DNA from: Desulfocurvibacter africanus subsp. africanus DSM 2603
GTDB lineage: Bacteria > Desulfobacterota > Desulfovibrionia > Desulfovibrionales > Desulfovibrionaceae
Direction of reading: 5' to 3'
NCBI RefSeq assembly: GCF_000422545.1
Contig: NZ_AULZ01000026.1
Span: 1 to 45,365 of the forward strand
DNA: 45,365 nucleotides
The notes under the pieces are model-generated. The model saw nothing but the letters and a program-made list of their open reading frames with translations. It was not told the DNA's origin and made no database searches. Position numbers and translations under genes: made by a program. Shown here in pieces: positions 1 through 45,365 of the stretch. Numbering within the stretch: the first letter of the stretch is position 1; the number at the start of each line of letters is the position of its first letter.

Positions 1-92
1 ATGCGTCGGCATGGCTTGCCGCCGCGTAGGCGTAGGCGCAATTCACTTGCGCCGTCAACGCCGGAGCGGGCGTCTTAAAAGCAATCTGCTCT
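1..92 (+). repeat. Dispersed repeat R1, copy A (5' part cut by window edge)
   Basis: This stretch is nearly identical to 17932-18023, to 33545-33636, and to the reverse complement of 27951-28042. It keeps the right four fifths of the repeat: a CATGC/GCATG hairpin arm, the GGCGCAA...TTGCGCC hairpin and the terminal TGCTCT. The left end, which carries the AGAGCATTTT hairpin in the other copies, lies outside the window. It ends about 16 bases before the acetyltransferase start codon. Confidence 0.9.
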
Positions 93-108
93 AAAGAGAC
101 GGTGAGTA

Positions 109-663
109 ATGGCCAGAACCGAGAAAGAAAAGATGTTGGCGGGTGATCTTTATTATGGCGGCGATGAAGAGTTGGTCGGGGAAAGAGATTATGCTCGAAA
201 TTTAACGTTTGAGTTTAATCATGCAAGACCAACTGAAAAAGAAAAAAAGCAGACTATTCTAAAACAGCTTATAAACGCCAAGGGTGCCTTTTATATCGAA
301 GCACCTTTCAATTGCGATTATGGCTATAACATCCAGGTTGGTGAAAACTTCTATGCCAACTTCGGATGTACCATACTTGACGTGAATATGGTTACAATCG
401 GCGACAATGTCCTGCTAGCGCCAAATGTCCAAATCTATACCGCTTCTCATCCTGTTGACCCCATGGAACGACTTACGGGAAAGGAATTCGCTAAGCCGAT
501 TGTCATAGGCAACAATGTCTGGATTGGGGGTGGCGCAATAATCTGTCCTGGGGTGACAATCGGAGATAACGTGACGATAGGTGCAGGGAGCGTCGTGATA
601 AAGGATATACCCGCCAATGTAGTCGCCGCGGGCAATCCGTGCAGAGTCATTAAGAATCTATAG
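109..663 (+). CDS. Sugar O-acetyltransferase (maltose/galactoside acetyltransferase family)
   Basis: The 184-residue protein matches the Maa/LacA/NodL group, which transfers acetyl from acetyl-CoA to a sugar hydroxyl in the cytoplasm. An N-terminal helical 'Mac' region (about residues 5-58, with MLAGDLYYGGDEEL) is followed by left-handed beta-helix hexapeptide repeats (about 75-180). The TASHP segment carries the family's catalytic His, and the C-terminal GNPCRVIK is typical. Length is normal for the family (180-200). The start follows a GGTGAG stretch. The gene is clearly more AT-rich than its neighbours and lies between a dispersed repeat and an IS-end-like motif, which suggests acquisition. 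The acceptor sugar cannot be told from sequence. Confidence 0.9.
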   Translation: MARTEKEKMLAGDLYYGGDEELVGERDYARNLTFEFNHARPTEKEKKQTILKQLINAKGAFYIEAPFNCDYGYNIQVGENFYANFGCTILDVNMVTIGDNVLLAPNVQIYTASHPVDPMERLTGKEFAKPIVIGNNVWIGGGAIICPGVTIGDNVTIGAGSVVIKDIPANVVAAGNPCRVIKNL

Positions 664-862
664 GTTGGGCCTGTTAACACTGGAAGCCATCTCATAGATA
701 CCGTCGGAGGAGGACCAGGGCACAGGCGAGGTGGACCAAGCCTTGAAGTTGTCGGCGTGGTACTCCTTCTCGCCTCTGGACCCTCCGCGGCGAGTATCGT
801 ATTCCATTGGCCTGGCAGCCAAACCCCTTGAATTCACGGACCCGGAAACTAGGCGGACCCAC
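664..862. other. Intergenic region with an IS-end-like motif
   Basis: No gene is supported here. GGGCCTGTTAAC at 667-678 is identical to the first 12 bases of the IS5-family element that starts at 45011, so it may be a scar or an unrelated target. The open frame running from 731 into moeA shows no ribosome binding site and no family similarity before 863. Confidence 0.4.
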
Positions 863-2104
863 ATGACCCACGGATTCTTCGAAGTCGTCTCCACGGCCCG
901 CTTTCGAGAGATACTGACCTCTTTCCCACCTCTAGGCGCGGAGCATGCCGAGCTTTCAGCCGCCCATGGCCGGGTGCTGGCCAAGGACGTCGCGGCCCGC
1001 GAGGATTTGCCTTTGGCGGACCGGTCGTCCATGGACGGCTACGCCGTGCGCGCGGCTGACACCTTCGGCGCGTCCGAGGGCAACCCGGCTTATCTGGAGA
1101 GCGCGGGCAGTTTACGCATCGACGCCGTTCCCGATTTTTCCATCCAGTCGGGTGAATGCGCGGCCATCACCACCGGCGGCATCCTGCCCGAGGGCGCCGA
1201 TGCCGTGGTCATGATCGAGCATACCCAGGAGCTGGGCAGCGGAACCATCGAGATCCGCAAGTCCCTGGCCCCGCACGACAACGTCATGCTGCGCGGCGAG
1301 GACGCCAAGGCGGGCGAGACGGCCCTGGCGCGCGGCACGCGTCTGCGCGCCCAGGAGATCGGCTTTCTGGCGGCCTTGGGGATCGATGCGGCCCTGGTGC
1401 ACCGCAGGCCGCGCGTGGCCGTGCTGTCCACTGGCGACGAGCTGGTGGACATTAGCGCCACGCCGCGAGTGGGTCAGGTGCGCGACGTGAACACCGTCGC
1501 GGTCTGCGCCCTGGTGGCCGAGGCCGGAGCCGAACCCGTGGCCCTGGAACGTGTGCCCGACCGGTTGGATGTCATCGTGGATGCACTGCGGCGCGGACTG
1601 GCCGAATGCGACATGCTCTTCCTCTCGGGCGGCAGTTCCGTAGGCACGCGCGACCTTACTGTGGAGGCCATCGGCAAACTCCCGAACAGCCAAATCCTCG
1701 CGCACGGCGTGCAGGTCAGCCCCGGCAAGCCGACCATCCTGGCCAGCGTGGCCGGCAAGCCCATCTGGGGTCTGCCCGGACAGGTCACCTCGGCCCAGGT
1801 GGTCATGCACGCCTTCGGCATGCCTTTCCTGCGTCATCTGGCCGGCGACCCGGCGGCCTTCGACCCAGCGCGCCGCCCCATGCGCCAAGCCGAGCTGGCC
1901 CGCAACGTGGCTTCCAAGGCCGGCCGCGAGGACTACCTGCGCGTTAGCCTCCAGCAGCGTCCCGGACAGCCGCCCCTGGCATTGCCAAGGCTGGGCAAGT
2001 CCGGCCTGCTCAAGACCATGCTCCAGGCCGAAGGGCTCATCGTCATGGATGCCCGGCTGGAAGGCCTCAAGGCCGGCAGTCTCGTGGACGTCTGGCTGCT
2101 GTAG
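863..2104 (+). CDS. moeA: Molybdopterin molybdenumtransferase MoeA
   Basis: This 413-residue protein inserts molybdate into adenylylated molybdopterin, the last common step of molybdenum cofactor synthesis; in sulfate reducers the cofactor serves formate dehydrogenases among others. Visible features are the N-terminal RSSMDGYAV segment (domain I), TGDELV and GGSSVGTRD of the MogA-like domain III, and the C-terminal domain IV ending in DVWLL. The usual LPGNPVS-like motif reads LPGQVTSAQ here, which is unusual. I chose the ATG at 863 because AGGCGG precedes it and the N-terminus then fits the family; the frame upstream is open but not similar. No other cofactor gene is adjacent. Confidence 0.92.
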   Translation: MTHGFFEVVSTARFREILTSFPPLGAEHAELSAAHGRVLAKDVAAREDLPLADRSSMDGYAVRAADTFGASEGNPAYLESAGSLRIDAVPDFSIQSGECAAITTGGILPEGADAVVMIEHTQELGSGTIEIRKSLAPHDNVMLRGEDAKAGETALARGTRLRAQEIGFLAALGIDAALVHRRPRVAVLSTGDELVDISATPRVGQVRDVNTVAVCALVAEAGAEPVALERVPDRLDVIVDALRRGLAECDMLFLSGGSSVGTRDLTVEAIGKLPNSQILAHGVQVSPGKPTILASVAGKPIWGLPGQVTSAQVVMHAFGMPFLRHLAGDPAAFDPARRPMRQAELARNVASKAGREDYLRVSLQQRPGQPPLALPRLGKSGLLKTMLQAEGLIVMDARLEGLKAGSLVDVWLL

Positions 2105-2294
2105 CAGAAAGGCTAAGAGAATCGGGGAGGGCTTTGCCCTCCCCGAACCCCACCCACCAGGGAGCGCGGCCCCCTGGACCCCATATTTCTAAATTGCACC
2201 GCGCTCCGCGCCAGCCGGGCGGCAGACGTCCGAGCTTGCGAATAATAGCTTATCTTGGATGAATGCCGGGCCTTGCGGGCATTCATCCAAACAT

Positions 2295-2375
2295 CGCGGG
2301 TCCAGGGGGGCGTCACCCCTGGCGGGGTTTCCAAAGGGCCTATCCAGATAAAAGGCCCCTTTGGCCGCCGGAGGC
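2295..2375. repeat. Dispersed repeat R3, copy 1
   Basis: About 80 bases starting CGCGGGTCCAGGGG and ending CCGCCGGAGGCA recur at 10637-10720 with few changes. Each copy has an inner CCAGGGG/CCCCTGG hairpin and an AAAGGGCC/GGCCNCTTT hairpin. It lies in the non-coding gap between moeA and the hcp genes. Confidence 0.85.
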
Positions 2376-2424
2376 ATATCCAGTAAGCTTGCCGCTACAG
2401 CACCTTGCAAATTAAATGAAAAAT

Positions 2425-2489
2425 GGGGGTGCAGGGAGCGCCGCTCCCTGCCGGGAGAGAGCCTGAGAGAGGGCAGCGCCCTCTCTCAG
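2425..2489. repeat. Dispersed repeat R2, copy 1
   Basis: A double hairpin: GCAGGGAGCG/CGCTCCCTGC-type, then GAGAGAGGGC/GCCCTCTCTC-type. It recurs at 15026-15069 (partial) and inverted at 33394-33459. The whole gap 2105-2584 consists of repeats and a terminator, with no supported gene. Confidence 0.85.
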
Positions 2490-2510
2490 TTCAAACGCAA
2501 ATTGCTCTAA

Positions 2511-2552
2511 ACGGGAAAGCCCCGCCGGATTCTTATCCGGCGGGGCTTTCCG
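2511..2552 (-). terminator. Terminator of the first hcp gene
   Basis: Near-perfect inverted repeat: CGGGAAAGCCCCGCCGGAT, a TCTT loop and its complement. It lies 33 bases past the stop of the downstream hcp gene. The long GC-rich stem is followed on the minus strand by only a weak T tract. Confidence 0.75.
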
Positions 2553-2584
2553 TTATCGGGAGAGGCTTTGCGGTGCGTATTCAG

Positions 2585-4309
2585 CTAGGCCACGGCCTGC
2601 GCGCCCAGGATGGCTTCCAGGTCCTGGTCCGGGGTCGTGATGGGCTTGATGTTGTAGTTCTGCACCAGGAAGTCGACCACGTTGGGCGTAAGGAAGGCCG
2701 GCAGCGTGGGCCCGAGCCTGATGTTCGTGATGCCCAGGTGCAGCAGGGTCAGCAAGATGGCCACTGCCTTTTGCTCGTACCAGGACAGGACCATGGACAG
2801 GGGCAGCTCGTTGACGCCCACGCCGAAGGCCTTGGACAGGGCCACGGCGATCTGGATGGCCGAGTAGGCGTCGTTGCACTGGCCGATGTCGAGCAGCCTC
2901 GGCAGGCCGCCGATGGTGCCCAGGTCCTTGTCGAAGAAGCGGAACTTGCCGCAGGCCAGGGTCAGGATGACCGTATCCTTGGGGGCCTTCTCCACGAACT
3001 CGGTGTAGTAGTTGCGGCCGGGCTTGGCGCCGTCGCAGCCGGCCACGAGGAAGAAGTGCCTGATGGCTCCGGACTTGACCGCCTCGATGACCTTGTCGGC
3101 CACGCCGAGCACGGCGTTGCGCGCGAAGCCGACCATGACGCCGCCCTTGTCCTGGTCGTCAGTGAAGCCGGGCATTTCCTGGGCGCGCCGGATGACATCC
3201 GAGAAATCCTTGTCGCCGCGCGCGTCGGCCGGCACGCTCGGCACGCCGGGCCAGCCCACCAGGCCGGTGGTGAAGATGTTCTTTTCGTATGCGCCCTGCG
3301 GCTTCTGGATGCAGTTCGTGGTCATGACAATGGGGCCAGGGAAGGTCGGGAACTCCTTGTGTTGGTTCTGCCAGGCCGTGCCGAAGTGGCCATAGAAGTG
3401 CTCGTATTTCTTCAGCTCGGGGTAGCCGTGGGTGGGCAGCATCTCGCCGTGGGTGTAGATGTCGATGCCCTTGCCCTTGGTCTGCTCAAGAAGCATGTGC
3501 AGGTCCTTGAGGTCGTGACCCGAGACGAGAATGCACTTGTTCTTGCGGTGGCCGAGCGGGACTTTGGTGGGCGTAGGGTGGCCGTAGGTCCCGGTGTTGC
3601 CCGCATCAAGCAGCTCCATGGCCTTGAGGTTGTACTCGCCGACCTTGAGGGACAGGCCGACCCATGCGCCGAGGTCGCGCTGAACGCCGTCCCAGCCTGC
3701 TGCCAGAGCTTCGTGCAGGAAGGCGTACAGCCCTTCGTCGCACTGGCCCAGAATCTGGGCGTGGTCGGCGTAGGCGGCCACGCCGCGGATGCCGAAGAGC
3801 ACCGTGTGCATGAGCGAGGCGATGTCCGCGTTGTCCGTGGGGTAGGACTTGAGGCCGGCGAACTTCTCGCCGTCGGCGACCATGGAAGCGATGCCGCTGG
3901 GCAGGGTGTAGGCTGCCGGGCCGCGCTCGAACTTCCCGCCGGCGGTATCGCCGTTGCCGGTCAGCTTGGCGATGCCGTTCTTGAGCATGCCGACCACGCC
4001 CGAAGGCGCGAGTTTGGCCTTGAGGCTCTCGCGCTCGCGGATGATGTCGCTGGCGAGATGCTCGAAGTACTCGGGATCGAAATTCACATTGGTCAGGGTC
4101 GCGAAGAGGCCCTTGACCGCAAGTTCATCGGCTTCGCGGGTGGGCACACCGGCCTTGCGGGCCTCCACGGCCACGAGGGCCAGGCCGCGCAAACACCAGA
4201 TCACGAGATCCTGCAAGGCCGCCACGTCGGGCTGTTTGCCGCACACGCCGATCTTGGTGCATCCTTCGCCCTTGGCAGCCTGCTCGCACTGATAACAGAA
4301 CATGGACAT
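2585..4309 (-). CDS. hcp: Hybrid cluster protein (class I Hcp), copy 1
   Basis: The 574-residue protein is a hybrid cluster protein (prismane protein, older name hydroxylamine reductase), a cytoplasmic Fe-S enzyme linked to nitric oxide and nitrosative stress. The N-terminal C-x2-C-x8-C-x5-C (Cys5, 8, 17, 23) is the class I [4Fe-4S] signature of strict anaerobes. Hybrid-cluster ligands are visible: HGEMLPTHG, TTNC, AGCDGAKPG (persulfide Cys), LACGK, IGQCND and YEQKA. An insert near residues 115-125 is absent from copy 2. I chose ATGTCCATG because GGAG lies seven bases upstream. The gene has its own promoter and terminator, so it is probably a separate unit from the paralogue upstream. Confidence 0.95.
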   Translation of the reverse strand: MSMFCYQCEQAAKGEGCTKIGVCGKQPDVAALQDLVIWCLRGLALVAVEARKAGVPTREADELAVKGLFATLTNVNFDPEYFEHLASDIIRERESLKAKLAPSGVVGMLKNGIAKLTGNGDTAGGKFERGPAAYTLPSGIASMVADGEKFAGLKSYPTDNADIASLMHTVLFGIRGVAAYADHAQILGQCDEGLYAFLHEALAAGWDGVQRDLGAWVGLSLKVGEYNLKAMELLDAGNTGTYGHPTPTKVPLGHRKNKCILVSGHDLKDLHMLLEQTKGKGIDIYTHGEMLPTHGYPELKKYEHFYGHFGTAWQNQHKEFPTFPGPIVMTTNCIQKPQGAYEKNIFTTGLVGWPGVPSVPADARGDKDFSDVIRRAQEMPGFTDDQDKGGVMVGFARNAVLGVADKVIEAVKSGAIRHFFLVAGCDGAKPGRNYYTEFVEKAPKDTVILTLACGKFRFFDKDLGTIGGLPRLLDIGQCNDAYSAIQIAVALSKAFGVGVNELPLSMVLSWYEQKAVAILLTLLHLGITNIRLGPTLPAFLTPNVVDFLVQNYNIKPITTPDQDLEAILGAQAVA

Positions 4310-4397
4310 TGGGTCGCTCCTTAAGTTGAAAATCGGGTAGGCCCGCCGGGCCTTTTTTGAGGGCGGGATGCCCGTTCGATTTCGTCGTTGGGTCGAC

Positions 4398-4436
4398 AGT
4401 ATATTCGGGAGCCTTCCCGGTCCGTGATGCACGTCA
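4398..4436 (-). promoter_or_regulatory. hcp copy 1 promoter with FNR/HcpR-like box
   Basis: Read on the minus strand, TTGACGTGCATCAC (around 4425-4437) matches the FNR-type dyad TTGAT-N4-ATCAA closely. A TATACT -10 box lies at 4403-4398. The box centre is 30 bases from the -10 centre, which places it near -41.5 of a start at about 4389, the class II activator position. HcpR, the NO-responsive CRP/FNR-family regulator of hcp genes in sulfate reducers, is the likely ligand (inference). The leader would be about 80 bases. Confidence 0.65.
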
Positions 4437-4490
4437 AAAAAGGAAGAAAATTGAGCTGAAACGGATAAATTAATTGCCGCCCGCCAGGGA

Positions 4491-4531
4491 ACGGAAAACC
4501 CCATCGGATTTTATCCGACGGGGTTTTCCGT
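4491..4531 (-). terminator. Terminator of the second hcp gene
   Basis: Perfect long inverted repeat: ACGGAAAACCCC-ATCGGAT, a TTTT loop and its complement. It lies 40 bases past the stop of hcp copy 2. It resembles the terminator at 2511-2552, as expected if the whole transcription unit was duplicated. Confidence 0.75.
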
Positions 4532-4571
4532 TATTCGGGAGAGGACTTAGCCCTCTCTTGTGCGTTTACGG

Positions 4572-6230
4572 CTAGGCAGCCTTATTGCCCAGGATGGCTT
4601 CCAGGTCCTGATCCGGGGTGCTGATGGGCTTGATGTCGTAGTTCTGCACCAGGAAGTTGAGCACGTTGGGAGTGATGAACGCCGGCAGCGAGGGTCCGAG
4701 GCGGATGTTCTTGATGCCCAGGGCCAGCAGGGTCAGCAGGATGGCCACGGCCTTCTGCTCGTACCAGGACAGGATCATGGACAGAGGCAACTCGTTGACA
4801 CCCACGTTGAAGGCCTTGGACAGGGCCACGGCGATCTGGATGGCCGAGTAGGAGTCGTTGCACTGGCCGATGTCGATGAGCCGCGGCAGGCCTCCGATGG
4901 TGCCCAGGTCCTTGTCGTAGAAGCGGTACTTGCCGCAGGCCAAGGTCAGGATGACCGTATCCTTGGGGGCCTTCTCCACGAACTCGGTGTAGTAGTTGCG
5001 GCCTGGTTTGGCGCCGTCGCAGCCGCCCACCAGGAAGAAGTGCTTGATGGCCCCGGACTTGACCGCGTCGATGATCTTGTCCGCCACGCCGAGCACAGCA
5101 TCGTGGCCGAAGCCGACCATGACATGGCCGCGATCCTCGTCCTCGGTGAAGCCGGGCAGCTCCAGGGCGCGGTTGATGACCGGCGAGAAGTCCTTGTAGC
5201 CCGTGCTATCGGCTTCGATGTGCGTCACGCTGGGCCAGCCCACCAGGCCGGTGGTGAACAGGTTGTGCTCGTAGCTCTGCTGGGCGCGCTGCAGGCAGTT
5301 GGTGGTCATGAGGATCGCGCCGGGGAAGGTCGGGAATTCCTTCTGCTGGTTTTGCCAGGCCGTTCCCCAGTTGCCGTAGAAGTGATCAAACTTCTTCAAC
5401 TCGGGGTAGCCGTGGGTGGGCAGCATCTCGCCGTGGGTATAGATGTCGATGCCCTTGCCCTTGGTCTGCTCCAGCAGCATGTGCAGGTCGCGCAGGTCGT
5501 GGCCCGAGATGAGGATGGCCTTGTTCTTGCGGTGGCCTAGCGGCACCTGCGTCGGCACGGGGTTGCCGTAGGCGCCGGTGTTGGCCTTGTCCAGCAGCTC
5601 CATGGCCTTGAGGTTCAGCTCGCCGACCTTGAGGGCCAGGCCGACCCACTCCTGAAGCCCGCGCTCCTTGCCGTCCCAGCCTGCGGCCAGGGCCTCGTGG
5701 AAGTTCTTGTAGTGCTCCTCGTCCTTCACGCCGAGGATCTGAGCATGGTCGGTGTAGGCTGCCACGCCCTTGAGGCCGAAAAGCACGGTGTGCATGAGCG
5801 AGGCGATGTCGGGGTCGTTGGTGGGGTAGTTCTTGAGCCCCTTGCCCTGAGCCTGCCGAATGACGCCTTCGCTGTCCGCAGCAGGCTCGAAAGTGGCCGG
5901 TCCTTCGGGCAGCTGCAGGTCGCGGCCCGTGTTTTCGATCATGGCGCGCAGTTCGTCCCGGTAGCGTACGATCTGCCTGATGGCGTTGACGAAGTACTCG
6001 GGATCGAAGTTAACGTTGGTCAGCGTGGAAAAGAGCAGTGCCACGGTATACTGGTCGGCCTCGGCAACCACGTTGCCGGTCTTGCGGCCTTCCAGGGCCA
6101 CAAGGGACAGGCCGCGCAGGACATAGGCCGTAAGGTCCTGCAGATCCGCGACTTCCGGCTGCTTGCCACATACACCGATCTTGGTGCATCCTTCGCCTTT
6201 GGCCGCCTGCTCACATTGGTAACAAAACAT
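4572..6230 (-). CDS. hcp: Hybrid cluster protein (class I Hcp), copy 2
   Basis: The 552-residue paralogue of the neighbouring gene has the same C-x2-C-x8-C-x5-C N-terminus (Cys3, 6, 15, 21) and the same hybrid-cluster ligands: HGEMLPTHG, TTNC, GGCDGAKPG, LACGK, IGQCND and YEQKA. It is most similar to copy 1 in the C-terminal half and diverges between residues 60 and 140. Start: MFCYQCEQ, with GGAG eight bases upstream; the long open frame before it is not similar to anything. Role as for copy 1: a redox enzyme implicated in NO/hydroxylamine handling. Two active-looking copies may differ in expression or in the reductase that feeds them (inference). Confidence 0.95.
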   Translation of the reverse strand: MFCYQCEQAAKGEGCTKIGVCGKQPEVADLQDLTAYVLRGLSLVALEGRKTGNVVAEADQYTVALLFSTLTNVNFDPEYFVNAIRQIVRYRDELRAMIENTGRDLQLPEGPATFEPAADSEGVIRQAQGKGLKNYPTNDPDIASLMHTVLFGLKGVAAYTDHAQILGVKDEEHYKNFHEALAAGWDGKERGLQEWVGLALKVGELNLKAMELLDKANTGAYGNPVPTQVPLGHRKNKAILISGHDLRDLHMLLEQTKGKGIDIYTHGEMLPTHGYPELKKFDHFYGNWGTAWQNQQKEFPTFPGAILMTTNCLQRAQQSYEHNLFTTGLVGWPSVTHIEADSTGYKDFSPVINRALELPGFTEDEDRGHVMVGFGHDAVLGVADKIIDAVKSGAIKHFFLVGGCDGAKPGRNYYTEFVEKAPKDTVILTLACGKYRFYDKDLGTIGGLPRLIDIGQCNDSYSAIQIAVALSKAFNVGVNELPLSMILSWYEQKAVAILLTLLALGIKNIRLGPSLPAFITPNVLNFLVQNYDIKPISTPDQDLEAILGNKAA

Positions 6231-6316
6231 AAAGGTCGCTCCTTTGGTTGGAAGTCCGGTTGGCCCGCCGGGCCGTCTTTCTCCCCCTTGCGGGGAGGCT
6301 CGTTCGATCCCGTCGT

Positions 6317-6366
6317 TGAGACGACCGTACAGTCGGGAGTCCTCCCAGTCCGTGATGCATATCAAA
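6317..6366 (-). promoter_or_regulatory. hcp copy 2 promoter region with FNR/HcpR-like box
   Basis: TGATGCATATCA at 6353-6364 is a TGAT-N4-ATCA dyad; on the minus strand it reads TTTGATATGCATCAC. It aligns with the box of copy 1 within a longer duplicated leader (about 4381-4440 against 6302-6366). The -10 position aligned with TATACT reads TGTACG, a weaker box. The same site lies only 17 bases upstream of the divergent gene at 6381. Confidence 0.6.
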
Positions 6367-6380
6367 GAAAGGAGCCAATA

Positions 6381-6941
6381 GTGAACCAGGACGAAAAAAC
6401 TCTCCAGCCGCCCGCCGAATTCCCCGTGGGCATGCCGCCACTGGTGGTGATTTTCTTTCTGCTGTTCGCCGTTCTGGTGGGCGGTGTCACGACCTGGTTC
6501 TTCCGGGGCGGCATGTATACCTCCGGCGTGGTCATGCTCATCATGTTCATCCCGCTCCTGCTCATCAGCCACTACGTGCTCTATGTGGTGCCGGGTCGGG
6601 CGCGGATCATGGCCGGAACCGACGGCGTGCTGGCCATGGCCGATCCTTTCGTGCACAAGGCCATGCTCGCCCAGGAGGTCAAGCAGGCCTTCCTCTCGAA
6701 TCTCAAGCGCGACCAGGACGTTGCTTTGGTGGAGAAGCAGAGCGGCATGAGCTTCGGCCCCTACCGCGCAGGTCAGTACCTCCTGCCCACGGGCGCCACG
6801 GCCATGGTGCTCACTCGGCAGCATCGCGTGCTCTGCCTGTATGACGGCGACACATACCTGATAGTGGGGCCGGCGGACCTGGACGGCCTGGTGGCCAAGG
6901 TCGAGGAGATCCTGGGCAGGCCCGTTGCCGAGGTCGGTTGA
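6381..6941 (+). CDS. Membrane protein with C-terminal bacterial PH-like domain
   Basis: A 186-residue protein of unknown function. Two membrane segments (about residues 17-38 and 47-70) are followed by a cytoplasmic part ending in a beta-rich stretch (about 125-180: LLPTGATAMVLT, RVLCLYDGDTYLIVGPADLDGLV) that resembles the bPH_5 type of bacterial PH domain. I chose GTG at 6381 because GGAG lies six bases upstream and the frame before it is antisense to hcp copy 2. The gene is divergent from hcp copy 2, and the FNR-like box lies just before its start, so it may be controlled together with hcp. Domain assignment is from pattern only. Confidence 0.75.
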   Translation: MNQDEKTLQPPAEFPVGMPPLVVIFFLLFAVLVGGVTTWFFRGGMYTSGVVMLIMFIPLLLISHYVLYVVPGRARIMAGTDGVLAMADPFVHKAMLAQEVKQAFLSNLKRDQDVALVEKQSGMSFGPYRAGQYLLPTGATAMVLTRQHRVLCLYDGDTYLIVGPADLDGLVAKVEEILGRPVAEVG

Positions 6942-7015
6942 TTGCCCAGGTCAGGGGGCAGTGCTGTTGAGGCAGACTGACCTGTTAACCTGCTGTGAAT
7001 ACCGACCAGAAAACC

Positions 7016-7585
7016 ATGAGAGCCACTAGCCGCTATTACCACAAATTGCCGGCCGCCTTGGGCCTGCTGCCGCTAGTGCTCGTCTGCGTCTGCGCCTCCT
7101 GTACCAGGGGTGCCTACACCTACACCCCCCCAGTCCCTCCGGCGGATCTGTCCCCACTATCCATTGTGGTCGCGCACGGCCCGGACGCGACTTGGGAAGC
7201 CACCGTGGCCTACCTGTCCGGAAAGTCCTACGACCTTGGCATCGTGGCCAGGGATTCCCGCGTCATTCACGCCAGCTTCACCCCTGCTCAGCCCGACGCG
7301 CTCATCGACTGCGGATCGGTGCAGAGCTGGGTGCAGGAATACTGGACCCGGTGCGAATACGATTTCAAGGCGTCGACTAGTCACGTGAAGTACGAGACCA
7401 TGGACAACAAAAAACTCACCCGCTCCGAACGCACCGCTCAGCTGACTGGCAAGGCGACCGTACTGCTCACGCCCCTGGAAGACGGCCGGACCAGAATAAC
7501 CGCCTCGGCCTCGTATCAGCTCACGCGTGACTTCTTGCGCAGACAGCAGAAAGATAGCGAGTGGCTGACGACGCTGCTCTCCTAG
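7016..7585 (+). CDS. Lipoprotein-like protein of unknown function, probably cut short by an amber codon
   Basis: A 189-residue protein with a signal peptide (MRATSRYYHK, a hydrophobic core, then CASC, a weak lipobox). The mature part is mixed alpha/beta with no recognised enzymatic motif. The TAG at 7583-7585 is followed in the same frame by 38 sense codons (7586-7699) with coding character, including CFPTHALESEIL, which resembles the C-terminal CxPTGxLExxIL motif of small outer-membrane-associated lipoproteins. The real stop is then TGA at 7700-7702. So the gene probably lost its C-terminus through a TGG- or CAG-like to TAG change. The start is uncertain: GTG at 6995 is also possible, and neither has a clear ribosome binding site. 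Confidence 0.6.
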   Translation: MRATSRYYHKLPAALGLLPLVLVCVCASCTRGAYTYTPPVPPADLSPLSIVVAHGPDATWEATVAYLSGKSYDLGIVARDSRVIHASFTPAQPDALIDCGSVQSWVQEYWTRCEYDFKASTSHVKYETMDNKKLTRSERTAQLTGKATVLLTPLEDGRTRITASASYQLTRDFLRRQQKDSEWLTTLLS

Positions 7586-7702
7586 GCCCGCCTTGAGTTC
7601 ACCAGCTCCATGGGGGCCAAGGACATCTTAGGCTTTCAGTGCTTCCCCACGCACGCCTTGGAGAGCGAGATACTCGCGGGCATATGCGCCAAGCTCGACT
7701 GA

Positions 7703-7976
7703 AGAAGAGTTGAAGGCACGGGCGCGCCTTGGACGCGCAATTCATTGGCGCACAGCCAAGGCATCTTGAATAGGAGCCGAGAAGGCCTTAGCCCGCCCTG
7801 GCCTCGCAAGTCCTTGGCGGTTAGAGAGCGCGCACGCAATGTGCGATGCCTGCTCAACCCCTCATGCGCAAGGGCTTGCGGGCAATTGGGTTTGTTTCGT
7901 GATTTCGGGTCCGATGCAGGCCCGGACCTCTCCAAAGATTCTCATCAACAATCCACGCATGACTCCCGCCTTAGCC
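7703..7976. other. Intergenic region with short inverted repeats
   Basis: No gene is supported. It holds short imperfect dyads (for example around 7728-7765 and 7828-7846) that recall the hairpins of repeat R1 but cannot be aligned to it with confidence. Confidence 0.3.
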
Positions 7977-9224
7977 TCAGAAGCCGGGCGGCGTCTTTTC
8001 CCACGGGTAACCCTTCGCCGACATGTCGAAACCGGTCCGGAACAACGCGCGCATGTACTCGGTGTCAAAATTTTCCTGGTGCGGCGCATCGAAGCTCGCC
8101 GGGATGAACGCGAGATTGTAGTCCACGCCGTCGCGCTTGCTGGTCAGGTAGATCGTGTACAGATCCCCAATCCCCTGGGTGTGGATGAGCGAGGAGATGG
8201 CCCGTTCGCCGATGGTCATGGTCCTGCGCTCGACCGAGGCCCACTCGGGGTCAAGGCGGGCATTGCGGATCACGTAGAGCTTGCGCTCGCGGACCACGTG
8301 GTATTTATCGCTTGTCTCCCCCACACGAAGGGAGGGCGGATAGACGAAGACCTGCGACATGGTGCCGCCGTCCACGTGCATCTCCTGGTATTCGTGGCCG
8401 TGGGCCTCGACGTCGATCATCACCGGCGGGAAGGCGACAGGGATCGCGGCGGAGGCGATCAGGATGGAACGGAACAGGTCGAGCGCCTTGGAATCGCGAC
8501 TTGCTGCGATTTTCGTCATGTTCCAAAGCACGGATTGGCGGGCGTCCAGATCCACGGTGGCGACCAGGAGCAGCCTGCCTTTTTCGTACTCTACGGCGAT
8601 GGCATCCAGCAGCGCCTGGTCCACCGCATTTTCCACAAGCTTCCAGAGCGGTGCATTGTCGGTCAGGGCGTCGCTGGTTATCGCGGCCAGGAACCAGCGT
8701 CGAATTGCGACGTCCGAGGGCGATACGGTCGTGTAGAACCGCTTGAGTTCGTCGTCGTATGCCGGCCCAAGGAATGCGAACGGAGCGATGAGCGCTCCGG
8801 TGCTTACGCCGGTCACAAGCTTGAATTCCGGCCGGTTGCCGGCGACGGTCCAGCCGTTAAGGAGGCCTGCGCCGAAGGCGCCGTTGTCGCCGCCGCCTGA
8901 AATGGCCAGGAACACCGCTGGCGGCATCGCCTCACGGTGTCCACGGGACGCGAGATAGGCCTGCTCGCGATAAAAGGATGCGATGCCTTCGCGTAGGATT
9001 TCTTTCTGGTCAATGCCGGAGCGATAGCGAACGTCGGCCATGCCCGGCACGACAGCCTGCGTCGTGAGGTCCTCGGGGACGGCGTTCTTTCTGGCCACTC
9101 CGGCGCAGGCCGCGAGTGCGACGACGGCGAGCACGCAGATGATCATGCGATTGAATCGCCGATTCAGCAGCCTCCAGGGCCTTGTCCGCCAGAGGCCAAG
9201 AGCGAAGACGCCTTCCGCGCGCAT
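7977..9224 (-). CDS. Patatin-like phospholipase, predicted lipoprotein
   Basis: The 415-residue protein is a patatin-family serine lipase/acyl hydrolase. The oxyanion-hole motif SGGGDNGAFGAG (about residue 110), the nucleophile elbow GVSTG (about 141) and the catalytic DGG (about 287) form the Ser-Asp dyad. A basic N-terminus plus hydrophobic core ending in LAAC is a lipoprotein signal (Cys about 40), so the enzyme probably sits in the periplasm or outer membrane. Start: GGAGG lies seven bases upstream of the ATG at 9224; an inner ATG at 9146 is less likely. It stands alone between divergent or unrelated genes. The substrate is unknown; a phospholipid or lysophospholipid is the family expectation. 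Confidence 0.88.
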   Translation of the reverse strand: MRAEGVFALGLWRTRPWRLLNRRFNRMIICVLAVVALAACAGVARKNAVPEDLTTQAVVPGMADVRYRSGIDQKEILREGIASFYREQAYLASRGHREAMPPAVFLAISGGGDNGAFGAGLLNGWTVAGNRPEFKLVTGVSTGALIAPFAFLGPAYDDELKRFYTTVSPSDVAIRRWFLAAITSDALTDNAPLWKLVENAVDQALLDAIAVEYEKGRLLLVATVDLDARQSVLWNMTKIAASRDSKALDLFRSILIASAAIPVAFPPVMIDVEAHGHEYQEMHVDGGTMSQVFVYPPSLRVGETSDKYHVVRERKLYVIRNARLDPEWASVERRTMTIGERAISSLIHTQGIGDLYTIYLTSKRDGVDYNLAFIPASFDAPHQENFDTEYMRALFRTGFDMSAKGYPWEKTPPGF

Positions 9225-9526
9225 GAGAGGTCCTCCACTATAGGAAGACTATCCGGCGGATTCAGAGGGGTCAATTCCACTTCCGGCGTCGAAAATTATT
9301 TTATTATACCAGAAATCGTCCAGGCCCCAAGCATGTCGCCCACCCTTGCGTTTGGGAACTGACAAGGTCGGAGCAGTCCTCTTCTGGTGCGTTGGGCAAT
9401 CCGAGGTCGAGCGCCACGTTTCCGCCGTGCGGGTGGGAAGGGGTTGCTTTGTGAAGGGCAATCTACCTGGGTGAGAAACCTGGGGTTGCCGGAGTGCTTG
9501 GAACTACCCGAGTTCTGGACAGGTAG

Positions 9527-10003
9527 TCATGCAGGAACAGGCCTTTTTTGCTGAAGAGACCGGGGGATGAAAGCCAAGCCAAAGGTCAAGCTGCACAGCA
9601 GGAAGAGCAAATGGCGGAGCGTTGCCCGGCAAAAGCTTATCCTGCGGCCAGCCTTATCAACGACGATGAATCCCTCCGCACGCTTGCCTTTGGTCGCCTG
9701 TCGAAACGAAGACTCGGCAGATGCAAAGTAGAGCCAAGGAATAAGAAAACTTGAGACTCCGAAAAAAGCAGACAAAGCGGCGACAATTCTCCCCTCCTCT
9801 TGAAAGAGAATGAGAAGTGCAACAATAAAAATGAATACGGGGATGTGAAAGAGAGTTGTTCTCAATAGATCATGCACATTGGCAGCTACTCTTTTCATGA
9901 GCAGAGCATTTGCTGGATGACTAGAGCGGTTTGCTAATGACATGCGCGGGCCAAGGAGGCCATCGCCCTCTTGTGGCTGGGATCTGGGGGAGGGAAATGC
10001 CAT
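9527..10003 (-). CDS. RDD-family membrane protein, frameshifted near the C-terminus
   Basis: The 158-residue frame carries most of an RDD domain: KRVAANVHDLL, two membrane segments, ATKGKRAEGFIVVDKAGRRI and a third segment. It then ends early. Just after LQQK an A6 tract (minus strand of 9543-9554) shifts the frame. In the +1 frame the sequence continues as GLFLHDYLSRTRVV, the normal end of an RDD domain, and stops at 9463. One base fewer in the A tract would give an intact protein spanning 9463-10003. RDD proteins have small-solute or Na+/H+ transport roles at best; the function is unknown. It lies 27 bases after the gene upstream, probably in one operon. The start is uncertain (9943 is an alternative). 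Confidence 0.7.
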   Translation of the reverse strand: MAFPSPRSQPQEGDGLLGPRMSLANRSSHPANALLMKRVAANVHDLLRTTLFHIPVFIFIVALLILFQEEGRIVAALSAFFGVSSFLIPWLYFASAESSFRQATKGKRAEGFIVVDKAGRRISFCRATLRHLLFLLCSLTFGLAFIPRSLQQKRPVPA

Positions 10004-10030
10004 TACCAGACCAACTCTTGCGAAGAGGCT

Positions 10031-10426
10031 TTAAGACTTTTTCTTTGTAAAAAAGCTTCTGGCTTCGCGTGTTAAAAGCAATCCATAGGCTGTGGCAATA
10101 AGCGAATACTGAATAAAGCTAATAATGATTATAGATGTTGAACTATAAAAACCCATGCTCCCCAGGGGAAGCAAGGACATCAGAATATTAGCTAAATTAT
10201 ACACTATCACTAGGATTAGAAGCCAATTAACCATGATTCTTCTTCTGACGTACAGAAAGAAGCAAAAGAGGATTATGGGATCTAGCGAAAGTACGTTGCC
10301 CAGAACGCTTGAAGGAGCAAGAAGCAGGAGCGAGGAAAGCTTAACCAAAAAAGCCAGGACTGATCCCCAGGTCAGCCACTTCGCGATACGAATAATACGT
10401 GGAAGTTCCGTTTGAATACTGTTCAT
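10031..10426 (-). CDS. Small integral membrane protein of unknown function
   Basis: A 131-residue protein with four predicted membrane helices (about residues 17-37, 46-60, 66-87 and 96-118) and a basic tail, SFFTKKKS. I do not recognise the family. It precedes the RDD gene by 27 bases and is AT-richer than the surroundings, like that gene, so the two were probably acquired or are expressed together. The ribosome binding site before the ATG is weak. Confidence 0.6.
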   Translation of the reverse strand: MNSIQTELPRIIRIAKWLTWGSVLAFLVKLSSLLLLAPSSVLGNVLSLDPIILFCFFLYVRRRIMVNWLLILVIVYNLANILMSLLPLGSMGFYSSTSIIIISFIQYSLIATAYGLLLTREARSFFTKKKS

Positions 10427-10588
10427 GATGGATCGACCTACAGAGTACGTATGTCCTTGCTTCGAAATGCTCTGGCTGATTCAGAAACAGCCAGTCCCCG
10501 CCTCATGTGCTGCGTGCACATATCCCACCGGCCATTGGGGTTGCTCGACTAATGTCATCCTGCAATAAAGCCAAGAGAATACAAACGC

Positions 10589-10620
10589 AAGCGGCCCCAG
10601 ATTTTCGTCCGGGGCCGCTT
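10589..10620. terminator. Bidirectional terminator-like hairpin
   Basis: AAGCGGCCCC, a short loop, then GGGGCCGCTT: a perfect 10-bp stem downstream of the acyl-CoA synthetase gene (minus strand). The gap 10427-10723 holds this hairpin and repeat R3 and no supported gene. Confidence 0.6.
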
Positions 10621-10636
10621 CGCTTTCAAATTCAAA

Positions 10637-10720
10637 TCGCGGGGTCCAGGGGAATGATTCCCCTGGCGGGGTTTCCAAAGGGCCTATCCAGATAAAGGGC
10701 CACTTTGGCCGCCGGAGGCA
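10637..10720. repeat. Dispersed repeat R3, copy 2
   Basis: Near-identical to 2295-2375, from CGCGGGGTCCAGGGG to CCGCCGGAGGCA. The middle hairpin is AAAGGGCC/GGCCACTTT. It abuts the stop codon of the acyl-CoA synthetase gene at 10724. Confidence 0.85.
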
Positions 10721-10723
10721 ATC

Positions 10724-12373
10724 CTACTGCATGGCCTCGGGGAACAGTTCGGCCGCCATTTCGCGCAGCTTGTACTTCTGGATCTTGCCGCTGGCGGTCA
10801 TGGGGTAGTCCTGCACGAAAGCCACGTACTTGGGTATCTTGTGCCAGGCGATCTTGCCGCGGCAGAAGTCGCGCACGTCCTCGGGGGCCAGGTTCGCGCC
10901 TTCCTTGAGGATGATGAACGCGCCGACCTCCTCGCCGTACTTGCGGCTGGGCACGCCCGCCACCTGCACGTCGCGGATGCCCGGCATGGAGTACAGGAAC
11001 TCCTCGATTTCACGCGGGTAGATGTTCTCGCCGCCGCGAATGATCATGTCCTTGAGCCGGCCGGTGATGGTCACGTAGCCGCGCTCGTCCATGACGCCCA
11101 GGTCGCCCGAGTGCAGCCAGCCATGCGCATCGATGGCCTCGGTAGTGGCCTTGGCGTTGTTGTAGTAGCCCTTCATGAGGTTGTAGCCCCGGCAGCAGAT
11201 CTCGCCCACGGTATTGGGCGGCACGACCTGCCTGGTCTCGGGGTCCATGATGCAGACCTCGATCTCGGGCATGGACTTGCCCACGGTCTCGGTGCGGTCG
11301 CGGATGCTGTCGTCCACGCGCGTCTGGGTCATCACCGGCGCGGTCTCGGTCAGGCCGTAGCAGATGGTGATGTCCTTCATGTTCATGCGGTCCATGACCT
11401 TCTTCATGACCTCCACCGGGCATGGCGAGCCGGCCATGATGCCCGTGCGCAGGGAGGAGTAGTCGAAGCGCTCGAAGAGCTTGTGCTCCAGCACCGCGAT
11501 GAACATGGTCGGCACGCCGTACAGGGCCGTGCACTTCTCGGCGTCCACGCTGGCCATGACCTGCAGCGGGTCGAAGGTCTCCAGCAGGACCATGGCCGCG
11601 CCGTGATTAACGCAGGCCATGACGCCCAGCACGCAGCCGAAGCAGTGGAACAGCGGCACGGGCAGGCAGACCCGGTCCTTGTGCGTGAACTTCTGATTCT
11701 CGCCGATCCAGAAGCCGTTGTTGAGGATCGAGTAGTGCGAGAGCATGACGCCCTTGGGAAAGCCAGTGGTGCCCGAGGTGTACTGCATGTTCACCACATC
11801 GTGCGGCGACAGGCTGTCCTGGCGGGCCTTGTATTCCTCGTCGTCGACCATGGAGGCCAGGGACAGGATCTCGGGGATGGAGTACATGCCCCGGTGCTTC
11901 TCGGGCCCCAGGAACAGGACCCGCTTGAGGTGCGGGAAGGTCTCGCTTTTCATGAAGCCGCGTTGCTCGGTCTTGAGCTCGGGCACGAGCTCGTAGATCG
12001 TCTGCACGTAATCCGTGTCGCGGTAGCCGTCGATGATGAAAAGGTTCTCCGTCTCGGAGTGAGACAGGAGATACTTGATCTCGTTCTGCTTGTAGTTGGT
12101 GTTCACCGTGAGCAGCACGGCGCCGACCTTGGCCGTGGCGAACATGAGCGCGACCCAGTAGGGCACGTTGGTGGCCCAGATGGCCACCTTCTCGCCGGGT
12201 TCGATGCCCATGGCCATGAGGCCCTTGGCCAGGTCGTCCACAAGCGCGCCGAACTGGCGCCAGGTGAGCCGGAAGTCCCGGTCCACATAGATCACGGCGT
12301 CGATGTCGGGGTACTTGGCCACCGTCTCGTCGAGGAGCTGGCCAAGGGTGAGTTCGCGAAGCGCCTTGGTCAT
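10724..12373 (-). CDS. Acyl-CoA synthetase (AMP-binding, medium/long-chain type)
   Basis: The 549-residue protein belongs to the ANL adenylating superfamily and activates a carboxylic acid as acyl-AMP, then acyl-CoA. Motifs: [11 protein letters not shown] (P-loop-like A3, about residue 195), YGLTETAP (A5), [13 protein letters not shown] (A7), [16 protein letters not shown] (A8) and GKIQKYKL with the catalytic Lys (A10). Length and motif wording fit fatty-acyl-CoA ligases of the FadD/AcsF type rather than acetyl-CoA synthetase. Start ATG at 12373 has GGAGG seven bases upstream. The regulator gene upstream ends 12 bases before it, so the two are one operon. The chain length accepted cannot be read from sequence. 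Confidence 0.9.
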
Positions 12374-12385
12374 GGACGGGCCTCC

Positions 12386-12952
12386 TTAGTCCGGGAAGTA
12401 GAGCACGGCGTAAATCTCCGCCGGCTCGTCGCCGTGACAGCCAACCCAGTGCGGCACCACGGAATTGAGATAGATGGAATCGCCGGCCTCCAGCACGTAG
12501 GTCTGCCTGGCGTAGACGACCTCGAGCTTGCCCTTGTGCACCACGATGAACTCCTCGCCTTCGTGGCTGGACAGGCTCTTGTCCGCGGCGGACTCGGGCA
12601 GGATCTCGATGAAGAAAGGCTCCATGTGCCGATCGGCCTTGCCCTTGCCCAGGGAGTAGAAGCGCAGGGCCTCGCCATGACGCGGGGTGTGCATTGCCAG
12701 CCCCTGCTTGCGCTGGTCCTTGCGCACGACGAGCGGGTCGGTGCTGCCGGCGTCGTCCATGAAGGTGCCGAGGCGCAGGCCTAGAGCGCGCGTTACCTTG
12801 AGTAGCGGGCCGAGGGAGGGGTAGAGGTCCTGCTCCTCCAGCGCGTTGATAATGTCCAGGGACAGCCCGGACCTTTGCGCCAGCTCATCGCGGCTCAAGT
12901 TCTTGCGTTCGCGATACGTGCGGATGCGCGCGCCAAGCTTCTCGCTCTTCAT
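12386..12952 (-). CDS. XRE-family regulator with C-terminal cupin domain
   Basis: The 188-residue protein has an N-terminal helix-turn-helix of the Cro/XRE type (about residues 8-62, SRDELAQRSGLSLDIINALEE) and a C-terminal cupin_2 fold (about 110-185, with SSHEGEEFIVVHKGKLEV and LEAGDSIYLNSVVPHWV). Such proteins repress or activate a neighbouring operon and sense a small ligand with the cupin. Here the neighbour is the acyl-CoA synthetase 12 bases downstream, so a fatty or aromatic acid or its CoA ester is the likely signal (inference). The start ATG at 12952 is preceded by GGAGG; the longer open frame overlaps the TPP riboswitch on the other strand. Confidence 0.88.
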   Translation of the reverse strand: MKSEKLGARIRTYRERKNLSRDELAQRSGLSLDIINALEEQDLYPSLGPLLKVTRALGLRLGTFMDDAGSTDPLVVRKDQRKQGLAMHTPRHGEALRFYSLGKGKADRHMEPFFIEILPESAADKSLSSHEGEEFIVVHKGKLEVVYARQTYVLEAGDSIYLNSVVPHWVGCHGDEPAEIYAVLYFPD

Positions 12953-13149
12953 GCCTGCCTCCGGCCAAGAATTGGGTTGGTGTGGAAAGGAAAAAGTTGG
13001 GACGATGAAAGATCGGGTCGTCAGTACTACAAATTCGAACATTTTCCAAGCCGAATACGCGGCAGGTCGCGGCGGGGCAGGCCAAGCCGGTCGTGTCTCT
13101 TGCTGCAAGTCTTCCGCCCTTGCCAGGATCAGCCAAGTGGAATACTGAA

Positions 13150-13245
13150 GCCGAATCCGATTGGGGTGCCCCGTTCCAAGTGGGACGGGGCTGAGATCAT
13201 ACCCATGGAACCTGACGCAGGTCGTGCTGCCGTAGGGAATCGGAG
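13150..13245 (+). promoter_or_regulatory. TPP (THI element) riboswitch
   Basis: Conserved elements in order: GGGGTGCC at 13163-13170, GGGGCTGAGATCATACCC, GAACCTGACGCAGGTC, then TGCTGCCGTAGGGA, closed by a P1 stem pairing TCCGATT (13156) with AATCGGA (13238). This is the thiamine pyrophosphate aptamer. It lies about 115 bases upstream of thi4, so the thi4-thiE operon is shut off when TPP is plentiful. No clear terminator hairpin is visible between aptamer and start codon, so control may act on translation. Confidence 0.95.
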
Positions 13246-13359
13246 AGCCGAACATTTCGGCCCGTCCTCCGCTACGTTGCCATTCGCATCATGACTATCC
13301 CCTGTCAGGCCGATCTCGCCCCGAGGAGAGAGCGTAACCACAAGCCTGGAGGAATTGTC

Positions 13360-14154
13360 GTGGCCCTCGACGAAGTCATCATCACCGAAGCGATCGCCAG
13401 CGAGTACTTTCGCAAGTTCAAGGAGAGCCTTTCGCTCGACGTAGCCATTGTCGGCGGCGGCCCCTCCGGCATGACCGCGGCGCGCAAGCTGGCCCAGGCC
13501 GGCTGCAACGTCGCACTGTTCGAGCGCAAGCTGTCGCTCGGCGGCGGCATGTGGGGCGGAGGCATGACCTGGAACATGATCGTGGTTCAGACGGAGAGCA
13601 AGCACCTGCTCGAAGAAGTCGGCGTGCCCCTGAAGGAGTACAAGCCCGGCTACTGGGTGGCCGACGCGGTCACCGCCACGACCGCCCTGGCCTCCGCCGC
13701 CTGCCTGGCCGGGGCCAAGGTCTTCAACTGCATGAGCGTGGAGGATGTGGTCCTGCGCGAGAGCAATGGAGTTAAGCGCGTCACCGGCTTGGTCATCAAC
13801 TCCTCGCCCGTGGAGATCGCCGGCCTGCACGTGGATCCCGTGACCATCGCCAGCACCCATGTCATCGAAGCCACGGGCCATGCCGTGGAGGTTCTCAAGA
13901 AGCTCGTGCGCAAGAACAGCGTGCGGCTGACGACAGCCTCCGGGGGCATCGAAGGCGAGCAATCCCTGTGGGCCGAGGTGGCCGAGGCGCACACCGTGGA
14001 CAATACGCGGGAGGTCTTTCCGGGAATCTGGGTGGCGGGCATGGCCGCAAACGCGACGTTCGGGTCCTACCGCATGGGACCCATCTTCGGCGGCATGCTC
14101 CTGTCGGGGGAAAAGGTCGCCGCCGAGATCCTCGCCCGCTTGAGGGCAGGGTAG
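13360..14154 (+). CDS. thi4: Sulfide-dependent adenosine diphosphate thiazole synthase (Thi4 family)
   Basis: The 264-residue protein makes the thiazole half of thiamine from NAD and glycine. Motifs: the dinucleotide-binding VAIVGGGPSGMTAA (about residues 28-41), GGGMWGGGMTWN, and C-terminal TFGSYRMGPIFGGML. In yeast THI4 a Cys supplies sulfur and the enzyme dies after one turnover; here the equivalent position in GLHVDP is His157, as in the archaeal enzymes that use free sulfide and work catalytically. That suits a sulfide-producing organism. I chose GTG at 13360 because GGAGG lies seven bases upstream; the ATG at 13291 lacks one. It is the first gene after the TPP riboswitch, and thiE follows after four bases. 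Confidence 0.93.
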   Translation: MALDEVIITEAIASEYFRKFKESLSLDVAIVGGGPSGMTAARKLAQAGCNVALFERKLSLGGGMWGGGMTWNMIVVQTESKHLLEEVGVPLKEYKPGYWVADAVTATTALASAACLAGAKVFNCMSVEDVVLRESNGVKRVTGLVINSSPVEIAGLHVDPVTIASTHVIEATGHAVEVLKKLVRKNSVRLTTASGGIEGEQSLWAEVAEAHTVDNTREVFPGIWVAGMAANATFGSYRMGPIFGGMLLSGEKVAAEILARLRAG

Positions 14155-14158
14155 GCCC

Positions 14159-14800
14159 ATGCCCGCGCGTCTCGACCTGCGCCTTTATCTGGTCACCGAT
14201 CCCGCGGGCTGCATGGGCCGGGATCTCGCTTGGGTTGTGGCCGAAGCGCTGGCCGGGGGCGTCACAATGGTGCAGTTGCGCGAGAAGCAGGCCACGACCC
14301 GTGAGTTCCTGGAGCGCGCGTGGCGCATAAAGCCGATCTGCGACGCCGCCGGGGCGCCGCTCATCATCAACGATCGGGTCGATGTGGCCCTGGCGGTCGG
14401 CGCGGCCGGCGTGCACCTCGGCAGGCAGGACATGCCCTACGCCGATGCGCGGCGGCTGCTCGGCCCCCGGGCGATCATCGGCCTGACGGTGCACGACATG
14501 GCCGAACTCGAAGAAGCCAAAGCCACGGACGCCGACTACTTCGGGCTTGGACCGGTTTTCCCGACGCGCACCAAGCCCGACGCGCCCGCGCCTTGGGACA
14601 TGGACGAATACGCCAGGGCCAGCGTCCTGGCCGGACGGCCCGTGGTAGCCATCGGCGGCATAGGACCGCATAACGCGCGGATCGTGCTCGCGGCCGGGGC
14701 GCACGGGTTGGCCGTTTCATCGGCCATCTGTTCGGCGGATTCTCCCAAATGGGCCGCGATGGAGCTTGCAGCTCTCCATGCCCGTCTCTGGCCGAGCTGA
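14159..14800 (+). CDS. thiE: Thiamine-phosphate synthase ThiE
   Basis: The 213-residue TIM-barrel enzyme joins hydroxymethylpyrimidine pyrophosphate to the thiazole phosphate to give thiamine phosphate. Motifs: VTMVQLREK, INDRVDVALAVGAAGVHLGRQDMP, GLGPVFPTRTKPDAP (pyrophosphate-binding loop) and VVAIGGIGPHN. Length is normal. It follows thi4 by four bases with an AGGGTAGG ribosome binding site inside the end of thi4, so the pair is one TPP-controlled operon. The pyrimidine branch (thiC, thiD) is not in this window. Confidence 0.95.
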   Translation: MPARLDLRLYLVTDPAGCMGRDLAWVVAEALAGGVTMVQLREKQATTREFLERAWRIKPICDAAGAPLIINDRVDVALAVGAAGVHLGRQDMPYADARRLLGPRAIIGLTVHDMAELEEAKATDADYFGLGPVFPTRTKPDAPAPWDMDEYARASVLAGRPVVAIGGIGPHNARIVLAAGAHGLAVSSAICSADSPKWAAMELAALHARLWPS

Positions 14801-14845
14801 TCAGCCTGGTTTTTTCCATTCTCGGCCGCGCTGGACGCGCGCATA

Positions 14846-14893
14846 CGCATCCTGGAGAAGCTGAGACTGATGCGGCTCCAGGATGCGTTTATT
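14846..14893 (+). terminator. Terminator of the thi4-thiE operon
   Basis: CGCATCCTGGAG and CTCCAGGATGCG form a 12-bp perfect stem followed by TTTATTT. It lies 45 bases past the thiE stop: a typical intrinsic terminator. Confidence 0.85.
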
Positions 14894-15025
14894 TGTGGAT
14901 CAGGCGTGTCCTGGACCGCGCATTTCAATTGCAGAATGCTCTGGGAGCAACAGGCCAACCATGCGGGCATGACGCCTGCGGGACAGCCTACAGCGTGTTG
15001 CGCTTGAAATGGAAAAGCTGGTAAG

Positions 15026-15069
15026 TGCGGGGAGCGCCGCTCCCTGTCGGGAGAGAGCCCGCGAGAGGA
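15026..15069. repeat. Dispersed repeat R2, copy 2 (partial)
   Basis: GCGGGGAGCGCCGCTCCCTGTCGGGAGAGAGCC matches the first part of 2425-2489; the second hairpin is degenerate. It lies downstream of bioC in a gap (14894-15145) with no supported gene. Confidence 0.7.
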
Positions 15070-15145
15070 GCGAGCCGCCATGGCGTGGCCTTGGCTGTCC
15101 GCTCTGGTCCCGGTCTGTCCGTGCCGGTAACGAAAATGCCGGGAG

Positions 15146-15943
15146 TTACCGTGGCTTCTCGGCGATGAAGTATTGCACGCGATGGGTCACGGTCACGCGA
15201 CCCTGGCTGTCGGCCTGTTGTTCGTAGCAGGCCAGCAGGCGGCGCATCTGGGCTGGGCCCAGGGGCCGATGGCCCGGCTGGCCCTGGAATACCGCGCCGA
15301 TATGCTTGTACGAGCGCAGGGCGGCGCGGGCGGAGTCGTACCCGGCCAGAATGCTTTCCTCCTCGCAATGGAGCACCCTGAGTCCGGCAGCCTTGCCGAT
15401 GTCATGCGCGGTTTCCGCTTTCCATAAGCGCAGGCCCTGGAAACGTGCCTGAAGCGCCTGGTGGTACGCGGACTCAAGTTCGACGAAAGAGCCTTGGATC
15501 AAGAACGCGCAGGCCATGATGCCGCCAGGCGCAAGCGCCTCGCCCCACATGCGCAGCGTGCCGGTCGGATTGCTGAACCACTGGGCGACGCAGCTGCACG
15601 CGACCAGATCGGCTCCGCGCACGAGGCAGGCCGGGTCCTCGGCGTCTCCCACGACGAAACGGGCACGGTCGAGGCCGTTCCAGCGCTTGCGGCAGGCCTC
15701 GGCCATGCCCTCCGCCAGATCAAGCCCCACCAGCGATGCCTTCGGGTAGCGTTCCAGCAGCAGCGCACTGAGCAGGCCCGTGCCGCAACCCAGGTCAACC
15801 ATGAGCGCGGGCTCTCGGCGATCCATGCGGTGTGCCAGGCCCGAGGCGATCTCGGCTTGTGCCGTGGCCCAGGCATCATAGTGTTTCGCGGCACCGGAGA
15901 AGTTGCGCGCGAGGGCGCTTTTTTTGACGGCCTGATTGCTCAT
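15146..15943 (-). CDS. bioC: Malonyl-ACP O-methyltransferase BioC
   Basis: The 265-residue class I SAM methyltransferase caps malonyl-ACP with a methyl ester so that the fatty-acid synthase can build pimeloyl-ACP for biotin. The N-terminal RNFSGAAKHYDAWATAQ is the BioC signature. Motif I VDLGCGTGLLSALLLERYP, VGLDLAEGM (acidic loop binding ribose), and the post-motif ARFVVGDAED follow. Its start overlaps the stop of the esterase gene upstream as ATGA, so the two are translationally coupled. With bioF it forms a biotin operon; bioA, bioD and bioB are absent from the window. Confidence 0.92.
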   Translation of the reverse strand: MSNQAVKKSALARNFSGAAKHYDAWATAQAEIASGLAHRMDRREPALMVDLGCGTGLLSALLLERYPKASLVGLDLAEGMAEACRKRWNGLDRARFVVGDAEDPACLVRGADLVACSCVAQWFSNPTGTLRMWGEALAPGGIMACAFLIQGSFVELESAYHQALQARFQGLRLWKAETAHDIGKAAGLRVLHCEEESILAGYDSARAALRSYKHIGAVFQGQPGHRPLGPAQMRRLLACYEQQADSQGRVTVTHRVQYFIAEKPR

Positions 15944-16638
15944 GCCGTGAAGTTCCGGATGAGTCGGGCCAGATCAAGCGGCGCGGTGAAGGGAAGCGCA
16001 TGGCCGCGATGCTCCAGGATTTCCAGGCTCGCGCCGGGCGCTTGCTCCGCCAATGCCCGAGCACTCTCGACAGGGATGATCGCATCGCGCTCGCCATGGA
16101 CGAGCAGCGTCGGCACGGCAAGCGTCGCGGACTGGGCGCGCATATCCAGCCTGGCCAAGGCGTCCAGCCCCAGGGTCAATTCGGTGGCCGGGAACTGTCG
16201 CGCTTGATCCAGATAGTGCGCTCGAAGCGCTTCGTCGCCATCGGGCGCGAGGCACGCCCCGGCGAAGTCGGAAAGGACCCGCTCTGGATCTCGTGACAGA
16301 CGTGCTCGCATGGTCCGCAGGGCGCGAGGGTCCGCGCCGGGATAGCCATGGTCGGCGCACATGCGGGCCGTGCCGGATACAAGCACCAGGCCGCGCAGAA
16401 GAGCGGGCGACTTCAGCGCCGTGCGCAGCGCGAGGAGCGCTCCCAGCGACCAGCCCACCAGCAGCCAGGGCTCGGAGCGGTTCGACAGGGCTGCCGCTAT
16501 CGCGGATTCGTCGCGCAGAGCCTCGACCCAGCTAAAGACATGCGTGCAGGAGTCGGGCAATTCGTCGCGGACGCCATCCCAGGCCTGCCCGGTCGCGCCC
16601 CAGCCGGGAATGAACAGAATGGGCGGTTTCTCCGTCAT
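15940..16638 (-). CDS. Alpha/beta hydrolase, probable pimeloyl-ACP methyl ester esterase (BioH role)
   Basis: The 232-residue alpha/beta hydrolase has the nucleophile elbow GWSLGA (Ser about residue 70), an Asp in HGERDAIIP and a His in EHRGHALPF, giving a full catalytic triad. It lies between bioF and bioC with ATGA overlaps on both sides (16635-16638 and 15940-15943). By context it removes the methyl group that BioC adds, releasing pimeloyl-ACP for BioF. Start: the coupled ATG at 16638; the longer frame upstream is antisense-like noise over bioF. It is shorter than E. coli BioH (256), and several unrelated hydrolases (BioG, BioJ, BioK, BioV) fill this role, so I give no symbol. Confidence 0.85.
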   Translation of the reverse strand: MTEKPPILFIPGWGATGQAWDGVRDELPDSCTHVFSWVEALRDESAIAAALSNRSEPWLLVGWSLGALLALRTALKSPALLRGLVLVSGTARMCADHGYPGADPRALRTMRARLSRDPERVLSDFAGACLAPDGDEALRAHYLDQARQFPATELTLGLDALARLDMRAQSATLAVPTLLVHGERDAIIPVESARALAEQAPGASLEILEHRGHALPFTAPLDLARLIRNFTA

Positions 16639-17804
16639 GCCAGCCGCATCTCCCGAGCTGCCTGGCCAATGCGGGCCGCTGCCCACTGGAGGTCCGGCAA
16701 CTCGTGCGCCAGCGTGACCGAAAGGCGCAGGCGCGCCGTGCCGCGCGGCACCGTGGGCGGACGTACGGCGGTCGCCAGCAGACCCTGCTCGCGCAGGCAT
16801 CGCGCCAGCTCCAGCGCCGCAGTGTTCTCGCCCACGTGCACGGGCAGAATCTGCGAATGGAATTCGGGCAGTTGCAAGCCCTCGGCCAGCAGCAAGCCGT
16901 GGAACGCCCGAGCCCGCTCCAAAAGCCGCTCGCCCATGGCCGGGTCCTGCGTGAGGCGCTCGATGGCTCCCAGCGCCGCGCCGGCGCAGGCCGGTGGCAG
17001 GGCTGTCGCGAAGATGAAGCTGCGGGCTCGATTGACCAGGAATTCGCGGCCCACGGTCGAGGAGACTATGAAGCCGCCCAGGGTTCCGAGCGCCTTGCCC
17101 AGGGTGGCGGCGGTGAAATCCGGCCTTGCCGTCTCGCCCAGAGCCTTGCAGACGCCTCCGCCGCGTCCCCAGATGCCTATGCTATGTGCTTCGTCCACCA
17201 GCAGGATGGCCTCGTGCCGCGCCGCCAGTCCGCGAAGGGCTTCAAGCGGTGCCAGGTCGCCATCCATGCTGAAGACGGATTCGGTCACGATGACGCGCCG
17301 CCCCCGGCAGGGCGTGGTTTCGAGCAGCCGCGCCAGCGCGGCGGTGTCGTTGTGGGCGAAGCGCTTGACTGTCGCGCCGCTCAGGCGTGCGCCGTCGATG
17401 AGGCTGGCGTGGCTGAGGCGGTCGGCGAACACGATGTCCTCGCGCCCGGCCAGCGCGGATACAACGCCGACGTTCATGCCGAAGCCGCTGCTGAACACAA
17501 GCGCGGCCTCTCCCCCCACGAGGCTGGCCAAGGCTGATTCCAGCTCTTCGTGCAGCTCCAGCGTGCCGCACATCAGGCGCGAGGAGGTCCCGCCGCAGCC
17601 CCAGCGCTCAATGGCCTGGATGGCGCGGTGCTTGACGTGAGGATCGCAGGCCAACCCCAGGTAGTCGTTGGAGGAGAAGTTGAGCAGCGTCCGGCCATCT
17701 GGCAGCTCGATGCGCCCGCCCGCTTGAGGCCAGGCCTCCGTGCGCCGGAATAGTCCTTCACTCTTCAGTTGCGCCAGCTCCAGCAAAAAAGAATCCATGC
17801 TCAT
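16635..17804 (-). CDS. bioF: 8-amino-7-oxononanoate synthase BioF
   Basis: The 389-residue PLP enzyme condenses pimeloyl-ACP (or -CoA) with L-alanine, the first step of biotin ring assembly. Motifs: NFSSNDYLGLA near the N-terminus, FSSGFGMNVG, VDEAHSIGIWGRGGG (Asp/His holding PLP) and TLGKALGTLGG with the Schiff-base Lys at about residue 236. It belongs to the alpha-oxoamine synthases; length and the SSNDYLGL wording favour BioF over glycine C-acetyltransferase, and the bioH-like and bioC partners support it. Start ATG at 17804 follows AAGGATTG closely; ATG at 17798 with a better-spaced AAGG is an alternative. First gene of the operon. Confidence 0.92.
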   Translation of the reverse strand: MSMDSFLLELAQLKSEGLFRRTEAWPQAGGRIELPDGRTLLNFSSNDYLGLACDPHVKHRAIQAIERWGCGGTSSRLMCGTLELHEELESALASLVGGEAALVFSSGFGMNVGVVSALAGREDIVFADRLSHASLIDGARLSGATVKRFAHNDTAALARLLETTPCRGRRVIVTESVFSMDGDLAPLEALRGLAARHEAILLVDEAHSIGIWGRGGGVCKALGETARPDFTAATLGKALGTLGGFIVSSTVGREFLVNRARSFIFATALPPACAGAALGAIERLTQDPAMGERLLERARAFHGLLLAEGLQLPEFHSQILPVHVGENTAALELARCLREQGLLATAVRPPTVPRGTARLRLSVTLAHELPDLQWAAARIGQAAREMRLA

Positions 17805-17897
17805 CAATCCTTACGTCTGGCCTTACGCCTGGACGCTCGCGGCGTCCTCCACCTAAATCTCGAAGCCAGACGCGTGTTCACGGGGAACGCGGACAAT

Positions 17898-18023
17898 AGA
17901 GCATTTTGCTTTTGAAAATGCTCTGCAAGCCATGCGTCGGCATGGCTTGCCGCCGCGTAGGCGTAGGCGCAATTCACTTGCGCCGTCAACGCCGGAGCGG
18001 ACGTCTTAAAAGCAATCTGCCCT
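17898..18023 (+). repeat. Dispersed repeat R1, copy B (full length)
   Basis: A 126-base unit from AGAGCATTTTGC to CAATCTGCCCT. In order it folds into AGAGCATTTT/AAAATGCTCT, GCAAGCCATGC/GCATGGCTTGC, GGCGCAA/TTGCGCC and a weaker CGCCGG/GGGCG-type hairpin. The outer ends AGAGCA and TGCTCT (TGCCCT in this copy) are inverted. It lies between bioF and glpR; the gap 17805-18062 has no gene. Confidence 0.92.
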
Positions 18024-18062
18024 AAGCTATCCAGGAGGCCTTATCTCGACGGGAAATGTTCT

Positions 18063-18824
18063 TCAGGCCAAGTACAGTTCTACCCCGGCCTCCTGCACTA
18101 GTTTTTTCCAGCGGTCGGGCAGGGGGGCGTTGGTGAAGATGGCCGTGAGTTCCGAGAGGTGCCCCACCCTGACCATGGCGGGACGCCCGAATTTGGAATT
18201 GTCCGTCACAAGGTACACGTGCCGGGAGCTTTCGATGATCGTGCGCGCCACGGCTACTTCCCTGTAGTCGTAATCAAGGATGCTGCCGTCCTCGTCTATG
18301 CCCGAAATGCCGATGATGCCGTAGTCCACACGGAACTCGCGGATGAACCGCTCGGCGCTCGAACCGACAATCCCGTGGTCGCGGTGACGCACCGTGCCGC
18401 CGGCTACCACGACGTCGTTTTCGGGATTGCGGGCGCAGATCGAAGCCACGTTCAGGCTGTTCGTGACGATGCGCAGCTTCTTATGCTCCAGGAGGGCCTT
18501 GGCGACCTCCTCGGTCGTCGTGCCGATATTGATGAGTAGGGAGGCTCCCTCTGGAATGTGCTGCGCGCAGAGCTTTCCGATTCTTTGCTTCTCCTCCATG
18601 AACATGGCCTTGCGCTGGTCATAGAGGATGTTCTCCGAACCCAGCGGAACACCCGCGCCACCATGGAATCGCTGGATCTTCCCCGCCTCGGCCAGCATGT
18701 TGATGTCCTTGCGCATGGTCTGGGGAGTGACCACGAAATGGCGAGAAAGATCTTCGATGGTGGCGAAGCCGCGCTCGGAAATGAAGTCCATGAGCGCCTT
18801 GTGTCGTTTTACCCGTTTATCCAT
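18063..18824 (-). CDS. glpR: DeoR-family repressor, GlpR-like
   Basis: The 253-residue protein has an N-terminal DeoR winged helix-turn-helix (about residues 6-60, TIEDLSRHFVVTPQTMRKDINML) and a DeoR sensor domain of the sugar-phosphate isomerase fold (about 75-235, LLINIGTTTEEVA, VVVAGGTVRH, GIIGISGIDEDG). Wording such as GSILDYDYREVAVA fits GlpR, which is released from DNA by glycerol-3-phosphate. It lies at the edge of a G3P locus, and TCGAAA-type dyads occur upstream of three genes there. It is divergent from the large PHP-like gene. The start codon directly follows a hairpin and has no visible ribosome binding site. Confidence 0.85.
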   Translation of the reverse strand: MDKRVKRHKALMDFISERGFATIEDLSRHFVVTPQTMRKDINMLAEAGKIQRFHGGAGVPLGSENILYDQRKAMFMEEKQRIGKLCAQHIPEGASLLINIGTTTEEVAKALLEHKKLRIVTNSLNVASICARNPENDVVVAGGTVRHRDHGIVGSSAERFIREFRVDYGIIGISGIDEDGSILDYDYREVAVARTIIESSRHVYLVTDNSKFGRPAMVRVGHLSELTAIFTNAPLPDRWKKLVQEAGVELYLA

Positions 18825-18825
18825 G

Positions 18826-18850
18826 CCGGGTGCTTAACTATTTCACCCGG
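18826..18850 (-). promoter_or_regulatory. Hairpin abutting the glpR start codon
   Basis: CCGGGTG and CACCCGG, separated by 11 bases, form a perfect 7-bp stem that ends one base before the ATG of glpR. It occupies the place of the ribosome binding site. It could be a translational control element or an operator dyad for a protein. Confidence 0.5.
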
Positions 18851-19105
18851 TCGTGACAAGCGCTGCGCCACATCGGCCTTAAACCTTGCGTTGTACGGTT
18901 CAAGCCTTGTGGCAAGCGGGTTGGAATATTGAGGTGCGGGCTTTCCTGAGGCTAAGCGGCATTCAACTCAGTGACCATGAAAATTGTTTCTGCGCTAATC
19001 AATTGCTGCTGAAAAGTGGCTTGGGAATCGAAGCGTGGAAGGAAAGCCAGTTCATTTGAGCCCATAGCATAAAAGGTCAGGCCGTGAAGGCCTGCATAAG
19101 GATAT

Positions 19106-19150
19106 TTGCTTTTATGAAAGTCATGACATACAAATTCGAAAAGTTTTCGA
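19106..19150 (+). promoter_or_regulatory. Predicted promoter with GlpR-type operator over +1
   Basis: TTGCTT (19106-19111), a 17-base spacer and TACAAA (19129-19134) make a plausible sigma-70 promoter. It is followed at once by TCGAAAAGTTTTCGA (19136-19150), a perfect dyad around a central G that would cover the transcription start. The TCGAAA half-site recurs upstream of ugpB and glpA. A repressor here, most likely GlpR, would control the PHP-like gene. Confidence 0.55.
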
Positions 19151-19210
19151 TAGCTGATGCTCGCTTGAAGCCTGCACATGATCAAGGCCAGACCGGTCCA
19201 GAGGAAGATA

Positions 19211-22200
19211 GTGCCAGAGAACCGCGGGATGCAGACAAGCCATACGGAAGAGCCGGTCTCGCACGATCTTGATCTCGAAAGGGACGGGAGCGGCCCGAGG
19301 TTCTTCTTCGACAGGCGCGATTACGAACTGCTGCGCATAGTAAAAGATATTTCCCGGCGCAAAGGCACCCCGGCGCACAGAAGGCTTCTCGCGCCATATC
19401 TGCATCCCCACGGGATCAAGGAGATGGCTGCCCAGCGAGCGCTGCGCATCGCCTACGCCGTGGCCCACCTCCTCGACTCCCTGGAGATAGGCAAGGCTTC
19501 CGATCGCTTGGAGGCCCTGCGCTCCCTGCGCGAGGAGATCCTCTACACGGCGCAGGGGCCGCTGCGCGTCAATGCTTCCCGCGTGCTGATCGAAATCATG
19601 AAGAGGCTGCTCCGCAGCCAGGAGGACGATACCAGGCAGCTCGAGCTGGCCCACGATTTCCGGGCCGTGACCACCGGCCGTCCTCGGACGGTGCGCGAGC
19701 AGCTCAGGAAGTACCACCTGCTGGAAATGCCGGAGGAGTGGAACCAGGTTTCCTTCGACGACCATGTGCATGACGTCAACACCAAGGGCAGGAAGTCGGC
19801 TTCCCACCTGGTCATGGACGCCTGGATCAAGGGTATCCGGCGGCTGACGGTCATCTACTACCACTTCGTCCCGCGAGAGGCCGCCGAGGAGCTTCTGGAA
19901 GCCGCGGCGATCATGGACATCAAGGTCAGGATCGGCATCGAGTTCTTCACCCGCCACCAGCAACAGTTCGTCAAGATCATCTGGATACCGCGCGGTCTGA
20001 CGGATTCCCAGGGCTTCCTGAGCTTTCTCTCCTCACCGGCGGTCCAGGCGTTCATGGATCAGGGGCGTCAGGTCGCCAAGCATCACGAGGCGTATGTGCT
20101 CGAGGTGCTCCGCGAGTTCAACCGAACTCATCTGCCGGATATCAACGACACCTTCGGCCTGGATATGCCGCCTATTTGCGAGAAGGACTTCCTCTCGTTC
20201 GTCGGCTCGGGCCAGGTCTCCATCTTTCACTTGGGCAAGCTGATCCACGAGCGCCTGCTCCCGCTCATGCGTACGCGCACGGCGGGCCTCCATGCGAGCT
20301 ACCGTCAGGCGTCCGATGACGAGAAGGCAGGGATGGAGCAACTCGTGCGCAGGATGGACGGCTTCGATGCCCATGAGATCATCGAGCGGCATCTGCGCCC
20401 CGAAAGGAATCCAGGCTTGCCGGATCCGGACGCACCCTCCGAGCGCTCGCGGGTCGTTCCCGAACTGCGTACCCTCTCGATCGTGGAGCTGCTCGACCGC
20501 CTTTACAGCCTCCATCCCAAGCATCGGGTCGTGCTCGACCTGGACGGCCTGGCTGTCGAGCATGTGCTCGAACTGCTCTACGATTGCAGGGGCAGGATCA
20601 CCCACCTGGAGATCTTCAACCTCAAGAACAGCGCCCTGGGACGCGAGCCGGACCGCGAGCGCATCCTGCGCCTGCAGGCCGCGCTCCATTCCTCCAACGT
20701 CATGAAGCTTAAGCGGTTCATCACCGAACTCATCGCCAAGCCGGACGGATTGGAGGGCGACGGCCCCGGTCGTCGAGGTCACAAAGACAAGCTCGTCGAA
20801 ATTCTCTACGAGCTTCCTGCCTTCCAGGCTTGTTACAGGGATAAACCCCTAAAGATCAGCATCGGTTCCGACTCCACCGGGCAATCCGGGCGAATGCCCG
20901 GAATGGGGCTCGTGGTTAAGGATTCGCTGCCGAGGCACGTGCAGCTTGAACTGGAGCGAGCCAGTGCGCCTCATTGCGGAATACCCGTGGGGGTCACCGC
21001 GTACGCTCGGATAACCCGCGTGCCGTTGTCCAGGGCGAATGCCGTCTCTAGCGGCATGAATCGCCTCGTCCGCCGCATTCCTGGACTGAGCGTGCTCGGA
21101 TATCGGCATAAAACGGATTGGGTCATCGACGATTGCAAGTCTGCCAGCGAGGGAAACATCCATACCCTGGGCGGAGTGCAACGAATGGAAGGGAACGGCC
21201 TGCACTTGGTCGCGCCGGAGCGGAAGGAACAGAGCGCGGTCTCCCTCGAATACCTGAATACCGGGCTCAAGATCGGGCTCAAGATACTGGCGGGGTTCTT
21301 GGCGGCAAGCCTCACCTTCGCCCTGACCAAGAACGGGTGGCTGCTGGCCTACGGCGGGGCGCTGATCTGGTTCGCCATAACGGGCCTGCGGATCATCATC
21401 CAATCGGTGCTCGGGTGCGGCGGCATACACCGCTCATCGCGGCTCAAATGGGAAAGCTACGTGAGCTGGGACAGGCTGGCCGACTCGCTCCTGTTCAGCG
21501 GGCTCTCCGTGCCCCTGCTCGATTACATCGTGAAGACCGTCCTCCTCGAACGATCCTTCGGGGTCACCGTCACGACGAGCCCGGTCCTGCTCTATGCGGC
21601 CATGTCCCTGGTCAACGGCCTGTACATGGCCGGCCACAACCTCCTGCGCGGCCTGCCGAGGGAGGCGATCGTCGGCAACCTCTTGCGGAGCATCCTGGCC
21701 ATCCCTCTTGCCTTGGCATGCAGCGGCCTGGCCGGCGAACTGCTGCTTTTGGCCGGCGTCACTGGCGTGGGAGCTGTTCTCCAGCAGTGGGCGGCCGTCA
21801 TTACGAAGCTGGCCTCGGATTGCGTCGCAGGGGTGATCGAAGGGCTTGCCGACAGGGCCGAGCACCTGCGCATGCGTATTCGGGACTACTCCAGCAAGCT
21901 TAAACAGCTGTTTGCCCTCCATGGCCAAGTGGAGGTTCTCTTTCCATTGGAGGACGTCCCCTCTCTGCTGGAATCCAAAGAGTTCATCCAGACCCTTGAG
22001 TTCGAGCGAAGCGACCTGCTGAACATCGCCATTGTCAATGCCCTGGACCTTCAATACTTGTGGATGTATCAGCCGTGGTCAAGAAACGTCATCAAGCAGC
22101 TCGTGCGGGAAATGGGCGATGATGAGCGCCGGGTCTTTCTTTTTTCCCAGTACGTACTCTCCCAGGAGCGGCAGATCAGCCAGCTCCTGCTCGACGGTTT

Positions 22201-22336
22201 GGTAGGCAGGAACTTTTCCAAGGCCCTGGCCTTTTATGTTGGATACTGGCGGGAATACCTGAAGAGCATCACTAGGCTTGTGAGCGAGTGCTCGCCTGGG
22301 CTTCTTCGACACGAAAAGGTTATGGAATTCAGATAG
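19211..22336 (+). CDS. Large membrane-anchored protein with PHP-phosphoesterase-like motifs, function unknown
   Basis: A 1041-residue protein that I cannot assign to a named family. After a charged helical region (1-180) comes a stretch with the order of motifs seen in PHP (polymerase and histidinol phosphatase) metallo-phosphoesterases: DDHVHD (HxH at 185/187), YYHF (218), GIEFF (Glu244), LEIFN (about 466) and GSDSTG (about 551). The usual final His after SD is replaced and a long insert separates GIE from LEIFN, so activity is uncertain. About residues 688-737 and 790-863 are membrane segments, followed by a soluble helical tail. I chose GTG at 19211 because GAGGA lies five bases upstream; ATG at 19178 and 19229 are alternatives. 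It lies between glpR and the Ugp-like importer, behind a GlpR-type operator, so a role in G3P or glycerophosphoester metabolism is inferred. Confidence 0.75.
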   Translation: MPENRGMQTSHTEEPVSHDLDLERDGSGPRFFFDRRDYELLRIVKDISRRKGTPAHRRLLAPYLHPHGIKEMAAQRALRIAYAVAHLLDSLEIGKASDRLEALRSLREEILYTAQGPLRVNASRVLIEIMKRLLRSQEDDTRQLELAHDFRAVTTGRPRTVREQLRKYHLLEMPEEWNQVSFDDHVHDVNTKGRKSASHLVMDAWIKGIRRLTVIYYHFVPREAAEELLEAAAIMDIKVRIGIEFFTRHQQQFVKIIWIPRGLTDSQGFLSFLSSPAVQAFMDQGRQVAKHHEAYVLEVLREFNRTHLPDINDTFGLDMPPICEKDFLSFVGSGQVSIFHLGKLIHERLLPLMRTRTAGLHASYRQASDDEKAGMEQLVRRMDGFDAHEIIERHLRPERNPGLPDPDAPSERSRVVPELRTLSIVELLDRLYSLHPKHRVVLDLDGLAVEHVLELLYDCRGRITHLEIFNLKNSALGREPDRERILRLQAALHSSNVMKLKRFITELIAKPDGLEGDGPGRRGHKDKLVEILYELPAFQACYRDKPLKISIGSDSTGQSGRMPGMGLVVKDSLPRHVQLELERASAPHCGIPVGVTAYARITRVPLSRANAVSSGMNRLVRRIPGLSVLGYRHKTDWVIDDCKSASEGNIHTLGGVQRMEGNGLHLVAPERKEQSAVSLEYLNTGLKIGLKILAGFLAASLTFALTKNGWLLAYGGALIWFAITGLRIIIQSVLGCGGIHRSSRLKWESYVSWDRLADSLLFSGLSVPLLDYIVKTVLLERSFGVTVTTSPVLLYAAMSLVNGLYMAGHNLLRGLPREAIVGNLLRSILAIPLALACSGLAGELLLLAGVTGVGAVLQQWAAVITKLASDCVAGVIEGLADRAEHLRMRIRDYSSKLKQLFALHGQVEVLFPLEDVPSLLESKEFIQTLEFERSDLLNIAIVNALDLQYLWMYQPWSRNVIKQLVREMGDDERRVFLFSQYVLSQERQISQLLLDGLVGRNFSKALAFYVGYWREYLKSITRLVSECSPGLLRHEKVMEFR

Positions 22337-22588
22337 GAAATCGTGAGCCTCTGTTGCGGGCCGACCTCGGCGTCATGCGCCTTTGTCGGCCTGACGGCAC
22401 ACGACGGCCGCAGGAGCGGCTTACATCACAAGAGTGAAAGCGGAATCCAGGTCGGACGTTTCAGGGAGAGCCTGCGCCAAGAAGGTTCAGCCATCGGGCA
22501 ACGTCCGGCATAACGATAGGTAATAAGATCAAGATTTTTTGCAACACGGGTGTCCCCCACCTGGCAAGCCAAAATATCGGAGCACAAC

Positions 22589-23632
22589 TTGTCTGCGATC
22601 CGCATGGAACATGTCAGCCGTCACTGGGGTTCGGTACTTGCCGTCGACGATATCAGCTTTGAGGTGGAGCAGGGCAGTCTGCTGGTTCTGCTCGGCCCTT
22701 CCGGTTGCGGCAAGTCCACAACGCTGCGCCTGATCGCCGGGCTGGAGGAAGTCACCAGCGGCCATATCTTCATCGGCGACAAGCAGGTGACAAACCTTCC
22801 GCCCTCCCGGCGCCAATTGGCCATGGTCTTCCAATCCTATGCCCTTTTCCCGCACCTCACGGTCCGGGAGAACATCCTTTTCGGCCTCAAGGTGCGCAAG
22901 GTCCCCCAGGCGGAGCGGCGAAAGCGCCTGGCTCGCGCTGTCGATATCCTTGGGCTCGGCAGCCTCCTGGACCGCAAGCCCTCGGCCCTCTCGGGCGGGC
23001 AGCAGCAGCGCGTGGCCCTTGGCCGGGCCCTCGTGGCCGAGGCTTCGGTCTGCCTTATGGACGAGCCGCTCTCCAACCTGGATGCGAAACTCCGCCAGGA
23101 AATGCGGCGCGAGATTCGGGCGCTGCAGCAGTCGCTTGGAATGACCATGGTCTACGTCACGCACGATCAGGTCGAGGCCATGAGCATGGCCGACCGGATC
23201 ATTCTTCTGGAGGGTGGGCGCATCGTGCAGAACGGCACCCCGGCGGAGCTGTTCTCGCAGCCCGCGACGGTCTTCACGGCGAACTTCATTGGGACGCCGC
23301 CCATGAACCTTCTGGGCCTGTCCAAGTGTTCTTGCGGCATCACGATAGCCGGTTGCGACGAGGCCCGGGTTCCCCAGGCCGACTCTGCGGACCGCATCCT
23401 GGGCATCCGGCCCGAGCACTTGTTTTTCGATCCCGAGGGCGGCTGGCACGGGATCGTCGAAACCGTGGAGTATCTCGGATTCGGCTCCGTGGTCACCTGC
23501 CGGGTCGGCTCCGAAGCCCTGGCCGTGTCGGTCGAGGGCATGGTGACTCTCGCGCCGGGTTCGCAGGTGACTCTGCGCTATCTGCAGGACAGACTGCACT
23601 TCTTCCATAAGCAAACCGGGGAGCGAGTGTAG
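22589..23632 (+). CDS. ugpC: ABC importer ATPase, UgpC-like
   Basis: The 347-residue ATPase of the carbohydrate-uptake (CUT1/MalK) type energises import by two permeases. Walker A GPSGCGKST, Q-loop FQSYALFP, signature LSGGQQQRVALGRAL, Walker B VCLMDEPLSNLD and H-loop YVTHDQ are all present. A C-terminal TOBE-like regulatory region (about 240-345, ILGIRPEHL) follows. I chose TTG at 22589 because CGGAG lies six bases upstream and the protein then begins with SAIRMEHVSRHWG, as in the family; GTG at 22550 and ATG at 22604 are alternatives. Substrate G3P is inferred from the glp neighbours. Confidence 0.88.
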   Translation: MSAIRMEHVSRHWGSVLAVDDISFEVEQGSLLVLLGPSGCGKSTTLRLIAGLEEVTSGHIFIGDKQVTNLPPSRRQLAMVFQSYALFPHLTVRENILFGLKVRKVPQAERRKRLARAVDILGLGSLLDRKPSALSGGQQQRVALGRALVAEASVCLMDEPLSNLDAKLRQEMRREIRALQQSLGMTMVYVTHDQVEAMSMADRIILLEGGRIVQNGTPAELFSQPATVFTANFIGTPPMNLLGLSKCSCGITIAGCDEARVPQADSADRILGIRPEHLFFDPEGGWHGIVETVEYLGFGSVVTCRVGSEALAVSVEGMVTLAPGSQVTLRYLQDRLHFFHKQTGERV

Positions 23633-23734
23633 CAACCCGGTAGGAAACAGGCCGCGCGGACGGGATGACCCACCAGATTCGAAGAGCGCAAGGCCTTAAA
23701 AAGAAATGGGTTCTTAGGCTCGGTTATTGCTAAG

Positions 23735-23765
23735 TCGAAAGGCCCAAGAAGAACGTTTCGATAAT
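23735..23765 (+). promoter_or_regulatory. Candidate GlpR operator and -10 box upstream of ugpB
   Basis: TCGAAA (23735-23740) and TTTCGA (23756-23761) form an inverted pair 15 bases apart, overlapping GATAAT (23760-23765), a possible -10 box. The half-site is the same as at 19136-19150. No good -35 box is seen at the right distance. The gap 23633-23856 holds no gene. Confidence 0.45.
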
Positions 23766-23856
23766 CAGGTGAGGAGCGCACGCATTACCGCGGCATTCCC
23801 GATTGGGCGCGGCTGTTTCAGACGACCAACTGCCTTTGCTTAACTGGAGGTATGCT

Positions 23857-25152
23857 ATGTTTGGATTGGCCAAGGCTATCAAGTGCTTCCTGCTATCACT
23901 TCTTGCCATTTGCTGCCTGTCCGGCGCCGCATTTGCCAAGCAGACGGAACTCGTCTTCTATTTCCCCGTGTCAGTGGGCGGCCCCATCACGAAGATCATC
24001 GAGGGCATGACCACTGAGTTCATGAAGCAGCATCCGGACATCAAGGTGACCCCTGTCTACGCGGGCATCTACCGCGACACTCTCACCAAGGCCCTGACGG
24101 CCCTGCGTGGCGGAGAGCCGCCCCACGTAGCGGTGCTCCTGTCCACGGACATGTTCACTCTCATCGACGAAAACGCCGTGATTCCCTACGATGACATCCT
24201 TTCGCCGGCCGAGATGAGCTTCACCAAGAACTTCTTCCCCGGCTTCATGAGCAACAGCCAGACCGGCGGAAAGACCTGGGGCATTCCGTTCCAGCGTTCG
24301 ACCATCGTCATGTACTGGAACAAAGAGGCCTTCAAGGCTGCCGGACTTGACCCGAACACGCCGCCCAAGACCTGGGCCGAGCTCGTGTCTTTCGGCAAGA
24401 AGCTGACCAAGAAGGATGCCTCGGGCCAAGTCACCCAATGGGGCGTGGCCATTCCCTCCACCGGCTATGCCTACTGGCTGTTCCAGGCCCTGGCCATCCA
24501 GAACGGCGCCGAGCTCATGAACCAGGAAGGCACCAAGGTCTTCTTCGACCAGCCCAAGGCCGTGGAGGCTCTCCAGTTCCTCGTGGACCTGGCCTTCAAG
24601 CACGAAGTCTCCCCCAAGGGCACGATTGACTGGGCCACCACGCCCCGCGACTTCTTCGAGCGCAGGACCGCCATCATGTGGACCACCACGGGCAACCTGA
24701 CCAACGTGCGCACCAACGCCAAGTTCGACTTCGGCGTCGGCATGCTCCCGGCCAACGCCCGTCCCGGCTCGCCCACGGGTGGCGGCAACTTCTACATCTT
24801 CAAGAAGACCACGCCCGAGCAGCGCAAGGCGGCGGTCACCTTCGTGCAGTGGATGACCACCGCTGATCGTGCCGCCCAGTGGGGCATCGACACCGGCTAT
24901 GTCGCCGTGCGGCCCGATGCCTGGCAGACCAAGCAGATGAAGGCGTACGTCAAGGGCTTCCCCTACGCCGCCGTCGCCCGCGACCAGCTGGAGTACGGCG
25001 TGGCCGAGCTCTCCACGCACGACAACCAGCGCGTGACCAAGGCTCTGGACGACGCCATCCAGGCCGCGGTGAACGGCTCCAAGAAGCCTGCGGACGCCCT
25101 CAAGGACGCCCAGAAGGAAGCCGAGCGCATCCTGCGCCGCTACAATAAGTAA
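23857..25152 (+). CDS. ugpB: ABC importer periplasmic binding protein, UgpB-like
   Basis: The 431-residue extracellular solute-binding protein (family 1) has a Sec signal peptide with likely cleavage after AFA (residue 27). The mature protein has the two-lobed pattern of sugar and glycerol-phosphate binders: ELVFYFPVSVGG, YAGIYRDTLTKALTALRGGEPPHVAVLLSTD, and the hinge segment GIPFQRSTIVMYWNKEAF. UgpB proteins share the FPVxxGGPI-like start and the FQRSTPVLYYNK-like hinge, so G3P or a glycerophosphodiester is the likely ligand. Start ATG with GGAGG six bases upstream. It is followed by a GC-rich stem-loop before the permease genes, a pattern that keeps the binding-protein mRNA abundant. Confidence 0.9.
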   Translation: MFGLAKAIKCFLLSLLAICCLSGAAFAKQTELVFYFPVSVGGPITKIIEGMTTEFMKQHPDIKVTPVYAGIYRDTLTKALTALRGGEPPHVAVLLSTDMFTLIDENAVIPYDDILSPAEMSFTKNFFPGFMSNSQTGGKTWGIPFQRSTIVMYWNKEAFKAAGLDPNTPPKTWAELVSFGKKLTKKDASGQVTQWGVAIPSTGYAYWLFQALAIQNGAELMNQEGTKVFFDQPKAVEALQFLVDLAFKHEVSPKGTIDWATTPRDFFERRTAIMWTTTGNLTNVRTNAKFDFGVGMLPANARPGSPTGGGNFYIFKKTTPEQRKAAVTFVQWMTTADRAAQWGIDTGYVAVRPDAWQTKQMKAYVKGFPYAAVARDQLEYGVAELSTHDNQRVTKALDDAIQAAVNGSKKPADALKDAQKEAERILRRYNK

Positions 25153-25163
25153 GCAGCTTAGTC

Positions 25164-25185
25164 GGGGGCCGGGCAACCGGCCCCC
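25164..25185 (+). promoter_or_regulatory. Intercistronic stem-loop between ugpB and ugpA
   Basis: GGGGGCCGG, a GCAA tetraloop of the stable GNRA type, then CCGGCCCCC: a perfect 9-bp stem 12 bases past the ugpB stop. No T tract follows, so it is more likely an mRNA-stabilising or partial-termination element than a full terminator. Confidence 0.6.
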
Positions 25186-25208
25186 ATTAAGGGATCGTGG
25201 AGGGGGTT

Positions 25209-26090
25209 GTGACCTACTTTGCCAAGATGCGCCATGTGAACGCATGGCTGTTCCTTCTGCCGGCGATGGCCCTGATAGTGGCCTTCACCCACGTGCCGGC
25301 AGTGAATACCTTTATCAACAGCTTCTTCTTGGATGGTAGGGGAGGCATGCCCGCCGAGTTCGTGGGGCTCGAGAATTTCCGCTATCTTCTTGAGGACGAG
25401 GTTTTCCTCAAGGTGTTGAGAAACAACCTCCTGTTCGCCTCCGGCACGATACCTCTCTCCATCTCCCTGGCCATGGTCATGGCCCTGCTGGTCAATGCCA
25501 AACTGCCTGGCCAGGCCTGGCTCCGGCTGTCCTATTTTGTGCCCACGGTGCTCCCGATGATCGCCGTGGCGAACATCTGGCTCTTCTTCTTCACGCCCGA
25601 GTACGGCTTGCTGGAACAGGTCCGGAGCTTCCTCGGCTTCTCCGGCGTCAACTGGCTGGGCAGCGAGAGCACGGCCCTGATCTGTATTATCGCAGTGGCG
25701 GTATGGAAAGACGCCGGGTTCTTCATGATCTTCTATCTTGCGGCCTTGCAGCAGGTCCCCCCGTCGCTTGGCGAGGCGGCCATGCTGGAGGGCGCATCCC
25801 GGTTCTGCTACTACCGCAGGATCGTATTTCCCCTGCTCATGCCCACGACTCTGTTCGTGCTGGTGAATGCCACCATCAACGCCTTCCGCATGGTGGATCA
25901 CCTTTTCGTGCTGACCCAGGGAGGGCCGAACAACGCCAGCTCCCTGCTGTTGTACTACATCTACGAGGTCAGCTTCAAATACTGGGACACCGGCTACGGC
26001 GCGACCTTGACCCTGGTGTTACTGGGATTCCTCGGCCTGGCCTCCATCATTCAGTTCGGCGTCATTGAAAAGCGAGTCCATTACAGATGA
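25209..26090 (+). CDS. ugpA: ABC importer permease, UgpA-like
   Basis: The 293-residue integral membrane permease (MalF/UgpA type) has six predicted helices and the EAA loop (LGEAAMLEGASRFCYYRRIVFPLL, about residues 189-212) that docks on the ATPase. I chose GTG at 25209 because GGAGGGG lies just upstream; GTG at 25197 lacks a ribosome binding site. Its stop overlaps the next start as ATGA (26087-26090), which couples the two permeases in equal amounts. Confidence 0.9.
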   Translation: MTYFAKMRHVNAWLFLLPAMALIVAFTHVPAVNTFINSFFLDGRGGMPAEFVGLENFRYLLEDEVFLKVLRNNLLFASGTIPLSISLAMVMALLVNAKLPGQAWLRLSYFVPTVLPMIAVANIWLFFFTPEYGLLEQVRSFLGFSGVNWLGSESTALICIIAVAVWKDAGFFMIFYLAALQQVPPSLGEAAMLEGASRFCYYRRIVFPLLMPTTLFVLVNATINAFRMVDHLFVLTQGGPNNASSLLLYYIYEVSFKYWDTGYGATLTLVLLGFLGLASIIQFGVIEKRVHYR

Positions 26091-26920
26091 GCACCGCGAA
26101 TATCTACGACGGCAAGGGCATCTATCGCTATCTCGACACCGCAGCGGCCTGGACGCTGGCCATCCTGTGGGGAATGCCACTGCTCTACGCGATCTGGACG
26201 GCCTTCCACCCGGCGGAGTTCTCGACAAGCTTCAACCTGATGGCGCCGCTCACGCTCGACAACTTCCGCAAGGCTTGGAACGCCGCGCCTTTCGCGCGCT
26301 ACTTCGTCAACACGTTCATGCTCGTGACCCTGGTCCTCTCCGCGCAGCTTGTCCTGTGCACCCTGGCGGCCTATGCCTTCGCCAAGTACGATTTCCGGGG
26401 CAAGACCATCCTGTTCGCGCTCGTGCTCATGCAGCTCATGATCATGCCCGACGTGCTCATCGTGGAGAACTACCGGACCATGGGCCGCATCGGCATTCTC
26501 GACTCCACGCTCTCCATAAGCTTGCCGTACATGGCCTCGGCCTTCGGCATCTTTCTTCTGCGCCAAGCCTTCAAGTCGATTCCCAAGGAACTCGACGATG
26601 CCGCAGCGGTCGAAGGCGCGGGTCCCTTGCAGATCCTCTGGCGCGTGTACGTCCCGCTCGGACGGCCCGTCTATCTGGCGTATGCGCTGGTTTCGGTGAG
26701 CTATCACTGGAACAACTTCCTGTGGCCGCTCCTCGTAACCAATACCGTCAATTCGCGGCCGCTCACGGTGGGACTGCAGGTCTTCTCCTCCACCGAGCAG
26801 GGCGTGGACTGGTCGATCATCACCGCGGCGACGCTGATGACGTCCGGCCCGCTGCTCTTGGGCTTCCTGCTATTCCAGCGGCAGTTCGTGCAGTCGTTCA
26901 TGCGGGCCGGCATCAAGTAG
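26087..26920 (+). CDS. ugpE: ABC importer permease, UgpE-like
   Basis: The 277-residue second permease (MalG/UgpE type) has six membrane segments and the EAA loop KELDDAAAVEGAGPLQILWRV at about residues 168-188. It pairs with UgpA to form the channel. Its start overlaps the ugpA stop; the HD-domain gene follows nine bases after its stop. Confidence 0.9.
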   Translation: MSTANIYDGKGIYRYLDTAAAWTLAILWGMPLLYAIWTAFHPAEFSTSFNLMAPLTLDNFRKAWNAAPFARYFVNTFMLVTLVLSAQLVLCTLAAYAFAKYDFRGKTILFALVLMQLMIMPDVLIVENYRTMGRIGILDSTLSISLPYMASAFGIFLLRQAFKSIPKELDDAAAVEGAGPLQILWRVYVPLGRPVYLAYALVSVSYHWNNFLWPLLVTNTVNSRPLTVGLQVFSSTEQGVDWSIITAATLMTSGPLLLGFLLFQRQFVQSFMRAGIK

Positions 26921-26929
26921 CGAAAGGCC

Positions 26930-27781
26930 ATGACAATCAAGATCGTCGAGCCGCTTGAGAACCTGGCCAGGTTCCAGGGCGAGCCTGCGCTCGAACGCAT
27001 CCGCAGCGAATTCCTTTCGGCCGTGGATGTCCCGGTCTGGCTCGAGCTGATCGAGGAATACCTTGTCCTGGAATCACCCAAGACGAGGTACGCCTATCCC
27101 TATTTCAAGCCCTGGAGCTTTGCCGCCGCGCCGGGCTCGGGCGCGCACCACGCGCATATCGGCGGGCTGGCCCTGCACGTGCTGCAGGGGCTGTGCAACG
27201 CCCGCGCTCTGGCGGACGCCCACGAGACACGGGGGCTGCCGCTTCGCCGGAGTCTGCTCTACACCGCCATCCTGCTCCACGACACCATGAAGCGCTTCAT
27301 CTACAGGTTCACGGATGAGTGCTGCCTCGAAAAGGCCGAGGACCCGTTCATCGGCAAGCGGGAAGACCATCACTCCTGGCTGTTGCGCGAGCTTCACGCG
27401 CGGGGAGTGGACAGGGAGCTGCTTCTGGCCGTCGCGGCCATGCACGGACTGGATGATGTGAGCCTGCAGGACGGAGTGCGGCCCCTGGCCGTGGTGAACC
27501 ATTACATGTCCATCAGCGGCACGGGCCTGACCATGGCTTCGGAGGAAGTCTCGGCCGAGCACGTCTTCGGCTTTCTCGCCGACTCGGACTGGCCGTGGAG
27601 CGGACGGGCCCAGCAGCGATGCGTGGCGGTCGCCGGGCCGCTGGCGCGGCGCTTGGGAGTCACGGAAGCTTACATGCGCCTGTACCTGGGGTCGCGCTTC
27701 GGCTTCGAGGCCGTCGACGCCATGGTCGGCACGCACGGGCTGGAGGAAGCGACGGAACTGCTTGCGGAGCGCATGGCCTAG
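26930..27781 (+). CDS. HD-domain protein of unknown substrate
   Basis: The 283-residue protein has an HD-type metal phosphohydrolase pattern: H-x-HIGGLALHVLQ (His76), LLHDTMKR (His117-Asp118), EDHHSWLLREL (His147-148), AMHGL (His172) and a late VVNHY. All metal ligands appear intact, so it is probably an active phosphomonoesterase or phosphodiesterase in the cytoplasm. It is the last gene of the Ugp-like operon, nine bases after ugpE and before a terminator, so its substrate may be an imported glycerol phosphate compound (inference). A ribosome binding site (GAAAGG) lies six bases upstream. Confidence 0.8.
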   Translation: MTIKIVEPLENLARFQGEPALERIRSEFLSAVDVPVWLELIEEYLVLESPKTRYAYPYFKPWSFAAAPGSGAHHAHIGGLALHVLQGLCNARALADAHETRGLPLRRSLLYTAILLHDTMKRFIYRFTDECCLEKAEDPFIGKREDHHSWLLRELHARGVDRELLLAVAAMHGLDDVSLQDGVRPLAVVNHYMSISGTGLTMASEEVSAEHVFGFLADSDWPWSGRAQQRCVAVAGPLARRLGVTEAYMRLYLGSRFGFEAVDAMVGTHGLEEATELLAERMA

Positions 27782-27863
27782 CCGCGTATTCCAGCAGATG
27801 CGCATAGGGCCGTATAACCGAGCTTTGTTCAACCGTTCGGCCATATCGATCAAAAACAAAATA

Positions 27864-27900
27864 AGCCCTGCCAGCGATCGCGCCGGCAGGGCTTTGTATT
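27864..27900 (+). terminator. Terminator of the Ugp-like operon
   Basis: AGCCCTGCC and GGCAGGGCT form a 9-bp stem around GCGCGATCGC-like loop sequence, followed by TTTGTATTGTT. It lies about 80 bases past the HD gene. Confidence 0.75.
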
Positions 27901-27950
27901 GTTAAGAGGAAGGCTGGGCCAACCTCGATATGGAATCGGGGCAGCGGCTT

Positions 27951-28075
27951 AGCGCAGATTGCTTTTAAGACGCCCGCTCCGGCGTTGACGGCGCAAGTGA
28001 ATTGCGCCTACGCCTACGCGGCGGCAAGCCATGCCGACGCATGGCTTGCAGAGCATTTTGAAAAGCAAATGCTCT
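27951..28075 (-). repeat. Dispersed repeat R1, copy C (inverted)
   Basis: Reverse complement of copy B with few changes; the hairpins AGAGCATTT..AAATGCTCT, GCAAGCCATGC/GCATGGCTTGC and GGCGCAA/TTGCGCC are kept. Its outer AGAGC end overlaps the TAG stop of the selenoprotein gene at 28074-28076. Confidence 0.92.
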
Positions 28076-29369
28076 AAAGTCCCAACTGCAGCAGGTCCTC
28101 GCCCAGGTAGATGCGTTCATTTTCGCCCAGAATGCCGAGCGACAGGCAGATGAGCGTCCACAGATGCACCGTGTGCCATGCTCCATCGAACTGCTCGGAC
28201 ATGTCGTGGATTTGGGCATGGCAGTTGTGGCAAGGCGTGATGCAGTACTGCGCGCCAGTGGCCAGGATCTGCTCGGCCTTGCGCATGCCGTAGGCCCGCC
28301 GCTGCTTCTGGAAGCCCCCCTGCAGAGCCCCGCCTCCGCCTCCGCAACAGTAGTTGTTGGACTTGTTCGGATACATCTCCACGAAGTTTTGATCTCCAAC
28401 CAGGGTACGCACCACGAAACGTAGATCGTTGGCCACTTCGTCGCCAAGCGACTTGCGCACGAGCTGACAGGGATCCTGGACAGTGAATTTGATGCCGCGG
28501 TCGTTCCAGGCGGAGTTAACCTTTAATCTGCCCTCGCGTATCCACCGCGCGTAGTAGGTGATGATGCTTTCCAGCCGGAAAGAGGGGGTGATGCCGAAGC
28601 GCTGCAGTCCGGACCGGACCGCGTAGAACTCGTGCCCTCACTCGGTGTGGAGCCAGACCTTGCAACCCAGCGTCTCCACGGCCTCGACCTTGGTGCGGAG
28701 GATCTTTTCCCAGCCCTCGTCGTCGGCCGCGAACATACAGTAGTTCTCGGCGGCCCAACCGCGGGAGGCATAGGTCCAGTCCGCGCCGACATGGTCGAGG
28801 ACCTTCCACAGGGGCACCATCTCGTCCGGCTCCACCGCGGGCTCACGGGAGTTCTGGGTAAGGAAGAAGTGCGCGCCCTGGCGGTTCATGGGCGCTTTCA
28901 GATTATCGAATCCATCCTGGGTCGAACGGACCTCTTCAAGGACATCATCCACCACGAACTCGAAATCCTGCGGGGACACGCCCATGGCTGAACATGTCGG
29001 GGTGCGCAGGGCTTGGTCGCAGGAGCCGACGATGCCTTTGGGGCGCTTGTCGCGCGGCCACCGCGCGCGTGCCTCGTAGACAAGGGCGGGGATGTCGATT
29101 TTCGCAGGGCAGACATGCGTGCAGCGGCGGCACAGGGTACACATCCACACCCAGGGAGTCGTGGTCAGGGCCTCGTCCATGCCCAGGACCGCCATGCGCA
29201 GGAACTTGCGCGGATCCATGCGCTCCAGGCCAGAGGCTGGACAGCCGGAGGAGCACAGCCCGCACGAAAGGCACATGTCTAGGTTGACTCCGCGCGGCAG
29301 CATTTCCGAAGCTATCTGCCTGAACCGGGAGGGTTGGCTGTCGGACATGGGTTCGATGGTGAGATTCAT
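28074..29369 (-). CDS. Selenocysteine-containing Fe-S electron-transfer protein (DsrK/HdrD/GlpC-like)
   Basis: I read 28074-29369 as one 431-residue protein with Sec at residue 244 (TGA at 28640-28638). Two [4Fe-4S] motifs, C33-x2-C36-x2-C39-x3-C43P and C77-x2-C80-x2-C83-x3-C87P, are followed by a CCG domain with exact spacing: C301-x39-CC(341-342)-x36-C379-x2-C382. This domain binds the noncubane cluster in HdrB/HdrD-like enzymes. The TGA lies in TE-U-GH, where DsrK/HmcF/TmcB-type proteins have ECGH. The frame continues open and family-like for 187 codons, and a SECIS-like hairpin follows. Start ATG has GGGAG seven bases upstream. It is divergent from glpA-glpB, which lack a glpC, so it probably carries electrons from G3P oxidation to the quinone or to a membrane complex. 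A simple stop would leave a 243-residue fragment. Confidence 0.8.
28604..28622 (-). promoter_or_regulatory. SECIS-like hairpin downstream of the in-frame TGA
   Basis: On the minus strand GCGGTCC-GGTC-CGGACTGC folds as a 7-8 bp stem with one G-U pair and a GGUC-containing apical loop. The loop starts 22 bases after the TGA, inside the 16-37 base range known for bacterial SECIS elements; E. coli fdhF has GGUCU in its loop at 18 bases. The element is within the coding sequence, as in other bacteria. Confidence 0.7.
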
Positions 29370-29446
29370 GACTTTTCTCCCTGAGCAAATGCAGTCTGTC
29401 GAGGATCTTCATCCCTGGCGTCCGGATCATTACCCGGGGCAAAAAA

Positions 29447-29496
29447 TTTCGCAACTGAAAACCTGAATTGCGAAATCGAAAATTAACGGCTATGTT
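29447..29496 (+). promoter_or_regulatory. Predicted glpA promoter and GlpR operator
   Basis: TTTCGCAA (29447-29454) and TTGCGAAA (29468-29475) are a perfect inverted pair, followed by ATCGAAAAT. TTGCGA (29468-29473), 17 bases and TATGTT (29491-29496) form a sigma-70-like promoter, so a repressor on the dyad would block it. The site lies between the divergent selenoprotein gene and glpA and could control both. Confidence 0.55.
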
Positions 29497-29513
29497 TGGC
29501 CGGTGTGAAGAGA

Positions 29514-29551
29514 CTGGCGCGCGAGGCGCGATCTCGCGTATCCCGCGCCAG
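29514..29551 (+). promoter_or_regulatory. Leader hairpin upstream of glpA
   Basis: CTGGCGCG (29514-29521) and CGCGCCAG (29544-29551) pair perfectly, with an inner CGAG/CTCG stem. It is in the predicted glpA leader, 23 bases before the start codon, and could stabilise or attenuate the message. Confidence 0.45.
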
Positions 29552-29574
29552 ACCCGGCATCCATGGGGAGAACC

Positions 29575-31173
29575 ATGAAGACTCAGTGCGACATCTTGCG
29601 AACTCAGGTCCTTGTCATCGGCGGCGGCGTGACAGGCGCAGGCATCATGCGCGATCTCGCCTTGCGCGGCATGCATTGCGTGCTCGTGGAAAAGAGGGAC
29701 GTCAACGCCGGCGCGTCGGGCGGCAACCACGGCCTGCTGCACAGCGGAGCGCGCTATGTCCTGAGCGATCCCATGGCCGCAGCCGAGTGCCGGGAGGAAG
29801 GGGATCTGCTCAAGCGGCTCGCGCCGCAGTGCATCGAGGATACCGGCGGGCTCTTCGTGGCCATGCCGGGCGATGACGAGTCCTACGCAGCCGACTTCCC
29901 TAATTTGTGCGCCAAGGCAGGCATTGCTGCCAAGTCAATGGCGCCCTCCGAGGCCCTAACCCTGGAATCTGCCCTTTCCGGCGAGCTTGTCGCGGCCTTC
30001 CATGTTCCCGACGCCTCCATTGATCCTTTCCGGCTCAGTCTGGAGATGATCGCCCATGCCCGCGAGCTGACGGGTTGCAACTTGCTTCGCGGTATGTGCG
30101 TCATCAATTTCGAAATTTTCGACGGACGCATCGTGCGCGCCCACTGCCTTGAGGCGAAAACCGGCCGCAAGCTGATCATCGAGCCGGAGCAGGTCGTGAA
30201 TGTCGCCGGAGCCTGGTCCGGTAAGGTCGCTGCCCTGGCGGGCGCGCATATCCCCGTGCTCTATTCGAGCGGAACGCTGCTCGTGACCAGCGAGCGAATC
30301 GCCCGGCGCGTCATAAACCGGCTGCGTCCGCCCGCGGACGGCGACATCCTTGTGCCGGGCGGCACAGTTTCCATTCTGGGCACCACGAGCGTGCGCATCG
30401 CCGACCCGGATATGTGCCGCCCGTCCGCCGCCGAGGTGGACCTGAACATCGAGCAGGGCGCAAGCATGATTCCGGCCCTGCGCTCCATCCGCTACATCCG
30501 GGCGTACAGCGGGGTACGCCCGCTGCTCATGGCGAACACCGGCGCAGGCGACGACCGCGCCCAAAGTCGCGGCTTCGCGCTCTTCAACCACGAAGCCGAA
30601 GGGCTCACCAACTTTCTGACCGTCACGGGCGGCAAGCTCACGACGTTCCGTCTCATGGCCGAGAAGGCGGCGGACTTGGTGGCGCGGCGTCTCGGCGTTG
30701 GCGCGCCCTGTTTGACGCGCAGCGTGCCCTTGCCGGAAATCGGCGGCTGCGAGTGGACTGGGCCGGGACGCTCTCCCCGCGCATGGCTGGCCCGTAAGGA
30801 AGAGGATGGACCTTTGCTGTGCGAGTGCGAGATGGTCTCGGCGCATACCGTCGACGAGCTCACGAAGGACTGCCATGTGGATGCGGAAGACCTCGGCATC
30901 TCCGCGCTGGGCGTGCGCAGCCGTATCGGCAAGGGTTCATGCCAGGGAGCTTTCTGCGGCCTGCGCGTCACAGCCCATCTGTACGATACCGGCAAGTGCG
31001 CCTCCAGGCGCGGCCTTCTGAGCATGCGAGATTTCTTCGCCAATCGCTTCAAGGGGCAAAGGCCTATCCTATGGGGTGCCCAGATGCGGCAGTATGAGCT
31101 GGCCGAGGCTCTGCATTGCGGGCTAATCAGCCTGGAGATGCTCCCCTCCCACAAACCGGACGAGGTGCGCTGA
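29575..31173 (+). CDS. glpA: Anaerobic glycerol-3-phosphate dehydrogenase, subunit A
   Basis: The 532-residue flavoprotein oxidises sn-glycerol-3-phosphate to dihydroxyacetone phosphate. FAD-binding VLVIGGGVTGAGIMRDLALRG lies near the N-terminus; ASGGNHGLLHSGARYV and VTGGKLTTFRLMAEKAADL are GlpA/GlpD signatures. The C-terminal Cys-rich segment (CECEMV, then GSCQGAFCG) is a BFD-like [2Fe-2S] domain, found in GlpA but not in aerobic GlpD. I chose the ATG at 29575 because GGGGAG lies four bases upstream; ATG at 29563 would include that site as codons. glpB follows after two bases; the place of glpC is taken by the divergent Fe-S gene. Confidence 0.93.
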   Translation: MKTQCDILRTQVLVIGGGVTGAGIMRDLALRGMHCVLVEKRDVNAGASGGNHGLLHSGARYVLSDPMAAAECREEGDLLKRLAPQCIEDTGGLFVAMPGDDESYAADFPNLCAKAGIAAKSMAPSEALTLESALSGELVAAFHVPDASIDPFRLSLEMIAHARELTGCNLLRGMCVINFEIFDGRIVRAHCLEAKTGRKLIIEPEQVVNVAGAWSGKVAALAGAHIPVLYSSGTLLVTSERIARRVINRLRPPADGDILVPGGTVSILGTTSVRIADPDMCRPSAAEVDLNIEQGASMIPALRSIRYIRAYSGVRPLLMANTGAGDDRAQSRGFALFNHEAEGLTNFLTVTGGKLTTFRLMAEKAADLVARRLGVGAPCLTRSVPLPEIGGCEWTGPGRSPRAWLARKEEDGPLLCECEMVSAHTVDELTKDCHVDAEDLGISALGVRSRIGKGSCQGAFCGLRVTAHLYDTGKCASRRGLLSMRDFFANRFKGQRPILWGAQMRQYELAEALHCGLISLEMLPSHKPDEVR

Positions 31174-31175
31174 AC

Positions 31176-32501
31176 ATGTCCCGTGATATCCGTGAATGCG
31201 ATCTGGTGGTCATCGGCGCCGGCCTGGCTGGCTCGGCCGCAGCCCTCTTCGCCGCCAAGCGTGGATTGAGCGTCGTACAGGCAGGTGGCACCGGCGCCAT
31301 CGCGTACACGAGCGGGTACTTCGACGTCCTCGGCGCGGTTCCTCCTCGCGGTCCCGAGGGTGGCATCCATCTGGTGGAAAAGCCATTTCAAGGCCTTGAT
31401 GAGCTGCTGGCTAGCTATCCAAGGCATCCGTACTGGCTGACATCCCCTGGATTAATCAAAGCCGCCCTGGCGGAGTGGATGGATTTCCTCGCCAACCGTG
31501 GGCTGCCCTACGTGGCCGAGACGGAAACAAACGTTGTCGCACCATCTCCCGCTGGAACTCTCAAGCACACCTATGCGCTGCCGGAAACCATGTGGCCCTT
31601 TGTCAGGCTCCTCAAAGAAAAGCCCGCCTGCCTGCTTGTCGACTTTCATGGTCTCAACGGATTCAGCGCCCGTCAGGTGGCGGCCAACCTGCTGCCCCTC
31701 TGGCCTGGCTTGCGTGCGGAGCGCATTCACTTTCCCGGCCACGCAGGAGGAGAAGTCTTCCCCGAAAACGCCGCCCGTTCCCTGGAGTTGCCCAAGCATC
31801 GCGAAACCCTGGCCGAGGCCGTTAGGCCCCTGCTAGGCGATGCGACCTGCCTCGGCCTGCCCGCGCTCCTGGGCATGAACGGTTGCGGGGCGGTGTGTGC
31901 CGATCTTGAGGAACGTCTCGGCGTGACGGTGTTCGAGATCCCCACCATGCCGCCGTCAGTGCCGGGCATCCGCCTGCGGGAGGCCGTGGAGAACGGTTTG
32001 CCTGAGCTTGGGGTCGAACTATACTCCCAGCAGATGGTTCGCCTGGAGAGGATGGAAAGTAGCGGTCTGGAATTCACCATCCATGGTCAATCCATGGAGC
32101 GTCGAGTGCGCTGCCGGGGAGTGATATTGGCTTCGGGGCGGTTTCTGGGAGGAGGCTTGGCGAGCACGCAGACCGAGGTGCGGGAGACGATTTTCGACCT
32201 ACCCGTGGCCCAGCCCGAAGACCGCTCCGGATGGCACCGGCTCGACTATTTCGATCCGCGCGGACACCCTGTCCACCAAAGCGGCATTGAGGTGGATGAA
32301 CGGTTCCGGCCGCTCGGCGCAGGCGGCAAGCCCGTGTGTCCGACATTGTTCGCGGCTGGTTCGATCCTGGCCCATCAGGATTGGATGCGCATGAAGTGCG
32401 GCGCTGGAGTCGCCTTGGCTACCGCCCTCGGCGCGGTGGAGTCGCTCATCGCGGAACTGGGCACGGTCTCGGGTGACCTGGCCACGGTGCCGGCAGGTTG
32501 A
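31176..32501 (+). CDS. glpB: Anaerobic glycerol-3-phosphate dehydrogenase, subunit B
   Basis: The 441-residue flavoprotein-like subunit works with GlpA at the membrane. The N-terminal CDLVVIGAGLAGSAAALFAAKRG binds a dinucleotide; GLPALLGMNG, ILASGRFLGGGL and the C-terminal CGAGVALATALGA fit GlpB. Start ATG at 31176 follows the glpA stop by two bases, with GAGG inside the end of glpA. Length is close to E. coli GlpB (419). Confidence 0.92.
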   Translation: MSRDIRECDLVVIGAGLAGSAAALFAAKRGLSVVQAGGTGAIAYTSGYFDVLGAVPPRGPEGGIHLVEKPFQGLDELLASYPRHPYWLTSPGLIKAALAEWMDFLANRGLPYVAETETNVVAPSPAGTLKHTYALPETMWPFVRLLKEKPACLLVDFHGLNGFSARQVAANLLPLWPGLRAERIHFPGHAGGEVFPENAARSLELPKHRETLAEAVRPLLGDATCLGLPALLGMNGCGAVCADLEERLGVTVFEIPTMPPSVPGIRLREAVENGLPELGVELYSQQMVRLERMESSGLEFTIHGQSMERRVRCRGVILASGRFLGGGLASTQTEVRETIFDLPVAQPEDRSGWHRLDYFDPRGHPVHQSGIEVDERFRPLGAGGKPVCPTLFAAGSILAHQDWMRMKCGAGVALATALGAVESLIAELGTVSGDLATVPAG

Positions 32502-32559
32502 TTGCGGCAGTGAACTTCCGTATTTGAGCGCAACAGCAATTCGATAACACGAGGCCAGC

Positions 32560-33351
32560 ATGCGTGCCCTGAATCTAATGCCCGCGGAAACTCGCCGCGC
32601 CATCCGTTTCGTCCTTACGGACATCGACGATACGCTTACTGACAACGGCCGCCTCGGTGCGGAGGCCTATGCGGCTCTTGAGTCGCTCCGCCGCCACGGC
32701 ATGAAGGTGGTGCCCATCACCGGCAGGCCGGCAGGCTGGTGCGACCATATCGCGCGCATGTGGCCCGTGGACGGGGTGGTGGGCGAGAATGGCGCCTTCT
32801 ATTTCCATTACGACGAAACCGCCAGGCGGATGGTCCGACGCTATTTCAAAAATGATGATGAGCGCGGGCTCGATGCCGCCCGGCTGGCGGATCTTCGGCT
32901 GCGTATCCTGCGCGAGGTGCCCGGTTGCGCCATCTCAGCGGATCAAAACTACCGCGAGGCCGACCTGGCCGTTGATTTCTGCGAGGATGTGGACCCGCTG
33001 CCCATGGAGGCGGTGAGGCGCATCCAGGCCCTCTTCGAGCAGGATGGAGCCCAGGCCAAGATCAGCTCCATCCATGTAAACGGCTGGTTCGGCGGCTACG
33101 ACAAGCTCACGATGACCCGCATATTCTTTCAGGAGGTATTTGGGCACAAGTTGGAAGCAGTGCGGGAGCATGTAGTCTTCGCGGGCGACTCGCCCAATGA
33201 TGCACCCATGTTCGCATACTTCCCCAACTCGGTTGGCGTGGCCAATGTCCTGGATCTGGAAGCCGAACTGAGCGCCCGCCCAACCTGGATCACGCAGGGC
33301 AGGGGCGGTGGCGGCTTCGCCGAGCTCGCGCGGGCTCTTCTCAAGGCCTGA
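32560..33351 (+). CDS. HAD-superfamily phosphatase (Cof/subfamily IIB type)
   Basis: The 263-residue protein has all HAD motifs: LTDIDDTLTDNG (nucleophile and acid Asp), PITGRPAG (motif II), a Lys in GGYDKLTM (motif III) and FAGDSPNDAPMF (motif IV). A cap of the IIB kind lies between motifs II and III. It resembles sugar-phosphate and mannosyl-3-phosphoglycerate-like phosphatases. It lies 58 bases after glpB with its own GAGG site and is probably co-transcribed, so glycerol phosphate or a related compound is a possible substrate (inference). Confidence 0.85.
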   Translation: MRALNLMPAETRRAIRFVLTDIDDTLTDNGRLGAEAYAALESLRRHGMKVVPITGRPAGWCDHIARMWPVDGVVGENGAFYFHYDETARRMVRRYFKNDDERGLDAARLADLRLRILREVPGCAISADQNYREADLAVDFCEDVDPLPMEAVRRIQALFEQDGAQAKISSIHVNGWFGGYDKLTMTRIFFQEVFGHKLEAVREHVVFAGDSPNDAPMFAYFPNSVGVANVLDLEAELSARPTWITQGRGGGGFAELARALLKA

Positions 33352-33393
33352 CCTGCTGATTCCAATTGCTGTCTAAAGTCTTTCGTGGATGAA

Positions 33394-33459
33394 CCGAGAG
33401 AGGACGCTGCCCTCTCTCGGACTCTCTCCCGGCAGGGAGCGGCGCTCCCTGCACCCCCA
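33394..33459. repeat. Dispersed repeat R2, copy 3 (inverted)
   Basis: Reverse complement of 2425-2489: GAGAGAGGACGCTGCCCTCTCTC, then the GGCAGGGAGC/GCTCCCTGC hairpin and CACCCCCAT. As the first structure after the HAD gene, it could also act as its terminator. Confidence 0.85.
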
Positions 33460-33510
33460 TTGTTTCAACGTCATCCGCAATGTGCTGTAAACAGCCTTGC
33501 CGGCAAATCT

Positions 33511-33636
33511 AGAGCATTTTGCTTTTGAAAATGCTCTGCAAGCCATGCATCAGCATGGCTTGCCGCCGCGTAGGCGTAGGCGCAATTCACTTGCGCCGTA
33601 TACGCCGGAGCGGGCGTCTTAAAAACAATCTGCTCT
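33511..33636 (+). repeat. Dispersed repeat R1, copy D (full length)
   Basis: A 126-base copy from AGAGCATTTTGC to CAATCTGCTCT. The second hairpin has changed its loop (GCCATGCATCAGCATGGC), keeping the stem intact. The gap 33352-33798 holds R2, R1 and the chemoreceptor terminator and no supported gene. Confidence 0.92.
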
Positions 33637-33735
33637 AATTGATGCGGCAGGGCCGCATGGCTTGCGAGTCAAACGCCTTTGCAGGTTTGAATTTTTGGGA
33701 GTCGCCGTGGCCGCTTCCGAAAAATCGCTGCGATA

Positions 33736-33771
33736 ACGAAAGGCCCTTGCGCTGACGCAAGGGCCTTTCGT
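33736..33771 (-). terminator. Terminator of the chemoreceptor gene
   Basis: ACGAAAGGCCCTTGCG, a CTGA loop and the perfect complement: a 16-bp stem 27 bases past the stop of the minus-strand gene at 33799. The A/T-flanked stem suits termination in either direction. Confidence 0.8.
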
Positions 33772-33798
33772 GCAATCATGCGCTACAGCAGATGGCAG

Positions 33799-35823
33799 CT
33801 AGCGCTGCATGCGTTGAATGAGTCCGCGAATGTCCGAGGCCAGTGACGCCAACTGGTTTACGGCCTTGGATGATTGATTCATGGCCTCCGCGGTGTCCAC
33901 CGATATGCGGTTGATCTCCTCGAATGTCTTGCTGATCTGCTCGCTGGCGGAAGACTGCTCCTCCGAGGACGTGGCAATGGCGCGTACCTTGTCCGCGGTG
34001 TCCTCGATGAGCGAGACGATCTCCTTGAGCGCTCCCCCTGCCTTTTCCGCAAGCGTGGTGGCCTGATCGACGGACTGGCTGGCGGTCTCCATGGTGTTGA
34101 TGTTGTCCGTCGTGCCGCCCTGGATCGACTTGATGGCCTGGCCGACCTCCTTGGTCGCGTTCATGGTCTTTTCCGCGAGCTTGCGAACCTCGTCGGCCAC
34201 GACCGCGAAACCCCGCCCGGCCTCGCCGGCCCTGGCTGCCTCGATGGCCGCATTGAGCGCCAGCAGGTTGGTCTGGTCGGCGATGTCATCAATAACGTTC
34301 ATGATGGCGCCGATGTCCTCGGCCTGCCTGCCAAGCTTGGACAAGCTTTCCCGCATGGCCGTGGTTTGCGTATGCACCTCGAAAATGGCTTGCATGGCTC
34401 GCTCTACCACTTGCGCGCCATCCTGGGCTCTGCCTCGGGCCATGTCTGCTCCGTTGGCTACATCCGAGGCGTTGCGGGCCACCTCGAGAACCGAGGCGTT
34501 CATTTGCTCCATGGCCGTAGCGGCTTCGGTGGTTCTGGCGCTCTGATCCCCGGTCCCTCTGCTGGATTGCTCGACCTGCACCGAAAGCTCCTCGGAGGCC
34601 GAGGTCAGGTTCTCGATCACTTCCTCAAGCTGGCGCGTGGCTTCGAGAACGCCCTCGCGCCTGGCGGCTTCCGCCCGCAAGTTGGCCTCCTCGGCCTCAC
34701 GTACGGCCGCATTGGCCCGCACGGTCTCATCCCGGGCTATGCGTGTCTGTGCCCGCGCTTCCTCCAGACCTTTTTCAAGATCCCGGACCATGTCGCGCAA
34801 GGCGCTCGCCAACTCGCCAACCTCGTCCTTTCTGTCTATGCGCAGCGTCTCGTCCAGTTTGCCGCCGGCGACCTTTCGCGCGAAATCGACACAAGCCAGG
34901 ACCGGCTGGAGGATGACGCGCCCCACAAGCACCCAGATGAGGACCATGAATGCCGCGGCGCAAATGGCGGCGATGAGGGTGCTGCGCGTCGTGGCCGAGG
35001 AGAGGTGGGCGAGCATGTCCTCCAGGGGCGTCACCATGACGAAGGTCCAGCCTGTCAGGCTGTCCTTCTGCACGACAGCGACCCTGCGCCGGCCGTCCTC
35101 GTCATACTCCAGGATATTCCTATCCGTGGCGGCCAGGATTTGGCGCCCCCAGGAGGTCTCGGCGATGTCCTTCTTCATGACCAGGGCCTTGTCGGGGTGA
35201 GCCAGGGCCGTGCCGTCCTTGTCCAGGATGAAGATGAAGCCAGTGGAGCCGATCTTGGTCTGAGTGATCGACTTGGTCAGATAGTCCAGGTCGAGCGCTA
35301 TATTGACTGCGCCTCTGACCGTGTCCCTGGCGTCCACGATTGGTTGGACAAGAGGCACGATGGCAGTGCCCGTGGTCTTGCTGGTGATGGCCGTGGAGAT
35401 GATGTCGCGTGTTCCAGACATGTACTTCTGGTAGTATGCTCTGTCCTTGAAACTCGTCCCCTCCTGCCCGGAGCTGGAGATTACGAGATTGCCGTTAGTA
35501 TCCAGTATATTAATGGATTCTATTCCATTCAAAACCTTCTGAGTGAAGGCCATGAAGCTCTCGGCATCGTAAGTTCCATCTCCCTGCACAGCCCTCAGGG
35601 CTGAAAAGTCGTTGGCCAGATTGGATGCGGCCTTGAGCTTCTGGGTAATATCATCGCGCATGTCCCGGAGAACTGCATCTCCAAGGAGAGTCATGTCCTC
35701 TCGCATCGTGTCATGAAATGCGGATGTCATGCTGAAATGGTTGATCAAAACCAACAACGACATGCCCATGAATATGAGTGTAATCGTCGGAATTAAGAAT
35801 TTGGACTTGATACGCAGAGCCAT
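33799..35823 (-). CDS. Methyl-accepting chemotaxis protein with Cache sensor
   Basis: The 674-residue receptor has an N-terminal membrane helix (about residues 9-31), a periplasmic Cache-type sensor (about 35-275; [24 protein letters not shown]), a second helix (about 285-305), a HAMP domain and a long cytoplasmic signalling coiled coil. The hairpin-tip signature [17 protein letters not shown], followed by [18 protein letters not shown], is intact. There is no C-terminal CheR-docking pentapeptide. I chose the ATG at 35823 because GGGAGG lies six bases upstream. It stands alone, with its own terminator. The Cache ligand is unknown; small organic acids or amino acids are common for the type. 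Confidence 0.92.
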
Positions 35824-36672
35824 TTGCAACCTCCCCCCTGTTGCCGCAAAAAATCAGGATAACCAAGGCACTTGGAGCTAAAAACATTGAAATAATGCCG
35901 GCGAAGACATTCAAAAATCGGGCCTGACAACTATCAGCCAAGAGTTGGTTTCATAAGTCCCAGGCAATTCCTACGGAGATTGGAATCGTTCGTATTATCT
36001 GAGGCTTTCTGGCTTATGAAGCCACTTTAAAAGGGTGCTCCTGTAGGAACAAGCTGTCTGCGAGGCTGACTCTGCCATAGCAGTAATCAGCTACAATAGT
36101 CTGTTCAATAGACTGTTGTGTCGTTGAGATGATCGTAATAGAAAGCAACTTAATAATTTAGGATGAGTCTATAAGCTGTTTGAATCAACCTTTCAGATAG
36201 CTGCTTTGATTGAAGCACGCTTAAGGTTTTTAACAGACTATCTTATTAATATATAAGGAAAAAGAACTGACCACGACAAGCATGTAAATGCAGAAGCTGC
36301 TTGATAATAACCACTTCGGCCTTTTCTCTTCTGGGTGATCCACATAAAGTTCATTCCGCTGACCGAGGAAAGCAAGGTCATAAAGTAGGGCGGACTTGGC
36401 GAGGAGCAGATCGGCGCTCATCGGCAGGCCGAAGCCGCGAGGAAGGACGTGCGTATGAAGCGAGTTCAGGGCAAAGAGAAGAGCGAGGTCCACTTGCCTT
36501 GCTCGCTATTCTGCATACGGCGACGCATAGAGGTGGTCTGTAGCCATGTACGGCTCTGACATGGGCCTGTTTGATATCAAGAGGCTCCTTCGCCAGCAGA
36601 GTCTGGCCACGACACAACAAACCAATCCGTGGCTTATCGACTCGTCACTGCGCAAGCCCGCCTGGATCAGTA
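35824..36672. other. Long AT-rich intergenic region
   Basis: About 850 bases, markedly AT-rich up to 36300, with no gene I can support. Possible reading frames (minus 36230-36493 from GTG, plus 36546-36693 from ATG after AGAGGTGG) have no recognisable similarity. It may hold the chemoreceptor promoter and decayed genes. Confidence 0.4.
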
Positions 36673-37200
36673 TCACTCTTTCAAGGACTTGAGCGGAATC
36701 GCTTCCGCGAGGCGCACGCGCACCAGGGCGTTTGCCTTGTTCTCCATCTGGTAAAAGCGAATCAACTTGTCAGGTGGCAGAATTCCACTGAATGTATCCA
36801 GATTGTTCTCCTTGATCTCCAAGGCCTTCTTTTCCATGTCGAAGGACTGGCGTATCAATGAAACAGCATCCTGCTTGCCGGTTGTTTTCTGCTCTTCCAG
36901 AATGCCGAGTTGCTCTATCAGCCCAAGAAGCCAGGAATTCACCTCATACATCTCGGAATGATAGCGATTGTACGCCGGCCAAAACGACTTGCTCTCTTCC
37001 TCGGTCAAGTTCAACTCGGACTGCAGCAGATCCTTGTACTCCGCTTGGTAGATAGTCCTGATCATCTCAACCGCATCATTGATGTTCATCTCTTCGTCGC
37101 CTGCAGGGGGGCTTTCTTTGGAAGCAGCCCATGCGCCGACATTAAAGAGGCAGGAAAACAAGGACAGCAGCACCACGATAAGCCAATTTTTCCAATTCAT
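36673..37200 (-). CDS. Periplasmic helical protein of unknown function (Spy/CpxP-like pattern)
   Basis: A 175-residue protein with a Sec signal peptide (likely cleavage after AWA, residue 25). The mature part is entirely helical and charged; LNLTEEESKSFWPAYNRYHSEM and ILPPDKLIRFYQMENK recall the LTxxQ-type repeats of small periplasmic stress proteins, but the assignment is by pattern only. GGAGG lies six bases upstream of the ATG. It follows the MscS gene by 11 bases, so it belongs to that operon. It is more AT-rich than the channel gene. Confidence 0.7.
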   Translation of the reverse strand: MNWKNWLIVVLLSLFSCLFNVGAWAASKESPPAGDEEMNINDAVEMIRTIYQAEYKDLLQSELNLTEEESKSFWPAYNRYHSEMYEVNSWLLGLIEQLGILEEQKTTGKQDAVSLIRQSFDMEKKALEIKENNLDTFSGILPPDKLIRFYQMENKANALVRVRLAEAIPLKSLKE

Positions 37201-37211
37201 GACTCCCTCCT

Positions 37212-39515
37212 TTACGACTTTTTATCCTTTTTGGCCTCGCCTTGAGGCAGCTTCTGCTCCAGCGCGGATTCCGCGGCCGCGCCCATGATTCCCATGTCCA
37301 AATCCTTGCCCGCTGTGCCACGGTATGATTCGGGGATGTGGATGGTAACCTTGCGCGGAGCGAACTCGATGCCGTTTTTGGCGAATTCATGTTGGATGTG
37401 CTTGAAGACTTCCCGCCGCAGGATGAACTGGTCGTGCGGCCTGCTCTTGAACTTGACGCGCAGGATCATCGCCGAATCGTCAATCTCGCGAACGCCTTGC
37501 GACTTGACCGGCGCGAGGAACTTGGGTCCGAGCTCCGGGTCCTCGGCCAGCTTTTGGCCGAGCTTCTTCATTACCTTGCGGACCCTCTCCAGGTCCGTGT
37601 CGTAGGGCACGCGCAGATCGAGCTTCATGATGGCCCAGTCGCGGCTGTAGTTGGTGATGGCGCCGAGCGAGCCGTAGGGGATGGTCAGCAGCTTGCCGCG
37701 CGGATGGCGCAGTTTGAGGGAGCGCACGGAGATGTGCACCACCGTGCCCTTGCTGGCGTCGGCCTCGATGTATTCTCCCAGGCGAAAAGCGTCGTCGAGC
37801 AGGAAGAAGACCCCGGAGAGGATGTCCTTGACCAGGGCCTGGGCTCCGAAGCCGATGGCCAGGCCGACGATGCCCGCGCCTGCGAGCAGGGGGCCCACGT
37901 CGAGGCCCAGGGCCGAGAGCAGAATGAGCGCCGTGGAGATGAGGATGACGGCGAGGATGAACTTGCGGGCCAAGGTCAGGAGCGTTGTCTTGCGAGAGCC
38001 GCCGGTGCCCATCTCTTCCACGTCCTCGCGCTCCTCGCCCTCCTCGCGGGTCTCGTCCGTCAGTCGCCGGTCGATGGCCGAGCGGACCCATTCCCATATG
38101 AACCAGCCTAGCACGGCTGTCGCCACGATGCTGAAGACCATCCTGGATATGGCGGCCTCGAAGGAGAAACGCACGCCCCAGATCCACAGCAGCAGGAACA
38201 CGAAGGCCACGGCCAGCAGGGCTCTCAAGCCGCTCATGAGATGCGCGGCATGTATGCTCAGTAGCGCCAGCCCCTCGGCCTCGGCGGCGGTCTTCTCGGC
38301 CAGCGCCGTTTGGATGGTGGTGCGTAGCGCCGTATCGGCCGCGATGAAGGCCGGGATGCAGGCCAGGCTCCACAGCATGGCCCACCGGAGCTCATGTCTG
38401 CCCAGCAGCGCGCTTGCCACGTAAGCCACGAGCATGGCGAAGATAAAGGCCGTTGCCGGGATACGCCAATCCCGGAGCCATTTTGTTTTGGAGACTGGCG
38501 GTCCGGTGGGAGGCGGTTTTGCCATCCCGCTGGAAATGGCCGGTCTCGGTGAGGTCCAGACCAAGGCCATGAGAATGCCCAAGGAGAGGCACATCTCAAG
38601 AATTGTAAGCAGCAGGTAGACTTGGTCGCTCAAGCCGTAGGTGCGCAGCAGCTGTATGAAATTGTAGGAAAAGACCGTCACGACGAAAAAGGCGGTGATC
38701 CACGAGAACAGGTGTCGGGCAAAGGGCTGAGAGCAAGGCAATAGCCTGAGGTTTGGCCTGGAGGGCATGAGCAGGAGCCACGCGGCAAGGAGAACGAGGC
38801 GCAGCCAGAGCAGCGGGAGCGCATATAACAGGGCCAACCGGCGCGAGAGCCCTGCATCGGGCAGGATCAGGACGATCAGGGTCAGGGCAACGAGCATGAA
38901 AACGGCGATTCGGCTTATGTGCACGATGGCCAGGCCGAAGGTGCGCGGCAAAATTAGCAAAGGAACGCCCGCAGGCCCCTTGAGCCATTTCGTCACGGGC
39001 CGAAGCAGGCGGGCATAGGCCAGTTCGGCCGCGAAGCCGAGAAGATAAACCACGACAATTGAGCCTACGGCCGCGATCAGCCGGCCGATTCCACCGCTAC
39101 CCGACATCCTGCCAAGGGCCAGGGAGATTTCCCGCCCTGCACTCTGGAAGCCTGATAGGGCGAAGGCAAAGCGCTGGGTCAGGGTCTGTGCGACGTGTTC
39201 AGCTTCGGAAACGCCTTGGGCCAGATGCTGCTCCAGACGGCCAGGGGGCAGGGCGTGTGCCATGCCCTCGACTTCCGTAATGCCTTCTTCCACAAGCCGC
39301 TCCACCGTACCCTCCGGCGTTGCGCTTGGAGTGGCGGGAGTCCGTGGCGCTTCTTGCGCTTCCTGCTTTGCCGCGACGGTCGAGGAACCGGTTTGGACCG
39401 TCCTTGCCTTGGGCCAGTGTGGCGGAAGCGGACTCGCCGCGGCTGTAAACCCCAGCAGCATTAGTCCCAGCCCCAGCAGGATAATGCTTGTGACTTGCTG
39501 GCCCGTTAACCTCAT
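37212..39515 (-). CDS. Large mechanosensitive channel, MscS family
   Basis: The 767-residue protein has a signal-like N-terminus, a periplasmic region (about 30-140), many membrane helices (about 145-600) and a C-terminal MscS core. The pore helix GAGIVGLAIGFGAQALVKDILSG and the beta domain after it (FLLDDAFRLGEYIEA, IPYGSLGAITNYSRD) are clear; the cytoplasmic cage follows. This is the YbiO/MscK-like large subclass, which opens under membrane tension to release osmolytes. I chose the ATG at 39515 because GGGAG lies seven bases upstream; the longer open frame is not similar. It is followed at 11 bases by the small periplasmic protein gene. Confidence 0.92.
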   Translation of the reverse strand: MRLTGQQVTSIILLGLGLMLLGFTAAASPLPPHWPKARTVQTGSSTVAAKQEAQEAPRTPATPSATPEGTVERLVEEGITEVEGMAHALPPGRLEQHLAQGVSEAEHVAQTLTQRFAFALSGFQSAGREISLALGRMSGSGGIGRLIAAVGSIVVVYLLGFAAELAYARLLRPVTKWLKGPAGVPLLILPRTFGLAIVHISRIAVFMLVALTLIVLILPDAGLSRRLALLYALPLLWLRLVLLAAWLLLMPSRPNLRLLPCSQPFARHLFSWITAFFVVTVFSYNFIQLLRTYGLSDQVYLLLTILEMCLSLGILMALVWTSPRPAISSGMAKPPPTGPPVSKTKWLRDWRIPATAFIFAMLVAYVASALLGRHELRWAMLWSLACIPAFIAADTALRTTIQTALAEKTAAEAEGLALLSIHAAHLMSGLRALLAVAFVFLLLWIWGVRFSFEAAISRMVFSIVATAVLGWFIWEWVRSAIDRRLTDETREEGEEREDVEEMGTGGSRKTTLLTLARKFILAVILISTALILLSALGLDVGPLLAGAGIVGLAIGFGAQALVKDILSGVFFLLDDAFRLGEYIEADASKGTVVHISVRSLKLRHPRGKLLTIPYGSLGAITNYSRDWAIMKLDLRVPYDTDLERVRKVMKKLGQKLAEDPELGPKFLAPVKSQGVREIDDSAMILRVKFKSRPHDQFILRREVFKHIQHEFAKNGIEFAPRKVTIHIPESYRGTAGKDLDMGIMGAAAESALEQKLPQGEAKKDKKS

Positions 39516-39665
39516 GCCGAAGCTCCCGTTCGGGCGCGGGACCCGCCCGTGCCGCTTGCCTGACCCAATCCTCTGCTGGTCGAAAATCGACACGAGCTCC
39601 CACCTTAGGTTCAGCCCTTCAGCGAATGACAGGGACATCGATGCCGGATGTCATCCCTGCCAAAA

Positions 39666-39974
39666 TTACTGGCCAGCCTTCCCTGCGTTGTATCCCTCCT
39701 CGTAGGCCTTTTTCTCGGTATCCTTGTGCTTGCCGTAGAGATATCCGCCCGCAAGGCCCGTTGCGCCGCCGATGGCAGCTCCCATCGCCGCGTTTCCGGC
39801 AAGAGCCCCGATTGCGGCGCCGCCCGCGGCGCCGGCTGCTCCGCCGGTCACCGTGCGTTGCTCTGTCTCGGACATTCCGGCGCACCCACTGACCATGAGC
39901 AGGATGGCCAGGAGCATCGTTACCAGCCTCATCCAGGGAAATGCGACTCGAGTTGCGTGCGTTTTTACTTGCAT
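39666..39974 (-). CDS. Glycine-zipper outer-membrane lipoprotein
   Basis: The 102-residue protein has a lipoprotein signal (AILLMVSGC) and a mature part dominated by a glycine zipper (GGAAGAAGGAAIGALAG, AAIGGATGLAGGYLYG), then a charged tail. Such proteins insert into or line the outer membrane; the precise role is unknown. The ATG at 39974 has GGAG eight bases upstream; ATG at 39980 is too close to it. Its start overlaps the stop of the upstream Rap1a/Tai-like gene, so the two are coupled. Confidence 0.82.
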   Translation of the reverse strand: MQVKTHATRVAFPWMRLVTMLLAILLMVSGCAGMSETEQRTVTGGAAGAAGGAAIGALAGNAAMGAAIGGATGLAGGYLYGKHKDTEKKAYEEGYNAGKAGQ

Positions 39975-40345
39975 GGCCATGTCTCCGTCAGGAATCGGAA
40001 TTCTGTTTCGACAGGCAGCTCATTCATATACTGCGGATGCGCCTTGGCCCACTCGATGAACATGGAAACTACCGCCTCCCGTGAAGGAGGAGGCTCCGGC
40101 GGGCAAACCAGCGGTTCTGCGTCCGGGCCAGCAGTAGAGGCTTTGTAATAATGGTAAGCCCCCACAAGATAGCCGTGGCAGAAATGAATAGCCTCCTCAT
40201 CGAGTTCGTCGCTTTCCGATACAGTGCAGAGATCGATCAGATCTTCAGTTGTCTTGACCAGGAAGTCTTCCTCGGTCACTGCGCTCACTGGTTGGGACAG
40301 AACCGATAAAAGCAGGCCAACCGAAAGCAATAGTTTCCAGCACAT
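39965..40345 (-). CDS. Rap1a/Tai-like secreted protein
   Basis: The 126-residue protein has a signal peptide (cleavage about after VSA, residue 22) and the pattern of the Rap1a/Tai family: TTEDLIDLC, FCHGYLVGAYHYY, VCPPE, a VSMFIEWAKAHPQYMN helix and a terminal WPC. Cys residues would form disulfides in the periplasm. Founding members are immunity proteins against type VI secretion amidases, but many relatives occur without any effector. None is seen here, so the role is open. AGGAGG lies ten bases upstream of the ATG. Confidence 0.72.
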   Translation of the reverse strand: MCWKLLLSVGLLLSVLSQPVSAVTEEDFLVKTTEDLIDLCTVSESDELDEEAIHFCHGYLVGAYHYYKASTAGPDAEPLVCPPEPPPSREAVVSMFIEWAKAHPQYMNELPVETEFRFLTETWPCK

Positions 40346-40522
40346 GCCGTACTTGCCTCCTTTACTTATGATTCTAAGCCGTTCCGTAGTCCCCTAGTCA
40401 TTTACATATCGACCAAAAGCCAGCCAACGAATAACTGCGGTATGGTTTTCCAGTATAAATCAATTTTACATTACACCTGTACAAGCAGAAGAATAATTAT
40501 ATTTCCCAAGCGAATTAAAAAA

Positions 40523-40560
40523 CTCCTCGGCCTCTTTACGATCGGAAAAAGGCCGAGGAG
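40523..40560. terminator. Terminator-like hairpin
   Basis: CTCCTCGGCCT and AGGCCGAGGAG form an 11-bp perfect stem, with TGTCTTT after it on the plus strand. No gene ends right beside it on either strand; it lies between the Rap1a-like gene and the tRNA relic. Confidence 0.5.
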
Positions 40561-40649
40561 TGTCTTTATAAATGCCGGTTAAGGCATTGCGGCAGGAACA
40601 CGTAAACAAAAAAGGACTTGGGATTAAGCCGAAACCCTTAAATTTCATT

Positions 40650-40718
40650 TGGAGTCCCAAGGGAATTTGAACCACTGTCGCCTGCGTGAAAGCTGAGCTT
40701 TTACAGCTTGGGTGTCCT
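40650..40718 (-). pseudogene. tRNA-Glu(UUC) relic
   Basis: On the minus strand, from the anticodon loop CTTTCAC to the 3' end TGGGACTCCA, the sequence follows a tRNA-Glu: CGCAGGCGACAG, then TTCAAAT T-loop and encoded CCA. The D-arm end AGGACACC is also present. But about 15 extra bases lie between ACACC and the anticodon loop, one T-stem pair is broken, and no 5' acceptor strand GTCCCA-like sequence is found upstream. So it is not a working tRNA. It may mark an old integration event, as tRNA 3' halves often do. Confidence 0.55.
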
Positions 40719-40901
40719 CTGAAGCGTATGGCCTGCCGCACATTTTCGCGTTGATCATTCTCCCGTAAGCACCAAAGCCGAGTCAGCAATTTCGCATGCC
40801 ATTTACCTTCCGGTTGTTTTCTTCTACAAGGCAGGCCCAGGAAGGCTCTCTCCTGTGATGTTTCGATCGGCAACAACCATCTGTTTTCGCGAGGTGCGCG
40901 C

Positions 40902-42077
40902 ATGAAGATCGCCTCCCGGCTGGCCAGGATCAAGCCTTCGGCCACTCTGGCCCTGAACGCCAAGACGCAGGAAATGCGCGCCCAAGGGCGCAATGTCGTA
41001 TCCCTGGCCGTGGGCGAGCCTGATTTTCCCACTCCCGAGCATATCTGCCGGGCGGCCAAGGAGGCCATCGACGCTGGCTTCACCCGCTATACCGCCGTGC
41101 CGGGCATCCCCGAACTGCGCAAGGCCGTGGCCGCCTATTACGCCACGTTCTACGGCGTCGAAGCTCCCATGGAGTCGACCATGGTCTCCAACGGCGGCAA
41201 ACAGGTGCTCTACAACCTGTTCATGGCCCTGCTGGAGCCAGGCGACGAGGTGCTCGTGCCCACACCCTACTGGGTAAGCTACCCGGCCATGGTCGAGCTG
41301 GCCGATGCCAGGCCCGTGTTCGTCAAGGCCGGGGCAGAGGCCTGCTTCAAGATCACGCCCGAGAGCCTGGAGCGAGCACGCACGTCCCGCACGCGCATGC
41401 TCATCCTCAATACGCCCTCCAACCCAACGGGCTGCCATTACAGCCAGGCCGAACTGGACGCCATCGCCGAGTGGGCCGTGAACCATGACATATTCATCGT
41501 GTCCGACGAGGTTTACGACCGTCTGGTCTATGCTCCGGCACAGCCCAGCTCCCTTGCCGGGCTGTGGAAGCGCTGCCCCGAGCAGGTGGCCATCGTGGGC
41601 GCGCTGTCCAAGACCTTCGCCATGACCGGCTGGCGTCTGGGCTTTGTCCTGGCTCATCCTGACCTGATTAAGACGCTGACCAAGATTCAGGGCCAGTCCA
41701 CTTCCAACGTGTGCTCCATCACCCAGAAAGCCGCATTGGCGGCCCTGACTGGTCCGTGGGATATCGTGGAGGAGATGAAGAAGTCCTTCGTGCGCCGCCG
41801 CGACCTGGTCATGGACGTAATCGCCACTTGGCCCGGAGCCATATGCCCCAAGCCTGACGGGGCGTTTTACGTGTTTCCCAACCTGCGCGCGTTCATGACG
41901 GGCGATACGCCCGATTCGGCCAGCCTGTGCCAGAAGATTCTGGAGCAGGCCGAGGTGGCCCTCGTTCCGGGCTCCGCCTTCGGCGATGACGACTGCGTGC
42001 GTTTCTCCTACGCCTTGGACGATGAGACCCTGGCCCGCTCCATGGACAAGGTGGGCCGAGTGCTTATGAACCGCTGA
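40902..42077 (+). CDS. Pyridoxal-phosphate aminotransferase, aspartate aminotransferase-like
   Basis: The 391-residue class I/II aminotransferase has LAVGEPDFPTPEHI and YTAVPGIPELRKA (substrate-side loop), LNTPSNPTG, VSDEVYDRLVY (Asp binding the PLP ring N) and LSKTFAMTGWRLGF with the Schiff-base Lys and phosphate-binding Arg. This is the subgroup 1-gamma pattern of bacterial aspartate/prephenate aminotransferases. GAGG lies seven bases upstream of the ATG. It is followed by a two-component pair and may share their transcript. Exact amino-group donor and acceptor are uncertain. Confidence 0.9.
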   Translation: MKIASRLARIKPSATLALNAKTQEMRAQGRNVVSLAVGEPDFPTPEHICRAAKEAIDAGFTRYTAVPGIPELRKAVAAYYATFYGVEAPMESTMVSNGGKQVLYNLFMALLEPGDEVLVPTPYWVSYPAMVELADARPVFVKAGAEACFKITPESLERARTSRTRMLILNTPSNPTGCHYSQAELDAIAEWAVNHDIFIVSDEVYDRLVYAPAQPSSLAGLWKRCPEQVAIVGALSKTFAMTGWRLGFVLAHPDLIKTLTKIQGQSTSNVCSITQKAALAALTGPWDIVEEMKKSFVRRRDLVMDVIATWPGAICPKPDGAFYVFPNLRAFMTGDTPDSASLCQKILEQAEVALVPGSAFGDDDCVRFSYALDDETLARSMDKVGRVLMNR

Positions 42078-42172
42078 CGGGCAGGGGCGCCGCCGCTCCG
42101 GCTCCGATGCACGCAACGGACGTTCGCGCCGGGCATTCCCGTATCACGCGACCGTCAGCGCGCCCCTTAGCC

Positions 42173-43630
42173 ATGACGAATACAGACCAGCACAAGCGCA
42201 CTGCCCCAGCGGCAAGCCCATTCCAGCTCGTGAAGCTCCTGTCCTGGAGCTTTTTCGTGCTTATCGTGGGCTTCAACCTCATGCTGTCCATCTTCCTGGC
42301 CGACTACGCCAGGCATACGTTGATGAAGAAGCAGGAGGAGTTCGCCCTGCTGCTGGCCGAAAACCTGAATCACCAGATATTTCAGCGCTTCACCCTGCCC
42401 ACGCTCATCGGCTTCGGCCGCATCGAGCTACGCCAGAAGGCGCAATTCGAGCGCTTGGACAAGACCGTCAGATCCACCATCCATAGCTTCCACGTGATCG
42501 AAGTGCGCATCTACGACTTCGAGCAGACCGTGGCCTACTCCACGAACGCGGCGCTGGTGGGCCTGGAGGGCCTGGCCGGGCATACGGTCAAGGCCGCCAT
42601 GGACACCGGCCAGCACAGCTTCGAAGTCATCAACTTCAATCCCACGTACCGGGCCTTCCTGCGCCCGGAACTGGAGAAGGGCAGCGCGATCATGCGCACG
42701 GTCTACACCCTGCGCGCCGAGCGCAGGCTGGACACCCCGGAGCGCACCGGCCCCATCATCGGCGTGCTTGAGTTCACCCAGGACATCACCGACGTCTACA
42801 GCACGGTCCTCAATTTCCAGCGTATCATCATCCTGTCATCTCTCCTGTCATCCTTGGGCCTGTTCTTCATGCTCCTGCTCATGATCCGCCGCGCCGACCG
42901 CCTGGCTGCCCAGCGGACGCGGGAGAAGGAAATGCTTGAGCGCGACCTGCACCAGAGCGAGAAGATGGCCAGCATGGGCCGCATGGTTTCGGGCATCGCC
43001 CACGAGATACGCAACCCTCTGGGCATCATCCGCTCCAGCGCCGAGCTGCTGCTTGGCAAATCCCGGCGCGAGGACCCAAAAAGCTCTCATACGCGCATCC
43101 TGCAAGCCATCTTCGACGAGTCCAAGCGCCTGTCGCGCACGGTCAACGAATTTCTGGATTACGCCAGGCCCAAGGCCCCCAGGCTGGAGCCCGTGGATGT
43201 GACCCAGGTGCTGGACCAGATGGCCGTGTTCCTGGAATCCAAGCTCCAGCAGCAGGAGGTTGAGCTGGCCAGGGAGTACGCGCCCGGAGTCATGATCATG
43301 GCCGACCGCGACTTGATCTACCGCGCCTTCTACAACTTGGTGGCCAATGCCCTGGAAGCTCTGAACGGCCCCGGCAAAATCAGGATTTCGGTCAATGCAG
43401 CCGCGGGACAAGTTATGGTAAACATCGAGGACAGCGGTACCGGTTTCGCCCCGGAAACCCTGGAGAAGCTGCGCGATCCGTTCTTCACCACCAAGGACTC
43501 GGGCACCGGGCTGGGCTTGACCATAGTGGACACCATCCTTGGCGGGCATGGCGCGCAGATGCACCTGGGCAACAATCCCGAGGGCGGCGCCCGCGTGGAG
43601 ATAATCTTCCCCGCCGCAAAGGCAGGATAG
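42173..43630 (+). CDS. Membrane sensor histidine kinase (NtrB/AtoS type)
   Basis: The 485-residue kinase has a first membrane helix (about residues 22-44), a periplasmic sensor of about 170 residues, a second helix (about 215-239), then the dimerisation and catalytic domains. H-box SGIAHEIRNPLG has the phosphorylated His near residue 276; N-box NLVANALEAL, G1 EDSGTGF and G2 GTGLGL are intact. It ends seven bases before a sigma-54-dependent regulator gene, its likely partner. The start is uncertain: ATG at 42107 is possible and neither has a clear ribosome binding site. The signal is unknown. Confidence 0.9.
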   Translation: MTNTDQHKRTAPAASPFQLVKLLSWSFFVLIVGFNLMLSIFLADYARHTLMKKQEEFALLLAENLNHQIFQRFTLPTLIGFGRIELRQKAQFERLDKTVRSTIHSFHVIEVRIYDFEQTVAYSTNAALVGLEGLAGHTVKAAMDTGQHSFEVINFNPTYRAFLRPELEKGSAIMRTVYTLRAERRLDTPERTGPIIGVLEFTQDITDVYSTVLNFQRIIILSSLLSSLGLFFMLLLMIRRADRLAAQRTREKEMLERDLHQSEKMASMGRMVSGIAHEIRNPLGIIRSSAELLLGKSRREDPKSSHTRILQAIFDESKRLSRTVNEFLDYARPKAPRLEPVDVTQVLDQMAVFLESKLQQQEVELAREYAPGVMIMADRDLIYRAFYNLVANALEALNGPGKIRISVNAAAGQVMVNIEDSGTGFAPETLEKLRDPFFTTKDSGTGLGLTIVDTILGGHGAQMHLGNNPEGGARVEIIFPAAKAG

Positions 43631-43637
43631 GAGCGCC

Positions 43638-45011
43638 ATGGCCGACACCATTCTGGTCATCGACGACGAGCAGAACTATCTGCTCGTGCTGAGCACGCTG
43701 CTGGAAGATCAGGGCTACAACGTCACGGCAATCCCCGATCCCGAGACGGCCCTGGCCTACCTGGAGGAATCCGAGGTGGACGTGGTCATCACGGACATGA
43801 AGATGCCCAAGCTCTCGGGCCAGCATGTCCTGGAGCACGTGCGGCGCAACTACCCGCAGGTGCCAGTGCTCATCATGACCGCCTTCGGCTCCATCGAGGC
43901 GGCGGTGGAAGCCATGCGCGTCGGCGCTTTCGACTACATCTCCAAGCCCTTCTCCAATGACGAGCTGCTCCTATCCGTGGCCAAGGCCGTGCAATTCGCC
44001 CATGCCCGGCAGCAGAACCGGCTGCTGCTGGAGTCCATGAGCAAGCAATTCGGCGTGGGCAACATCATCGGCGGCAGCCGGCCCATGCGCCGGGTGCTGG
44101 AGATGATCCAGCGCGCTGGGCCAAGCAGGTCCACGGTGCTCGTCTCCGGCGAGTCGGGCACGGGCAAGGAGCTCGTGGCCCGGGCCATTCACCTGACCTC
44201 GCCGCGCAAGGACCAGCCGTTCGTCTCGGTCAACTGCATGGCCCTCAACCCTGGAGTGATGGAAAGCGAGCTGTTCGGCCACGAAAAAGGCTCCTTCACC
44301 GGCGCCGTGGCCCGCAAGCGGGGCCGTTTCGAGCTGGCCGACGGCGGCACGCTCTTCCTGGACGAGATAGGCGAGCTGTCGCATGAAACGCAAGTAAAGC
44401 TCCTGCGCGTGCTCCAGGAACGGCGCTTCGAGCGCGTGGGCGGTGTGGATCCCATCGAGGTGGATATCCGCGTGGTGGCGGCCACCAACAAGAATCTGCA
44501 GAAGGCCGTGAGCGAGGGAATCTTTCGCGAGGACCTCTTCTACAGGCTCAATGTCGTGCATATCGAGATGCCGCCCTTGCGCGAGCGGCGCGAGGACATC
44601 CCGCTCCTGGCCATGCACTTCCTGCACAAGTTTTCGCGCGAGAATCAGAAGATCTTCAAGGGCTTCACGCCCGACGCCCTGAACTACTTGCAGGGCTTCG
44701 ATTGGCCGGGCAACGTTCGCCAGTTGGAGAATGTCATCGAGCGCAGCGTGGTGCTGGCCGACGCGGAGACCATCGGCGTGGAGGACCTGCCCGCCGAGAT
44801 CAAGGACGAGGAAGCCCAGTACAAGTCGGCCGTGGATATGCTGCCCACGCGCATCAACCTGCCGGACACCCTGGAGAAGATCGAGGCCGCGCTTATCCGC
44901 CGCGCCCTGGCCAAATCCGAGTTCGTGCAGGTCAAGGCCGCCGAACTGTTGGGCGTGTCCAAAAGCCTGCTCGCCTACAAGCTCAAGAAGTACAAGATCG
45001 TCGTGCATTAG
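43638..45011 (+). CDS. NtrC-family sigma-54-dependent response regulator
   Basis: The 457-residue regulator has a receiver domain (residues 1-120, phosphoacceptor Asp53 in ITDMKMP, TAFGS, KPF), an AAA+ domain (about 140-370) with Walker A GESGTGKE, the sigma-54-contact loop GSFTGA (GAFTGA in most relatives) and Walker B GGTLFLDEIGEL, then a Fis-type helix-turn-helix (about 415-455, VKAAELLGVSKSLLAYKLKK). GGAG lies four bases upstream. It is paired with the kinase just before it and needs RpoN to activate its targets, none of which is evident here. Its stop codon overlaps the first base of an IS element. Confidence 0.95.
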   Translation: MADTILVIDDEQNYLLVLSTLLEDQGYNVTAIPDPETALAYLEESEVDVVITDMKMPKLSGQHVLEHVRRNYPQVPVLIMTAFGSIEAAVEAMRVGAFDYISKPFSNDELLLSVAKAVQFAHARQQNRLLLESMSKQFGVGNIIGGSRPMRRVLEMIQRAGPSRSTVLVSGESGTGKELVARAIHLTSPRKDQPFVSVNCMALNPGVMESELFGHEKGSFTGAVARKRGRFELADGGTLFLDEIGELSHETQVKLLRVLQERRFERVGGVDPIEVDIRVVAATNKNLQKAVSEGIFREDLFYRLNVVHIEMPPLRERREDIPLLAMHFLHKFSRENQKIFKGFTPDALNYLQGFDWPGNVRQLENVIERSVVLADAETIGVEDLPAEIKDEEAQYKSAVDMLPTRINLPDTLEKIEAALIRRALAKSEFVQVKAAELLGVSKSLLAYKLKKYKIVVH

Positions 45012-45365
45012 GGCCTGTTAACTCTACTTGTCATTGTCTAATCTCTGGCTAGCTTGTTGGTATGCAAATAACCAGAGAGCAGTATCAACGCATCGCGGAT
45101 AGCTTCCCTCGGCAGCGGGGCAATGTCTCTCTAGATAACCTGCAAGTTATTAACGCCATTTTGTATGTTCTAGAACAAGGTTGCAAGTGGCGCGGATTGC
45201 CTAAGCACTTTGGAAACTGGCATTCCATATATACTCGCATGAACCGTTGGAGCAAAAGCGGTGTTCTAGATAGAATATTTACGCGGCTCCAGGAAGAGCA
45301 GATGATCTCAATCAAAGTCACTACGGCATCCCTGGACAGCACAAGCGTCAAAGTGCACCCAGATG
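45011..45365 (+). mobile_element. IS5-family insertion sequence, left part (cut by window end)
   Basis: The element appears to start with GGGCCTGTTAAC at 45011, directly at the stop of the NtrC-type gene and after TTA, a possible TNA target as used by IS1031-type elements. The transposase start follows at 45062. The right end is outside the window. The DNA is clearly more AT-rich than its surroundings. Confidence 0.8.
45062..45365 (+). CDS. IS5-family transposase, N-terminal part
   Basis: 101 codons are visible, open to the window end. The N-terminal domain reads REQYQRIADSFPRQRGN, NAILYVLEQGCKWRGLPKHFG, NWHSIYTRMNRWSKSGVLDRIF: the DUF4096 pattern of IS5-family transposases. The first catalytic Asp follows in ASLDSTSVKVH, the DST motif of the DDE fold. 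GGTATG gives the start; the ribosome binding site is weak, as usual for such genes. Only the C-terminal part is missing from view, so whether it is intact cannot be judged. Confidence 0.88.
   Translation, partial: MQITREQYQRIADSFPRQRGNVSLDNLQVINAILYVLEQGCKWRGLPKHFGNWHSIYTRMNRWSKSGVLDRIFTRLQEEQMISIKVTTASLDSTSVKVHPD

Follow-up and report, generated by a model that had tools for sequence, protein, structure and literature searches.

A probable selenocysteine-containing HdrD-like iron–sulfur protein encoded beside glpAB in Desulfocurvibacter africanus and its relatives

What is the product of a gene that lies divergently beside glpAB in Desulfocurvibacter africanus, resembles the iron–sulfur subunits HdrD and GlpC, and is interrupted by a TGA? 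We examined this locus in a window of 45,365 nucleotides (the whole stretch of DNA analyzed, contig NZ_AULZ01000026.1) from a genome of 4.4 Mb in 40 contigs. The features needed for the argument are as follows.

28074..29369, minus strand: selenocysteine (Sec)-containing HdrD/GlpC-like Fe-S protein (Sec-HdrD), 431 aa, Sec at residue 244
28638..28640, minus strand: in-frame TGA, read as selenocysteine 244, motif E-U-G-H
29241..29273, minus strand: first 4Fe-4S motif, C33-x2-C36-x2-C39-x3-C43
29109..29141, minus strand: second 4Fe-4S motif, C77-x2-C80-x2-C83-x3-C87
28221..28469, minus strand: Cys set of the C-terminal CCG domain, C301, C341, C342, C380 and C383, presumed to bind a non-cubane cluster
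29563..31173, plus strand: GlpA-like glycerol-3-phosphate dehydrogenase subunit, divergent, 193 bp from the Sec gene
31116..32501, plus strand: GlpB (539.5 bits, cut-off 345)
22550..26920, plus strand: Ugp-like sn-glycerol-3-phosphate ABC transporter (ATPase, binding protein, two permeases)

The frame from 29369 to 28074 contains a single TGA, at 28640-28638, with 243 codons ahead of it and 187 behind, and the gene runs divergently from glpAB, next to which no canonical glpC occurs, both as the original prediction had it. The predicted protein has a mass of ~48.6 kDa (computed with Cys for Sec), and Pfam places Fer4_8 at residues 30-91 and CCG at residues 296-387. The spacing predicted for the CCG domain, C-x39-CC-x36-CxxC, was correct in its first interval and wrong in its second, since the Cys positions give C301-x39-C341C342-x37-C380-x2-C383. 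The protein lacks a clearly hydrophobic segment (best 19-residue mean 1.33, compared with 2.04 in a membrane-protein control from locus L188). The divergent neighbor passes the cut-off of the GlpA model PRK11101 (461.2 bits, cut-off 425) and falls below that of TIGR03377 (529.4 bits, cut-off 552.8). On the side of the Sec gene opposite glpAB lie an HD-domain gene and then the Ugp-like transporter, whose substrate is only surmised because the best-named models score below their cut-offs. The window also holds a 1052-aa open frame (19178-22336) with no Pfam match at 1e-5.

A pseudogene or a sequencing error, with the TGA being a real stop or a miscall, has one point in its favor, namely that the standard list of open reading frames splits the gene at the TGA, as had been expected of gene callers. 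Among 132 distinct close family rows, however, residue 244 is encoded by TGA in 119 and by a Cys codon in 13. These rows are tblastn hits of more than 400 bits spanning residue 244, one per identical 150-base stretch and including the window; six weaker paralogue rows, all Cys, were left out, and the set is skewed to close relatives, being composed of 80 of 204 confirmed matches and places from a search of the same taxonomic family. Two of the TGA-bearing rows are further family copies in the same genome as the window (C6:130516 and C2:64918), and the shared position of the TGA in these paralogues and in most homologues makes sequencing error or decay improbable. The second half of the frame is open and conserved, as is a hairpin just past the TGA (described below). 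We therefore rejected pseudogene, frameshift and miscall alike, and consider an explanation of this kind scarcely credible.

A survey of the same taxonomic family (149 genomes) gave 57 places with at least 60% identity (window included), 44 of them with an in-frame TGA and 13 without; genome G008, first shown with a TAG, reads as Cys at the residue-244 place, and an extra TAA in G011 and G051 is the end of the protein, at about residue 422. In a phylum sample of 395 genomes, with at most four first-look candidates scored per genome, 44 had a family match at E 1e-150 or better among the matches listed, comprising at least 63 places, 48 with an in-frame TGA counted anywhere in the frame and irrespective of position. 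The residue-244 column is invariant in an alignment of 42 proteins (Sec written as C) that includes four paralogues with 29-31% identity. Cys thus occupies this place in the 13 close homologues and in those four paralogues, which agrees with the proposal that Sec stands at the Cys of an ECGH motif. Parsimony requires five Sec/Cys changes on the tree. In five genomes (L137, L141, L143, L144 and L145), one Sec and one Cys member of the family stand in tandem, possibly as a pair for selenium-replete and selenium-poor conditions.

The genome also encodes the machinery for selenocysteine insertion, with matches over the cut-off for selA (620.6 bits), selB (390.4 bits), selD (333.3 bits) and tRNA-Sec (86.1 bits), the last with the anticodon tca according to ARAGORN. 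The selD gene has its own in-frame TGA, at ASG*AAK, which we take to be the position known to hold Sec or Cys in SelD. Four weaker matches that pass the tRNA-Sec gathering score in the same genome (G000:C15:81658, C7:157167, C15:463 and C35:7660; 49-53 bits compared with 86 for the best) are probably other tRNAs. From the machinery, the TGA/Cys column and the conserved hairpin, the window gene is very probably a selenoprotein gene and not a pseudogene, in agreement with the original prediction; a gene that annotation would split or label broken is thereby rescued.

The hairpin begins 15 bases past the TGA, as predicted; it is conserved in the Sec genes of the family and weak in the Cys genes.

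28604..28622, minus strand: SECIS-like hairpin, GCGGUCC-GGUCC-GGACUGC

All seven of its seven base pairs form in the window. We compared it with shuffled sequences that preserve the protein and use each gene's own codons. For the window, the minimum free energy (MFE) is −13.3 compared with a mean of −5.1 in the synonymous shuffles, and 2 of 50 shuffles retain as many pairs; the hairpin in the window alone is therefore modestly beyond chance, and conservation across the family carries the case. Among 107 distinct 45-mers from Sec genes, seven pairs form in 60, six in 44 and five in 3, while the 13 Cys genes have six pairs in 3 and five or fewer in 10. In 111 distinct Sec stretches, a mean of 6.55 of 7 pairs (4.25 when shuffled) and an MFE of −11.84 (−5.01 when shuffled) were found; the corresponding values for the 13 Cys genes were 4.31 pairs (3.48) and −3.18 (−2.78). 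From this comparison, the protein sequence accounts for part of the pairing and not for the excess in Sec genes. The pairing fell to 0.58-2.40 pairs when one side of the hairpin was slid by 1-3 bases. Three of the seven pairs show two-sided compensatory changes (in 2, 4 and 7 sequences), 38 of the 107 Sec sequences have a broken outermost pair, and the apical loop starts with GG in most family hairpins. A search of 28400-28800 against Rfam returned no SECIS family; its two hits, both to snoRNAs, were at the level of chance (E 2.4 and 3.5). Judging from these parts and their conservation, SelB and Sec-tRNA would read the UGA, guided by the hairpin just downstream. No promoter or terminator emerged from a scan of 27900-29700. 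Just outside the scanned region, at 27851-27894 on the minus strand, a GC-rich inverted repeat, GCCCTGCC...GGCAGGGC, is followed by a T-rich run and looks by eye like an intrinsic terminator; two more hairpins, also noted by eye and with no T run, directly follow the Sec gene at about 28024-28077.

To which family does this protein belong? It had been described as HdrD/DsrK/TmcB-like, and this stands as a likeness in the Fe-S plus CCG architecture, which is the same in TmcB, HmcF and DsrK. These are the closest NCBIfam models (166.9, 163.7 and 106.8 bits, respectively), and all three were rejected as equivalogs, the scores being far below the cut-offs of 735, 750 and 400. TmcB, HmcF and DsrK belong to transmembrane complexes. 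Canonical GlpC (TIGR03379) shares the architecture and the likely role as the third GlpAB subunit, but only the window protein has Sec; this equivalog was rejected as well (25.1 bits, cut-off 279.9), and no TIGR03379 match over the cut-off exists anywhere in the genome.

The label "probable new-context selenoprotein" in the original prediction was an overstatement. A Sec family called "Fe-S oxidoreductase (GlpC)" or "Fe-S oxidoreductase-like protein", PTHR43551, was reported in a 2006 survey (PMC1794560), is placed under COG0247 GlpC in a 2022 review (PMC9312934) and appears in a 2026 review with the motif UGH (PMC13188914); an Fe-S oxidoreductase is also named among Sec proteins, with no further detail, in PMC8318568. 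In Desulfobacterium autotrophicum HRM2, a Sec HdrD4 and a Sec HdrF2 were described in 2009, with hdrF1 and hdrF2 clustered with glpAB (PMC2702500). Because of these reports, we regard the window gene as a further member of a known selenoprotein family. Like the window protein, the published Sec GlpC family has Sec at U-G-H in a CCG Fe-S oxidoreductase of Desulfobacterota; its published operon is an hdrA-frhD-frhG-frhA cluster (PMC1794560), and relatives found here likewise sit in hdrA-mvhD-vhuA clusters. The available portions of these sources do not mention a glpAB neighborhood for that family, whereas the branch of the window sits beside glpAB. HdrD4 and HdrF2 are HdrC plus HdrB fusions with Sec, as in the window, and HdrF2 is likewise next to glpAB; by its published description, HdrF2 has transmembrane helices (PMC2702500), unlike the window protein. 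What we add here is a glp-linked branch of soluble Sec-HdrD, with 14 loci beside glpA(B); our search of one open-access library found no published description of a soluble Sec-HdrD beside glpAB.

The extent of this branch was determined by mapping the neighborhoods of the 132 rows in tblastn searches with 13 panel proteins. The family gene adjoins glpA in 14 loci, head-to-head in 11 (the window, L052, L053, L054, L055, L135, L152, L153, L154, L155 and L183) and collinear after glpB in three (L146, L180 and L181). Twelve of these loci have Sec and two Cys (L135 and L146). The contigs of L053, from Salidesulfovibrio brasiliensis, and L054 end inside glpA, showing part of that gene and leaving glpB out of view. 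Because L052 is a Desulfomicrobiaceae record and L054 is from Desulfonatronum, the linkage extends beyond one taxonomic family. On a quick maximum-likelihood tree, all 14 loci fall inside one set of 19 rows (SH-aLRT 88) that also holds five non-glp rows, and ten of them, window included, form one clade (SH-aLRT 94); the linkage needs two changes on the tree. Naturally occurring Sec and Cys members with a shared gene order, such as L181 and L146, would allow the role of Sec beside a CCG cluster to be tested cleanly.

Among the other 118 rows, 66 have hdr, met or vhu genes nearby and 52 have no panel gene nearby, in part because contigs end. It could be argued from these 66 of 132 rows that Sec-HdrD is a selenoprotein of the Hdr/Mvh network which serves flavin-based bifurcating HdrA complexes, its placement beside glpAB being incidental, and the paralogue on C6 of the same genome (L132) fits this, with the order hdrA-hdrC-hdrB-uspA-gene. 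The gathering of the 14 glp loci in one part of the tree, in two different gene orders, speaks against it, and we find this reading improbable. Synteny with glpA is not proof of a complex. Our preferred reading, which we hold to be probably correct, is that Sec-HdrD is a genuine selenoprotein that acts as a soluble, HdrD-like third subunit of GlpAB, an electron wire with Sec244 beside a cluster.

The predicted structure bears on the place of Sec244. The AlphaFold2 model of Sec-HdrD (pLDDT 88.7, pTM 0.88) matched EtfD best among solved folds (9ojn; Z 25.1 over 365 residues, 2.7 Å, 17% identical), followed by an uncharacterised Helicobacter protein (3kwl, Z 20.7), HdrB chains (Z 19.5-20.5; 5odc_B 19.5) and a LutA model (Z 19.3). 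EtfD and HdrB/HdrC (5odc) are thus the closest named solved folds. The alignments to HdrC chains lie inside residues 26-114 and those to EtfD/HdrB cover the remainder; Sec-HdrD would be a soluble fusion of an HdrC-like module, bearing two cubane 4Fe-4S motifs, with a CCG module of the HdrB type. Unlike the window protein, EtfD has a membrane domain, an extra linear cluster and Cys instead of Sec at the residue-244 place. In a profile alignment, Sec244-G-H246 aligns on Cys581-P-His583 of EtfD; Cys581 is among the four residues that bind the linear cluster D1, and the non-cubane cluster D2 has His583 as a ligand (PMC13083937). The D2 Cys set of EtfD (637, 672, 673, 709 and 712) corresponds to C301, C341, C342, C380 and C383. 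The window protein does not have two intact CCG Cys sets: in the same alignment, the D1 ligands 503, 538 and 584 have no Cys counterpart, leaving Sec/Cys 244 as the only one kept of the four D1 ligand positions. FadF and DgcB likewise do not have the D1-binding Cys (PMC13083937). Because the other three D1 Cys have no counterpart, Sec244 may be a lone selenolate, or an atypical ligand, by the non-cubane cluster. On the model, we infer that Sec244 would be a selenolate at the vacated D1 site, with a wire made of D2 and the two cubanes.

Under the preferred reading of a GlpAB subunit, G3P would be oxidized to DHAP on GlpAB and Sec-HdrD of the glp branch, judging from synteny, would be the third, electron-accepting subunit. 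Electrons would pass via the CCG cluster and then the two cubanes, presumably onward to a carrier and the menaquinone pool or the enzymes of sulphate reduction, and Sec244 near the non-cubane cluster might tune or gate their entry. Sec is typical of redox-active sites. This, together with the HdrB-like fold and the presence of Sec at an otherwise vacant cluster site, would also suit a thiol-disulphide reductase in place of a wire, in which Sec244 attacks a disulphide or trisulphide (e.g. of DsrC) at the CCG site and GlpAB is the electron donor, as Hdr does with CoM-S-S-CoB. The corresponding region of EtfD acts as a wire (PMC13083937), which argues against the reductase, and we regard it as unlikely. 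A bolder proposal, which we consider quite doubtful, joins the two: a Sec-dependent GlpABC variant in which soluble Sec-HdrD replaces canonical GlpC and its lone selenolate, instead of only conducting electrons, reduces a disulphide or DsrC trisulphide, driven by G3P oxidation. If the preferred reading holds, a selenoprotein is probably the subunit that "glpAB without glpC" lacks in part of the Desulfovibrionales, and a Sec family known since 2006, for which the sources cited here describe no tested biochemical role, gains a testable electron donor.

How general is this pairing? We surveyed GlpB in the 149 genomes with the homologous part of the window gene (31173-32498), defining window-type GlpB as at least 42% identity, and found 34 places in 30 genomes. 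The family gene lies within 5 kb of 11 of the 34 (nine TGA, two Cys), and at no place among the 34 did canonical GlpC match with at least 150 bits within 10 kb on the same contig; in G008, a canonical GlpC adjoins another GlpB that is 33% identical. Of the 23 places with no family gene, 20 were fetched (G068, G078 and G107 were left out). Thirteen of the 20 have HdrB-like genes, some also HdrC-like ones, about 2.3 kb or less after glpB, and at the remaining seven the panel matched no Hdr-type gene. In the phylum sample, ten GlpB places (E 1e-80) lie outside the taxonomic family, and none of these ten is within 5 kb of a family match among those listed (E 1e-150). Because of the 11 of 34 and the zero of ten, GlpAB does not need Sec-HdrD. 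To judge from gene order, Hdr-type genes, Sec-HdrD among them, are frequent but not constant partners of GlpAB in these bacteria.

Locus L188 (7621-11839) runs from glpA and glpB through genes for a multi-Fe-S membrane protein and a CCG protein of the HdrB type to an FGGY-family kinase gene. This would be a second GlpAB partner, of the membrane type, in genome G044, where the Sec type occurs as well, and the gene order resembles that of the published HdrF next to glpAB. In L197, a frame named FGGY-type kinase-like by its similarity to the L188 frame comes straight after glpB. Elsewhere in the family, hdrA, mvhD (frhD-like), frhB and vhuA (frhA-like) surround the gene in L060, L061, L065, L066, L086 and L128. 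In L071, L082, L095, L104 and others, Sec-HdrD stands beside hdrA, mvhD, metF and a gene for the methylene-THF reductase C-terminal domain (DUF5981), a gene order that suggests a selenoprotein in an Hdr-linked methylene-THF reductase complex.
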